A program made the translations under genes and the position numbers. Positions 1-37,460 of a stretch of 37,460 nt of DNA are shown here, piece by piece; positions within the stretch are counted from its first letter, which is position 1; each line of letters begins with the position of its first letter. Location: positions 1 through 37,460 of the forward strand of contig JAQXNZ010000161.1 in the NCBI GenBank assembly GCA_029098265.1, in the 5' to 3' direction. This DNA comes from Clostridia bacterium (GTDB lineage: Bacteria; Bacillota; Clostridia; Lachnospirales; Anaerotignaceae). The notes beneath the pieces are model-generated. The model ran no database searches, was not told where the DNA came from, and was given only the letters and a program-made list of their open reading frames with translations.

Positions 1-573
1 AATCAGGCACGAATGCAGGCAAGAGCCATAAGCAGAGTAATGGATATAAAGGAGATATATGCATGGGACGAAGTGTCTGATGCAGCCTATCGATTCAAAC
101 AGGATATGGAGAAGGAGATTGCAATACCCGTAACTGTTACTGAAACAAAGCGTGAAGCCGTTGAAAGGGCTGATGTGCTTGTCACAACCACAAGGGGCAG
201 AGGCAGTGTCATAGAAAGCGCATGGGTGAAGGCAGGAACCCATATTGTGGCGGTTGGTACAGACCAAAGGGGCAAGCAGGAATTTGACCCTGAAATATTC
301 AGAAATGCAAAGATTATAAATGACTCCATAGAGCAATGCACCGTCAAAGGAGAAACTCAGCATGCAATAAACGGCGGTATTATTACAAAAGAACAGATAC
401 ATGCCGAGATAGGCGAAATACTGCTGGGAAGAAAAGCAGGTAGAGAAAACGATGATGAGATAACTATATTTGATACAACCGGTATGGCAGTGCAGGACAA
501 TGTGACAGCAAATATGATATATAAAAGAGCAATTGAAAACAATATAGGAACGTATTTCGAGTTTTTTAAATAG
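1..573 (+). CDS. Ornithine cyclodeaminase / mu-crystallin family protein (5' end outside window)
   Basis: This is the C-terminal 190 residues of an NAD(P)-dependent enzyme of the ornithine cyclodeaminase/mu-crystallin family. The frame is open from base 1, and the first residues (NQARMQ) fit the end of the Rossmann glycine loop that normally reads GxGxQA, so the N-terminal third lies outside the window and the ATG at 13 is internal. The motifs [14 protein letters not shown] and [11 protein letters not shown] match the family's nucleotide-binding half, and [11 protein letters not shown] is the usual conserved C-terminal stretch. Family members include ornithine cyclodeaminase, alanine dehydrogenase, ketimine reductases and EutC; the substrate cannot be told from this fragment. 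The next gene, a PLP dehydratase, starts 12 bases after the stop and is almost certainly in the same operon. Confidence 0.9.
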
Positions 574-585
574 GAGATGATATCA

Positions 586-1557
586 GTGTCAGAATACCCC
601 ACAATTAAGGATATACAGGAGGCAAAGAAAAGAATAAGCCCCTACATACACCATACGCCCATATTAAGATGCGAAAAAATGGAGAGCCGTTTCGGCTGTG
701 AAATATACTTTAAGCCTGAAACCTTGCAGGTGACAGGTGCCTTTAAGCTCAGGGGCGCACTTAACAAAGCACTATCCCTGCCTGAGGATGTAAGAAAAAG
801 AGGACTTATAGCAACCTCATCGGGAAACCATGCCCAAGGTCTGGCTTATGCCGCAAAAATGCTGGGTGTTCCCGCTATCATAGTAATACCTGCCGATGCG
901 CCGAAGCTTAAAATAGAAAACACAAGAGCGCTCGGTGCGGAAGTGGTGCTTTATGCGGGCAACACAGCCGAAAGGTGGAAGCTTGTATATAAAATGGCTG
1001 AGGAAAACGGATATGTTCCCGTACACGCCTTTGAGGACCCTATGGTAATGGCGGGACAGGGAACAATAGGCATTGAAATACTTGAGGACTTAAAAGATGT
1101 TGACACAGTAATTGTGCCTATGGGAGGCGGTGGACTGATTTCGGGCATATCCACAGCCATTAAGGAGACAAACCCCAATGTGAGAGTTATAGGTGCGGAG
1201 CCCGCCATGACACCCAAGTATTATACAAGCCGTCTTAAAGGGAAATATACGGCGCTTCCCGATGCCTATACTGTAGCCGACGGCCTGAGACTGAGCGTTC
1301 CGGGCAAAAATCCATATCCCATAATTGAAAAATATGTTGATGAGATAATAACCGTGAGCGATGACAATATAAAGGAAGCCATGAGAATGATAGCAAGGGA
1401 TGCAAAGCTTATTGCCGAGCCTGCATCGGCTATATGTATAGGTGTTCTTCTTGAAGGAAAGCTTAAGGTCAGAGAGGGAGAAAAGGTGTGCTCCGTGCTG
1501 TCGGGCGGCAACTGGGACTTGGAGGAGCTGGCGGAGATATACTCGGAGAAAAAATAA
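586..1557 (+). CDS. PLP-dependent threonine/serine dehydratase (TdcB/EutB-like)
   Basis: A fold-type II PLP enzyme of 323 residues, expected to deaminate L-threonine or L-serine to a 2-oxo acid and ammonia. Visible motifs are GAFKLRGA, whose lysine is the Schiff-base residue, the substrate loop SSGNHAQG, the phosphate-binding GGGGLISG and the C-terminal SGGNWD. There is no C-terminal ACT domain, so it resembles the short catabolic TdcB type or the EutB ectoine-utilisation type rather than allosteric IlvA. I chose the GTG at 586 because AGGAG at 572-576 sits nine bases upstream; the in-frame ATG at 577 directly abuts that site. Pairing with an ornithine-cyclodeaminase homologue recalls EutB-EutC, but no other ectoine gene is visible here, so the substrate stays open. 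Confidence 0.9.
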   Translation: MSEYPTIKDIQEAKKRISPYIHHTPILRCEKMESRFGCEIYFKPETLQVTGAFKLRGALNKALSLPEDVRKRGLIATSSGNHAQGLAYAAKMLGVPAIIVIPADAPKLKIENTRALGAEVVLYAGNTAERWKLVYKMAEENGYVPVHAFEDPMVMAGQGTIGIEILEDLKDVDTVIVPMGGGGLISGISTAIKETNPNVRVIGAEPAMTPKYYTSRLKGKYTALPDAYTVADGLRLSVPGKNPYPIIEKYVDEIITVSDDNIKEAMRMIARDAKLIAEPASAICIGVLLEGKLKVREGEKVCSVLSGGNWDLEELAEIYSEKK

Positions 1558-1574
1558 TAATATAAGAATAAAAA

Positions 1575-1648
1575 CTGTCTGCAGTTACGGAGCAATCCTA
1601 AGGGCCGAAGCTTTGGAAAGTACCCTGTATTTATGCAGGCAGCTTTTT
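1575..1648 (+). terminator. Long-loop terminator-like hairpin after the dehydratase gene
   Basis: CTGTCTGCA (1575-1583) pairs with TGCAGGCAG (1634-1642) with one G-U, followed by five T. The 50-base loop holds a nested AGGG/CCCT pairing. It lies between convergent genes. The long loop makes it a weaker terminator call, and I could not match it to a known riboswitch. Confidence 0.5.
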
Positions 1649-2714
1649 ATTTGTTTTTGACTTTTGCTTTGCCAAGCACAAGAAAGCGTATTACTGGTAT
1701 CCTCTTTACGGCTGCATTTGCCGCCAGGGTCAGCGGAAGTATCAAAACGAAAGCCGTTATGTATTTAGGCAGAGCCGAAAGACCCGTATGATATTGCAGA
1801 AGAAAGCAAATTGTTATGAGCGCAGGATAATGCAGTACATATATGCCGAAGCTGTTTTCGCTCATATGCCGCGAAAAGAGGCTGTCTTTATCAAAATATC
1901 TTTTTCCTGTTCCGAGTATGGCAAGTACCGCCGCCCACAGATACAGATTTGTAAGCAGGTTTTGCAGACAGGCATCGGAGGCATAATTACTGCCGCAGTA
2001 TTTGACCGCATAAATAACTCCTAATACGAACGCCGCAGCAGTCATCGGCAGACATATTTTTTCTACCTTATTTTGCACCTCGTCATGGGAGAAAATATAA
2101 TATCCGATGAGAAAGGCGGCAAAATAAATGCCGAAGCGATATGTAGTTATAACAGGCATATTAAAAATATGCGATGTTATCCAAATAAGCAGTGACAGAA
2201 GCAGTATAAAGGGCGTGCTTGTTCTCTCGAATAGGTGCCATATTCTGTCCGACCTGTCAAACTTCTTAAACAGCGAGATAAAAAGCGAAAATATAAAGAG
2301 CAGCTGTATGAACCACAGTGGGCCTATACCGCTTGATACGGATATCGGATAGACAAGGGCAGGCGGAATATATGCCAGAGCGCCGTTTATTTTTAGATTC
2401 AAATATCCCGTTATCCAATGAACAACGAACAGCCCGAGTACTGACGGAACAAGGAGCTTGACAGCCCTCTCTTTTAAAAATTGCTTTATCGTCCGATTTT
2501 GCAGTGAGTATCTTGCGCCCATGCCGGAAATGACAAAAAGCAGTACCATAAACCAGGGATAGACTATGCAGGCAAAGCCGTCAAACAGGGCTATGCTGTC
2601 GGCATCGGGTATGCCGCCCAAAACACCGCAGCCGTTGAATATATAGCAAACATGGTATATGACCACCAGCAATACGACTGCAAAGCGTATATTGTCAAGA
2701 TAAGTCTTTCTCAT
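1647..2714 (-). CDS. Acyltransferase 3 family integral membrane protein
   Basis: A 355-residue polytopic membrane protein of the acyltransferase 3 (OatA/WecH-like) family, which transfers acyl groups such as acetyl to cell-surface sugars or peptidoglycan. The N-terminus reads YLDNIRFAVVLLVVIYHV, the usual first helix carrying the catalytic-type histidine; about ten hydrophobic segments follow, and the protein ends in a short basic tail. No extracellular SGNH domain is present, so this is the minimal form. The start at 2714 is chosen because GGGAGA lies eight bases upstream; two earlier in-frame Met codons fit worse. The gene overlaps the 3' end of the AbrB-type gene by about 20 bases, so the two are co-transcribed and probably translationally coupled. 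The acceptor molecule is unknown. Confidence 0.88.
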   Translation of the reverse strand: MRKTYLDNIRFAVVLLVVIYHVCYIFNGCGVLGGIPDADSIALFDGFACIVYPWFMVLLFVISGMGARYSLQNRTIKQFLKERAVKLLVPSVLGLFVVHWITGYLNLKINGALAYIPPALVYPISVSSGIGPLWFIQLLFIFSLFISLFKKFDRSDRIWHLFERTSTPFILLLSLLIWITSHIFNMPVITTYRFGIYFAAFLIGYYIFSHDEVQNKVEKICLPMTAAAFVLGVIYAVKYCGSNYASDACLQNLLTNLYLWAAVLAILGTGKRYFDKDSLFSRHMSENSFGIYVLHYPALITICFLLQYHTGLSALPKYITAFVLILPLTLAANAAVKRIPVIRFLVLGKAKVKNK

Positions 2715-2934
2715 TATCTGCATCTCCCTTGGAATTATCTTCAAAAACTGCGGCGGCAAGCTGTTCAAAGGTCATTTTAGGCGGTATTGCAAGGCCTCGG
2801 TTTACATCACCCAGAAGAATAAGAGTATCTCCCGGCTTTATGTCGAATATTTCCCTTGCCTGCTTCGGAATTACTATCTGTCCCTTTTCGCCTACTGTCA
2901 CCGACCATGCGTATTTTCCATCGAGTCTTGACAT
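2695..2934 (-). CDS. AbrB/MazE/SpoVT-type transcriptional regulator
   Basis: A 79-residue protein whose first 50 residues form a SpoVT-AbrB swapped-hairpin DNA-binding domain; the family signature VGEKGQIVIPKQAREIFDIKPGD is present in shortened form as GQIVIPKQAR followed by IKPGD. The remaining 25 residues are acidic and probably tune oligomerisation. It starts at an ATG behind a strong AGGAGG. It is the first gene of a two-gene operon with the membrane acyltransferase. Its promoter overlaps a symmetric array of AGTAT half-sites, so autoregulation is likely. An antitoxin role (MazE type) is less likely because the partner is a membrane enzyme and not a small toxin. Confidence 0.92.
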   Translation of the reverse strand: MSRLDGKYAWSVTVGEKGQIVIPKQAREIFDIKPGDTLILLGDVNRGLAIPPKMTFEQLAAAVFEDNSKGDADNEKDLS

Positions 2935-2949
2935 TTGATATGCCTCCTA

Positions 2950-2985
2950 AGTATGAAAAGTATGATTTGTTATACTAATTATACT
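2950..2985. promoter_or_regulatory. Four-half-site palindromic operator in front of the abrB-type gene
   Basis: AGTAT occurs at 2950-2954 and 2959-2963, and its complement ATACT at 2972-2976 and 2981-2985. Both pairs have the same 9-base period and are symmetric about 2967/2968. The array covers the -10 box and the predicted transcription start, which fits a repressor site for the dimeric or tetrameric AbrB-type product. That this protein binds here is inference. Confidence 0.65.
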
Positions 2986-3006
2986 ATAGCTTATTCAATC
3001 AGTCAA
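2978..3006 (-). promoter_or_regulatory. Sigma-A type promoter for the abrB-acyltransferase operon
   Basis: On the minus strand TTGACT (3001-3006) is followed by exactly 17 bases and TATAAT (2978-2983). It is the best consensus promoter in this intergenic region and reads into the abrB-type gene about 40 bases downstream. Confidence 0.85.
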
Positions 3007-3066
3007 CAAACAATGGAAAGAATATAAAATTTTATGTTACAAATGCAGCCTTTTTCTAACTTTTAT

Positions 3067-3095
3067 TTGCCTGTACAGTCGAAAAATTGTATAAT
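3067..3095 (+). promoter_or_regulatory. Promoter for the HAD hydrolase gene
   Basis: TTGCCT (3067-3072), a 17-base spacer and TATAAT (3090-3095), about 43 bases upstream of the ATG. Confidence 0.75.
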
Positions 3096-3138
3096 CAATA
3101 TGCGGTCTGTCCGCTATTGATTTGAAAGGAATTTATTT

Positions 3139-3777
3139 ATGAAAAAAGGTGCAATTTTTGACTTGGACGGAACCCTTGCCGACTCAATGAAGGTTTGGGA
3201 GCATGCCGATTATACATTGGCCGAAAGATACGGCTTCACACCCGATGAGGAATACTGGCAGAAGGTTACATCGTGCTCATTTCTCGAGGGTGCGGCATAT
3301 ATTACAAATAGATATGGTTTGGGCGTAAGTGCACAGCATATTGCCGATGAGCTTTACGCCGTGGCTCTCGATGATTATCAGCATAATATAAAGCTTAAGG
3401 ACGGTGCGGCGGAACTGGTGAAAAAAATGAAGGCCGACGGGCTTAAGCTTGCCATAGCAACATCAAATGTGGAAGAAATGACCTTTGCGGTTTTGAGAAA
3501 AAACGGCATACTGGACTGCTTTGACGCCTTTGCCTACTGTGACAGTGTAGGAAAAAACAAGGCCTATCCCGATGTATATGAGGCGGCGGCAAAGTCAATG
3601 GGGCTTGAAGCCAAAGACTGTTATATTTTTGAGGACGTACCCTATGCTCTGAAGGGCGCAAAGGCTTCGGGAGCAGAGGTAATAGGCGTGTTTGACGGCT
3701 ATTCTTCGGATAAGCAGGAGGAGATAAAGAGGAACGCCGACAGATATATTCTGTCATTGAGGGAGTTTACATACTGA
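3139..3777 (+). CDS. HAD superfamily hydrolase, beta-phosphoglucomutase-like
   Basis: A 212-residue haloacid-dehalogenase phosphatase/phosphomutase of subfamily IA. Motif I is FDLDGTLADS near the N-terminus, with both catalytic aspartates. A helical cap follows, motif II is ATSN (around residue 110), the motif III lysine is in GKNKAYPDVY, and motif IV is the FEDVPYALKGAKASG stretch. This layout is that of beta-phosphoglucomutase or generic sugar-phosphate phosphatases (YqaB/Gph-like). The substrate is not predictable from sequence alone. It has its own promoter and an AAAGGA ribosome site eight bases before the ATG, and it appears to be monocistronic, with a new promoter starting just after it. 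Confidence 0.9.
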   Translation: MKKGAIFDLDGTLADSMKVWEHADYTLAERYGFTPDEEYWQKVTSCSFLEGAAYITNRYGLGVSAQHIADELYAVALDDYQHNIKLKDGAAELVKKMKADGLKLAIATSNVEEMTFAVLRKNGILDCFDAFAYCDSVGKNKAYPDVYEAAAKSMGLEAKDCYIFEDVPYALKGAKASGAEVIGVFDGYSSDKQEEIKRNADRYILSLREFTY

Positions 3778-3811
3778 CTATTGCAAAAAAATAATATATG
3801 TGATATATTCC

Positions 3812-3839
3812 TTGTATTGAGTACAAATGTTTATTATAT
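3812..3839 (+). promoter_or_regulatory. Possible promoter for the UPF0735-thrB-lysC operon
   Basis: TTGTAT (3812-3817), a 16-base spacer and TTATAT (3834-3839). The -35 box lies in a small dyad, TTGTA-TTGAG-TACAA (3812-3826). The region upstream of the operon is only about 80 bases, too short for a T-box or lysine riboswitch. Confidence 0.5.
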
Positions 3840-3857
3840 GCGAACAGGTGAGGCTTT

Positions 3858-4301
3858 ATGAAGGAGACAAAAAATTATTACATTATTGATAAAAGCGTGC
3901 TTCCTGAGGTTTTTATAAAGGTAATGGAGGTCAAAAATCTGCTTGAAAGCGGCAGGGAAAAGACCGTTCAGGAGGCTGTAAATAAAGTAGGCATTAGCAG
4001 AAGCGCTTTCTATAAATACAGAGACGCTATTTTTCCGCTGTATGAGCACTCAAGAGGAAAGAATGTGACCTTTTCCGCCAATGTTGACAACAGAGCAGGT
4101 CTGCTTTCGACATTGCTCAATGCCATTGCCAATGCGGGAGCAAATATACTTACAATAAATCAGACCATACCCATTAACGGCATTGCCAACGTGACAATAA
4201 CCGTGGAAACCCAGGATATAAACACAGATATGGGCGAGTTCATTGACAAGATGAATGAGATAGAGGGCGTAAGGTCACTGAAAATAATAGCAAGAGAATA
4301 A
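3858..4301 (+). CDS. UPF0735 ACT domain-containing protein (PheB-like)
   Basis: A 147-residue member of the UPF0735 family, the group that contains Bacillus PheB. The first 65 residues are helical and include a possible helix-turn-helix (VGISRSAFYKYRDAIF). Residues about 70-147 form an ACT domain, the small ligand-binding module that senses amino acids: VDNRAGLLSTLLNAIANAGANI, seen in part as NRAGLLSTLLNAIANAG. The function is unproven; the ACT fold and its place directly ahead of homoserine kinase and aspartokinase suggest an amino-acid-responsive regulator of threonine or aromatic synthesis. GGTGAGG lies upstream of the ATG. The stop is 16 bases before thrB. Confidence 0.9.
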   Translation: MKETKNYYIIDKSVLPEVFIKVMEVKNLLESGREKTVQEAVNKVGISRSAFYKYRDAIFPLYEHSRGKNVTFSANVDNRAGLLSTLLNAIANAGANILTINQTIPINGIANVTITVETQDINTDMGEFIDKMNEIEGVRSLKIIARE

Positions 4302-4317
4302 TATCGGAGGTACTGAT

Positions 4318-5214
4318 ATGTTACATATAAAGGTGCCGGCTACATCGGCAAACATGGGTCCGGGCTTTGACAGCATCGGAGTGGCACTTGAACTGTATAA
4401 TGAGCTTTGGGTCGAGGAGACCGAAAGCGGTATTGAAATAGTATCAAAAAACAACAGGAACATACCCAAGGGAGACAAAAACCTTATATACAGCACAATT
4501 AAGGGCTTCTTTGAGGAGGAAGGTATAAAGATGCCGGGTCTTAAGCTGACCCAGTATGACAATATACCCATGACCAGAGGACTTGGAAGCTCTGCGGCTT
4601 GCATAGTTGCGGGACTGTTGGCTGCAAACGCCGTAAGCGGCAAAAATTATTCCGTTGATGAGCTTGCCCAAAGGGCTGCAAGGCTTGAGGGACATCCCGA
4701 TAATTCCAACCCTGCTCTTATGGGCGGAATGATAGTCGGAGCCATGTATGAGGGCGGAATGAAATGCGTAAAGCTGAGTATTCCCGATAACATGACTTTT
4801 GCGGTTATGATTCCGGATTTTGCTCTTTCCACTTCCGAATCCCGTTCCGTGCTTCCTACGGAATACTCAAGAAAAGAAGTAGTGTTCAACGAATCCAGAA
4901 CAGGTCTTTTGGTAGCGTCCGTTATGACGGGCAACCTTGATAATCTCCGTGTGGCAATGGACGACGCCATACATCAGCCCTACAGGAAAAAGCTTATAAG
5001 AGGCTACGAGGAAATATTTGCCGCAGCTGCCGAAAACGGTTCCAAGGCCGAATATCTCAGCGGTGCAGGCCCCACTCTTATGGCTATTGTGACCGATGAC
5101 AATGCGGAAGCATTCGCAGAGAAAATGAGAACGGTATTTGACAAACTGCCTGATAAATGGGAGCTTAAGCTGCTTAAGCCCGAAATGAACGGAGCCGTTG
5201 TTGAAAAGGTTTAA
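4318..5214 (+). CDS. thrB: Homoserine kinase
   Basis: Homoserine kinase phosphorylates L-homoserine to O-phospho-L-homoserine, the next-to-last step of threonine synthesis, in the cytosol. The 298-residue protein is a typical GHMP kinase: N-terminal PATSANMGPGFDSIG, the ATP-binding GLGSSAACIVAGL (around residues 89-101), the EGHPDNSNPAL loop that follows in homoserine kinases, and the C-terminal GAGPTLMAI. The length is normal. It is preceded by CGGAGG and sits between the UPF0735 ACT gene and an aspartokinase gene, so the three make a small aspartate-family operon. Homoserine dehydrogenase (hom), often part of this operon in clostridia, is not here. Confidence 0.96.
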   Translation: MLHIKVPATSANMGPGFDSIGVALELYNELWVEETESGIEIVSKNNRNIPKGDKNLIYSTIKGFFEEEGIKMPGLKLTQYDNIPMTRGLGSSAACIVAGLLAANAVSGKNYSVDELAQRAARLEGHPDNSNPALMGGMIVGAMYEGGMKCVKLSIPDNMTFAVMIPDFALSTSESRSVLPTEYSRKEVVFNESRTGLLVASVMTGNLDNLRVAMDDAIHQPYRKKLIRGYEEIFAAAAENGSKAEYLSGAGPTLMAIVTDDNAEAFAEKMRTVFDKLPDKWELKLLKPEMNGAVVEKV

Positions 5215-5235
5215 GCCGAGGCTGGAGGGATTGTT

Positions 5236-6399
5236 TTGCTTATTGTACAGAAATACGGCGGTTCTTCCGTAGCGGACAAAAGCAGATTGCTTAATGCCGC
5301 TTCAAGGGTGGCTGAGGAATATAAAAACGGAAACAGTGTTGTAGTTGTCGTATCTGCTCAGGGTGACACGACGGACGATTTGATAAAGGCCGCAGGTGAT
5401 ATTAATCCTAAGGCTTCCGAGAGGGAGCTGGATATGCTTCTTTCTACGGGAGAACAGCAGGCGGCTTCACTTATGGCTATGGCACTTAACGGCATGGGAC
5501 TGCCTGCCGTAAGCCTTAACGCATGGCAGATGGGAATATTGACCTCGGACAGCTACGGAAAGGCAAAAATAGAGAAAATAGCTTCGGACAGGATAAAAAG
5601 AGAACTGTCCGACGGAAATATAGTAATTGCCGCAGGCTTTCAGGGCATTAACAGAAAGGGCGATATAACTACACTGGGCAGAGGCGGTTCCGATACAACG
5701 GCTGTTGCACTTGCCGCCGCACTCAATGCGGATAAATGTGAGATATACACCGATGTTGAGGGTGTTTTCACCGCAGACCCGCGCCATGTGGAAAATGCCG
5801 TAAAGCTTGATAATATCAGCTATGACGAGATGCTGGACTATACCACTATGGGTGCCGCAGTCCTGCACAACCGCTCGGTGGAAATGGCTAAAAAGCACGA
5901 TGTTAAAATAAGCGTGCGCTCAAGCTTTTCCGACAGCGAAGGCACTTATGTATGCGGCGAGAAAAGTTTCAGACTGGTCAGCGGCATAGCTTCGGACAGC
6001 AATGTCCTGCTGGTTACGGTAAAGGGTATATCGGATATAAAAAAGGAATGCGCCGTATTTGCTCTGCTGGCGGAAAATGATATAAGCGTTGACATAGTCA
6101 TGTCAAGGAGAGACAGCGGAAAACTCAGGTTTACCGTAAGCTCCAAGGACATGGCAAAGACGGAGAGGGCACTGGCAGGCATTGATTATGAGATAAATGA
6201 CTGCCTGGCGAAAATATCCGTTGTCGGCACTGGACTTGAAACAAATCCGGGTGTAATTGCATCGGTATATAAGGCTCTGGAAGAAGAAAATGTCGACATG
6301 GAGCTTATGACCACGTCGGAAATAAAAATAAGCGTGCTTATTGATAAAAATGATAAGGACAGATTGGTAAAAGCGCTTCATAAAAAGTTCTTTGAATAA
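5236..6399 (+). CDS. lysC: Aspartate kinase (monofunctional)
   Basis: Aspartokinase catalyses the first committed step of lysine, threonine and methionine synthesis, ATP-dependent phosphorylation of L-aspartate. The 387-residue protein has the kinase fold (KYGGSSVAD at the N-terminus, STGEQQAASLMAM, LGRGGSDTTAVALAAAL, CEIYTDVEGVFTADPR) and two C-terminal ACT domains from about residue 255, which give allosteric control by end products. No homoserine dehydrogenase domain is fused. The start is a TTG at 5236 behind GGAGGG; no ATG fits the conserved N-terminus. It follows thrB by 21 bases. Which of lysine or threonine inhibits it cannot be read from the sequence. Confidence 0.95.
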   Translation: MLIVQKYGGSSVADKSRLLNAASRVAEEYKNGNSVVVVVSAQGDTTDDLIKAAGDINPKASERELDMLLSTGEQQAASLMAMALNGMGLPAVSLNAWQMGILTSDSYGKAKIEKIASDRIKRELSDGNIVIAAGFQGINRKGDITTLGRGGSDTTAVALAAALNADKCEIYTDVEGVFTADPRHVENAVKLDNISYDEMLDYTTMGAAVLHNRSVEMAKKHDVKISVRSSFSDSEGTYVCGEKSFRLVSGIASDSNVLLVTVKGISDIKKECAVFALLAENDISVDIVMSRRDSGKLRFTVSSKDMAKTERALAGIDYEINDCLAKISVVGTGLETNPGVIASVYKALEEENVDMELMTTSEIKISVLIDKNDKDRLVKALHKKFFE

Positions 6400-6406
6400 T
6401 TATAAC

Positions 6407-6441
6407 GCCGTCTGCGAAACCGCAGGCGGCATAAATTTGTT
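6407..6441. terminator. Hairpin between lysC and the convergent ComM/YifB gene
   Basis: GCCGTCTGC (6407-6415) pairs with GCAGGCGGC (6422-6430), with one G-U and a GAAACC loop, followed by ATAAATTTGTTT. The T-tract is interrupted, so efficiency is uncertain. It is the only stem in this gap. Confidence 0.6.
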
Positions 6442-6452
6442 TGAGAATTATT

Positions 6453-7949
6453 TTAAGGTCTGTACTGCAGGGCTTCGGCTATGTGGTCTGCGCTTATCCT
6501 TTCACAGCCCGCCAGGTCGGCAATGGTTCTGGATACCTTAAGAATCTTGTGATAGCCCCTTGCGCTGAGCCCCAGACTGTCAAAGGCGGCCTTTATAAGC
6601 TCTGCTGCATCCTTTTCCAGCAGACAGTATTTTTCTGTCTGCGCTGCGGAAAGGCGTGAGTTGAAAACTATACCGTCATCTTTGTATCTTTCCAGCTGTA
6701 TCTGTCTGGCGGCGGTAACTCTTTTCTTAATATCGGCGGAGCTTTCGGCCTTTTGTCTGCTGTTAAGCTCCTTATATGTAACGTCGGGCGTTTCGGCATA
6801 AATATCTATTCTGTCAAGCAGAGGACCCGATATGCGCTTTTTGTATTTTGCTATCTCACTGGTGGTGCAGTGACATCTCTTATCGCCCAGATAACCGCAG
6901 GGGCAGGGATTCATTGCCGCAACAAGCATAAATTTTGACGGATATGTGGCCGTTGAGTTTACTCTGGCTATGGTTACCTGACCGTCCTCCATAGGCTGAC
7001 GCAGTGTTTCCAGCACGTTTCTTGCAAATTCGGGAAGCTCGTCCAGAAACAGTACACCGTAGTGGGAAAGGCTTATTTCACCTGGCTTAGGTATACCGCT
7101 GCCGCCCGTCATTGCAGGGGCGGAAACCGTATGGTGGGGAGAGCGGAAGGGGCGCCTTGTTATCAGTGACGTTCCGCTTTCAAGCAGTCCTGCCACGCTG
7201 TATATTTTGGTTATCTCGATACTTTCCTCAAATGTCAGGTCTGGCAGTATGGACGGCAGTCTTTTGGCAAGCATAGTTTTTCCCGTACCCGGGTGACCCG
7301 TAAGAAGTATATTATGATAGCCTGCCGCCGCTATTTCCATTGCTCTCTTTACATATTCCTGACCCTTTACGTCGGCAAAGTCGGGCATAACGGCGCTGTT
7401 GCTTTCGGCAAACAGCCTATTGATGTCCGCCTTATGTATATTCAGAGAAAATCCCTTTAAAAGCTGGGATATACTGCTTATGGGGTATACTTCCATATCC
7501 TCTGCCAATGCAGCCTCATCGGCGTTGGCGGCGGGAACTATACATTTGTGTATACCGTCACGCAGTGCTCCCGAAACTATGGACAGTACGCCGTTTACGG
7601 GCTTTACGCCCCCGTCCAGAGAAAGCTCTCCGATGATGAGAAAATCCTTTACGGAGTCGGCTTTTATTACTCCCATGCAGGTAAGCACGCCTACGGCAAT
7701 GGGCAGGTCAAAGGCAGGGCCTTCCTTTTTTGTGTCAGCCGGTGCAAGGTTGACCGTTATTCTTTTGGCAGGTAGCTCATAACCGGAATTTTTTATGGCG
7801 GTGCGTACTCTCTCACGGGACTCCTTGACAGCCGAGCCGGGAAGTCCTACTATATCAAAGCCGGGAAATCCGTTGGATATGTCCACCTCAACGCTGACGG
7901 CATATCCGTCAATTCCGTTTACAGCACCACTGGTTATTTTTGACAGCAT
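6453..7949 (-). CDS. YifB/ComM family Mg-chelatase-like AAA+ ATPase
   Basis: A 498-residue member of the YifB/ComM family. In naturally transformable bacteria ComM is a hexameric helicase that promotes branch migration during integration of incoming DNA. The N-terminal part is a Lon-protease-like S5 fold (GFPGFDIVGLPG). The AAA+ domain has Walker A GHPGTGKTMLAKR near residue 225, Walker B LFLDELPEF, and the family's zinc-like stretch CPCGYLGDKRCHCT; the C-terminal helical domain ends in the usual RISADHIAEALQYR. The start at 7949 is set by AGGAGG seven bases upstream. It is divergent from dprA, another DNA-uptake gene, with back-to-back promoters in the 160-base gap. The pairing suggests a shared role in recombination of incoming single strands. 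Confidence 0.93.
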   Translation of the reverse strand: MLSKITSGAVNGIDGYAVSVEVDISNGFPGFDIVGLPGSAVKESRERVRTAIKNSGYELPAKRITVNLAPADTKKEGPAFDLPIAVGVLTCMGVIKADSVKDFLIIGELSLDGGVKPVNGVLSIVSGALRDGIHKCIVPAANADEAALAEDMEVYPISSISQLLKGFSLNIHKADINRLFAESNSAVMPDFADVKGQEYVKRAMEIAAAGYHNILLTGHPGTGKTMLAKRLPSILPDLTFEESIEITKIYSVAGLLESGTSLITRRPFRSPHHTVSAPAMTGGSGIPKPGEISLSHYGVLFLDELPEFARNVLETLRQPMEDGQVTIARVNSTATYPSKFMLVAAMNPCPCGYLGDKRCHCTTSEIAKYKKRISGPLLDRIDIYAETPDVTYKELNSRQKAESSADIKKRVTAARQIQLERYKDDGIVFNSRLSAAQTEKYCLLEKDAAELIKAAFDSLGLSARGYHKILKVSRTIADLAGCERISADHIAEALQYRP

Positions 7950-7975
7950 ATACAGCCCTCCTTTTTTATAAATAT

Positions 7976-8004
7976 ATGATAACAAGTGAGGTAATTTTTG
8001 ACAA
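7976..8004 (-). promoter_or_regulatory. Promoter for the ComM/YifB gene
   Basis: On the minus strand TTGTCA (7999-8004), a 17-base spacer and TATCAT (7976-7981), about 27 bases before the ATG at 7949. Confidence 0.7.
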
Positions 8005-8040
8005 TATATATGTAAGTTTTATATGAAAAAAATATTTCTG

Positions 8041-8069
8041 TTGAATTTGGCGCAAAAACAATATATCAT
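8041..8069 (+). promoter_or_regulatory. Promoter for dprA-topA
   Basis: TTGAAT (8041-8046), a 17-base spacer and TATCAT (8064-8069), about 45 bases before the dprA start. It has the same -10 variant as the divergent promoter. Confidence 0.7.
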
Positions 8070-8113
8070 ACCAGTAGTGTGCAAAACGGTTTGATATCCT
8101 TAGGGTGATGAAA

Positions 8114-9211
8114 TTGGATGATGAAATGTATATAATGTGGCTCAGCCGCATAAAAGGTATAAACAGCAGTAAGCTTGACAGTCTTATGGAATATTTCGGT
8201 TCGGCTGAAGCTGTGTACAGAGCATCTGGCAGAGAACTGCAGGACGTTGTTTCCGAAAGGTCGGCGACTGAAATTGTCAGAGCTTCGTCCGACGGAAGTC
8301 TGGAAAAGTATGTATGGGAGCTTGAAAGAGCCGATGCCGCATTTATATCAAAGTACAATGAAAACTTTCCCGAGGGACTTAAAAATATTGACGACATACC
8401 GAAGGGCATATATTATAGGGGAAGGCTTCCGCAAAGGGAAAGCAGGCTGGTGTCAATGGTAGGCTCCAGATGCTGTACGTCCTACGGAAAGCAGGCGGCG
8501 CTGTATCTTGCCGGAGAGCTGGCGGAAAACGGCGTCGAGATAGTAAGCGGCATGGCGGCGGGGATAGATTCCCATTCCCACGAAGGTGCGCTTAAGCATA
8601 ACGGCATAACCCATGCGGTATTCGGAACGGCAATAGACCGATGCTATCCTGCCGACAACAGGGAGCTTATGGAAAGCATACTTGAAAGGGACGGCTGTGT
8701 AATATCCGAGTACGGACCGTCGGAAACGACCTATGCATCCGATTTTGTCAGAAGGAACCGCATTATTGCGGGACTTTCCGAGGCGCTGGTTGTTGTTGAG
8801 GCCGAAAGAAAAAGCGGAACCTTTTCAACACTGGAGGCGGCACTGAAATACGGAAGAAGCGTATTTGCCGTACCGGGAAGTATTTTGAGCAAATACAGCG
8901 AGGGCACTAATCTTCTCATTAAGGAGGGCTGTCCGCCGGTAACGGAGGCAGACGACATACTTAATGAGCTTGGAATAAATAATAAAAAAACTGTTAAGAG
9001 TAAAAGGGCTGACATGCCGGAGCGGCTTGAAGGGGTAAGCGAAAACGGCAGAAGCATTATAAAATGTCTCGAAAGGGAGCCGATGGACTTTGAAAGTCTG
9101 GCGGCGGCAACGGGAATACAGGAGAGCAGGCTCAGAGCAGAGCTGACGCTTCTGGAAATAAGAAAGCTTGTGGAAAAGCTTCCCGGACAGAGATATATAC
9201 TTGTATTGTAG
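8114..9211 (+). CDS. dprA: DNA-processing protein DprA
   Basis: DprA (Smf) binds incoming single-stranded DNA and loads RecA during transformation; it is also kept in many non-transformable Firmicutes. The 365-residue protein has an N-terminal helix-hairpin-helix-like region (WLSRIKGINSSKL), the central Rossmann DprA domain with VGSRCCTSYGKQAA, SGMAAGIDSHSHEGAL, FGTAIDRCYPADN and RRNRIIAGLSEALVVVEA, and a C-terminal winged-helix-like domain of about 65 residues. I prefer the TTG at 8114 (MDDEMYIMWL), which sits about five bases after GGTGA; a GTG at 8105 and ATGs at 8108 and 8126 are alternatives. topA starts 11 bases after the stop, so the two are co-transcribed. Confidence 0.95.
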   Translation: MDDEMYIMWLSRIKGINSSKLDSLMEYFGSAEAVYRASGRELQDVVSERSATEIVRASSDGSLEKYVWELERADAAFISKYNENFPEGLKNIDDIPKGIYYRGRLPQRESRLVSMVGSRCCTSYGKQAALYLAGELAENGVEIVSGMAAGIDSHSHEGALKHNGITHAVFGTAIDRCYPADNRELMESILERDGCVISEYGPSETTYASDFVRRNRIIAGLSEALVVVEAERKSGTFSTLEAALKYGRSVFAVPGSILSKYSEGTNLLIKEGCPPVTEADDILNELGINNKKTVKSKRADMPERLEGVSENGRSIIKCLEREPMDFESLAAATGIQESRLRAELTLLEIRKLVEKLPGQRYILVL

Positions 9212-9222
9212 GAGGTACACAA

Positions 9223-11427
9223 TTGGCTAGAACTGCAAGCGCAGCTGCGGAGAAAGAGACTACAGCGAAGGACAATAAATTAAAAAAGACCGCTGCTAAG
9301 AAATCTGCGGCAAAAAAGACGGCTAAAACGGCTAAGAAGCCTAAAAAGTCAAAGAAAAATCTTGTTATAGTGGAGTCGCCTGCCAAGGCAAGCACCATAA
9401 CAAAGTTTTTGGGAAAGAATTATACGGTAATGGCTTCAATGGGACATGTAAGAGACCTGCCCAAAAGCCAACTTGGAATAGATATTGAAAACGATTACGA
9501 ACCTAAATATATAACAATAAGAGGAAAGGGCGAGCTTTTAAGCGCCCTTAGAAAAGAAGCGAAGAACGCCGACCATATATATCTGGCAACCGACCCTGAC
9601 CGTGAGGGAGAGGCCATAAGCTGGCACCTTATGTCGGCACTGGGTCTTGATGAGGAAAAGACAGACAGAATAACATTCAATGAGATAACAAAGGACGCCG
9701 TTGAAAAGTCTATAAAGAATGCCAGAGGCATTGATATGGATTTGGTAAACGCCCAGCAGGCAAGACGTGTGTTAGACAGACTTGTGGGCTATCCCGTCAG
9801 CCATCTGCTCTGGCAGAAGGTAAAGGGCAGACTGAGCGCAGGACGTGTGCAGTCTGTGGCTCTTAAAATAATATGCGACCGTGAGGAAGAAATAAGGACA
9901 TTTATTCCCGATGAATATTGGTCAATTAGTGCCTTTGTTGAGGATGCGGCAGGCAATGGCTTTGAAGCAAAGCTGTACGGCACAAACGAGGCGAAGGCAG
10001 AGCTTAAGAATAAAGCCGATGCCGACAAGGTGCTTTCAGCTGTTGAGGGAAAAGACTTTGTTGTTAAAGAGATAAAAAGAAGCGAGAAGATAAGAAAACC
10101 TTATCCTCCGTTTACTACAAGTACGCTCCAGCAGGAGGCCAGCAAATACCTTAACTTTACCGCTCAGAAAACAATGATGCTTGCCCAACAGCTTTATGAG
10201 GGTGTAGAGATAGCCGGAGAGGGCACTGTCGGTCTTGTATCCTATATCAGGACGGACTCTGTGCGTATATCCGATGAGGCCTACGGACAGGTAACGGAGT
10301 ATATTAAAAACAACATCGGCGAAAAATATCTTCCCGAGGAAAGAAATATATATAAGACCAAAAAGAATGCCCAGGACGCCCACGAGGCCATAAGACCTAC
10401 CTATACGGAAAGGACACCCGAAAGCCTTAAGGCTTCCCTGTCAAACGACCAGTTTAAGCTTTACAGGCTTATATGGGAAAGATTTGTATCCAGCCAGATG
10501 GCACCGGCACTTTATGAGACAATGGCTGTGTCCATAGAGGCGGGCGGATATGTGTTCAAGATAAATACTTCCGCCATTAAGTTCAAGGGCTTCCTTGAGG
10601 TATACAATAGAGTAGAGGAAACGGAGAACATTGCAAAGTTCCCGAAAATATCCGAAAACTGTGCGCTTAAGCTTGACAGAATAGTTCCCGAACAGCATTT
10701 CACACAGCCTCCGGCAAGATATACCGACGCATCGCTTATCAAGACCCTTGAGGAACTGGGCATAGGACGTCCCAGCACATACGCACCGATACTTGCCACA
10801 ATTATAACAAGAAATTATGTGGCAAAGGAGAAAAAGGCCATATTCCCGACGGAGCTCGGTGAGATAGTCAATGATATAATGAAGGAATATTTCCCCGAAA
10901 TAGTCAATATCGGCTTTACGGCGGAAATGGAGAACGAGCTTGACAAGATAGAAGTCGGCTCGGAGGAATGGAAAAAGCCCATAAGGGAGTTCTACCCCAT
11001 GTTCAGCGATCAGCTGGACAATGCTATGGAAAAGCTTGAAAAGGTTGAAATAAAGGACGAGGAAACCGATGTTGTCTGCGAGAAGTGCGGCAGACACATG
11101 GTCATAAAAATAGGCAGATACGGAAAGTTCCTGGCCTGCCCCGGCTATCCCGAATGCAACAATGCCAAACCCTACTATGAGCCTGCCGGCGTTCAGTGTC
11201 CCAAGTGCGGAGGAAATATCCTTAAAAAGAAATCCAAAAAGGGAAGAATGTTTTACGGCTGTGAGCATAATCCCGACTGTGACTTTGTTTCATGGGATAA
11301 GCCTGCAAAGGAAAAATGCCCCGTATGCGGCTCCTACATGGTGGAAAAAGGCCATGATCCCGTTAAGCTTGTATGCTCCGACCCTAAGTGCGGACATATA
11401 GAGGAAAAGAAGGAAGAGCCGGAATAA
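9223..11427 (+). CDS. topA: DNA topoisomerase I
   Basis: Type IA topoisomerase that relaxes negative supercoils behind RNA polymerase. The 734-residue protein starts at a TTG behind AGGAGGT. The TOPRIM domain begins near residue 47 (LVIVESPAKASTITKFLG) with the metal-binding DPDREGEAISWH, and the catalytic tyrosine is in SYIRTDS near residue 341. Three zinc-ribbon modules follow at the C-terminus (CEKCGRH..CPGYPEC, CPKCGGN..CEHNPDC, CPVCGSY..CSDPKCG). The odd feature is an N-terminal extension of about 45 residues made almost only of Lys, Ala and Thr, reminiscent of histone H1-like tails; most clostridial TopA proteins start nearly at the TOPRIM motif. The operon with dprA matches the conserved dprA-topA order of Firmicutes. 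Confidence 0.96.
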   Translation: MARTASAAAEKETTAKDNKLKKTAAKKSAAKKTAKTAKKPKKSKKNLVIVESPAKASTITKFLGKNYTVMASMGHVRDLPKSQLGIDIENDYEPKYITIRGKGELLSALRKEAKNADHIYLATDPDREGEAISWHLMSALGLDEEKTDRITFNEITKDAVEKSIKNARGIDMDLVNAQQARRVLDRLVGYPVSHLLWQKVKGRLSAGRVQSVALKIICDREEEIRTFIPDEYWSISAFVEDAAGNGFEAKLYGTNEAKAELKNKADADKVLSAVEGKDFVVKEIKRSEKIRKPYPPFTTSTLQQEASKYLNFTAQKTMMLAQQLYEGVEIAGEGTVGLVSYIRTDSVRISDEAYGQVTEYIKNNIGEKYLPEERNIYKTKKNAQDAHEAIRPTYTERTPESLKASLSNDQFKLYRLIWERFVSSQMAPALYETMAVSIEAGGYVFKINTSAIKFKGFLEVYNRVEETENIAKFPKISENCALKLDRIVPEQHFTQPPARYTDASLIKTLEELGIGRPSTYAPILATIITRNYVAKEKKAIFPTELGEIVNDIMKEYFPEIVNIGFTAEMENELDKIEVGSEEWKKPIREFYPMFSDQLDNAMEKLEKVEIKDEETDVVCEKCGRHMVIKIGRYGKFLACPGYPECNNAKPYYEPAGVQCPKCGGNILKKKSKKGRMFYGCEHNPDCDFVSWDKPAKEKCPVCGSYMVEKGHDPVKLVCSDPKCGHIEEKKEEPE

Positions 11428-11461
11428 TAAATTCGGACAATACTGAATAAAGAAGTTAATG

Positions 11462-11500
11462 AAAGCGGCTTTTGACAGTTATGACAGAAGCCGCTTTAAG
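11462..11500. terminator. Hairpin after topA
   Basis: AAAGCGGCTT (11462-11471) pairs perfectly with AAGCCGCTTT (11488-11497) over a 16-base loop. The arms supply only three terminal T, so it is a modest intrinsic terminator that could work in both directions. Confidence 0.6.
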
Positions 11501-11557
11501 CTTAAGAATGTGCGATTGACAAAGCGGTAAATCATAATTTGCGGATGTAATACGGAA

Positions 11558-11743
11558 ATGAAAAAGTATGAATATGTTCCGGTACATATCGGAAAGTTTT
11601 GCGGAGCAAAATCAGAGGAGCATAGGAAGATAATTGATGATTATGCAAAAAAGGGCTATCGTTATGTGGGATATATTCCGACTGTTATGACCGACTACGG
11701 AAAAATCAAGGATATGGACTTGATTTTTGAGCTGGATATATAA
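11558..11743 (+). CDS. Small DUF4177-like protein
   Basis: A 61-residue protein (KKYEYVPVHIGKF at the start, then DDYAKKGYRYVGYIP and a final LIFELDI). The pattern of an early YEYVPV strand, a helix, GYRYVGYIP and a last hydrophobic strand is that of the DUF4177 family, small one-domain proteins of unknown function. The ribosome site is weak (ACGGAA), and I found no convincing promoter, so it may be weakly expressed or read through from topA. The coding call rests on this family resemblance and on clean spacing between the topA hairpin and the rpsB promoter. Confidence 0.75.
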   Translation: MKKYEYVPVHIGKFCGAKSEEHRKIIDDYAKKGYRYVGYIPTVMTDYGKIKDMDLIFELDI

Positions 11744-11854
11744 ATTTTATCTGCGGGATAACATAGCCTGAGATAATAATAGCCTGCTTGGACTTAAAAT
11801 CTTTACAATTGCCCGTTTTATCGGCTTTTTTTAATAAAAAATTAAAAATAATTG

Positions 11855-11883
11855 TTGTATTCAGCGGCATTTGGTGATATAAT
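11855..11883 (+). promoter_or_regulatory. Promoter for rpsB-tsf
   Basis: TTGTAT (11855-11860), a 17-base spacer and TATAAT (11878-11883). Transcription should start near 11890, leaving a leader of about 100 bases ahead of rpsB. Confidence 0.8.
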
Positions 11884-11889
11884 ATCTGC

Positions 11890-11990
11890 CGTAACTGATT
11901 AAAACACACGCATCTGACTCGGCCGAAGGGTGCTCCTGCTCGGAGTCTGGCGGCTTGGATGATGCGGAGGAAAAACCTAGGAGGTAAATT
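11890..11990 (+). promoter_or_regulatory. Structured 5' leader of rpsB, candidate S2 autoregulatory RNA
   Basis: The leader folds around a closing helix CGCATC (11909-11914) with GATGCG (11961-11966), an inner helix GGCCG (11921-11925) with CGGCT (11951-11955), and a hairpin CTCC (11933-11936) with GGAG (11942-11945). A competing pairing GACTC/GAGTC is also possible. The Shine-Dalgarno AGGAGGT follows just downstream. S2 autoregulates rpsB-tsf through its leader in gamma-proteobacteria; whether this fold does the same is inference. Confidence 0.55.
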
Positions 11991-12722
11991 ATGAGCGTTA
12001 TTTCAATGAAACAGTTATTAGAAGCAGGTGTACATTTCGGACACCAGACAAGAAGATGGAACCCTAAAATGGCTCCTTATATTTTTGCTGAAAGAAACGG
12101 CATCTATATAATCGATCTTCAGAAGACAGTTAAGAAAGTTGACGAAGCTTATGCTGCAGTATCAAACTTCATCAGCGAGGGCGGCGAAATCCTTTTCGTA
12201 GGAACAAAGAAGCAGGCTCAGGAATCAATCAAGGAAGAAGCAGAAAGATGCGGTATGTACTATGTTAACGAAAGATGGCTCGGCGGTATGCTCACCAACT
12301 TCAAGACAATCCGTACAAGAATCGCAAGACTTAAAGAGCTTGAAAAGATGCAGGAGGACGGCACATTCGACATCCTTCCCAAGAAGGAAGTTGCTATTCT
12401 TCTTCACGAGAAAGAAAAGCTTGACAAGAACCTCGGCGGTATCAAGGATATGACAAGAATCCCCGATGTTATGTTCGTTGTTGACCCCAGAAAAGAAAAG
12501 ATCGCTATCCAGGAAGCACATATCCTCGGAATCCCCGTTGTTGCTATCGTTGATACAAACTGCGACCCCGAAGATGTTGATTATGTAATCCCCGGAAATG
12601 ACGACGCTATCCGTGCCGTAAAACTTATCGCTTCAAAGATTGCCGATGCAGTTATCGAGGCTAAGCAGGGCGAACAGCAGGCTGCAGAGGAAAGCACAGA
12701 GGCTGTTGAAGAGGCTGAATAA
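11991..12722 (+). CDS. rpsB: 30S ribosomal protein S2
   Basis: Small-subunit protein S2 of 243 residues, bound at the head-body junction of the 30S particle. The N-terminus [27 protein letters not shown], given in part as [19 protein letters not shown], and the motifs [21 protein letters not shown] and [14 protein letters not shown] are diagnostic. The C-terminus carries the usual acidic, Ala/Glu-rich tail. It is the first gene of the universally conserved rpsB-tsf operon, 26 bases ahead of tsf, with a strong AGGAGGT. Codon choice differs from its neighbours: ATC and CTT replace the ATA common elsewhere, as expected for a very highly expressed gene. Confidence 0.98.
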
Positions 12723-12748
12723 TCAATTAATATACGGAGGTATTCAAA

Positions 12749-13684
12749 ATGGCAATTACAGCTAGCATGGTAAAAGAACTCAGAGAAATGACAGGCGTTG
12801 GTATGCTTGACTGCAAAAAGGCACTTGCAGAGACCGACGGCGATATGGATAAAGCAGTTGAATATTTAAGAGAAAAAGGTCTTGCCGCTTCTGAAAAGAA
12901 AGCAGGACGTATTGCTTCAGAGGGTGTTTGCCTTTCATACCTTGCAGAGGACAAGAGCGTAGGCGTAATCGTAGAGGTAAACTCAGAAACAGACTTCGTT
13001 GCAAAGAACCCCGTATTCAGAGAATATGTTCTTCAGGTTGCTGAGCACATCGCAGGCTCACAGGCTGCCGATGTAGAAGCTCTCCTTGCAGAGCCTTGGA
13101 AGTTCGATACAGCACTTACAGTTGCAGAGGCACTCAGCAGCAAGGTTGCAGTTATCGGCGAAAACCTTAAAATCAGAAGATTTGAGAAATACATCAAGGA
13201 AGGCGCAGGAACAATCGTTTCTTACATCCACGGCGGCGGAAGAATCGGCGTTATGCTTGAGTTAGCTTGCGACAACGCAAACGAAGCAGTTGAGGAAATG
13301 GGCAAGAACATTGCTATGCAGATTGCAGCTCTTAACCCTAAATTCATCGCTGTTGAGAACGTTCCCGCAGAGTTCATCGCTAAGGAAAGAGAAATCCTTA
13401 CACAGCAGGCTATGAACGATGAAAAGAACGCTAAGAAGCCCGCTAACATCATCGAGAAGATGATCGAGGGAAGACTTAACAAGGAAATGAAGGAATTCTG
13501 CCTTGTTGAACAGCCCTATGTAAAAGACGGCGACTTAACAGTTAAGAAGTATATCGAGTCTGTTGCCAAAGAAGTAGGCGCACCTATCTCTATTAAGAGA
13601 ATGGTACGTTTCGAAACAGGCGAGGGTCTTGAGAAGAAGGAAGAAAACTTCGCTGAGGAAGTTGCAAAAGCAGCAGGTAAATAA
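12749..13684 (+). CDS. tsf: Translation elongation factor Ts
   Basis: EF-Ts, the guanine-nucleotide exchange factor for EF-Tu. The 311-residue protein begins with a UBA-like domain (VKELREMTGVGMLDCKKAL) and then has the core signature SETDFVAKNPVF, followed by two dimerisation subdomains including VSYIHGGGRIGVMLEL. The length is near that of full-length bacterial EF-Ts. Good CGGAGG ribosome site. It shares the optimised codon use of rpsB. A canonical terminator follows directly, and immediately after that begins the hairpin repeat element described separately. Confidence 0.98.
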   Translation: MAITASMVKELREMTGVGMLDCKKALAETDGDMDKAVEYLREKGLAASEKKAGRIASEGVCLSYLAEDKSVGVIVEVNSETDFVAKNPVFREYVLQVAEHIAGSQAADVEALLAEPWKFDTALTVAEALSSKVAVIGENLKIRRFEKYIKEGAGTIVSYIHGGGRIGVMLELACDNANEAVEEMGKNIAMQIAALNPKFIAVENVPAEFIAKEREILTQQAMNDEKNAKKPANIIEKMIEGRLNKEMKEFCLVEQPYVKDGDLTVKKYIESVAKEVGAPISIKRMVRFETGEGLEKKEENFAEEVAKAAGK

Positions 13685-13698
13685 TTATAAAAACATGA

Positions 13699-13727
13699 AT
13701 GCCGGAACTTTGTTCCGGCATTTTTTT
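13699..13727 (+). terminator. Rho-independent terminator of rpsB-tsf
   Basis: ATGCCGGAAC (13699-13708) pairs perfectly with GTTCCGGCAT (13712-13721) around TTT, followed by seven T in total. The T-tract ends exactly where repeat copy A begins. A decayed second copy of the same sequence lies at 14021-14049, on the far side of the element. Confidence 0.93.
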
Positions 13728-14020
13728 AGTGTCGACAAAGTCGACACTAAGTCGAAAACCTGTTTTCGACTTGATGTATTAAGGTATGAAGTCTGGCAGG
13801 TTCTCAAATTCCCTGCGGGAACGCCTACGGCGCCGCGACTTTCACGCGGTTTGCACATTACACTGCGCACGGCTTGTGTCTTAGGACTTCTCCACGGCAG
13901 AAGTGAATTCTGCCGTGGTTTAAAGCCTCAGAAAACCTTCCCGGTTTTCCGAACCTTTCCCGGTTATTGTAGCTGATACCGGATAATATAAAATAATTAG
14001 TTGAGTTTATCTACAGTCTG
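13728..14020 (+). repeat. Hairpin-cluster repeat element, copy A
   Basis: A non-coding element of 293 bases between tsf and the lipid kinase gene, matching copy B (26208-26439) over its whole length. In order: hairpin H1 (AGTGTCGAC 13728-13736 with GTCGACACT 13740-13748), H2 (AAGTCGAAAAC 13749-13759 with GTTTTCGACTT 13762-13772), H3 (GAAGTC 13788-13793 with GACTTC 13885-13890), H4 (CCACGGCAGAA 13892-13902 with TTCTGCCGTGG 13908-13918), two small hairpins of the AAAACC/GGTTTT and AACC/GGTT kind, and a tail ending CTACAGTCTG. The H3 loop carries an insertion of about 65 bases absent from copy B. The rest of the 497-base intergenic gap (14050-14181) shows only a poorly defined promoter region before the lipid kinase gene. 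Confidence 0.9.
13795..13859 (+). repeat. Extra hairpin module inserted in H3 of copy A
   Basis: About 65 bases absent from copy B. It is built of three mini-hairpins: TTCCC-TGC-GGGAA, CGCC-TAC-GGCG and CCGCG-ACTTTCA-CGCGG. It is more GC-rich than the surrounding DNA. The exact borders may shift by a few bases. Confidence 0.7.
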
Positions 14021-14049
14021 GAATGTTGAAACTATGTTTTGCATTATTT
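14021..14049 (+). repeat. Decayed duplicate of the tsf terminator flanking copy A
   Basis: Starting immediately after CTACAGTCTG, this stretch aligns with 13697-13727 at about 22 of 31 positions with one gap. Six of the eight substitutions read as C to T or G to A relative to the intact terminator. The stem no longer pairs well. It occupies the same position relative to the element as the near-perfect duplicate at copy B. Confidence 0.55.
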
Positions 14050-14181
14050 GCATATGTATTTCAGCATTAAAGATACGCAGAATACGGCGGAATAAATGAA
14101 ACGGTGCAGTAAGCTTTTATTTTGTCGTATAATGTGATAAAATGCTGTCTGTAGGCATTAATATACTATTGGGGTATTTCA

Positions 14182-15090
14182 ATGGAAAATTATTTTATTA
14201 TAAATCCTGCGGCAGGAAACAAAAGTGCGGAAAGCTTCATACCCGCCATAGAGGCGGCAGGTCAGAGCCATATACATATAACTACAGACAGTGGAGGAGC
14301 CGAAACCTTTGTCAGAAAGCTGGCGGAATCGGGCAGACCGTGCAGGTTTTATATTGTGGGTGGTGACGGCACTCTCAATGAAGCCGTAAACGGCGCATTT
14401 GGCTGTGATAATGTACAGATTGGGCTTATTCCTGCGGGAACAGGCAATGATTTTGTGCGGTGCTTCAAGAATAGGGACTGCTTCAAGAATATAGACGCAC
14501 AGCTTGCAGGAAAGACCATGCGCATAGATACGATAAAGGCCGTACTTGACGGAAAGAAGGAGACGCGCTTCGTAAACATGGCAAATGTCGGCTTTGACTG
14601 CAACGTGGTGATAAGCAAGAACGAAATGAAAAGAAGGTATTCAGCCGAGTCCTCGGCCTATTTCATAGGTGTTTTCCATGAGCTTGCAAAAAACTACGGT
14701 CAGAAGATCAGGGCGGAGTTTGACGATGGTTTTATATATGATGACTGTCAGCTGCTTTGCACCATAGCCAACGGAAGATACTGCGGAGGCGGCTTCTGTT
14801 CATCACCTGAGGCGGAGCTTTCCGACGGAATGATAGATGTATGCGTCATCAATAAGATAGGAAGACTGAAGCTTTTGTCCTTTTTCAAAAAATACCATGA
14901 CGGCACATACCTCGATGATCCAAAGGCGGATAATATATTCGTACACAGAAAAACAAAAAGGTTTGCCATAGAGCTTGAGGAAGAAAGCGGCATAAGCATT
15001 GACGGAGAGATATATTATTTCAAAAGGGCGGAGTTTGAGGCGGAAAGTAAGAAAATAGCCTTTATCGTTCCCGACGGAGCCGATATATGA
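14182..15090 (+). CDS. Diacylglycerol kinase-family lipid kinase (YegS/BmrU/DagK-like)
   Basis: A 302-residue lipid kinase of the DAGK catalytic family, which phosphorylates diacylglycerol or a related lipid at the inner face of the membrane. The N-terminus FIINPAAGNKSA, the nucleotide loop VGGDGTLNEAVNG (around residues 58-70) and PAGTGNDFVR are the family's diagnostic motifs, and the C-terminal domain contains SISIDGEIY-like GISIDGEIYY. DgkB-type phospholipid recycling, or production of a lipid second substrate, are both possible. The ribosome site is TGGGGT. The next gene begins 13 bases after the stop, suggesting co-transcription with an unrecognised protein. Confidence 0.92.
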   Translation: MENYFIINPAAGNKSAESFIPAIEAAGQSHIHITTDSGGAETFVRKLAESGRPCRFYIVGGDGTLNEAVNGAFGCDNVQIGLIPAGTGNDFVRCFKNRDCFKNIDAQLAGKTMRIDTIKAVLDGKKETRFVNMANVGFDCNVVISKNEMKRRYSAESSAYFIGVFHELAKNYGQKIRAEFDDGFIYDDCQLLCTIANGRYCGGGFCSSPEAELSDGMIDVCVINKIGRLKLLSFFKKYHDGTYLDDPKADNIFVHRKTKRFAIELEEESGISIDGEIYYFKRAEFEAESKKIAFIVPDGADI

Positions 15091-15103
15091 TTGGGGGATA
15101 TAT

Positions 15104-15556
15104 ATGAAAATAGGAAATATAGAGTGCGATAACAACGAAAGAATAGTATATACCATAGCAGACGAAAGCTGTGAAAAGATGAAGAAGGCATTCGAGAGTG
15201 AGGGCAGGGACTTCACCAGAGAGGAATATCTCGTATATTTTACCTACTTTGTTTTTGTATCCAGAGCGGCTATAGGCGGTCTGACAAAAAAGATATTGGA
15301 CACAATGGGTAATCTGGCGGGGCAGAAGGTCGGCAACGGCGACATCCTTGATACATTCATAGGCAAAAGGGTTTATGTGGACTATATGAGAAAATTCACA
15401 GATATGACAGGCGATATGCTCACCGTTGACAAAATAGGAAGCATAGTAATGAGCATAGAAAAGGACCTGCGCTCACCGGAGGGAAGCCAAACAGCAGCGG
15501 CAGCTATTAGGATAACATCGGATATATTCAACAGCATACAGGATTGGTTTAAATAA
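15104..15556 (+). CDS. Unrecognised 150-residue protein co-transcribed with the lipid kinase
   Basis: I do not recognise a family. The 150-residue product lacks a signal peptide and clear transmembrane segments. It starts with a short beta-like stretch (KIGNIECDNNERIVYTIAD) and then appears mostly helical, with an aromatic patch EEYLVYFTYFVFVSRAAIGG around residues 40-60 and an amphipathic C-terminal helix ending in IFNSIQDWF. There are few cysteines and no catalytic motif. GGGGGA lies upstream of the ATG, the preceding lipid kinase ends 13 bases away, and a strong terminator follows, so it is the last gene of a two-gene operon. A role at the membrane with the lipid kinase is a guess from context only. 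Confidence 0.8.
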   Translation: MKIGNIECDNNERIVYTIADESCEKMKKAFESEGRDFTREEYLVYFTYFVFVSRAAIGGLTKKILDTMGNLAGQKVGNGDILDTFIGKRVYVDYMRKFTDMTGDMLTVDKIGSIVMSIEKDLRSPEGSQTAAAAIRITSDIFNSIQDWFK

Positions 15557-15559
15557 GGG

Positions 15560-15592
15560 GATTCCGAAGCGCATGACGCTTCGGAATCTTTT
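15560..15592 (+). terminator. Terminator after the lipid kinase operon
   Basis: GATTCCGAAGCG (15560-15571) pairs perfectly with CGCTTCGGAATC (15577-15588) around CATGA, followed by TTTTC. It lies between convergent genes. Confidence 0.88.
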
Positions 15593-17110
15593 CTATTCTC
15601 TGAGTTTTTTAAGCTCTCTGATGCTGATGCCGCCCAGTGCAAAAAGAAATACTATGTACATAATAAGCATAAGAGCTGCCGTAAGCACATAAATAAGCCT
15701 TGAGGGTACAAGCCAGCCCATGACGCATTTGGCTGTCAGTCCCGCCGCAGCGGCGGCAAATACGGGCTTTATAAGTACTGCCTTTATATCGATATGTATG
15801 CCTGTAAGAAGCTTTATTTTGTACATGCTGAGCCCTACGGATACTGCAAGGCTGACGCACCAGCCTGCAATGAAGGCATCGGTGCCGTACAGCGGTATAA
15901 GAAAGCATATAAAGGCAATATTTATGACTGATGAAACGATGTTGTTTCTGAATATAAATACATGTTCTCCCAGACCGTTCAATATGCCCGAAAAAACTAT
16001 CTGCAAATAAAGCAGAGGACAGGCGGGAACAAGCCTGATAAGCAGGTCTCCGAGCTCATATCGGTCATATACCGCCACCGAGATTTCGTGGGGAAACAGG
16101 GCAAAAAGACAGGCTGTGCCAATACCGATGACTGAGGTAAACATAATCGTCATGGAAACGCTGTTTCTTATGCGTTTTTTGTTGCCTACAGCCGCTGATT
16201 CGGTAATGGTCGGCATAAGCGCTGTGGACAGTGCCATAAGCAGAGCCGATGGCAGCTGTATGAGAGGTATTGCCATACCTGTCAGATTTCCGTATATACT
16301 CATGGCGGCCTCGCCAGTCTCGCCGTAGGCCTGAAGCTTTTGGGGTATCAGTATGTTTTCCAAGGCGGAAAGCAGAGAAGCACTAATTCTTGTGGCTGCC
16401 AGAGGAACAGCCATTGACAGTATAAGTACAGTACATTTCATAAAGGGCATAGTATTTACCGGAGTGACTTCACACTTGTTTCTGAAACCGCCGTAGCTTA
16501 TTATGGTGAACAGGCAGGAGAAGGCTTCGCCCAGCAGTACGCCCGTTATTGCGGCGGCACAGGCATATTCCAGCCCTTTAGAGGCCAGCAAAGGCGCAAG
16601 CACTACTATGGATATTATTCTTACTGTCTGTTCCAGTATCTGTGAAAAGGCGGGGATCGCCTGTCTCTGCATGCCGAGAAAATATCCTCTGACGCAGGAG
16701 CCCACAGCCATAAACGGTACGGCAAAGGCCAGTATTTTGAGTGAGACTGCCGTGCGAACGTCCTTTATTATGCGTTCTGCTATGAAATCCGCACCGAAGA
16801 ACATGACAAACGCTGTTATAAAGCTGACGGCAAGGCAAAGTACGGCGGATACGGCAACTATGCGGTTGATGTTACGGCATCGGCCTTTGGCGTTTTCACG
16901 GGCTGTCAGTCTTGATATGGCGGTGGAAAAGCCCGAGCTGGTTATACTCCAGCTCAGCAGATATATGGGCATAACAAGCTGATACAGACCCATGCCCTCC
17001 GAGCCTATGGTATCGGACATGTATATTCTGTAGAAAAATCCCATGACCCTGGTTATGAGATTTGCCGCTGTCAGTATGGCGGCTCCTTTGACGACGCTTT
17101 TTTTATACAT
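15593..17110 (-). CDS. SpoVB-like polysaccharide/lipid flippase (MOP superfamily)
   Basis: A 505-residue polytopic membrane protein of the polysaccharide-transport branch of the MOP superfamily, the group that holds SpoVB, MurJ and Wzx flippases. It begins VKGAAILTAANLITRVMGFFYRIYMSDTIG, in short AANLITRVMGFFYRIYM, and continues EGMGLYQLVMPIY, both typical of SpoVB-type proteins; about 13-14 hydrophobic segments follow. SpoVB is needed for spore-cortex peptidoglycan, and clostridia usually carry several paralogues, so a general lipid II or cell-envelope role is equally possible. It starts at ATG 17110 behind TAAGGT and is divergent from uvrC. Confidence 0.88.
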   Translation of the reverse strand: MYKKSVVKGAAILTAANLITRVMGFFYRIYMSDTIGSEGMGLYQLVMPIYLLSWSITSSGFSTAISRLTARENAKGRCRNINRIVAVSAVLCLAVSFITAFVMFFGADFIAERIIKDVRTAVSLKILAFAVPFMAVGSCVRGYFLGMQRQAIPAFSQILEQTVRIISIVVLAPLLASKGLEYACAAAITGVLLGEAFSCLFTIISYGGFRNKCEVTPVNTMPFMKCTVLILSMAVPLAATRISASLLSALENILIPQKLQAYGETGEAAMSIYGNLTGMAIPLIQLPSALLMALSTALMPTITESAAVGNKKRIRNSVSMTIMFTSVIGIGTACLFALFPHEISVAVYDRYELGDLLIRLVPACPLLYLQIVFSGILNGLGEHVFIFRNNIVSSVINIAFICFLIPLYGTDAFIAGWCVSLAVSVGLSMYKIKLLTGIHIDIKAVLIKPVFAAAAAGLTAKCVMGWLVPSRLIYVLTAALMLIMYIVFLFALGGISIRELKKLRE

Positions 17111-17131
17111 AGGACGGAACCTTAAATATTT

Positions 17132-17159
17132 TTCATTATCAGTTTATTTGTGTTATAAT
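17132..17159 (+). promoter_or_regulatory. Promoter and leader hairpin for uvrC
   Basis: TTCATT (17132-17137), a 16-base spacer and TATAAT (17154-17159). The leader contains CTTTGGC (17175-17181) pairing with GCCAAAG (17203-17209), with CTTCGGAAG stacked inside, just ahead of AGGAG. Confidence 0.55.
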
Positions 17160-17231
17160 AATAAAATACCTTACCTTTGGCCTTCGGAAGCAAAAGTCGC
17201 CTGCCAAAGAGATTTAAACAGGAGAACACAG

Positions 17232-19076
17232 ATGTTTGACTTCAGTGAAGAATTGAAAAAACTGCCGGAACAGCCCGGTGTTTATATAATGCATAACGCT
17301 TCGGACGAAATAATATATGTGGGAAAGGCGGTCAATCTTAAAAACCGTGTCCGCCAGTATTTCCAGAACAGCAAGAATAAAGCGCCCAAGGTGTCGGCAA
17401 TGGTGTCGCATATTGCGTGGTTTGAATATATCGTCACGGATTCGGAAATGGAGGCTCTGCTTCTGGAGTGCAACCTCATAAAGGAGCACAGACCGAAATA
17501 TAACGTAATGCTTAAGGACGACAAAACTTACCCATATATAAAGGTAACCACCAATGAGGACTTTCCCAGAGTGTTCATTACACGAAAATATGTGAAGGAC
17601 AAAAACAGATATTTCGGGCCTGTCACCGATGTTACTGCCGCCAAGGAAACGGTTGAGCTTATAAACAAGCTGTTTCCCATAAGGAAGTGCAAAAAAAGCT
17701 TTCCCAGGGATATGGGCAAGGAAAGACCCTGCCTTAATCACCATATAGGCCAATGCCTTGCACCATGCGACGGCCTTGTGACGAAAGAGGAATACGGCAA
17801 AATAGTTGATGAGGTACTGGCAGTACTGGAAGGAAAGTATGATTATATAATCAAGTACCTTGAAGGGCTGATGTATGCGGCATCCGATGAAATGGACTTT
17901 GAAAAGGCCGCCGTATACAGGGATAGAATAGCCGGTATAAAGAAGATAATGGAAAAACAGAAGATAACCAACACAGGCGTCGGCGACAGCGATGTTATAG
18001 CTTTTTCAAGGGCTATGGACGAGGCTTTGGTGCAGGTGTTCTTCATAAGGGGGTCGAAGCTGTCGGGCAGAGAACATTTCCTTATAAATGCTCCGGACTA
18101 TATAGACCGAAGCGGCATAATGACCCAGTTTGTAAAACAGTTCTACAGCGGAACGGCCTATATACCGAGGGAGCTTATACTGGAGGAGCCGCTGGTGCAG
18201 GAAGAAGAGGGAGCTATTATAGAGTTGCTTGAAAGCATGAGGGGTTCCAAGGTGACGATAACGGTGCCACAGAAGGGCGAGAAGCACAAAATGGTGGAAC
18301 TTGCCGCCCAGAATGCATCCATAACCTTTGAAAGAATAGGCGAGAGGATAAAGAAAGACCAGGCCAGAACCATAGGAGCCCTTGAAGAAATAAGGCAGGC
18401 ACTGGGATTGGAAAAAACACCGTTCAGGATAGAGTCCTACGATATATCAAATACCCAGGGCTTTGAGTCCGTGGCGTCAATGGTGGTGTTTGAAAACGGC
18501 AGGGCAAAAAGCAGTGATTACAGAAAATTTAAAATAAAAACCGTAACGGGAGCCAACGATTTTGCCTCTATGGAGGAGGTAATAACAAGAAGGCTGGAGC
18601 ATTATATCAGAGAAAAGGAGGAAACGGGAAGCTTTACAAGACTGCCTGATATGATATTTGTTGACGGCGGCAGAACCCAGATAACGGCGGCGCTGAATGC
18701 TATGGAAAGCACAGGCATACATATTCCTGTATGCGGCATGGTAAAGGACGACAGGCACAGGACAAGGGGACTGCTTTATAATGACAGAGAAATTGAGCTT
18801 AAGCCAAATTCCGAGGGCTTTAAGCTGATAACAAGGATACAGGACGAGGTGCACCGCTTTGCCATAGAGTATCACAGAAAGCTAAGAAGCGATGTACAGG
18901 TGCATTCGGTACTGGACGATATAGAAGGAATCGGTCCCAAGAGAAGAAAGGCGCTTATGAAGCATTTCGGAGATATAGAGTCCATAAAAAATGCCGAGGT
19001 GGGCGACCTGCTTGAGGTCGAAGGAATGACAATTAAGACGGCGGAAAATGTATATGCCTTTTTCCGCAGACAATAA
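17232..19076 (+). CDS. uvrC: Excinuclease ABC subunit C
   Basis: UvrC makes both incisions in nucleotide-excision repair after UvrAB locate the lesion. The 614-residue protein has a GIY-YIG nuclease domain in the first 90 residues (PGVYIM..IIYVGKAVNLKNRV), a cysteine-containing middle (RPCLNHHIGQCLAPC), a UVR motif for UvrB contact near residue 215, the RNase-H-like second nuclease (SYDISNTQG, FVDGGRTQI) and a helix-hairpin-helix at the C-terminus (IEGIGPKRRKALMKHFG). The start at 17232 is chosen because AGGAG lies seven bases upstream and MFDFSEELKKLPEQPGVY is the usual N-terminus; the frame is open further upstream without meaning. It heads the uvrC-hprK-murB-rapZ-whiA group. Confidence 0.96.
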   Translation: MFDFSEELKKLPEQPGVYIMHNASDEIIYVGKAVNLKNRVRQYFQNSKNKAPKVSAMVSHIAWFEYIVTDSEMEALLLECNLIKEHRPKYNVMLKDDKTYPYIKVTTNEDFPRVFITRKYVKDKNRYFGPVTDVTAAKETVELINKLFPIRKCKKSFPRDMGKERPCLNHHIGQCLAPCDGLVTKEEYGKIVDEVLAVLEGKYDYIIKYLEGLMYAASDEMDFEKAAVYRDRIAGIKKIMEKQKITNTGVGDSDVIAFSRAMDEALVQVFFIRGSKLSGREHFLINAPDYIDRSGIMTQFVKQFYSGTAYIPRELILEEPLVQEEEGAIIELLESMRGSKVTITVPQKGEKHKMVELAAQNASITFERIGERIKKDQARTIGALEEIRQALGLEKTPFRIESYDISNTQGFESVASMVVFENGRAKSSDYRKFKIKTVTGANDFASMEEVITRRLEHYIREKEETGSFTRLPDMIFVDGGRTQITAALNAMESTGIHIPVCGMVKDDRHRTRGLLYNDREIELKPNSEGFKLITRIQDEVHRFAIEYHRKLRSDVQVHSVLDDIEGIGPKRRKALMKHFGDIESIKNAEVGDLLEVEGMTIKTAENVYAFFRRQ

Positions 19077-19091
19077 TTAAAGGAGGACAAC

Positions 19092-20003
19092 ATGTCACGA
19101 ACGATAATAACCCTTGATAAATTCGTTAAGGAGTTTGAACTTGAAAATCTAACGCCGGAGATAGATATAAGAGATATGACTCTTTCAAATAAATTCGTAA
19201 ACAGACCGGCACTTCAGCTTACGGGCTTCTTTGACCATTTTGACAGTACCAGAATACAGATAATAGGACGTATAGAGCATACCTATATGAGAAATCAGCC
19301 CACAGAGATGCGGCTTGAGATACTGGATAAGCTTTTCAGCTTCAATATACCATGCATGGTGTTCTGCCGTTCACTGGAGCCGTTTCCCGAGATGTATGCC
19401 ATAGCTGATAAGTATTCCGTGCCGCTGTTCAAAACAAATACGGGCGCTTCGGAGCTTTACAGTGAGGCCACAAGATGGCTGAATACGGAGTTTGCCGAAA
19501 AGATAACCATGCATGGCGTACTTGTAGATGTTTACGGCGAAGGACTGCTTATAATAGGCGAGAGCGGAATAGGCAAAAGTGAAGCCGCTCTTGAGCTTAT
19601 AAAGCGTGGTCATCGTCTTGTGGCGGATGATGCCGTAGAGATAAGAAAAATATCCCATGAGGTGCTTATGGGCACATGTCCGGAGCTTATACAGTATCTT
19701 ATAGAGCTGAGGGGCATCGGCATACTTGACGTTCACGAGATGTATGGCGCAGGAGCGGTAAAGGCATCACAGAATATTGACATAGTAATCAAGCTTGTAA
19801 ACTGGGATCGCAACGAGGTATATGACCGTCTCGGTCTTGATGATGAATATATTGAGATACTCGGCAATAAAGTAGTGTGTAAGACAATACCTCTGCGCCC
19901 CGGCAGAAATGTAGCCGTAATATGTGAGTCTGCGGCGCTTAACCACAGACAGAAGCGTCTGGCACGTCCTTCGGGCAGCATAAGACAGAGACTTAATCTT
20001 TGA
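19092..20003 (+). CDS. hprK: HPr kinase/phosphorylase
   Basis: Bifunctional HprK/P phosphorylates Ser46 of HPr and of Crh, and removes the phosphate, so coupling sugar supply to CcpA-dependent catabolite repression. The 303-residue protein has the N-terminal HPr_kinase fold and a C-terminal kinase domain with the P-loop GESGIGKSEAAL near residue 155, then GHRLVADDAVEI and the family signature LIELRGIGILDVHEMYGAGAV, seen in part as RGIGILDVHEMYGAG. Length is normal. A likely protein substrate, the Crh-like product, is encoded about 3 kb downstream in the same cluster. murB begins 11 bases after the stop. Confidence 0.96.
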   Translation: MSRTIITLDKFVKEFELENLTPEIDIRDMTLSNKFVNRPALQLTGFFDHFDSTRIQIIGRIEHTYMRNQPTEMRLEILDKLFSFNIPCMVFCRSLEPFPEMYAIADKYSVPLFKTNTGASELYSEATRWLNTEFAEKITMHGVLVDVYGEGLLIIGESGIGKSEAALELIKRGHRLVADDAVEIRKISHEVLMGTCPELIQYLIELRGIGILDVHEMYGAGAVKASQNIDIVIKLVNWDRNEVYDRLGLDDEYIEILGNKVVCKTIPLRPGRNVAVICESAALNHRQKRLARPSGSIRQRLNL

Positions 20004-20014
20004 TGAGGTGCAAA

Positions 20015-20911
20015 ATGTATATAGATGAGCTGAAAAAAATATTTAAGAACGTGCTTGTAAATGAACCCATGAGCAAACACACCTCCTTCAGAACGGGCGG
20101 CCCTGCCGACGTGTTTGCAGAGGCGGACAGCGCCGAAAGCATAGCAAGGGCACTGGAAGTACTCAAACGAGAGAACATACCTTATTTTATAATGGGCAAC
20201 GGCTCCAATCTGCTGGTATCCGACAGAGGCATAGAGGGCGTGGTCATCGAGATAGGCGCAGGCATGAACAGCATAACTGCCGACGGAAACAGCATATATG
20301 CCCAGGCAGGTGCTCTTCTGTCATCTCTGGCACAGACTGCGGCGGATAAGAGCCTGACAGGCTTTGAGTTTGCCTCGGGAATACCCGGCAGTGTGGGCGG
20401 AGCGGTGTTTATGAATGCGGGGGCCTATGACGGAGAGATAAAAAACATAATAGAGTATGCCGATGTTATGGATAAGGACGGCAATATATTCAGAATGGAC
20501 AAAGATGAGCTTTGTCTTTCCTACCGTCACTCTGCGGTTGCGGACAGAGAGCTTATAGTTTTGGGTGCGGTCTTTACGGGTGAAAAGGGAGATATTCAGG
20601 ATATAAGGGACAAAATGGCCGATCTGGCTGCAAGACGCAGGGATAAACAGCCCCTTAACTATCCCAGCGCAGGCAGTACCTTCAAACGCCCTGAGGGATA
20701 TTTTGCGGGCAAGCTTATAGAGGACTCGGGACTTAAGGGAAAAACAATAGGCGGAGCCCAGGTGTCCGAAAAGCATGCAGGCTTTATAATAAACACAGGC
20801 AATGCCGTAAGCGATGATATACTGGAGCTTATAGACTGCTGTATAAAAACAGTGTATAATAAATTTGGAGTTACACTCAGTCCGGAGGTAAGAATAATCG
20901 GACGGAAATAA
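20015..20911 (+). CDS. murB: UDP-N-acetylenolpyruvoylglucosamine reductase
   Basis: MurB is the FAD-dependent enzyme that reduces UDP-GlcNAc-enolpyruvate to UDP-MurNAc, the second committed step in peptidoglycan precursor synthesis. The 298-residue protein has [13 protein letters not shown], the FAD-binding [10 protein letters not shown] and [20 protein letters not shown] (in part), and the catalytic serine in [10 protein letters not shown]. It lacks the extra loop of the E. coli type, as is usual in Firmicutes. I place the start at ATG 20015, behind GAGGTG; an upstream ATG at 20003 overlaps the hprK stop and leaves no room for a ribosome site. Co-transcribed with hprK and rapZ. Confidence 0.95.
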
Positions 20912-20946
20912 ACTCCGCAAATAAAGCAGGGAGAGGAGAGAGTATT

Positions 20947-21819
20947 ATGAAATTCGTAATCGTGACCGGAATGTCCGGAGCCGGAAAGACAACTGTATTA
21001 AAATTTCTTGAGGATATCGGCTTTTTCTGCGTTGACAACCTTCCGCCGGCGCTAATTACAAAATTTTCTCAGCTTTGCTTTGAACAGGACGGTTCCATTG
21101 ACAAGGTCGCCCTGGGAATAGACATAAGGGGCGGAAAGCTGTTCAGCGACCTTTTCAAGGGCCTTGAAGACTTGAAAAGCGAGGGCTATGACTATGAGAT
21201 ACTTTTCCTGGACGCCTCGGATTCCACGCTTATAAAGAGGTATAAGGAGACAAGACGTTCCCACCCGCTGTCAAGGGGCGGTTCGCTGGAGACGGGCATA
21301 GGCAAGGAAAGAGCCATGCTGGCGGACGTGCGGAAGCACGCCACATATATAATAGATACAAGCAATATACTCACAAGGGAGCTGAAAGAACAGATAAACA
21401 AAATATTCATGGACAACAGCGCCTTTGATTCGCTTATCATCAAGGTGTGCTCATTCGGCTTTAAATACGGCATACCTATGGATTCCGACCTTGTGTTTGA
21501 CGTAAGATTTCTGCCCAACCCGTACTATATTTCGGAACTTAGGGAGTTTACAGGAAATGACGCACCGGTTTCAGACTATGTAATGAGCTTTGAGGAGAGC
21601 AGGCAGTTTTTGGACAAGCTGACGGATATGCTGGAATTTCTTATACCGCTGTATGTCAAGGAGGGCAAAAACCAGCTTGTGATAGCCATAGGCTGTACCG
21701 GAGGAAAGCACCGCTCGGTAACATTGGCCAACGGACTGTATGAAAGACTGAAAAAAAATCACAGCGTTATAATAAGCCATAATGATATCGAAAAGGATTC
21801 TAAGACAAAGCTTATGTAA
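20947..21819 (+). CDS. rapZ: RapZ (YvcJ) nucleotide-binding protein, RNase adapter family
   Basis: A 290-residue RapZ/YvcJ protein. In E. coli RapZ senses glucosamine-6-phosphate and steers decay of a small RNA; in Bacillus YvcJ binds and hydrolyses nucleotides and affects competence. The N-terminal P-loop is [18 protein letters not shown] (residues 8-25), followed by CVDNLPP, LFLDASD and RRSHPL, all diagnostic. The C-terminal domain carries the [13 protein letters not shown] signature. The ribosome site is a GGAGAGAG-like run. It stands between murB and whiA; the yvcK (glmR) gene usually found between rapZ and whiA in Firmicutes is missing. Confidence 0.95.
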
Positions 21820-21906
21820 ACTATATTTCGGAATAATGTTTTTTTATAATATAATCTAAGCATTTGTACAGTGTACTTTTCGACATACAGTCAGGAGGTT
21901 GAAACT

Positions 21907-22881
21907 TTGTCATTTTCATCTAATGTAAAAAGCGAGTTGTCACATCATTTTGGGAATGCAAGACATTGTAATATTGCGGAAGTTGCGGCAATACTGAATA
22001 TGTGTGGACATATCGCATTTATTTGTGATAAATTTTGTGTAAAAATACAAACCGAAAATCCGGCCGCTGCCAGAAAGTACTTTACATTACTGAAAAAAAC
22101 TTTTAATATAGACAGTGAAGTTTTGACTAGGCGAAACAGTCAGCTTAAAAAGAACATGGTATATATGCTTTTCATCAACAATGATGAACAGGCCCGCAAA
22201 ATGCTTCAGGCATGCGGATTGCTGCATTATGCAGCTGGGGAGGTTCGCATTGAGAGAAGAATAGACGAGCTTGTTGTAAACAGCGTATGCTGTAAAAGGG
22301 CATATATAAGAGGTGCGTTTCTTGCGTCGGGCTCCATATCCGACCCGGAGAAAATGTATCATCTTGAATTTGCATGTTCTGACGAGGATTACAGCGAAAG
22401 TCTTAAAGAGCTTATCAATTCCTTCGGTCTTGACGCAAAGACAGTCAAGCGCAAGGAGCATTATATCGTATATCTCAAAGAGGGCGAACAGATAGTTGAC
22501 CTGCTTAACATAATGGAAGCCCACAAAGCGCTTATGGATTTGGAGAATATACGAATACTCAAGGATATGCGCAACAATGTTAACCGCAAGGTAAACTGTG
22601 AGACCGCAAACCTGAGTAAAACGGTAAGCGCCGCTGTAAGACAAACGGAGGATATCGAACTTATATTGGAAAGAATGGATTTATCACAGCTGCCGCAGTC
22701 GTTGAGTGATATTGCCAGACTAAGACTGGAATATCCCGATGCCAGCCTTAAGGAGCTGGGTCAGCTGCTGAGTCCGCCGGTGGGAAAATCCGGCGTCAAT
22801 CACAGGCTCAGAAAGCTGGCAGACATTGCTGATTCTTTAAGAGAGGAAATGGGTGAAGAATTTGGTACGCAGAACTATTAA
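21907..22881 (+). CDS. whiA: Sporulation/cell-division regulator WhiA
   Basis: WhiA is a DNA-binding protein conserved in Gram-positive bacteria, needed for sporulation septation in Streptomyces and linked to division and chromosome segregation in Bacillus. The 324-residue protein has the N-terminal WhiA domain (SFSSNVKSELSHH), a LAGLIDADG-homing-endonuclease-like core that includes YIRGAFLASGSISDPEKMYHLEF (part: GAFLASGSISDP), and a C-terminal helix-turn-helix (LRLEYPDASLKELGQLL..KSGVNHRLRKL). The start is a TTG at 21907, eight bases after AGGAGG at 21893-21898. The 3' end overlaps the Crh-like gene by 29 bases. Confidence 0.95.
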   Translation: MSFSSNVKSELSHHFGNARHCNIAEVAAILNMCGHIAFICDKFCVKIQTENPAAARKYFTLLKKTFNIDSEVLTRRNSQLKKNMVYMLFINNDEQARKMLQACGLLHYAAGEVRIERRIDELVVNSVCCKRAYIRGAFLASGSISDPEKMYHLEFACSDEDYSESLKELINSFGLDAKTVKRKEHYIVYLKEGEQIVDLLNIMEAHKALMDLENIRILKDMRNNVNRKVNCETANLSKTVSAAVRQTEDIELILERMDLSQLPQSLSDIARLRLEYPDASLKELGQLLSPPVGKSGVNHRLRKLADIADSLREEMGEEFGTQNY

Positions 22882-23104
22882 AGTTAAAAATACTCTTGAC
22901 ACAAGACAGATTGCTTATTTAGTACAGTGCGCAGGACAGTTTAAAAGCGATGTACGCATTGAAGAAGAAGAAAAAAGAATCAATGCCAAGAGCATTATGG
23001 GCACTATCTCACTTGCTATTAAGGAAGAAGACATAATTACTATAGTTGCAGAAGGCGTTGACGAGGAAAAAGCCGTAGACGAAGTATGCAAGATTTTATG
23101 CTGA
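22853..23104 (+). CDS. crh: Crh-like HPr-family protein lacking the PTS histidine
   Basis: An 83-residue HPr-fold protein. The Ser46 region is intact (INAKSIMGTISL), so HprK could phosphorylate it. The active-site loop that reads LHARPA in HPr is LDTRQIA here, with Asp in place of His15, so it cannot carry PTS phosphoryl groups. This is the defining property of Crh, the catabolite-repression HPr of Bacillus, where His15 is Gln. The position after whiA matches the crh position in Bacillus subtilis. The start is a GTG at 22853 inside the end of whiA; the overlap implies translational coupling. A strong terminator follows. The name crh is by analogy in motif and position. Confidence 0.88.
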   Translation: MKNLVRRTIKVKNTLDTRQIAYLVQCAGQFKSDVRIEEEEKRINAKSIMGTISLAIKEEDIITIVAEGVDEEKAVDEVCKILC

Positions 23105-23122
23105 TACATATTGATTTTTCGG

Positions 23123-23149
23123 GCGGATATTTATATCCGCTCTTTTTTT
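23123..23149 (+). terminator. Terminator after the whiA-crh operon
   Basis: GCGGATA (23123-23129) pairs with TATCCGC (23134-23140) around TTTA, followed by TCTTTTTTT. Confidence 0.88.
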
Positions 23150-23214
23150 GTGTACTTTTTGTCATACTGCGGCACATATTGACGAAGGGTTTTACGCTGT
23201 AATAATTTTGTAAA

Positions 23215-23223
23215 TGTTATAAT
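23215..23223 (+). promoter_or_regulatory. Extended -10 promoter for the M23 peptidase gene
   Basis: TGTTATAAT (23215-23223) is an extended -10 box. No good -35 lies 17 bases upstream; TTGACG at 23189 is the nearest, at a longer spacing. The start codon is about 33 bases downstream. Confidence 0.55.
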
Positions 23224-23256
23224 ATTTCTGTAAAAAAATTACAGGAGATAACATTT

Positions 23257-24399
23257 ATGAAGCTTAAAAAGACAACGGCGGCACTGCTTTTGCTGCCCTT
23301 TATAACAATAAGTGCAAATGCTCAAAGTCTGGAGGAGCTGAAGGAAAAGTACAGCACCATGCTCGAGGATCAGGAAGCGGCCAGAACTATGCTTGAGCAA
23401 AACTATTCCGTTCAGAACGAGCTTAAGAAACAGATTTCTGAGCTTGACAGACGGCTTTCTGAGGCTCAGGTGGATATTGACCGAATAGACAGTCAGATGA
23501 TGGAGGTAATACACAAAATAGATGAAGCCCAGAGCGCCTATGATGAGGCGGAGCGAAAGAGCAGGCTGCAGACCGAAAAAGCCTCTGACAGACTCAGGTA
23601 TCTCTATGAAAACGGCGGTGAAAAAAGTACTCTCTATGTGCTCAGCGAATGCAGCAGCATATCGGACTACTATCTGTACAAGCAGTATATGACGGATATA
23701 ATCGAGTATGATGCCGAGCTTATGCAGGAGCTGGAGGAAACGGAAATGCTTATGAAGCAGAAGCTGGACGAGATAAAGGAGGGCGAAGAGGCAAAGGCCG
23801 CCCTAGAAAATTTCAGAACCCAAAGGGAATTTGAAATGACTGTGCTTTACGATGAAAGAAGCAAGCTTCTGGAGGAATATCAAAGCGATGCCGAGGCAAT
23901 GGAGGAGGAACTGCAAAAAAGCATTGAGGCCAGTGACAGAGTATATGAAATAATAACCAATATGGAGGAAAATGCTGATTTTGTCCAAAACTATACGGGA
24001 GGGCAGCTGGAATGGCCTGTAGAGGGCAGATACTATGTCAGCAGCGGCTATGAAGGCAGGGAAAGCCCTGTCGGCAACGGCTACGAATTTCATTCTGGTA
24101 TAGACATACCAGCTCCCGAGGGTTATGAGATAAAGGCCGCCGAAGCAGGTACCGTAATAACCGCAGGCTGGATAAACGGCTACGGAAATACGGTCATAAT
24201 AAGCCACGGCAGCGGAATATCAACTCTGTACGGTCATAATTCAGCGCTTATGGTATCAGAGGGCGACACGGTTCAAAGGGGCGATACGGTGGCTCTCTGC
24301 GGTGATACGGGCTATGCCACGGGATACCACTGCCACTTTGAGGTAAGGGTCAACGGAGAGCATACCGACCCCTGGCCCTATCTGAAAAATGAGGGCTGA
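23257..24399 (+). CDS. Secreted M23 peptidase with coiled coil (EnvC/PcsB-like murein hydrolase activator or endopeptidase)
   Basis: A 380-residue exported protein. Residues 1-22 are a signal peptide (basic KLKKTT, then a hydrophobic run ending SANA-Q). Residues about 25-240 are a long coiled coil rich in Glu, Lys, Gln and Leu, like EnvC, CwlO and PcsB. The C-terminal M23 LytM domain has the zinc ligands in FHSGIDIPAP (around residue 277) and HCHFEVRVNG (around 358), so both metal motifs are kept and the peptidase may be active rather than a mere activator. In EnvC-like proteins the coiled coil binds FtsEX, which gates cell-wall cleavage at division; ftsEX is not in this window. The 3' end lies four bases from a convergent gene with no terminator between. 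Confidence 0.93.
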   Translation: MKLKKTTAALLLLPFITISANAQSLEELKEKYSTMLEDQEAARTMLEQNYSVQNELKKQISELDRRLSEAQVDIDRIDSQMMEVIHKIDEAQSAYDEAERKSRLQTEKASDRLRYLYENGGEKSTLYVLSECSSISDYYLYKQYMTDIIEYDAELMQELEETEMLMKQKLDEIKEGEEAKAALENFRTQREFEMTVLYDERSKLLEEYQSDAEAMEEELQKSIEASDRVYEIITNMEENADFVQNYTGGQLEWPVEGRYYVSSGYEGRESPVGNGYEFHSGIDIPAPEGYEIKAAEAGTVITAGWINGYGNTVIISHGSGISTLYGHNSALMVSEGDTVQRGDTVALCGDTGYATGYHCHFEVRVNGEHTDPWPYLKNEG

Positions 24400-24403
24400 A
24401 CCG

Positions 24404-25063
24404 TTATTTGTCCAGCCAGCTTTCGGGAAATGCCAAAAGCATGTCCAGACCGTCGTAAAAGCATTTCAGTGTATGACCGTCTACGGTGGCATGGTGCACT
24501 GTTGCGGACAGCGGCATAAATACCCTGTCGGCTGAATGCTTGAAGGCTCCGGCCTCGAAGCTCGGGAAATAATAGTCCTTTATACCGTGGTTGTGCAGGC
24601 TGAAGCTTTCAAACGTAAACCACGGTATACAGGATATTATATATGAGTTTTTAGGAGGTATGCCCTTTGAGGAAAGTATACCGTGGCTTTCTCCGTGGTC
24701 TTTCCTGTCGGTCAAATAAGCACTGTAAAAATCGGAGAAGATTCCCGAAACCTCCGTCCAGAGCAGAGAGGTTGTTTCATCGTCATCGTGGTACTGCGGA
24801 TAAGCGGGTATAAGGCTGTCCCAAATACCTAAGATGCCGTCATTGAGTCCTATGCGGAATTCCTTTATTCCGCCTATGACCTTTGTGACCGCATAAAGAT
24901 AGGCAGGAAAAAACTTAATGCCCCTTGCTTTTACTGCGGCTCTGAGCCTTGTGACGTCAATGTCCCTTGTTACGGAATAGGAGGTCGGCGCCATTTCGGT
25001 ATAATAATAGAATTGTCCGTAGGCGGACCAGGTGGAAATTTCGATTGGTGTAAATTCAGACAT
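24404..25063 (-). CDS. Chloramphenicol acetyltransferase-family (CAT-like) protein
   Basis: A 219-residue protein of the type A CAT fold, the same length as classical chloramphenicol acetyltransferases. The catalytic motif near residue 190 reads HHATVDGH, matching the HHxxxDGxH pattern that holds the general-base histidine; the N-terminal YYYTEMAPTSYSVTRDIDVTRL is shown in part by MAPTSYSVTRDIDVT and also fits. Clostridial genomes carry many such genes, some active on chloramphenicol and some on unknown acceptors, so resistance cannot be assumed. The start at 25063 is set by AAGGAG six bases upstream. The gene stands alone, convergent with the M23 gene, and is divergent from the RelQ-like gene. 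Confidence 0.88.
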   Translation of the reverse strand: MSEFTPIEISTWSAYGQFYYYTEMAPTSYSVTRDIDVTRLRAAVKARGIKFFPAYLYAVTKVIGGIKEFRIGLNDGILGIWDSLIPAYPQYHDDDETTSLLWTEVSGIFSDFYSAYLTDRKDHGESHGILSSKGIPPKNSYIISCIPWFTFESFSLHNHGIKDYYFPSFEAGAFKHSADRVFMPLSATVHHATVDGHTLKCFYDGLDMLLAFPESWLDK

Positions 25064-25370
25064 TATTGTTCTCCTTTCGCAAAGCGTCTTAAGCATTAAA
25101 AGAGAGCGCACTAAACAGATGCTTATATATAAGCTGTTCGGAACGGATTTGTCTCGGTATGCTTAAGATTTGACTGAATGATAGTTATTATGTACATTTA
25201 TAATGATAAATTAATTTAAAATTAGTTACAATCCACGATACGCAGAGTTGTTTTTATTATTTTTTATGGTATAATTGAATTGTAATAAAAGTATATAGGC
25301 TGTAATTTTTTATGTTTTCGGCTTTATATGCTTAAACAAATGCAGAATATATATGACAGGAGTGTGCGCC
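25064..25370. other. Divergent intergenic region with inverted repeats
   Basis: This 307-base gap separates the CAT-like gene (minus) from the RelQ-like gene (plus). It holds TCTTAAGCAT (25087-25096) and its exact complement ATGCTTAAGA (25159-25168), with a related ATGCTTAA near 25329, and a perfect 14-base palindrome GCTTATATATAAGC (25121-25134). These may be operator sites for the CAT-like gene, but no regulator gene is adjacent. The remainder is AT-rich and holds the relQ-side promoter. Confidence 0.5.
25248..25275 (+). promoter_or_regulatory. Promoter for the RelQ-like gene
   Basis: TTGTTT (25248-25253), a 16-base spacer and TATAAT (25270-25275). About 95 bases of leader follow. Confidence 0.6.
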
Positions 25371-26174
25371 TTGGATAAAGAAATAATAAACTGGAAAGAA
25401 CTGCTTTATCCCTACGAGCAGACCGTTGAGGAGCTTATGCTCAAGTTCAATTATATAAAAAAGGAATATCTGAGGCTCGGACTGTATTCTCCCATTGAAT
25501 CTGTGGAGGGCAGGGTAAAATCAGCCGCCAGCATTATCGAAAAGGTCAGCAGAAAGAATATTCAAAGGGAAAAGATTGAGGAAGAAATTGAAGATATTGC
25601 GGGAATAAGGCTTATATGCCAGTTCGTTGAGGATATACCGAAGATTATAGATATAATCCGTCAGAGGGACGGACATGATATCGAAATAGTTGAGGAAAGG
25701 GACTACATAGCCAATAAAAAGGAAAGCGGCTACAGAAGCTACCATATTATTATCAAGTACGGTCTGAATACGGCTTTCGGCTACAGACAGGTTTTGGCGG
25801 AAATACAGATAAGAACACTGGCTATGAACTTCTGGGCGGTTACGGAGCATGAGCTGAACTATAAGTACAGCGGCAACCTCCCCGATGACCTTAAGGCAAG
25901 ACTTAAGGCCTGTGCCGAGGCTTCCTTTAACTTGGATAAGGAAATGTCAACCATCCGCGAGGAGCTTATGCAGGCCGAAAAGATGAGCGAGCTCAAAAGC
26001 AGTCTTGTGGACAATATTCTGGAGAATATTCAGAATTTGTATTTCAAGCTTCACATGGACGAGGCAGACAATATCAATCGCCGCTTCATAGACCTTTATG
26101 AGGACGGAGATATAAATAAGCTTAAGGATTTCAACGAACAGCTGAATATCGTAGCAGAAATGTATAGGGTATAA
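25371..26174 (+). CDS. Small alarmone synthetase, RelA/SpoT-domain GTP pyrophosphokinase (RelQ/YjbM-like)
   Basis: A single-domain synthetase that makes (p)ppGpp by pyrophosphate transfer from ATP to GDP or GTP. The 267-residue protein has the RelA/SpoT synthetase signatures EGRVKSAASIIEK, EIEDIAGIRLICQFVEDI (part), KKESGYRSYHIII, AEIQIRTLAMNFWAVTEHELNYKY (part: VLAEIQIRTLAMNFWA). There is no HD hydrolase, TGS or ACT domain, so it belongs to the RelQ/RelP group rather than the long Rel group. The start is likely the TTG at 25371, eight bases after AGGAG; an ATG at 25353 overlaps that site. A terminator follows the stop directly, then repeat copy B. Confidence 0.92.
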   Translation: MDKEIINWKELLYPYEQTVEELMLKFNYIKKEYLRLGLYSPIESVEGRVKSAASIIEKVSRKNIQREKIEEEIEDIAGIRLICQFVEDIPKIIDIIRQRDGHDIEIVEERDYIANKKESGYRSYHIIIKYGLNTAFGYRQVLAEIQIRTLAMNFWAVTEHELNYKYSGNLPDDLKARLKACAEASFNLDKEMSTIREELMQAEKMSELKSSLVDNILENIQNLYFKLHMDEADNINRRFIDLYEDGDINKLKDFNEQLNIVAEMYRV

Positions 26175-26180
26175 TCTTAA

Positions 26181-26207
26181 AGGCAGAACCTTCGGGTTCT
26201 GCCTTTT
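26181..26207 (+). terminator. Rho-independent terminator of the RelQ-like gene
   Basis: AGGCAGAACC pairs with GGTTCTGCCT around TTCG, a stable UUCG-type tetraloop, followed by T residues up to 26207, exactly where repeat copy B begins. A second copy with one changed base lies at 26440-26466. Confidence 0.9.
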
Positions 26208-26439
26208 AGTGTCGACAAAGTCGACACTAAGTCGAAAACCTGTTTTCGACTTGTTTTAAATTAAGGCATGAAGTCCTGACACTGCGCATGCTTGTGTCTT
26301 AGGACTTCTCTGCGACGGAAGTGAATTCCGCCGCAGTTTAAAGCCTCAGAAAACCTTCCCGGGTTTTCCGAACCTTTCCCGGTTGTTTTAGCTAATACAG
26401 AGTAATTTCAAATGGTTAGTTGAGTTTGTCTACAGTCTG
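26208..26439 (+). repeat. Hairpin-cluster repeat element, copy B
   Basis: A 232-base non-coding element that fills the gap between the RelQ-like gene and gntR. In order: H1 (AGTGTCGAC 26208-26216 with GTCGACACT, identical to copy A), H2 (AAGTCGAAAAC with GTTTTCGACTT, identical to A), H3 (GAAGTCCTGACAC 26270-26282 with GTGTC..AGGACTTC 26294-26308, a TT bulge), H4 (CTGCGACGGAA 26310-26320 with TTCCGCCGCAG 26326-26336, one mismatch), tandem AAAACC/GGTTTT and AACC/GGTT hairpins, and a tail ending CTACAGTCTG. It lacks the H3 insertion of copy A and so may be closer to the basic form. Nothing in it looks coding. Confidence 0.92.
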
Positions 26440-26467
26440 AGGCAGAACCTTCGGGATCTGCCTTTTT
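26440..26467 (+). terminator. Duplicate of the RelQ-gene terminator on the far side of copy B
   Basis: This matches 26181-26207 at 26 of 27 bases (GGGTTCTG becomes GGGATCTG) and keeps its T-tract on the plus strand. No plus-strand gene ends here; gntR ends from the other side and would need T residues on the opposite strand. It is therefore best explained as a duplication of the upstream terminator flanking the element. Confidence 0.85.
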
Positions 26468-26478
26468 GCTGTCTGAGC

Positions 26479-27156
26479 TTATTTGTCCTTTTGGGCGTTT
26501 TTAAGTATCTGTATGCCCCTCAGCATGTGAAGTCTCATGGCTGTGCGAGCGGAGTCCGCATTGCGCTCATTAAGATACTGCACTATCATTCTGTGGTCAA
26601 GTATGGTGCCCTGACGAACCTCCTCATAGTTGAATACGTTTTCGGCCTTGTCTATGGCGTCATAAATGGTTGGCATAAGTCTGTCCATAAAGCTGTTGTG
26701 TACTGCCCTTGCAATGGACAGATGGAAGCGTATTTCCTCCGTGCGCCTGTCAACGCCTGCCAGTACCTTTTCTTCGACCTGGGTGCTGTAGAAGGCAATG
26801 CGGCGCAGCTCGTTGTCGGAGGCACGCATTGCGGCAAGATAGGCGGCTTCGGGCTCTATCATAAGACGTATTTCGTTGAGCTCAAGGGCATTTATGTCGC
26901 TGTAGGTCTTTCTGTCGGCGCCGGAAAGGGCGTCCTTTGCCACAAACGTGCCGCTGCCGTGGCGCACCTCAACAATACCGCGTTCACTCAGAATTTTTAT
27001 TGCCTCTCTGAAGGTGGAGCGGCTTATAAACAGCTCCTTGGAGAAGTCTGTCTCATTCAGAAGCCTGCTTCCCGGAGCAAACCGCTTTTCCACAACTATC
27101 ATGGAGGTTATGTCGTCGGCTATACATTCAGCCAGTGATTTTCCGTCATATTTCAT
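26479..27156 (-). CDS. GntR-family transcriptional regulator, FadR/FCD type
   Basis: A 225-residue regulator with an N-terminal winged helix-turn-helix (GSRLLNETDFSKELFISRST, then FREAIKILSERGIVEVRHGSGTFV in parts) and a C-terminal all-helical FCD ligand domain from about residue 95, which includes the metal-binding type residues in EIRLMIEPEAAYLAA and FHLSIARAVHN. FCD-type GntR proteins usually sense small organic acids. It begins two bases after the stop of the RraA-like gene, with GAGGAA overlapping that stop, so it is translationally coupled and probably controls this operon. The ligand is unknown. It ends close to the duplicate terminator that flanks copy B. Confidence 0.93.
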   Translation of the reverse strand: MKYDGKSLAECIADDITSMIVVEKRFAPGSRLLNETDFSKELFISRSTFREAIKILSERGIVEVRHGSGTFVAKDALSGADRKTYSDINALELNEIRLMIEPEAAYLAAMRASDNELRRIAFYSTQVEEKVLAGVDRRTEEIRFHLSIARAVHNSFMDRLMPTIYDAIDKAENVFNYEEVRQGTILDHRMIVQYLNERNADSARTAMRLHMLRGIQILKNAQKDK

Positions 27157-27158
27157 GG

Positions 27159-27851
27159 TTATTCCTCAAGGGCTCTTTCCTGATAATTGAAGGTGGATTT
27201 CATAAGCTTTTCGATGTCGATAAGGTGTCCTATGGTCTCGCCGGCCTTAAGCTTGTCGGAAACATTGGTTTCGGTATCCATCATCTTTTTGGTCTTTTCA
27301 TATACGGTTTCAAGGTTCTCGTAGGGAACAACCGCTATGCCGTTGCCGTCTATAAGTATAAAGTCATAGGTGTTTACCTGTACGCCGCCGCAGGTGATAG
27401 GCCCCTTTATACTGCCGTAGCCGCTTATCTGACCGACATTACAGCAGGTGCCTATGGAGTAAATGGGGAAGCCGAGCTTTCTTATTTCCTCTATATCCCT
27501 GCACGCACCGTCCATGACTGCCGCCGATACACCCTTGTTAATGGCCGAGAGACAGAGATTTTCGCCCCAGTAGGCCGAATTTATGTATCTGTGGCTGTCA
27601 ACAACTATTATGTCACCCTTTTGGGCATTTTCTATGGCGTATATTACCGCTGAAATGTCTCCGCCGACGGTTTTTGCCGTCAGGGCACAGCCTGCCATTC
27701 TGACGGGTCTGCTTTCGGGTCTTATGTTGGAGTTCATACCGTTTATTCTGCCCATACAGTCACATGCCGCACAGGTGACTGAGTCAAAATTGTCTATAAG
27801 CTCCTGAAATTTTTTTACATATTCCATTGCTGTCTCTCTGCTCTTATCCAT
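27159..27851 (-). CDS. RraA-family protein (aldolase/dimethylmenaquinone-methyltransferase-like)
   Basis: A 230-residue member of the RraA superfamily. Despite old names (MenG-like methyltransferase), members are 4-hydroxy-4-methyl-2-oxoglutarate/oxaloacetate aldolases or decarboxylases, or RNase E inhibitors. The motif VMDGACRDIEEIRKLGFPIYS, here in part DGACRDIEEI, supplies the Arg-Asp pair that binds pyruvate and a divalent metal, and GDIIVVDSHRYINSAYWGENL (part: WGENLCLSA) precedes it. Since RNase E is absent from most clostridia, an aldolase role on a 2-oxo acid is more likely. AGGAGG lies upstream of ATG 27851. Its partner gntR follows in the operon. Confidence 0.9.
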   Translation of the reverse strand: MDKSRETAMEYVKKFQELIDNFDSVTCAACDCMGRINGMNSNIRPESRPVRMAGCALTAKTVGGDISAVIYAIENAQKGDIIVVDSHRYINSAYWGENLCLSAINKGVSAAVMDGACRDIEEIRKLGFPIYSIGTCCNVGQISGYGSIKGPITCGGVQVNTYDFILIDGNGIAVVPYENLETVYEKTKKMMDTETNVSDKLKAGETIGHLIDIEKLMKSTFNYQERALEE

Positions 27852-27890
27852 TGCAAAATCCTCCTTTTTGTTATATACTTTATCTGCTTT

Positions 27891-27913
27891 GCCGCACCTA
27901 AATGCACAGCGGC
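27891..27913. promoter_or_regulatory. Inverted repeat in the rraA-gntR leader, possible operator
   Basis: GCCGC (27891-27895) and GCGGC (27909-27913) form a dyad just downstream of the -10 box and predicted start of transcription. It could bind the FCD-type regulator or act as an RNA hairpin. The arms are short, so this is tentative. Confidence 0.4.
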
Positions 27914-27925
27914 TCTTACAAATAA

Positions 27926-27954
27926 ATTATATTTTAGACGGAGCGTTTATTCAA
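27926..27954 (-). promoter_or_regulatory. Promoter for the rraA-gntR operon
   Basis: On the minus strand TTGAAT (27949-27954), a 17-base spacer and TATAAT (27926-27931), about 75 bases upstream of the start codon. Confidence 0.78.
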
Positions 27955-28041
27955 TATGTTTGAACAGACCTCTTATTACAGCCGATTGTCTGATGACTTT
28001 TGATATGATATGTATATTTTTACGGGAAAGGAGGAAGCGAA

Positions 28042-28737
28042 ATGTCGCTTTTTGCTATAGCCGACCTGCATTTCGGGAAAGGTGTCAACAAAACAATGGA
28101 TATTTTCGGTGAACCGTGGACGGGACACATGGAAAAACTTATTGCCAATTGGACAAACACCGTGTCTGACAAAGACACTGTACTGATACCCGGCGATATA
28201 TGCTGGGCAAACAGCCTGAACGAAGCAAAGACCGACCTGGACATTCTGCTTTCTCTGCCCGGCAAAAAGGTGCTTATGGAGGGCAACCATGACTATTGGT
28301 GGGACTCGCTCAATAAAGTTACGGCGGCGTATCCCAATATGTTCTTTATGCAAAACAACCATTATATGTACAAGGATACGGCTGTCTGCGGCACCAGAGG
28401 CTGGCTGTGCCCCAATGATACAAAGTTTGATGAAGCCGACAGAAAAATATATAACAGAGCCTGCGGAAGGCTTAAGCTGTCACTTGATTCAGCCGTCAGG
28501 GCAGGGCACGGCGGAAATATAACGGTAATGCTTCATTATCCGCCCATGAACGATAAGCATGAACCGTCGGGATTTACCGAGCTTATAGAACAATACGGAG
28601 TAAAGAGGGTTATATACGGTCATCTGCACGGCAAAGAAAGCATTGACGGCAGATTTGAGGGCGTTATGGGCTGTGCCGAATATCAGCTTGTATCAGCCGA
28701 CTACCTGAACTTTACACCGATAAAAATAATGGACTGA
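28042..28737 (+). CDS. Metallophosphoesterase
   Basis: A 231-residue calcineurin-like phosphoesterase. The five metal-site blocks are all present: IADLHFG near the N-terminus, IPGDICWAN, EGNHDYWW, MLHYPPM and YGHLHGKE. The GNHDYWW form is typical of a clostridial subgroup of unknown substrate. It starts at an ATG behind AAAGGAGG and heads a run of three genes (VOC protein and GNAT follow at 12 and 20 bases). The operon shows no common pathway; it looks like a set of small cytosolic enzymes with detoxification or repair roles, which is only inference. I found no clear promoter in the 190-base gap upstream. Confidence 0.92.
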   Translation: MSLFAIADLHFGKGVNKTMDIFGEPWTGHMEKLIANWTNTVSDKDTVLIPGDICWANSLNEAKTDLDILLSLPGKKVLMEGNHDYWWDSLNKVTAAYPNMFFMQNNHYMYKDTAVCGTRGWLCPNDTKFDEADRKIYNRACGRLKLSLDSAVRAGHGGNITVMLHYPPMNDKHEPSGFTELIEQYGVKRVIYGHLHGKESIDGRFEGVMGCAEYQLVSADYLNFTPIKIMD

Positions 28738-28749
28738 GGAGGTATACAG

Positions 28750-29109
28750 ATGTTTACATTCAATCACTTTAATTTCAATATCGTTGACCTGGACAAAAGC
28801 CTTGAATTCTATGACAGAGCTCTGGGACTGAAGGAGGTACGCAGAAAGGAAGCCCCCGACGGAAGTTGGATACTTGTTTATCTGGGCGACGGAAAGACGG
28901 ACTTTACACTGGAGCTTACATGGCTCAGAGACAGAAAAGAAAAATATGACTTAGGCGAATGCGAATTTCATCTTGCCTTTAAGGCTGACGATTATGAGGC
29001 GGCTCACAAAAAGCATGAGGAGCTGGGCTGTATCTGCTTTGAAAATCCTGCAATGGGCATTTATTTCATAATCGACCCCGACGGCTACTGGATAGAGATA
29101 ATACCCTGA
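28750..29109 (+). CDS. VOC superfamily (glyoxalase I-like) protein
   Basis: A 119-residue vicinal-oxygen-chelate protein made of paired beta-alpha-beta-beta-beta units. Visible features are the first strand FNHFNFNIVDLDKSLEFYDRALGL (part: DLDKSLEFYDRALGL), the central FTLELTW and the terminal FIIDPDGYWIEIIP, whose glutamate is the usual last metal ligand. The family includes lactoylglutathione lyase, which detoxifies methylglyoxal, as well as antibiotic-binding proteins and dioxygenases. The overall look is close to lactoylglutathione-lyase-like annotations in Firmicutes, but the activity is not proven. GAGGAGG overlaps the upstream stop; co-transcribed with its neighbours. Confidence 0.9.
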   Translation: MFTFNHFNFNIVDLDKSLEFYDRALGLKEVRRKEAPDGSWILVYLGDGKTDFTLELTWLRDRKEKYDLGECEFHLAFKADDYEAAHKKHEELGCICFENPAMGIYFIIDPDGYWIEIIP

Positions 29110-29129
29110 TAAACGGAGGCATAATCAAT

Positions 29130-29876
29130 ATGGAAAAGACACCGTCATATCTTGCCGTTGAAAGCCTTATGGATTTATGCAGAAAGGCAGGCATTGCCAA
29201 AGGGCGTGAATTCATGGAAAGCGAAAGCTATTGCTTTTACAGAAATTTTTCAAAGCTTTCCTGGTATAGCAGGGTAAATATAAACAGTATGCCGCAAAAG
29301 AACGAAAGAATGCTTGCGCATATCAAAGAGCTGTGCACCGAGGAGAACAGCCCAAAATATCTGAGCCTTGCAAAAGAGGATATGTATGAGGGCTTTGAAA
29401 CCGACTTAGACAGAATGGACTTTGTATTTGTGAAGCCGCAGAAGGGCATGCTTTATGACCTGAAAACAGCGCCCGTATATGATGAAGATGATAACATTGT
29501 TGAGGTAACGGAGGAAAATCTTGCAGACTGGATAGATACCTGCGAGAAGGGCTTTAATAAATCGGGAACGTCGGAGGACTTTAACCTGTTCTTCAAGGAT
29601 AAAAACTGTCATTTTTACGGATATGTAAAGGACGGACGAATAGTTTCCACAGCACTGCTCAATGTATGCGGCAGAAACGGCGGCATACATGAAGTGACCA
29701 CATTGGAGAAATACCGCGGCAGAGGCTTTGCGCCTGCCCTTGTTAAGCATATTATAAACGAGGCGAAAAAATACGGCTGCGATATGCTGAGCCTTCAGGC
29801 TTCGGTATACGGTGAGCCGGTGTACAAAAAACTGGGCTTCAATATAGTAAGCTCCATAATGAATTACAGAATATAA
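29130..29876 (+). CDS. GNAT-family N-acetyltransferase
   Basis: A 248-residue protein whose C-terminal 110 residues are a GNAT domain: GRIVSTALLNVCGRNGGIHEVTT leads into the acetyl-CoA pyrophosphate loop KYRGRGFAPALVKHIINEA and ends LQASVYGEPVYKKLGFNIV, the typical terminal strand. The first 120 residues form a separate helical region with no clear family match and may be a degenerate second GNAT half, an arrangement seen in two-domain acetyltransferases. Acceptor unknown. It is the last gene of the metallophosphoesterase-VOC-GNAT run and is followed by a shared bidirectional terminator. Confidence 0.88.
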   Translation: MEKTPSYLAVESLMDLCRKAGIAKGREFMESESYCFYRNFSKLSWYSRVNINSMPQKNERMLAHIKELCTEENSPKYLSLAKEDMYEGFETDLDRMDFVFVKPQKGMLYDLKTAPVYDEDDNIVEVTEENLADWIDTCEKGFNKSGTSEDFNLFFKDKNCHFYGYVKDGRIVSTALLNVCGRNGGIHEVTTLEKYRGRGFAPALVKHIINEAKKYGCDMLSLQASVYGEPVYKKLGFNIVSSIMNYRI

Positions 29877-29919
29877 AAATCAGGAGACTGTACATTAAAG
29901 GACAGTCTCCTGATTTTTA
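29876..29919. terminator. Bidirectional terminator between the GNAT gene and the acidic small gene
   Basis: A perfect 16-base stem (29876-29891 with 29902-29917) around a 10-base loop. The plus strand has a run of five T at the end, and the minus strand has a matching T run, so it can serve both converging operons. It overlaps the stop codons of both genes. Confidence 0.9.
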
Positions 29920-30147
29920 TTCTTCATAATCCATAGCGGCCGCTTTTATTTTATCTCTAAGCTCATCATAGTCGAATTCGTCAATATCCATTTCGGCTGT
30001 GATTTCTTCAAATTCATCATCCTCGGCAAGATAGGAGGCCTCAAAGGGACAGGCAATGTCGTCATCATATATTATTTCGCCCTCGATTGCCCAGACCTCA
30101 TCGGTTTTATCGATACTGATAATACAAACATCATCTATTGGAATCAC
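29917..30147 (-). CDS. Highly acidic small protein of unknown function
   Basis: A 76-residue protein I cannot assign to a family. About 28 of its residues are Asp or Glu against four Lys/Arg, giving a very strong negative charge; acidic runs are DDD, EDDEFEE and DIDEFDYDE. The first 35 residues look beta-rich (DVCIISI, VWAIEGEII) and contain two cysteines; the last 25 look helical. The start is a GTG at 30147 with GGGTG eight bases upstream, and it overlaps the end of the flavin reductase gene by 17 bases, so it is translationally coupled. The upstream gene's product ends in a highly basic tail, so the two could bind each other. Confidence 0.75.
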   Translation of the reverse strand: MIPIDDVCIISIDKTDEVWAIEGEIIYDDDIACPFEASYLAEDDEFEEITAEMDIDEFDYDELRDKIKAAAMDYEE

Positions 30148-30757
30148 TTTTTAACACCCTTTTCCTTCCCTTATTATTTTTACTGTTCGGCTTTCTTTTT
30201 TTCTTTACGGAATAACCAAAGCTTCCTACGGCTTTCCCCAGCCCGTAATACTCTCCGTGGGAGTAGCAAATGGGTCTTGTCCGTTCAAAATGGAATTTTC
30301 CGTTTTCGTCAAAGTATTTTTCGTCAACGGATACCGAAACAACATCGGCAATGAAAATATCATGGGTGCCGCCGGTCTCGATAACCTGCTTTACTCTGCA
30401 TTCAATGTTGACGGGGCTTTCCTCAACGGAGGGCGCCGATACCATGACGCTTTTGGCGGCGGTCAGAGAACATTCCTTAAACTTGTCAATGTCCCTGCCG
30501 CTTTTCACGCCACAGTAATCCACGGCACGGGCAAGAGCCTCCGTTGTCAGGTTTATGACGAACTCACCGCTGTCTTTTATCAGATGATAAGAGAAACGCT
30601 CAGGCCTTACGGATATGTATGTCATGGCAGGTGAAGTACACAGCGTGCCGCACCATGCTACGGTTATTATATTGGGCTTTTGTACAGTTCCGCAGGAAAC
30701 CATGACAGCCGGCACCGGATAGAGCACGGTTCCGGGCTTCCATACTGCTTTTGCCAT
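30131..30757 (-). CDS. Flavin reductase-like domain protein
   Basis: A 208-residue protein with the FMN-binding split-barrel fold of the flavin reductase-like family (PF01613 type). The N-terminus PGTVLYPVPAVMVSCG, then ITVAWCGTLCTSPAMTYISVRPERFSYHLI (part: TSPAMTYISVRPERF), EFVINLTTEALARAVDYCGVKSG (part) and the final GLGKAVGSFGYSVKKK are typical of the clostridial members. Such proteins supply reduced FMN or bind flavin as electron carriers. The last 25 residues are unusually rich in Lys and Arg (KKKRKPNSKNNKGRKR). AAGGAG precedes the ATG. It heads a two-gene operon with the acidic small protein. Confidence 0.9.
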   Translation of the reverse strand: MAKAVWKPGTVLYPVPAVMVSCGTVQKPNIITVAWCGTLCTSPAMTYISVRPERFSYHLIKDSGEFVINLTTEALARAVDYCGVKSGRDIDKFKECSLTAAKSVMVSAPSVEESPVNIECRVKQVIETGGTHDIFIADVVSVSVDEKYFDENGKFHFERTRPICYSHGEYYGLGKAVGSFGYSVKKKRKPNSKNNKGRKRVLKSDSNR

Positions 30758-30798
30758 TGCCTTTCTCCTTTCACTACAATACTATGAGTACGAAAAAT

Positions 30799-30827
30799 AT
30801 ATTATACTAGAGCCCTGTAATTGTAAA
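30799..30827 (-). promoter_or_regulatory. Promoter for the flavin reductase operon
   Basis: On the minus strand TTTACA (30822-30827) lies 17 bases before TAATAT (30799-30804) or 15 before TATAAT (30801-30806). Either register gives a plausible start near 30790. Confidence 0.6.
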
Positions 30828-30990
30828 TTGGTATTTGTAACAATTTTATCCTCCGCTGAAAAGATAAAAAAGGCAGGGCATTATAAAAGATAAATAAATC
30901 GGAAAATGTCAAGCTAAAATTTTCATTGCATGAAACGGAGCAACGAAAGCAGCCTCATATATTAAAAAAGTACTGATAACATATCTGCAC

Positions 30991-31026
30991 AAAAAATGTC
31001 CGCAGTGAAATAAATCACTCCGGACA
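30991..31026 (-). terminator. Terminator of the arsR-type gene
   Basis: On the minus strand TGTCCGGAGTGA pairs with TCACTGCGGACA around a six-base loop, with one internal mismatch, and is followed by six T (30991-30996). The stem includes the stop codon. The stretch 30841-30990 between this and the flavin reductase promoter is AT-rich and I see nothing else in it. Confidence 0.88.
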
Positions 31027-31377
31027 GGTTATATCGGCAATACTCTCGATTATCTTATGCAGGGACTGAGCCACATCCGTGTCGGCGGCTTTATAGTACA
31101 TTTCCTTTCCCTCTCGCCTTGAAACGATGAGGCCGCTGGCCTTAAGCAGTCTCAGATGATGAGAGACGGCAGGGCTTGTCATGTCTGTCAGTGCCGCAAT
31201 GTTGATTACGCATTCCTCACAGTGGCACAGCAGCCAGAATATTCTGAGTCTGCTGGGGTCTCCGAGCTGTTTGAGTATGGTTGAGACCATATGCACCCTT
31301 TCCTCCGATGGTAAGCTGTTTATTATTTTTTCCTCGTCCTTGCCGTGCTGATGAGGAAGTTCTATGTGTTCGGACAT
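31015..31377 (-). CDS. ArsR/SmtB-family metal-sensing repressor
   Basis: A 120-residue winged-helix repressor. The DNA-recognition region is MTSPAVSHHLRLLKASGLI, followed by the wing SRREGKEMYYKA. Candidate metal ligands are the cysteines of LCHCEECVINI in the alpha-3 position, as in ArsR and CadC types, a His-rich N-terminus (EHIELPHQHGKD) and a final cysteine. Such proteins leave DNA when they bind Cd, Zn, Pb or related ions. The gene is divergent from a metallochaperone and a P1B ATPase, with facing promoters and a perfect palindrome at the ATPase transcription start. CGGAGG lies upstream of the ATG. It has its own promoter and terminator. Confidence 0.94.
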   Translation of the reverse strand: MSEHIELPHQHGKDEEKIINSLPSEERVHMVSTILKQLGDPSRLRIFWLLCHCEECVINIAALTDMTSPAVSHHLRLLKASGLIVSRREGKEMYYKAADTDVAQSLHKIIESIADITCPE

Positions 31378-31408
31378 TTTTTATGCCTCCGTATACAAAC
31401 TTTACTAT

Positions 31409-31437
31409 ATTATATAAAATCGCTCGGCATATTTCAA
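31409..31437 (-). promoter_or_regulatory. Promoter for the arsR-type gene
   Basis: On the minus strand TTGAAA (31432-31437), a 17-base spacer and TATAAT (31409-31414). Confidence 0.8.
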
Positions 31438-31470
31438 TATGATAAACAAGCTTTATTTTATTAAAACCTA

Positions 31471-31499
31471 TTGACAAACCGGGTGTATTAAGCTATATT
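31471..31499 (+). promoter_or_regulatory. Promoter for the metallochaperone-ATPase operon
   Basis: TTGACA (31471-31476), a 17-base spacer and TATATT (31494-31499). The predicted start of transcription falls at about 31506, the first base of the palindrome described next. Confidence 0.85.
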
Positions 31500-31505
31500 A
31501 TATTT

Positions 31506-31523
31506 AACGATTAAATAATCGTT
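31506..31523. promoter_or_regulatory. Perfect palindromic operator for the ArsR-type repressor
   Basis: AACGATTA-AA-TAATCGTT is an 18-base site with perfect 8-base arms, centred about nine bases past the +1 position of the ATPase promoter. Position and symmetry fit a dimeric ArsR/SmtB repressor. The arsR promoter 70 bases away lacks a copy, so the repressor's effect on its own gene is unclear. Confidence 0.72.
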
Positions 31524-31551
31524 GAATTGTTTAAGGGAAAGAGGTATATAT

Positions 31552-31770
31552 ATGAAAAAGAGCTATAAAATAGAGGTTGACTGCGCAAACTGTGCAAATA
31601 AAATGGAGGATGCGGCAAAAAAGACAGAGGGGGTAAAGGATGCCGTTGTGAACTTTATGATGCAGAAAATAAACGTGGAGTTTGAGGAAGGGCACGAGCC
31701 TAAAACAGTTATGAAAGAAGTGCTGAAGCAGTGCAGAAAGATAGAAAGCGACTGCGAGATATATTTTTAA
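31552..31770 (+). CDS. Heavy-metal-associated (HMA) domain protein, metallochaperone
   Basis: A 72-residue stand-alone HMA domain of the ferredoxin-like beta-alpha-beta-beta-alpha-beta fold. The metal-binding loop is CANCANK, that is CxxC, near residue 11, and the later VNFMMQKINVEF strand is usual. It probably delivers a soft metal ion to, or senses it for, the ATPase encoded 25 bases downstream, which has no such domain of its own; in CadA and ZntA one or two copies are normally fused to the N-terminus. The start at 31552 follows AAAGAGG at eight bases; an in-frame ATG at 31522 lies inside the operator and has no ribosome site. Confidence 0.9.
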   Translation: MKKSYKIEVDCANCANKMEDAAKKTEGVKDAVVNFMMQKINVEFEEGHEPKTVMKEVLKQCRKIESDCEIYF

Positions 31771-31795
31771 TACTGTGACAAGAGGGTGGCGCTCA

Positions 31796-33682
31796 GTGAA
31801 CAGAAAACAGAAAAGAAACCTGATAAGAATAATTGTTTCGGCAGTGCTGATAATACTGCTTAAATTTGTAAGCTGTGACGGAATATTGAGATTTTTGCTC
31901 TATATGGTTCCGTATTTGATAATCGGCTATGACATACTTATAAAGGCCCTCAAGGGCATAAAAAACAGACAGCCCTTTGACGAAAGCCTGCTTATGGCTG
32001 TAGCCACCATCGGCGCCATAGCGTTGGCGCTGTACGAAAACGGAGACTATGTTGAGGCCATTGCGGTAATGCTTTTCTATCAGATAGGCGAATGGTTCCA
32101 AAGCTATGCAGTGGGCAAAAGCCGCAAAAACATAACAGAGCTTATGGATATACGTCCCGACTATGCCAATATAGAAAAAGAGGACGGACAGCTTGAACAG
32201 GTTGACCCCGACGAAGTCGAGACAGGTACAATTATAGTAGTACAGCCCGGTGAAAAGGTACCCATTGACGGCATAGTGACAGAGGGACACACAAGCCTCA
32301 ATACCGGTGCGCTTACGGGTGAAAGCCTTCCCAGAGAGGCGGGCCCCGGCGATGAGGTAATAAGCGGCTGTATCAATATAAACGGACTTATTAAGCTGAA
32401 AACAACTAAGGAATTCGGCGAGTCCACCGTATCAAAAATACTCGACCTAGTGGAGAACGCCAGCTCAAGAAAATCAAAATCCGAGGACTTTATAACAAAA
32501 TTCGCAAGGATATACACACCTGCGGTTGTTATAGGCGCTCTTGTACTGGCTGTGGTTCCGCCGCTGTATTTAATGCTTGCCACAGGCAGTGCAGCATGGG
32601 GCGACTGGATATACAGAGCGCTTACATTCCTTGTAATAAGCTGCCCCTGCGCCCTAGTCATAAGCATTCCGCTGAGCTTTTTTGCAGGCATAGGCGGCGC
32701 AAGCAAGCAGGGTATACTTATAAAGGGCTCCAACTATCTTGAAACATTATCTCAGACAAAAACAGTTGTATTTGACAAAACGGGAACCCTTACTCAGGGT
32801 GTATTCAAGGTAACTGCCGTACACTCCGAGAATACAGACGATACTGAACTTCTGCATCTGGCGGCCCATGTGGAAAGGTATTCAACCCACCCCATAGCCA
32901 ATTCGCTTCGTGCGGCATATCCCAACGAAGCCGATGAATGCAGTGTTGAGAATGTGGAGGAAATAGCGGGACACGGCATAAGAGCCGAGGTAAACGGCGA
33001 CGTGGTATGTGTCGGCAATTCAAAGATGATGGACTCCGTCGGTGCCAAATGGAAGGACTGTGAATGCGCAGGCACAATAATCCATGTGGCTGTAAACGGC
33101 GAGTACAGAGGACATATAGTAATATCCGACGTCATAAAGCCAAATTCCAAAGAGGCCGTTGAAAAGCTCAGAAACGCAGGCGTTCGCAAAACCGTTATGC
33201 TTACCGGAGACGGCATAAAAACCGCCGAAAGCGTTGCAAAGGAAATAGACATTGACGAGGTATATGCGGAGCTTCTTCCAGCAGATAAGGTCACAAAGGT
33301 GGAGGAGCTCCTGGAAAAGAGCAAAAACTCAAAGGATAAGCTGGCCTTTGTGGGAGACGGAATAAATGATGCTCCCGTGCTTTCCAGAGCCGATATAGGC
33401 ATAGCAATGGGCGCTATGGGCTCAGATGCGGCAATAGAGGCGGCGGATATCGTGCTTATGGACGATGACCCCGTTAAAATATCCAAAGCTATAAAGATTT
33501 CCAAAAAATGTATAGGTATAGTCAATCAGAATATATGGATTGCCCTCGGCGTTAAGCTTATATGCCTTGCATTAGGCGCTCTCGGTATAGCCAATATGTG
33601 GGCGGCAATATTCGCAGATGTGGGCGTTATGATAATCGCTGTATTGAATGCGGTCAGGGCGCTGTTTGTGGATAAGCTTTGA
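31796..33682 (+). CDS. Heavy-metal-translocating P1B-type ATPase (CadA/ZntA-like)
   Basis: A 628-residue metal-efflux pump with eight predicted membrane helices. Core motifs are the transport site CPCALVISIP, TGESLPRE in the actuator domain, the phosphorylation site DKTGTLTQG, the HP locus HPIANS, GDGINDAPVLSRADIGIAMG in part, and the hinge sequence MLTGDG. CPC with a downstream lysine-containing last helices region fits the Zn/Cd/Pb (P1B-2) group better than the Cu group. It has no N-terminal HMA domain, which is supplied as the separate upstream gene. The GTG at 31796 follows AGAGGGTGG; an earlier GTG at 31775 overlaps that site. Regulation is by the divergent ArsR-type repressor. Confidence 0.94.
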   Translation: MNRKQKRNLIRIIVSAVLIILLKFVSCDGILRFLLYMVPYLIIGYDILIKALKGIKNRQPFDESLLMAVATIGAIALALYENGDYVEAIAVMLFYQIGEWFQSYAVGKSRKNITELMDIRPDYANIEKEDGQLEQVDPDEVETGTIIVVQPGEKVPIDGIVTEGHTSLNTGALTGESLPREAGPGDEVISGCININGLIKLKTTKEFGESTVSKILDLVENASSRKSKSEDFITKFARIYTPAVVIGALVLAVVPPLYLMLATGSAAWGDWIYRALTFLVISCPCALVISIPLSFFAGIGGASKQGILIKGSNYLETLSQTKTVVFDKTGTLTQGVFKVTAVHSENTDDTELLHLAAHVERYSTHPIANSLRAAYPNEADECSVENVEEIAGHGIRAEVNGDVVCVGNSKMMDSVGAKWKDCECAGTIIHVAVNGEYRGHIVISDVIKPNSKEAVEKLRNAGVRKTVMLTGDGIKTAESVAKEIDIDEVYAELLPADKVTKVEELLEKSKNSKDKLAFVGDGINDAPVLSRADIGIAMGAMGSDAAIEAADIVLMDDDPVKISKAIKISKKCIGIVNQNIWIALGVKLICLALGALGIANMWAAIFADVGVMIIAVLNAVRALFVDKL

Positions 33683-33709
33683 TATTTGAATGATAATAGG
33701 CGATAAAGG

Positions 33710-33747
33710 AGACTGCTTCTGTAAGCAATAACGGAGGCAGTCTTTTT
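33710..33747 (+). terminator. Terminator of the metal-ATPase operon
   Basis: AGACTGCTTCTGT (33710-33722) pairs with ACGGAGGCAGTCT (33731-33743), two G-U pairs, around AAGCAATA, followed by TTTT. Confidence 0.92.
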
Positions 33748-33759
33748 GGCCGTTAAAAA

Positions 33760-33788
33760 TTGAAATGGGACTGCTTAGCTGATATAAT
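33760..33788 (+). promoter_or_regulatory. Promoter for the RsmF-like gene and ygiQ
   Basis: TTGAAA (33760-33765), a 17-base spacer and TATAAT (33783-33788), about 44 bases before the start codon. Confidence 0.82.
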
Positions 33789-33831
33789 ATACACATTGAC
33801 ACGATAATAACCGACAGGAAAGGGAAAACAA

Positions 33832-35199
33832 ATGAATCTGCCTGAAGAATATATTGCGCAGATGAAAAATCTGCTTAAGGATGAATATGACGAATATATC
33901 GCCTCCTTTGAGGACGAAAGGCTCTACGGCATAAGGGTAAACACACTGAAAATGAATGCGGAGGATTTCGCCGCAAAGGGACTGTATGAGCTTTCGCCCG
34001 TAAAGTGGTGCAAAGATGGCTTTTACTATAACGGAGCCAACGTGCGCCCCTCTAAAAGTCCCTATTATCATGCGGGGCTTTACTATCTGCAGGAGCCCAG
34101 TGCCATGTCTACGGCTGCGGCGGCTGAAATAATGCCCGGCGAGAGGGTGCTTGACGTATGTGCGGCGCCCGGAGGAAAAAGCACCCAGACAGGGGCGGCG
34201 CTCAAGGGCGAGGGCATACTTGTGACCAATGACATCAGTACATCAAGAACAAAGGCACTGCTGAAAAATGTGGAGCTTTTCGGCTTGACCAATGCCGTTG
34301 TGCTCAATGAGTCGCCCGACAGGATAGCTGACAGATTTCCTTGCTTTTTTGATAAGGTAATAATAGATGCACCGTGCAGCGGAGAGGGTATGTTCAGAAA
34401 GGACCCCGACGTTATAAAGGCTTGGGGCAAAAAGATGACCGATTTTTGCATATCGACCCAGTATGAGATACTGGAGGCCTGCGCAAGGGCGGTATGCGGC
34501 GGCGGATATATAATATATTCCACCTGCACCTTCAATCCCGATGAAAACGAAAGGCAGATAGAGGCGTTTTTGGACAGACATACAGAATTTGAGCTGTGCG
34601 CTCTGCCGGAAGAAATGGGACTGGAGCACGGCAGACCCGAATGGACGGTCAGCCAAGACGAGAAATTTGCCAAGTGCGGCAGACTATGGCCCCATAAGAA
34701 CAAGGGCGAGGGTCATTTTGTGGCAAAGATGAGAAAGAACGCCGACGGCGACAGGACAAGCTTTAATGCCCATGAAAACAATAAAATAGACGGCTTTGAA
34801 TATTTTGAGGAATTTGCAGAGAAAAATATAAAAGGAATAGACTTCGGAGGAGATTTTGAGACCTTCGGCGAAAAGCTTTATATGCTCCCCAAGGGACTGC
34901 CGTCCTTTAACGGACTGCGTGTTGTCAGAAACGGCTGGTATCTGGGCGATATAAAGAAAAAACGCTTTGAGCCCTCCCAGGCCTTTGCAATGGGGCTTAA
35001 GGGAGAAAATGTAAGGCTTACGGAAAATATTGAGGACTACGACACAGCCGTAAAGTACCTAAAGGGCGAAACTCTGGAGACGTCCCTTGACGAGGACGGC
35101 TGGACGCTGGTGACCTTTGACGGGCTCACCCTCGGCTGGGCAAAAAGCCAGAGGGGCAGACTGAAAAACAAATATCTTCCCGGCTGGAAATGGGAATAA
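33832..35199 (+). CDS. RsmF-like rRNA 5-methylcytosine methyltransferase (NOL1/NOP2/Sun family)
   Basis: A 455-residue SAM-dependent RNA m5C methyltransferase. The N-terminal part is the RsmF-type RNA-binding lobe (IRVNTLKMN), the central Rossmann domain has [19 protein letters not shown], the first catalytic cysteine region [16 protein letters not shown], and the second in [21 protein letters not shown] (part: [12 protein letters not shown]). The C-terminal 170 residues correspond to the RsmF-specific domain and a PUA-like fold. In Firmicutes such enzymes methylate 16S rRNA. Ribosome site AAAGGG upstream of the ATG. ygiQ follows after 11 bases in the same transcript. Confidence 0.93.
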
Positions 35200-35210
35200 G
35201 AGGGATTAAT

Positions 35211-37124
35211 ATGCCGTTTTTACCTGTAAATAAAAAAGAAATGAAAGAACGGGGCTGGGACAGACCCGACTTTGTATATGTATGCGGGGACGCCTATGTG
35301 GACCATTCCTCCTTCGGTGCTGCTATTATATGCAGGGTGCTTGAAAGCCACGGCTATAAGGTATGTATGCTGGCACAGCCCGACTGGCACAGCACCGAGG
35401 ACTTTATGCGCTTCGGCGAACCGAGGCTGGCTTTCCTTGTGAGTGCGGGAAACATAGATTCAATGGTTAACCACTATACGGTAGCCAAAAAGAAAAGGGC
35501 AAAGGACGCATATTCCCCCGGAGGAAAAGCGGGACTGAGACCCGACAGGGCTACAATAGTATACTGCAATAAAATAAGAGAGGCCTATAAAAACGCTCAG
35601 ATAGTCATAGGCGGAGTAGAGGCAAGTCTTAGGAGACTATCCCACTATGATTATTGGGACAATAAGGTCAGACGATCCATACTGCTGGATTCGGGTGCGG
35701 ATCTTCTGCTGTACGGCATGGGCGAGCACCAGATAGTTGAGCTGGCTGACGCCCTTAACAGCGGACTTCCTCTCAGTGAGATAACATTTTTGAGAGGCTC
35801 TGTCTATAAAACAAGGGATAAGGAGCGCATTGGAGAATGTATATGGCTTCCTACCTATGAGGAAACCGCTTCCGATAAGAAAAAGTATGCCGAAAGCTTT
35901 ATGCTTCAATACGGAAATACGGACTTTGTTACAGGCAAAACCCTTGCTGAGGAATACCGTGAGGGAATAGTTGTGCAGAACCCGCCGTCGCCGCCGCTTA
36001 TGCAGGAGGAACTGGACAGCGTGTATGCACTGCCCTATATGAGGACTTATCACCCTATGTATGAAAAGGACGGCGGTGTCCCTGCCATAGAGGAAATAAA
36101 ATTCAGCCTGTCCGCCAACAGAGGCTGTTTCGGAAACTGCAGCTTCTGTGCCATAGTTTTTCATCAGGGCAGGATAGTCACATCGAGAAGCGACGAATCA
36201 CTCATTGACGAAGCAAAGCTGATGACTGAGGATAAGGATTTCAAGGGCTATATCCATGATGTGGGCGGCCCTACGGCAAACTTTATGCAGCCTGCCTGCG
36301 ATAAACAGCTTAAAGCGGGCGCATGCAGGAACAGACAGTGCCTTTTTCCCGAAAAATGCCCGAACCTGCGGGTTGACCACAAAAAATATCTGCGTGTACT
36401 CAGAAAGCTGAGAGCTCTGCCAAAGGTCAAGAAGGTATTTATACGCTCGGGTATACGATATGATTATCTAATATACGATAAGGACGAAAGCTTTTTCAAT
36501 GAGCTTTGCAAGTACCACATAAGCGGACAGCTCAGGGTTGCACCGGAACACGTTTCAGACAGGGTGCTCAGTAAAATGGGAAAGCCGAGCAGAGAGGTCT
36601 ATGAACGATTTGTAAAGCGCTTTGACGAGATAAATAAAAAGTACGGCCTTGACCAATACTGCGTGCCGTACCTTATGTCAAGCCACCCGGGAAGCGACCT
36701 GAAAGCCGCTATAGAGCTGGCGGAATATCTGCGGGACATCGGACACATGCCCGAGCAGGTGCAGGATTTTTATCCGACACCGGGTACGCTTTCCACCTGC
36801 ATGTACTATACGGAGATTGACCCGAGAGACGGCAAAAAGGTATATGTGCCTAAAAATCCCCATGAAAAGGCCATGCAGAGGGCACTTATGCAGTACAGGG
36901 TTCCGTCCAACTATGACCTTGTGAAGGAGGCACTAATAAAGGGCGGCAGAGAGGACCTTATAGGCTATACGCCAAGATGTCTCATAAGACCCGAAAGACC
37001 GGGAAATGAAAGGCAGACGGGCAGAGCAGGCAGACAGCCTAAAGCTGTACCCGCAAAGCAGGGCAGTGCAAAGGGCGGAAAAAAGAAAACAATAAGGAAT
37101 GTGCATAAGAAACAAAATAAATGA
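35211..37124 (+). CDS. YgiQ-family radical SAM protein
   Basis: A 637-residue member of the YgiQ/UPF0313 family. An N-terminal domain ([16 protein letters not shown]) of the family's own type precedes a B12-binding-like region, and the radical SAM cluster is bound by [13 protein letters not shown] (CxxxCxxC, around residue 305). A separate cysteine group ([21 protein letters not shown]) is typical of the family. The reaction is unknown; radical SAM chemistry on tRNA, protein or small molecules is possible. The C-terminal 40 residues are basic and low-complexity. The start at 35211 gives the conserved [11 protein letters not shown] and has AGAGGG before it. The stretch after the stop is rich in hairpins. 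Confidence 0.93.
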
Positions 37125-37171
37125 TGAGATGATAATAGGTTTTTGACAAGGTTGTATTAGCAGACACTTGA

Positions 37172-37298
37172 ACCCTGACGCAATTCATTTGCGGGCAGGG
37201 TCAATAAACTGATATTTAATGAAGCTGAGAGCAAAGGTTTTGCAGGAACTTTTGCTCTCAGAGCCGACAACAAGTTGAAATCCCAAAGGATTTCAACT
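37172..37298 (+). other. Run of three hairpins after ygiQ
   Basis: ACCCTG/CAGGGT with an inner CGCAA/TTGCG (37172-37201); CTGAGAGCAAA (37225-37235) with TTTGCTCTCAG (37251-37261); and AGTTGAAATCC (37273-37283) with GGATTTCAACT (37288-37298). None has a good T-tract. The third leads directly into repeat copy C and resembles H2 of copies A and B in design. Confidence 0.75.
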
Positions 37299-37301
37299 CA
37301 G

Positions 37302-37460
37302 AGTGTCGACAAAGTCGACACTAAGTATAGTCAGTATTTTGCTAAAGCAAAACCGCTTCGCGTCCGCACATCTTTGCGGTACTAGAAAACAGGTTTTCGA
37401 CTTGTTTAAATTAATGCATGAATGGCTATTCCATCAGCTTTTCAAAAAAACGTATAAGCT
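37302..37460 (+). repeat. Hairpin-cluster repeat element, divergent copy C (runs off window end)
   Basis: H1 is identical to copies A and B (AGTGTCGAC 37302-37310 with GTCGACACT 37314-37322). Then AAG is followed by about 60 bases absent from A and B, holding TTTTGCT-AA-AGCAAAA and ACCGC/GCGGT hairpins, and then the right arm of H2 returns (GGTTTTCGACTTG) followed by the shared AAATTAA(T/G)GCATGAA. After 37422 it differs from A and B. The left arm of H2 is lost, so this is a rearranged member. The 3' end lies outside the window. Confidence 0.8.

Follow-up and report, generated by a model that had tools for sequence, protein, structure and literature searches.

The window, a 37 460-nucleotide stretch corresponding to contig C161 of a draft genome of 2.14 Mb, carries three copies of a hairpin-rich intergenic repeat, located behind tsf (copy A), behind a relQ-type gene (copy B) and downstream of ygiQ (copy C). 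Their coordinates and those of the associated features are listed in Table 1.

Copies of the repeat

Copies A and B display the ends and the ordered set of hairpins reported for them in a preliminary description of the window, and copy C is likewise present from the given start at 37302 to the end of the window, where the end of the contig cuts it off after 159 nt. The left end, which was described as fixed, is a shared sequence, but for many copies the real start is 2–3 nt further upstream (CAGAGTGTCGAC; copy C, for example, begins at 37299). With this earlier start the ends become inverted repeats: the left terminus CAGAGTGTCGACAAAGTCGAC and the reverse complement of the right terminus CAGACTGTAGACAAACTCAAC are identical at 17 of 21 positions in this genome and thus constitute imperfect terminal inverted repeats. 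The right end is nearly constant among the copies (TTTGTCTACAGTCTG), and the CAG...CTG termini are also seen in the elements of relatives. Location directly after the 3′ end of a gene, as originally stated for all three copies, does not extend to copy C, which is found ∼175 nt behind ygiQ, past a second, different repeat. This second hairpin repeat family (window positions 37160–37301; GGGTCAATAAACTGATATTTAATGAAGC...AAGTTGAAATCC...GGATTTCAACTC) has 25 matches in the same genome; copy C has inserted behind the hairpin that closes this repeat, and the C4 and C16 copies adjoin other members.

A blastn search with copy A as the query produced 94 matches in the 2.14 Mb genome, so that the further copies anticipated in the preliminary description do exist, and the left-end hairpin (hairpin 1) occurs ∼75 times compared with zero occurrences for a reversed control pattern. 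The copies are 205–455 bp in length and, as noted previously, this short element contains no conserved open reading frame. Subfamilies carry additional internal modules. In many copies (e.g. C90:13274, C36, C177 and window position 37323 onward) the left arm of hairpin 2 is replaced by the module AAGTATAGTCAGTATTTTGCTAAAGCAAAACCGCTTCGCGTCCGCACATCTTTGCGGTACTAGAAAACAGG, and in a 290-bp subfamily hairpin 3 is filled by another module; these internal swaps are modular evolution inside the element.

Table 1. Features of the repeat copies and their insertion sites in the window.
Feature	Position	Strand	Remarks
Intrinsic terminator of tsf, target of copy A	13698..13727	+	Hairpin AATGCCGGAACTTTGTTCCGGCATT and T-run; tsf assigned by TIGR00116
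Copy A	13728..14020	+	293 bp, long subfamily; right flank now without a recognisable hairpin duplicate
Left duplicate, terminator hairpin of the relQ-type gene	26181..26207	+	AGGCAGAACCTTCGGGTTCTGCCTTTT
Copy B	26208..26439	+	232 bp
Hairpin 1 (left-end palindrome)	26208..26228	+	AGTGTCGAC-AAA-GTCGACACT
Hairpin 2	26229..26252	+	AAGTCGAAAAC-CT-GTTTTCGACTT; compensatory changes between genera
Hairpin 3	26271..26308 (approximate)	+	Arms replaced together between subfamilies and species
Hairpin 4	26310..26336 (approximate)	+	Conserved GAAGTGAATTC apex
Hairpin 5	26349..26371 (approximate)	+	
Right end of copy B	26416..26439	+	TTAGTTGAGTTTGTCTACAGTCTG; last 15 nt equal the end of an IS1182 element of an order-level relative (L173)
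Right duplicate of the terminator hairpin, with T-run	26440..26467	+	AGGCAGAACCTTCGGGATCTGCCTTTTT
Hairpin closing the second repeat family, target of copy C	37272..37298	+	AAGTTGAAATCCCAAAGGATTTCAACT
Copy C	37299..37460	+	Begins CAGAGTGTCGAC...; cut by the contig end

Terminator hairpins and flanking duplications

The oriented flanks of ∼80 copies reveal a placement that is absent from the preliminary description: most copies begin directly 3′ of an intrinsic terminator. A hairpin of −8 kcal/mol or better is present in the left flank of 60 of 78 copies, compared with 43 of 300 random positions. The upstream gene points toward the element in 61 of 74 copies, with a typical distance of 30–60 nt from the stop codon. 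Orientation is a preference relative to the gene only; the idea of a strict orientation with respect to the T-tract was rejected, because many targets have comparable A-runs and T-runs on either side and because one inverted copy exists, in the genome G001. The terminator of tsf is without an element in three sister species (congeners), and the relQ-type gene of G001 is followed by an independent copy in the opposite orientation, located between two copies of that gene's own terminator hairpin.

Copy B is bracketed by the terminator hairpin on both sides (26181–26207 and 26440–26466, 26 of 27 positions identical), with the sequence AGGCAGAACCTTCGGG(T/A)TCTGCCTTTT. Such direct repeats were assessed in the 46 copies with both flanks measurable, using 2070 mismatched pairs of left and right flanks as a control, and score above the best control pair in 21 of these copies (copy B included). 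The repeats comprise the entire terminator hairpin in the 21 copies, with C58 as the sole exception, and their length follows the hairpin length (r = 0.81 for 15 copies). Clear duplications are also present in 24 of 36 copies from other genomes, and their length follows the hairpin length here too (r = 0.965 for the 23 copies with a scorable hairpin). About half of the copies in the genome of the window have no detectable hairpin duplication, which is expected if these copies are old. The two hairpin copies differ in what follows them: more T residues follow the right hairpin than the left hairpin in 20 of 23 cases and fewer in one.

A few copies lie outside hairpins and have duplications of ∼8–10 bp, which suggests that this length is the default stagger of the transposase; a single stagger geometry may operate on linear DNA as well as at a cruciform base. 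These non-hairpin insertions include C70 of the window's genome (ATTCTGAA) and L145, L236, L237 and L243 of G001, and some of the short targets are themselves small palindromes.

Interior hairpins across the order

Hairpins 2–5 are common to 15 sequences from eight genomes. In a test for compensatory change, 18 of the 33 base pairs were altered on both sides (64 cells), with 97.9% of cells paired; the score was reached by none of 500 shuffles and the signal was destroyed when the partners were slid against each other. G-U pairs account for only four of the 459 paired cells. In larger sets restricted to hairpins 1 and 2 (hairpin 5 was left out), G-T combinations number four and A-C combinations 11, with no strand asymmetry. 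Owing to the near-absence of G-U and the strand symmetry, the pairing seems to be kept at the DNA level, which suggests DNA-folding selection or arm-to-arm correction rather than maintenance as RNA. The interior hairpins have apparently been long kept as DNA inverted repeats.

A covariance-model search, as proposed in the preliminary description, was run across the order and detected the element in 70 of 295 genomes and in 25 of 129 genera. Copies in another family of the order (e.g. G227) have GTGTCGA... as the left end, ...GACAGTCT as the right end and hairpin duplicates. Searches of Rfam at the gathering and at relaxed thresholds returned nothing above the cut-off, and an interior pattern, used as a check on carriage by phages, has no matches in viral contigs. 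Three places in the complete genome G101 (C1:597085, 1237948 and 3743260; L311–L313) have identical model scores and lack the ends and duplications of the repeat; they may belong to some other structured element or to a larger repeat.

IS1182-family elements and the proposed mode of insertion

Searching with the end pattern identified 11 copies of a 1483–1484-bp insertion sequence in a relative with a complete genome (G081). This IS has the ends CAGACTGTCAAAAAA...TTCTTTGACAGTCTG and encodes a 476-residue IS1182-type DDE transposase (NF033551, E = 6.8e-112, 374.8 bits against a cut-off of 270), which also matches PF13751 and PF05598. A duplicated terminator hairpin (20–35 bp) flanks each of the 11 copies, with borders within 1 nt of the stem base, and the duplication and hairpin lengths correlate with r = 0.998 (11 copies, two of which have near-identical surroundings and may be one event). 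The same genome also contains the short repeat, the right end of which equals the IS end at 15 of 15 nucleotides. In two order-level relatives, G116 and G046, IS1182 elements have matching ends and are flanked by hairpin duplicates, 22 bp long in G116 and 25 bp long in G046. The IS end in G116, CAGACTGTAGACAAA, where the protein is also of the IS1182 family, matches the right end of the repeat in the window at 15 of 15 nucleotides.

The repeat is therefore a MITE, very probably one that is moved in trans by a hairpin-targeting and hairpin-duplicating transposase of the IS1182 family. At the sequence level, the ends, the terminator targets and the hairpin-sized duplications of the repeat are all found again in complete IS1182 elements; mobilization of the MITE by the IS1182 enzyme would account for this correspondence. 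The preliminary suggestion of a non-autonomous mobile element is well supported by the inverted ends, the target duplications, the many copies, the lineage-specific insertion and the identification of an autonomous relative. The repeat, itself a MITE, contradicts the accompanying statement that the layouts of MITEs are simpler.

In the proposed mechanism, an IS1182-family transposase would recognize the CAG...CTG ends of the MITE and select a folded stem-loop as its target, usually a hairpin that belongs to an intrinsic terminator. This hairpin may be recognized as a DNA cruciform or as a single-stranded fold, the geometry of the insertions being what points to a cruciform. The element would be joined at both bases of the hairpin, each on a different strand; repair of the gaps would then copy exactly the hairpin and yield the order hairpin, element, hairpin, T-tract. 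The left hairpin would lose most of its T-tract and the upstream transcript would consequently run through the element to end at the right-hand terminator, which would render the insertion nearly harmless.

Four other explanations were weighed against this one. The preliminary description had also considered a structured transcript module, and the element could mainly be a structured non-coding RNA, a 3′-UTR module that is conserved for RNA function and uses transposon ends as a vehicle. Conservation of the interior hairpins in 25 genera and the compensatory changes described above agree with such a module, and because the terminators lose their T-tract, insertion behind them would place the element in transcripts. 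RNA helices usually drift through G-U pairs, though, and these are nearly missing here, G-T combinations do not outnumber A-C in hairpins 1 and 2, and no Rfam family matches; the hairpins are conserved with compensatory changes, but their pairing points to DNA rather than to RNA. The lack of G-U pairs lowers an RNA-only reading, and we consider a primarily RNA-based function unlikely. A retroelement resembling group IIC introns would share the general class of target, as these introns prefer sites behind intrinsic terminators. Group IIC introns are, however, RNA-based and have neither inverted ends nor target duplications, whereas the element has inverted DNA ends and a duplicated target hairpin; given also that Rfam contains no matching intron RNA and that identical ends occur on an IS with a DDE transposase, this candidate was rejected as extremely improbable.

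The remaining two concern the duplicates and the enzyme. That the flanking hairpins are terminators restored by selection or by recombination once the element had inserted, and not products of transposition, would explain why some right-flank terminators differ from the left (e.g. C28, C93 and C160), but it has very little probability in view of the near-exact duplicates, loop sequences included, in 21 copies of this genome and in several genera, and of the duplicates with borders at the stem base around every one of the 11 IS copies. A different, unrelated transposase could instead move the MITE, with IS1182 sharing its ends and target by convergence. With the Pfam family and two protein queries, the draft assembly analysed here yielded no IS1182 transposase. 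None was found either in its three congeners or in G063, a complete genome (Clostridium sp. MD294 ASF356, same family), and the gene is missing from the search results for the MITE-rich genomes G000 (the genome of the window), G001, G003 (Anaerotignum sp. MSJ-24, same genus) and G063. Against convergence, all 15 end bases and the same unusual hairpin-sized duplication coincide in G081, which holds both elements, and we regard an unrelated enzyme as improbable. Under the preferred explanation, a MITE served by an IS1182 transposase, it is possible that the enzyme in the genome of the window has been lost, is unassembled, is plasmid-borne or is a different one. Perfect hairpin duplications occur in G063 (L091, L101, L111 and L166) despite the absence of a detected IS1182 transposase, and there the enzyme may have been recently lost or may come from an external source.

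ISfinder lists long and variable duplications for IS1182, and the duplication may be partly known to specialists. No earlier report of terminator-targeting MITEs or of hairpin-sized duplications was found in the open-access papers searched. The staphylococcal members IS1272 and TnSha1 of the IS1182 family target inverted repeats or stem-loops, in many cases confirmed terminators, that have no sequence consensus; these elements remove the hairpin partly or completely, form no target duplication and have been seen in both orientations in one target (PMC4923244; PMC5678879). Other IS1182 members also target palindromes according to a passage of one of these papers that cites Siguier 2015 (PMC4923244). 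Hairpin targeting by this transposase family is thus already known. The elements described here resemble IS1272/TnSha1 in the transposase family (NF033551), the stem-loop target and insertion at the hairpin, but the hairpin is duplicated whole (11 of 11 IS copies in G081) instead of deleted. Like other bacterial MITEs, the repeat is short, gene-less and hairpin-rich, with inverted ends, target duplication and many intergenic copies; it differs in a variable duplication length that is set by the target hairpin, and in an interior that is conserved across genera and is not a recent deletion product of one IS (PMC10969869). It shares with the pneumococcal SPRITE, BOX and RUP repeats the character of a small intergenic hairpin repeat, some of which are terminator-like, but has different ends and a different target, and inserts into a terminator without being one (PMC3049150). 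In the open-access papers searched, no earlier description was found of the hairpin-duplicating mode, of this MITE family or of its interior, which is conserved across the order.

The correspondence of duplication length and hairpin length in both IS and MITE across many genera provides a natural data set for structure-directed transposition, in contrast to the hairpin-deleting mode of IS1272/TnSha1, and makes cruciform recognition by IS1182 enzymes directly testable. Terminators offer a gene-sparing landing place, of which dozens are occupied in one genome of 2.1 Mb. The MITE also accounts for a widespread repeat of gut Clostridia, among them ASF356, a strain of the mouse standard flora. A more far-reaching proposal, which we put forward tentatively and think rather doubtful, is that of an order-wide module that reads DNA shape: the transposase would sense the folded hairpin or cruciform, the hairpin length would set the duplication, and the split between hairpin and T-tract would bring the interior with its several hairpins into dozens of host transcripts, within the 3′ UTR; there the interior might have a selected role in mRNA 3′-end stability or regulation.

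Directly before the hairpin duplicate of one IS1182 copy in G046 (L169) lies another element end (TTTTTCGACAGTCTG): the hairpin duplicated by an earlier insertion has received a second one.
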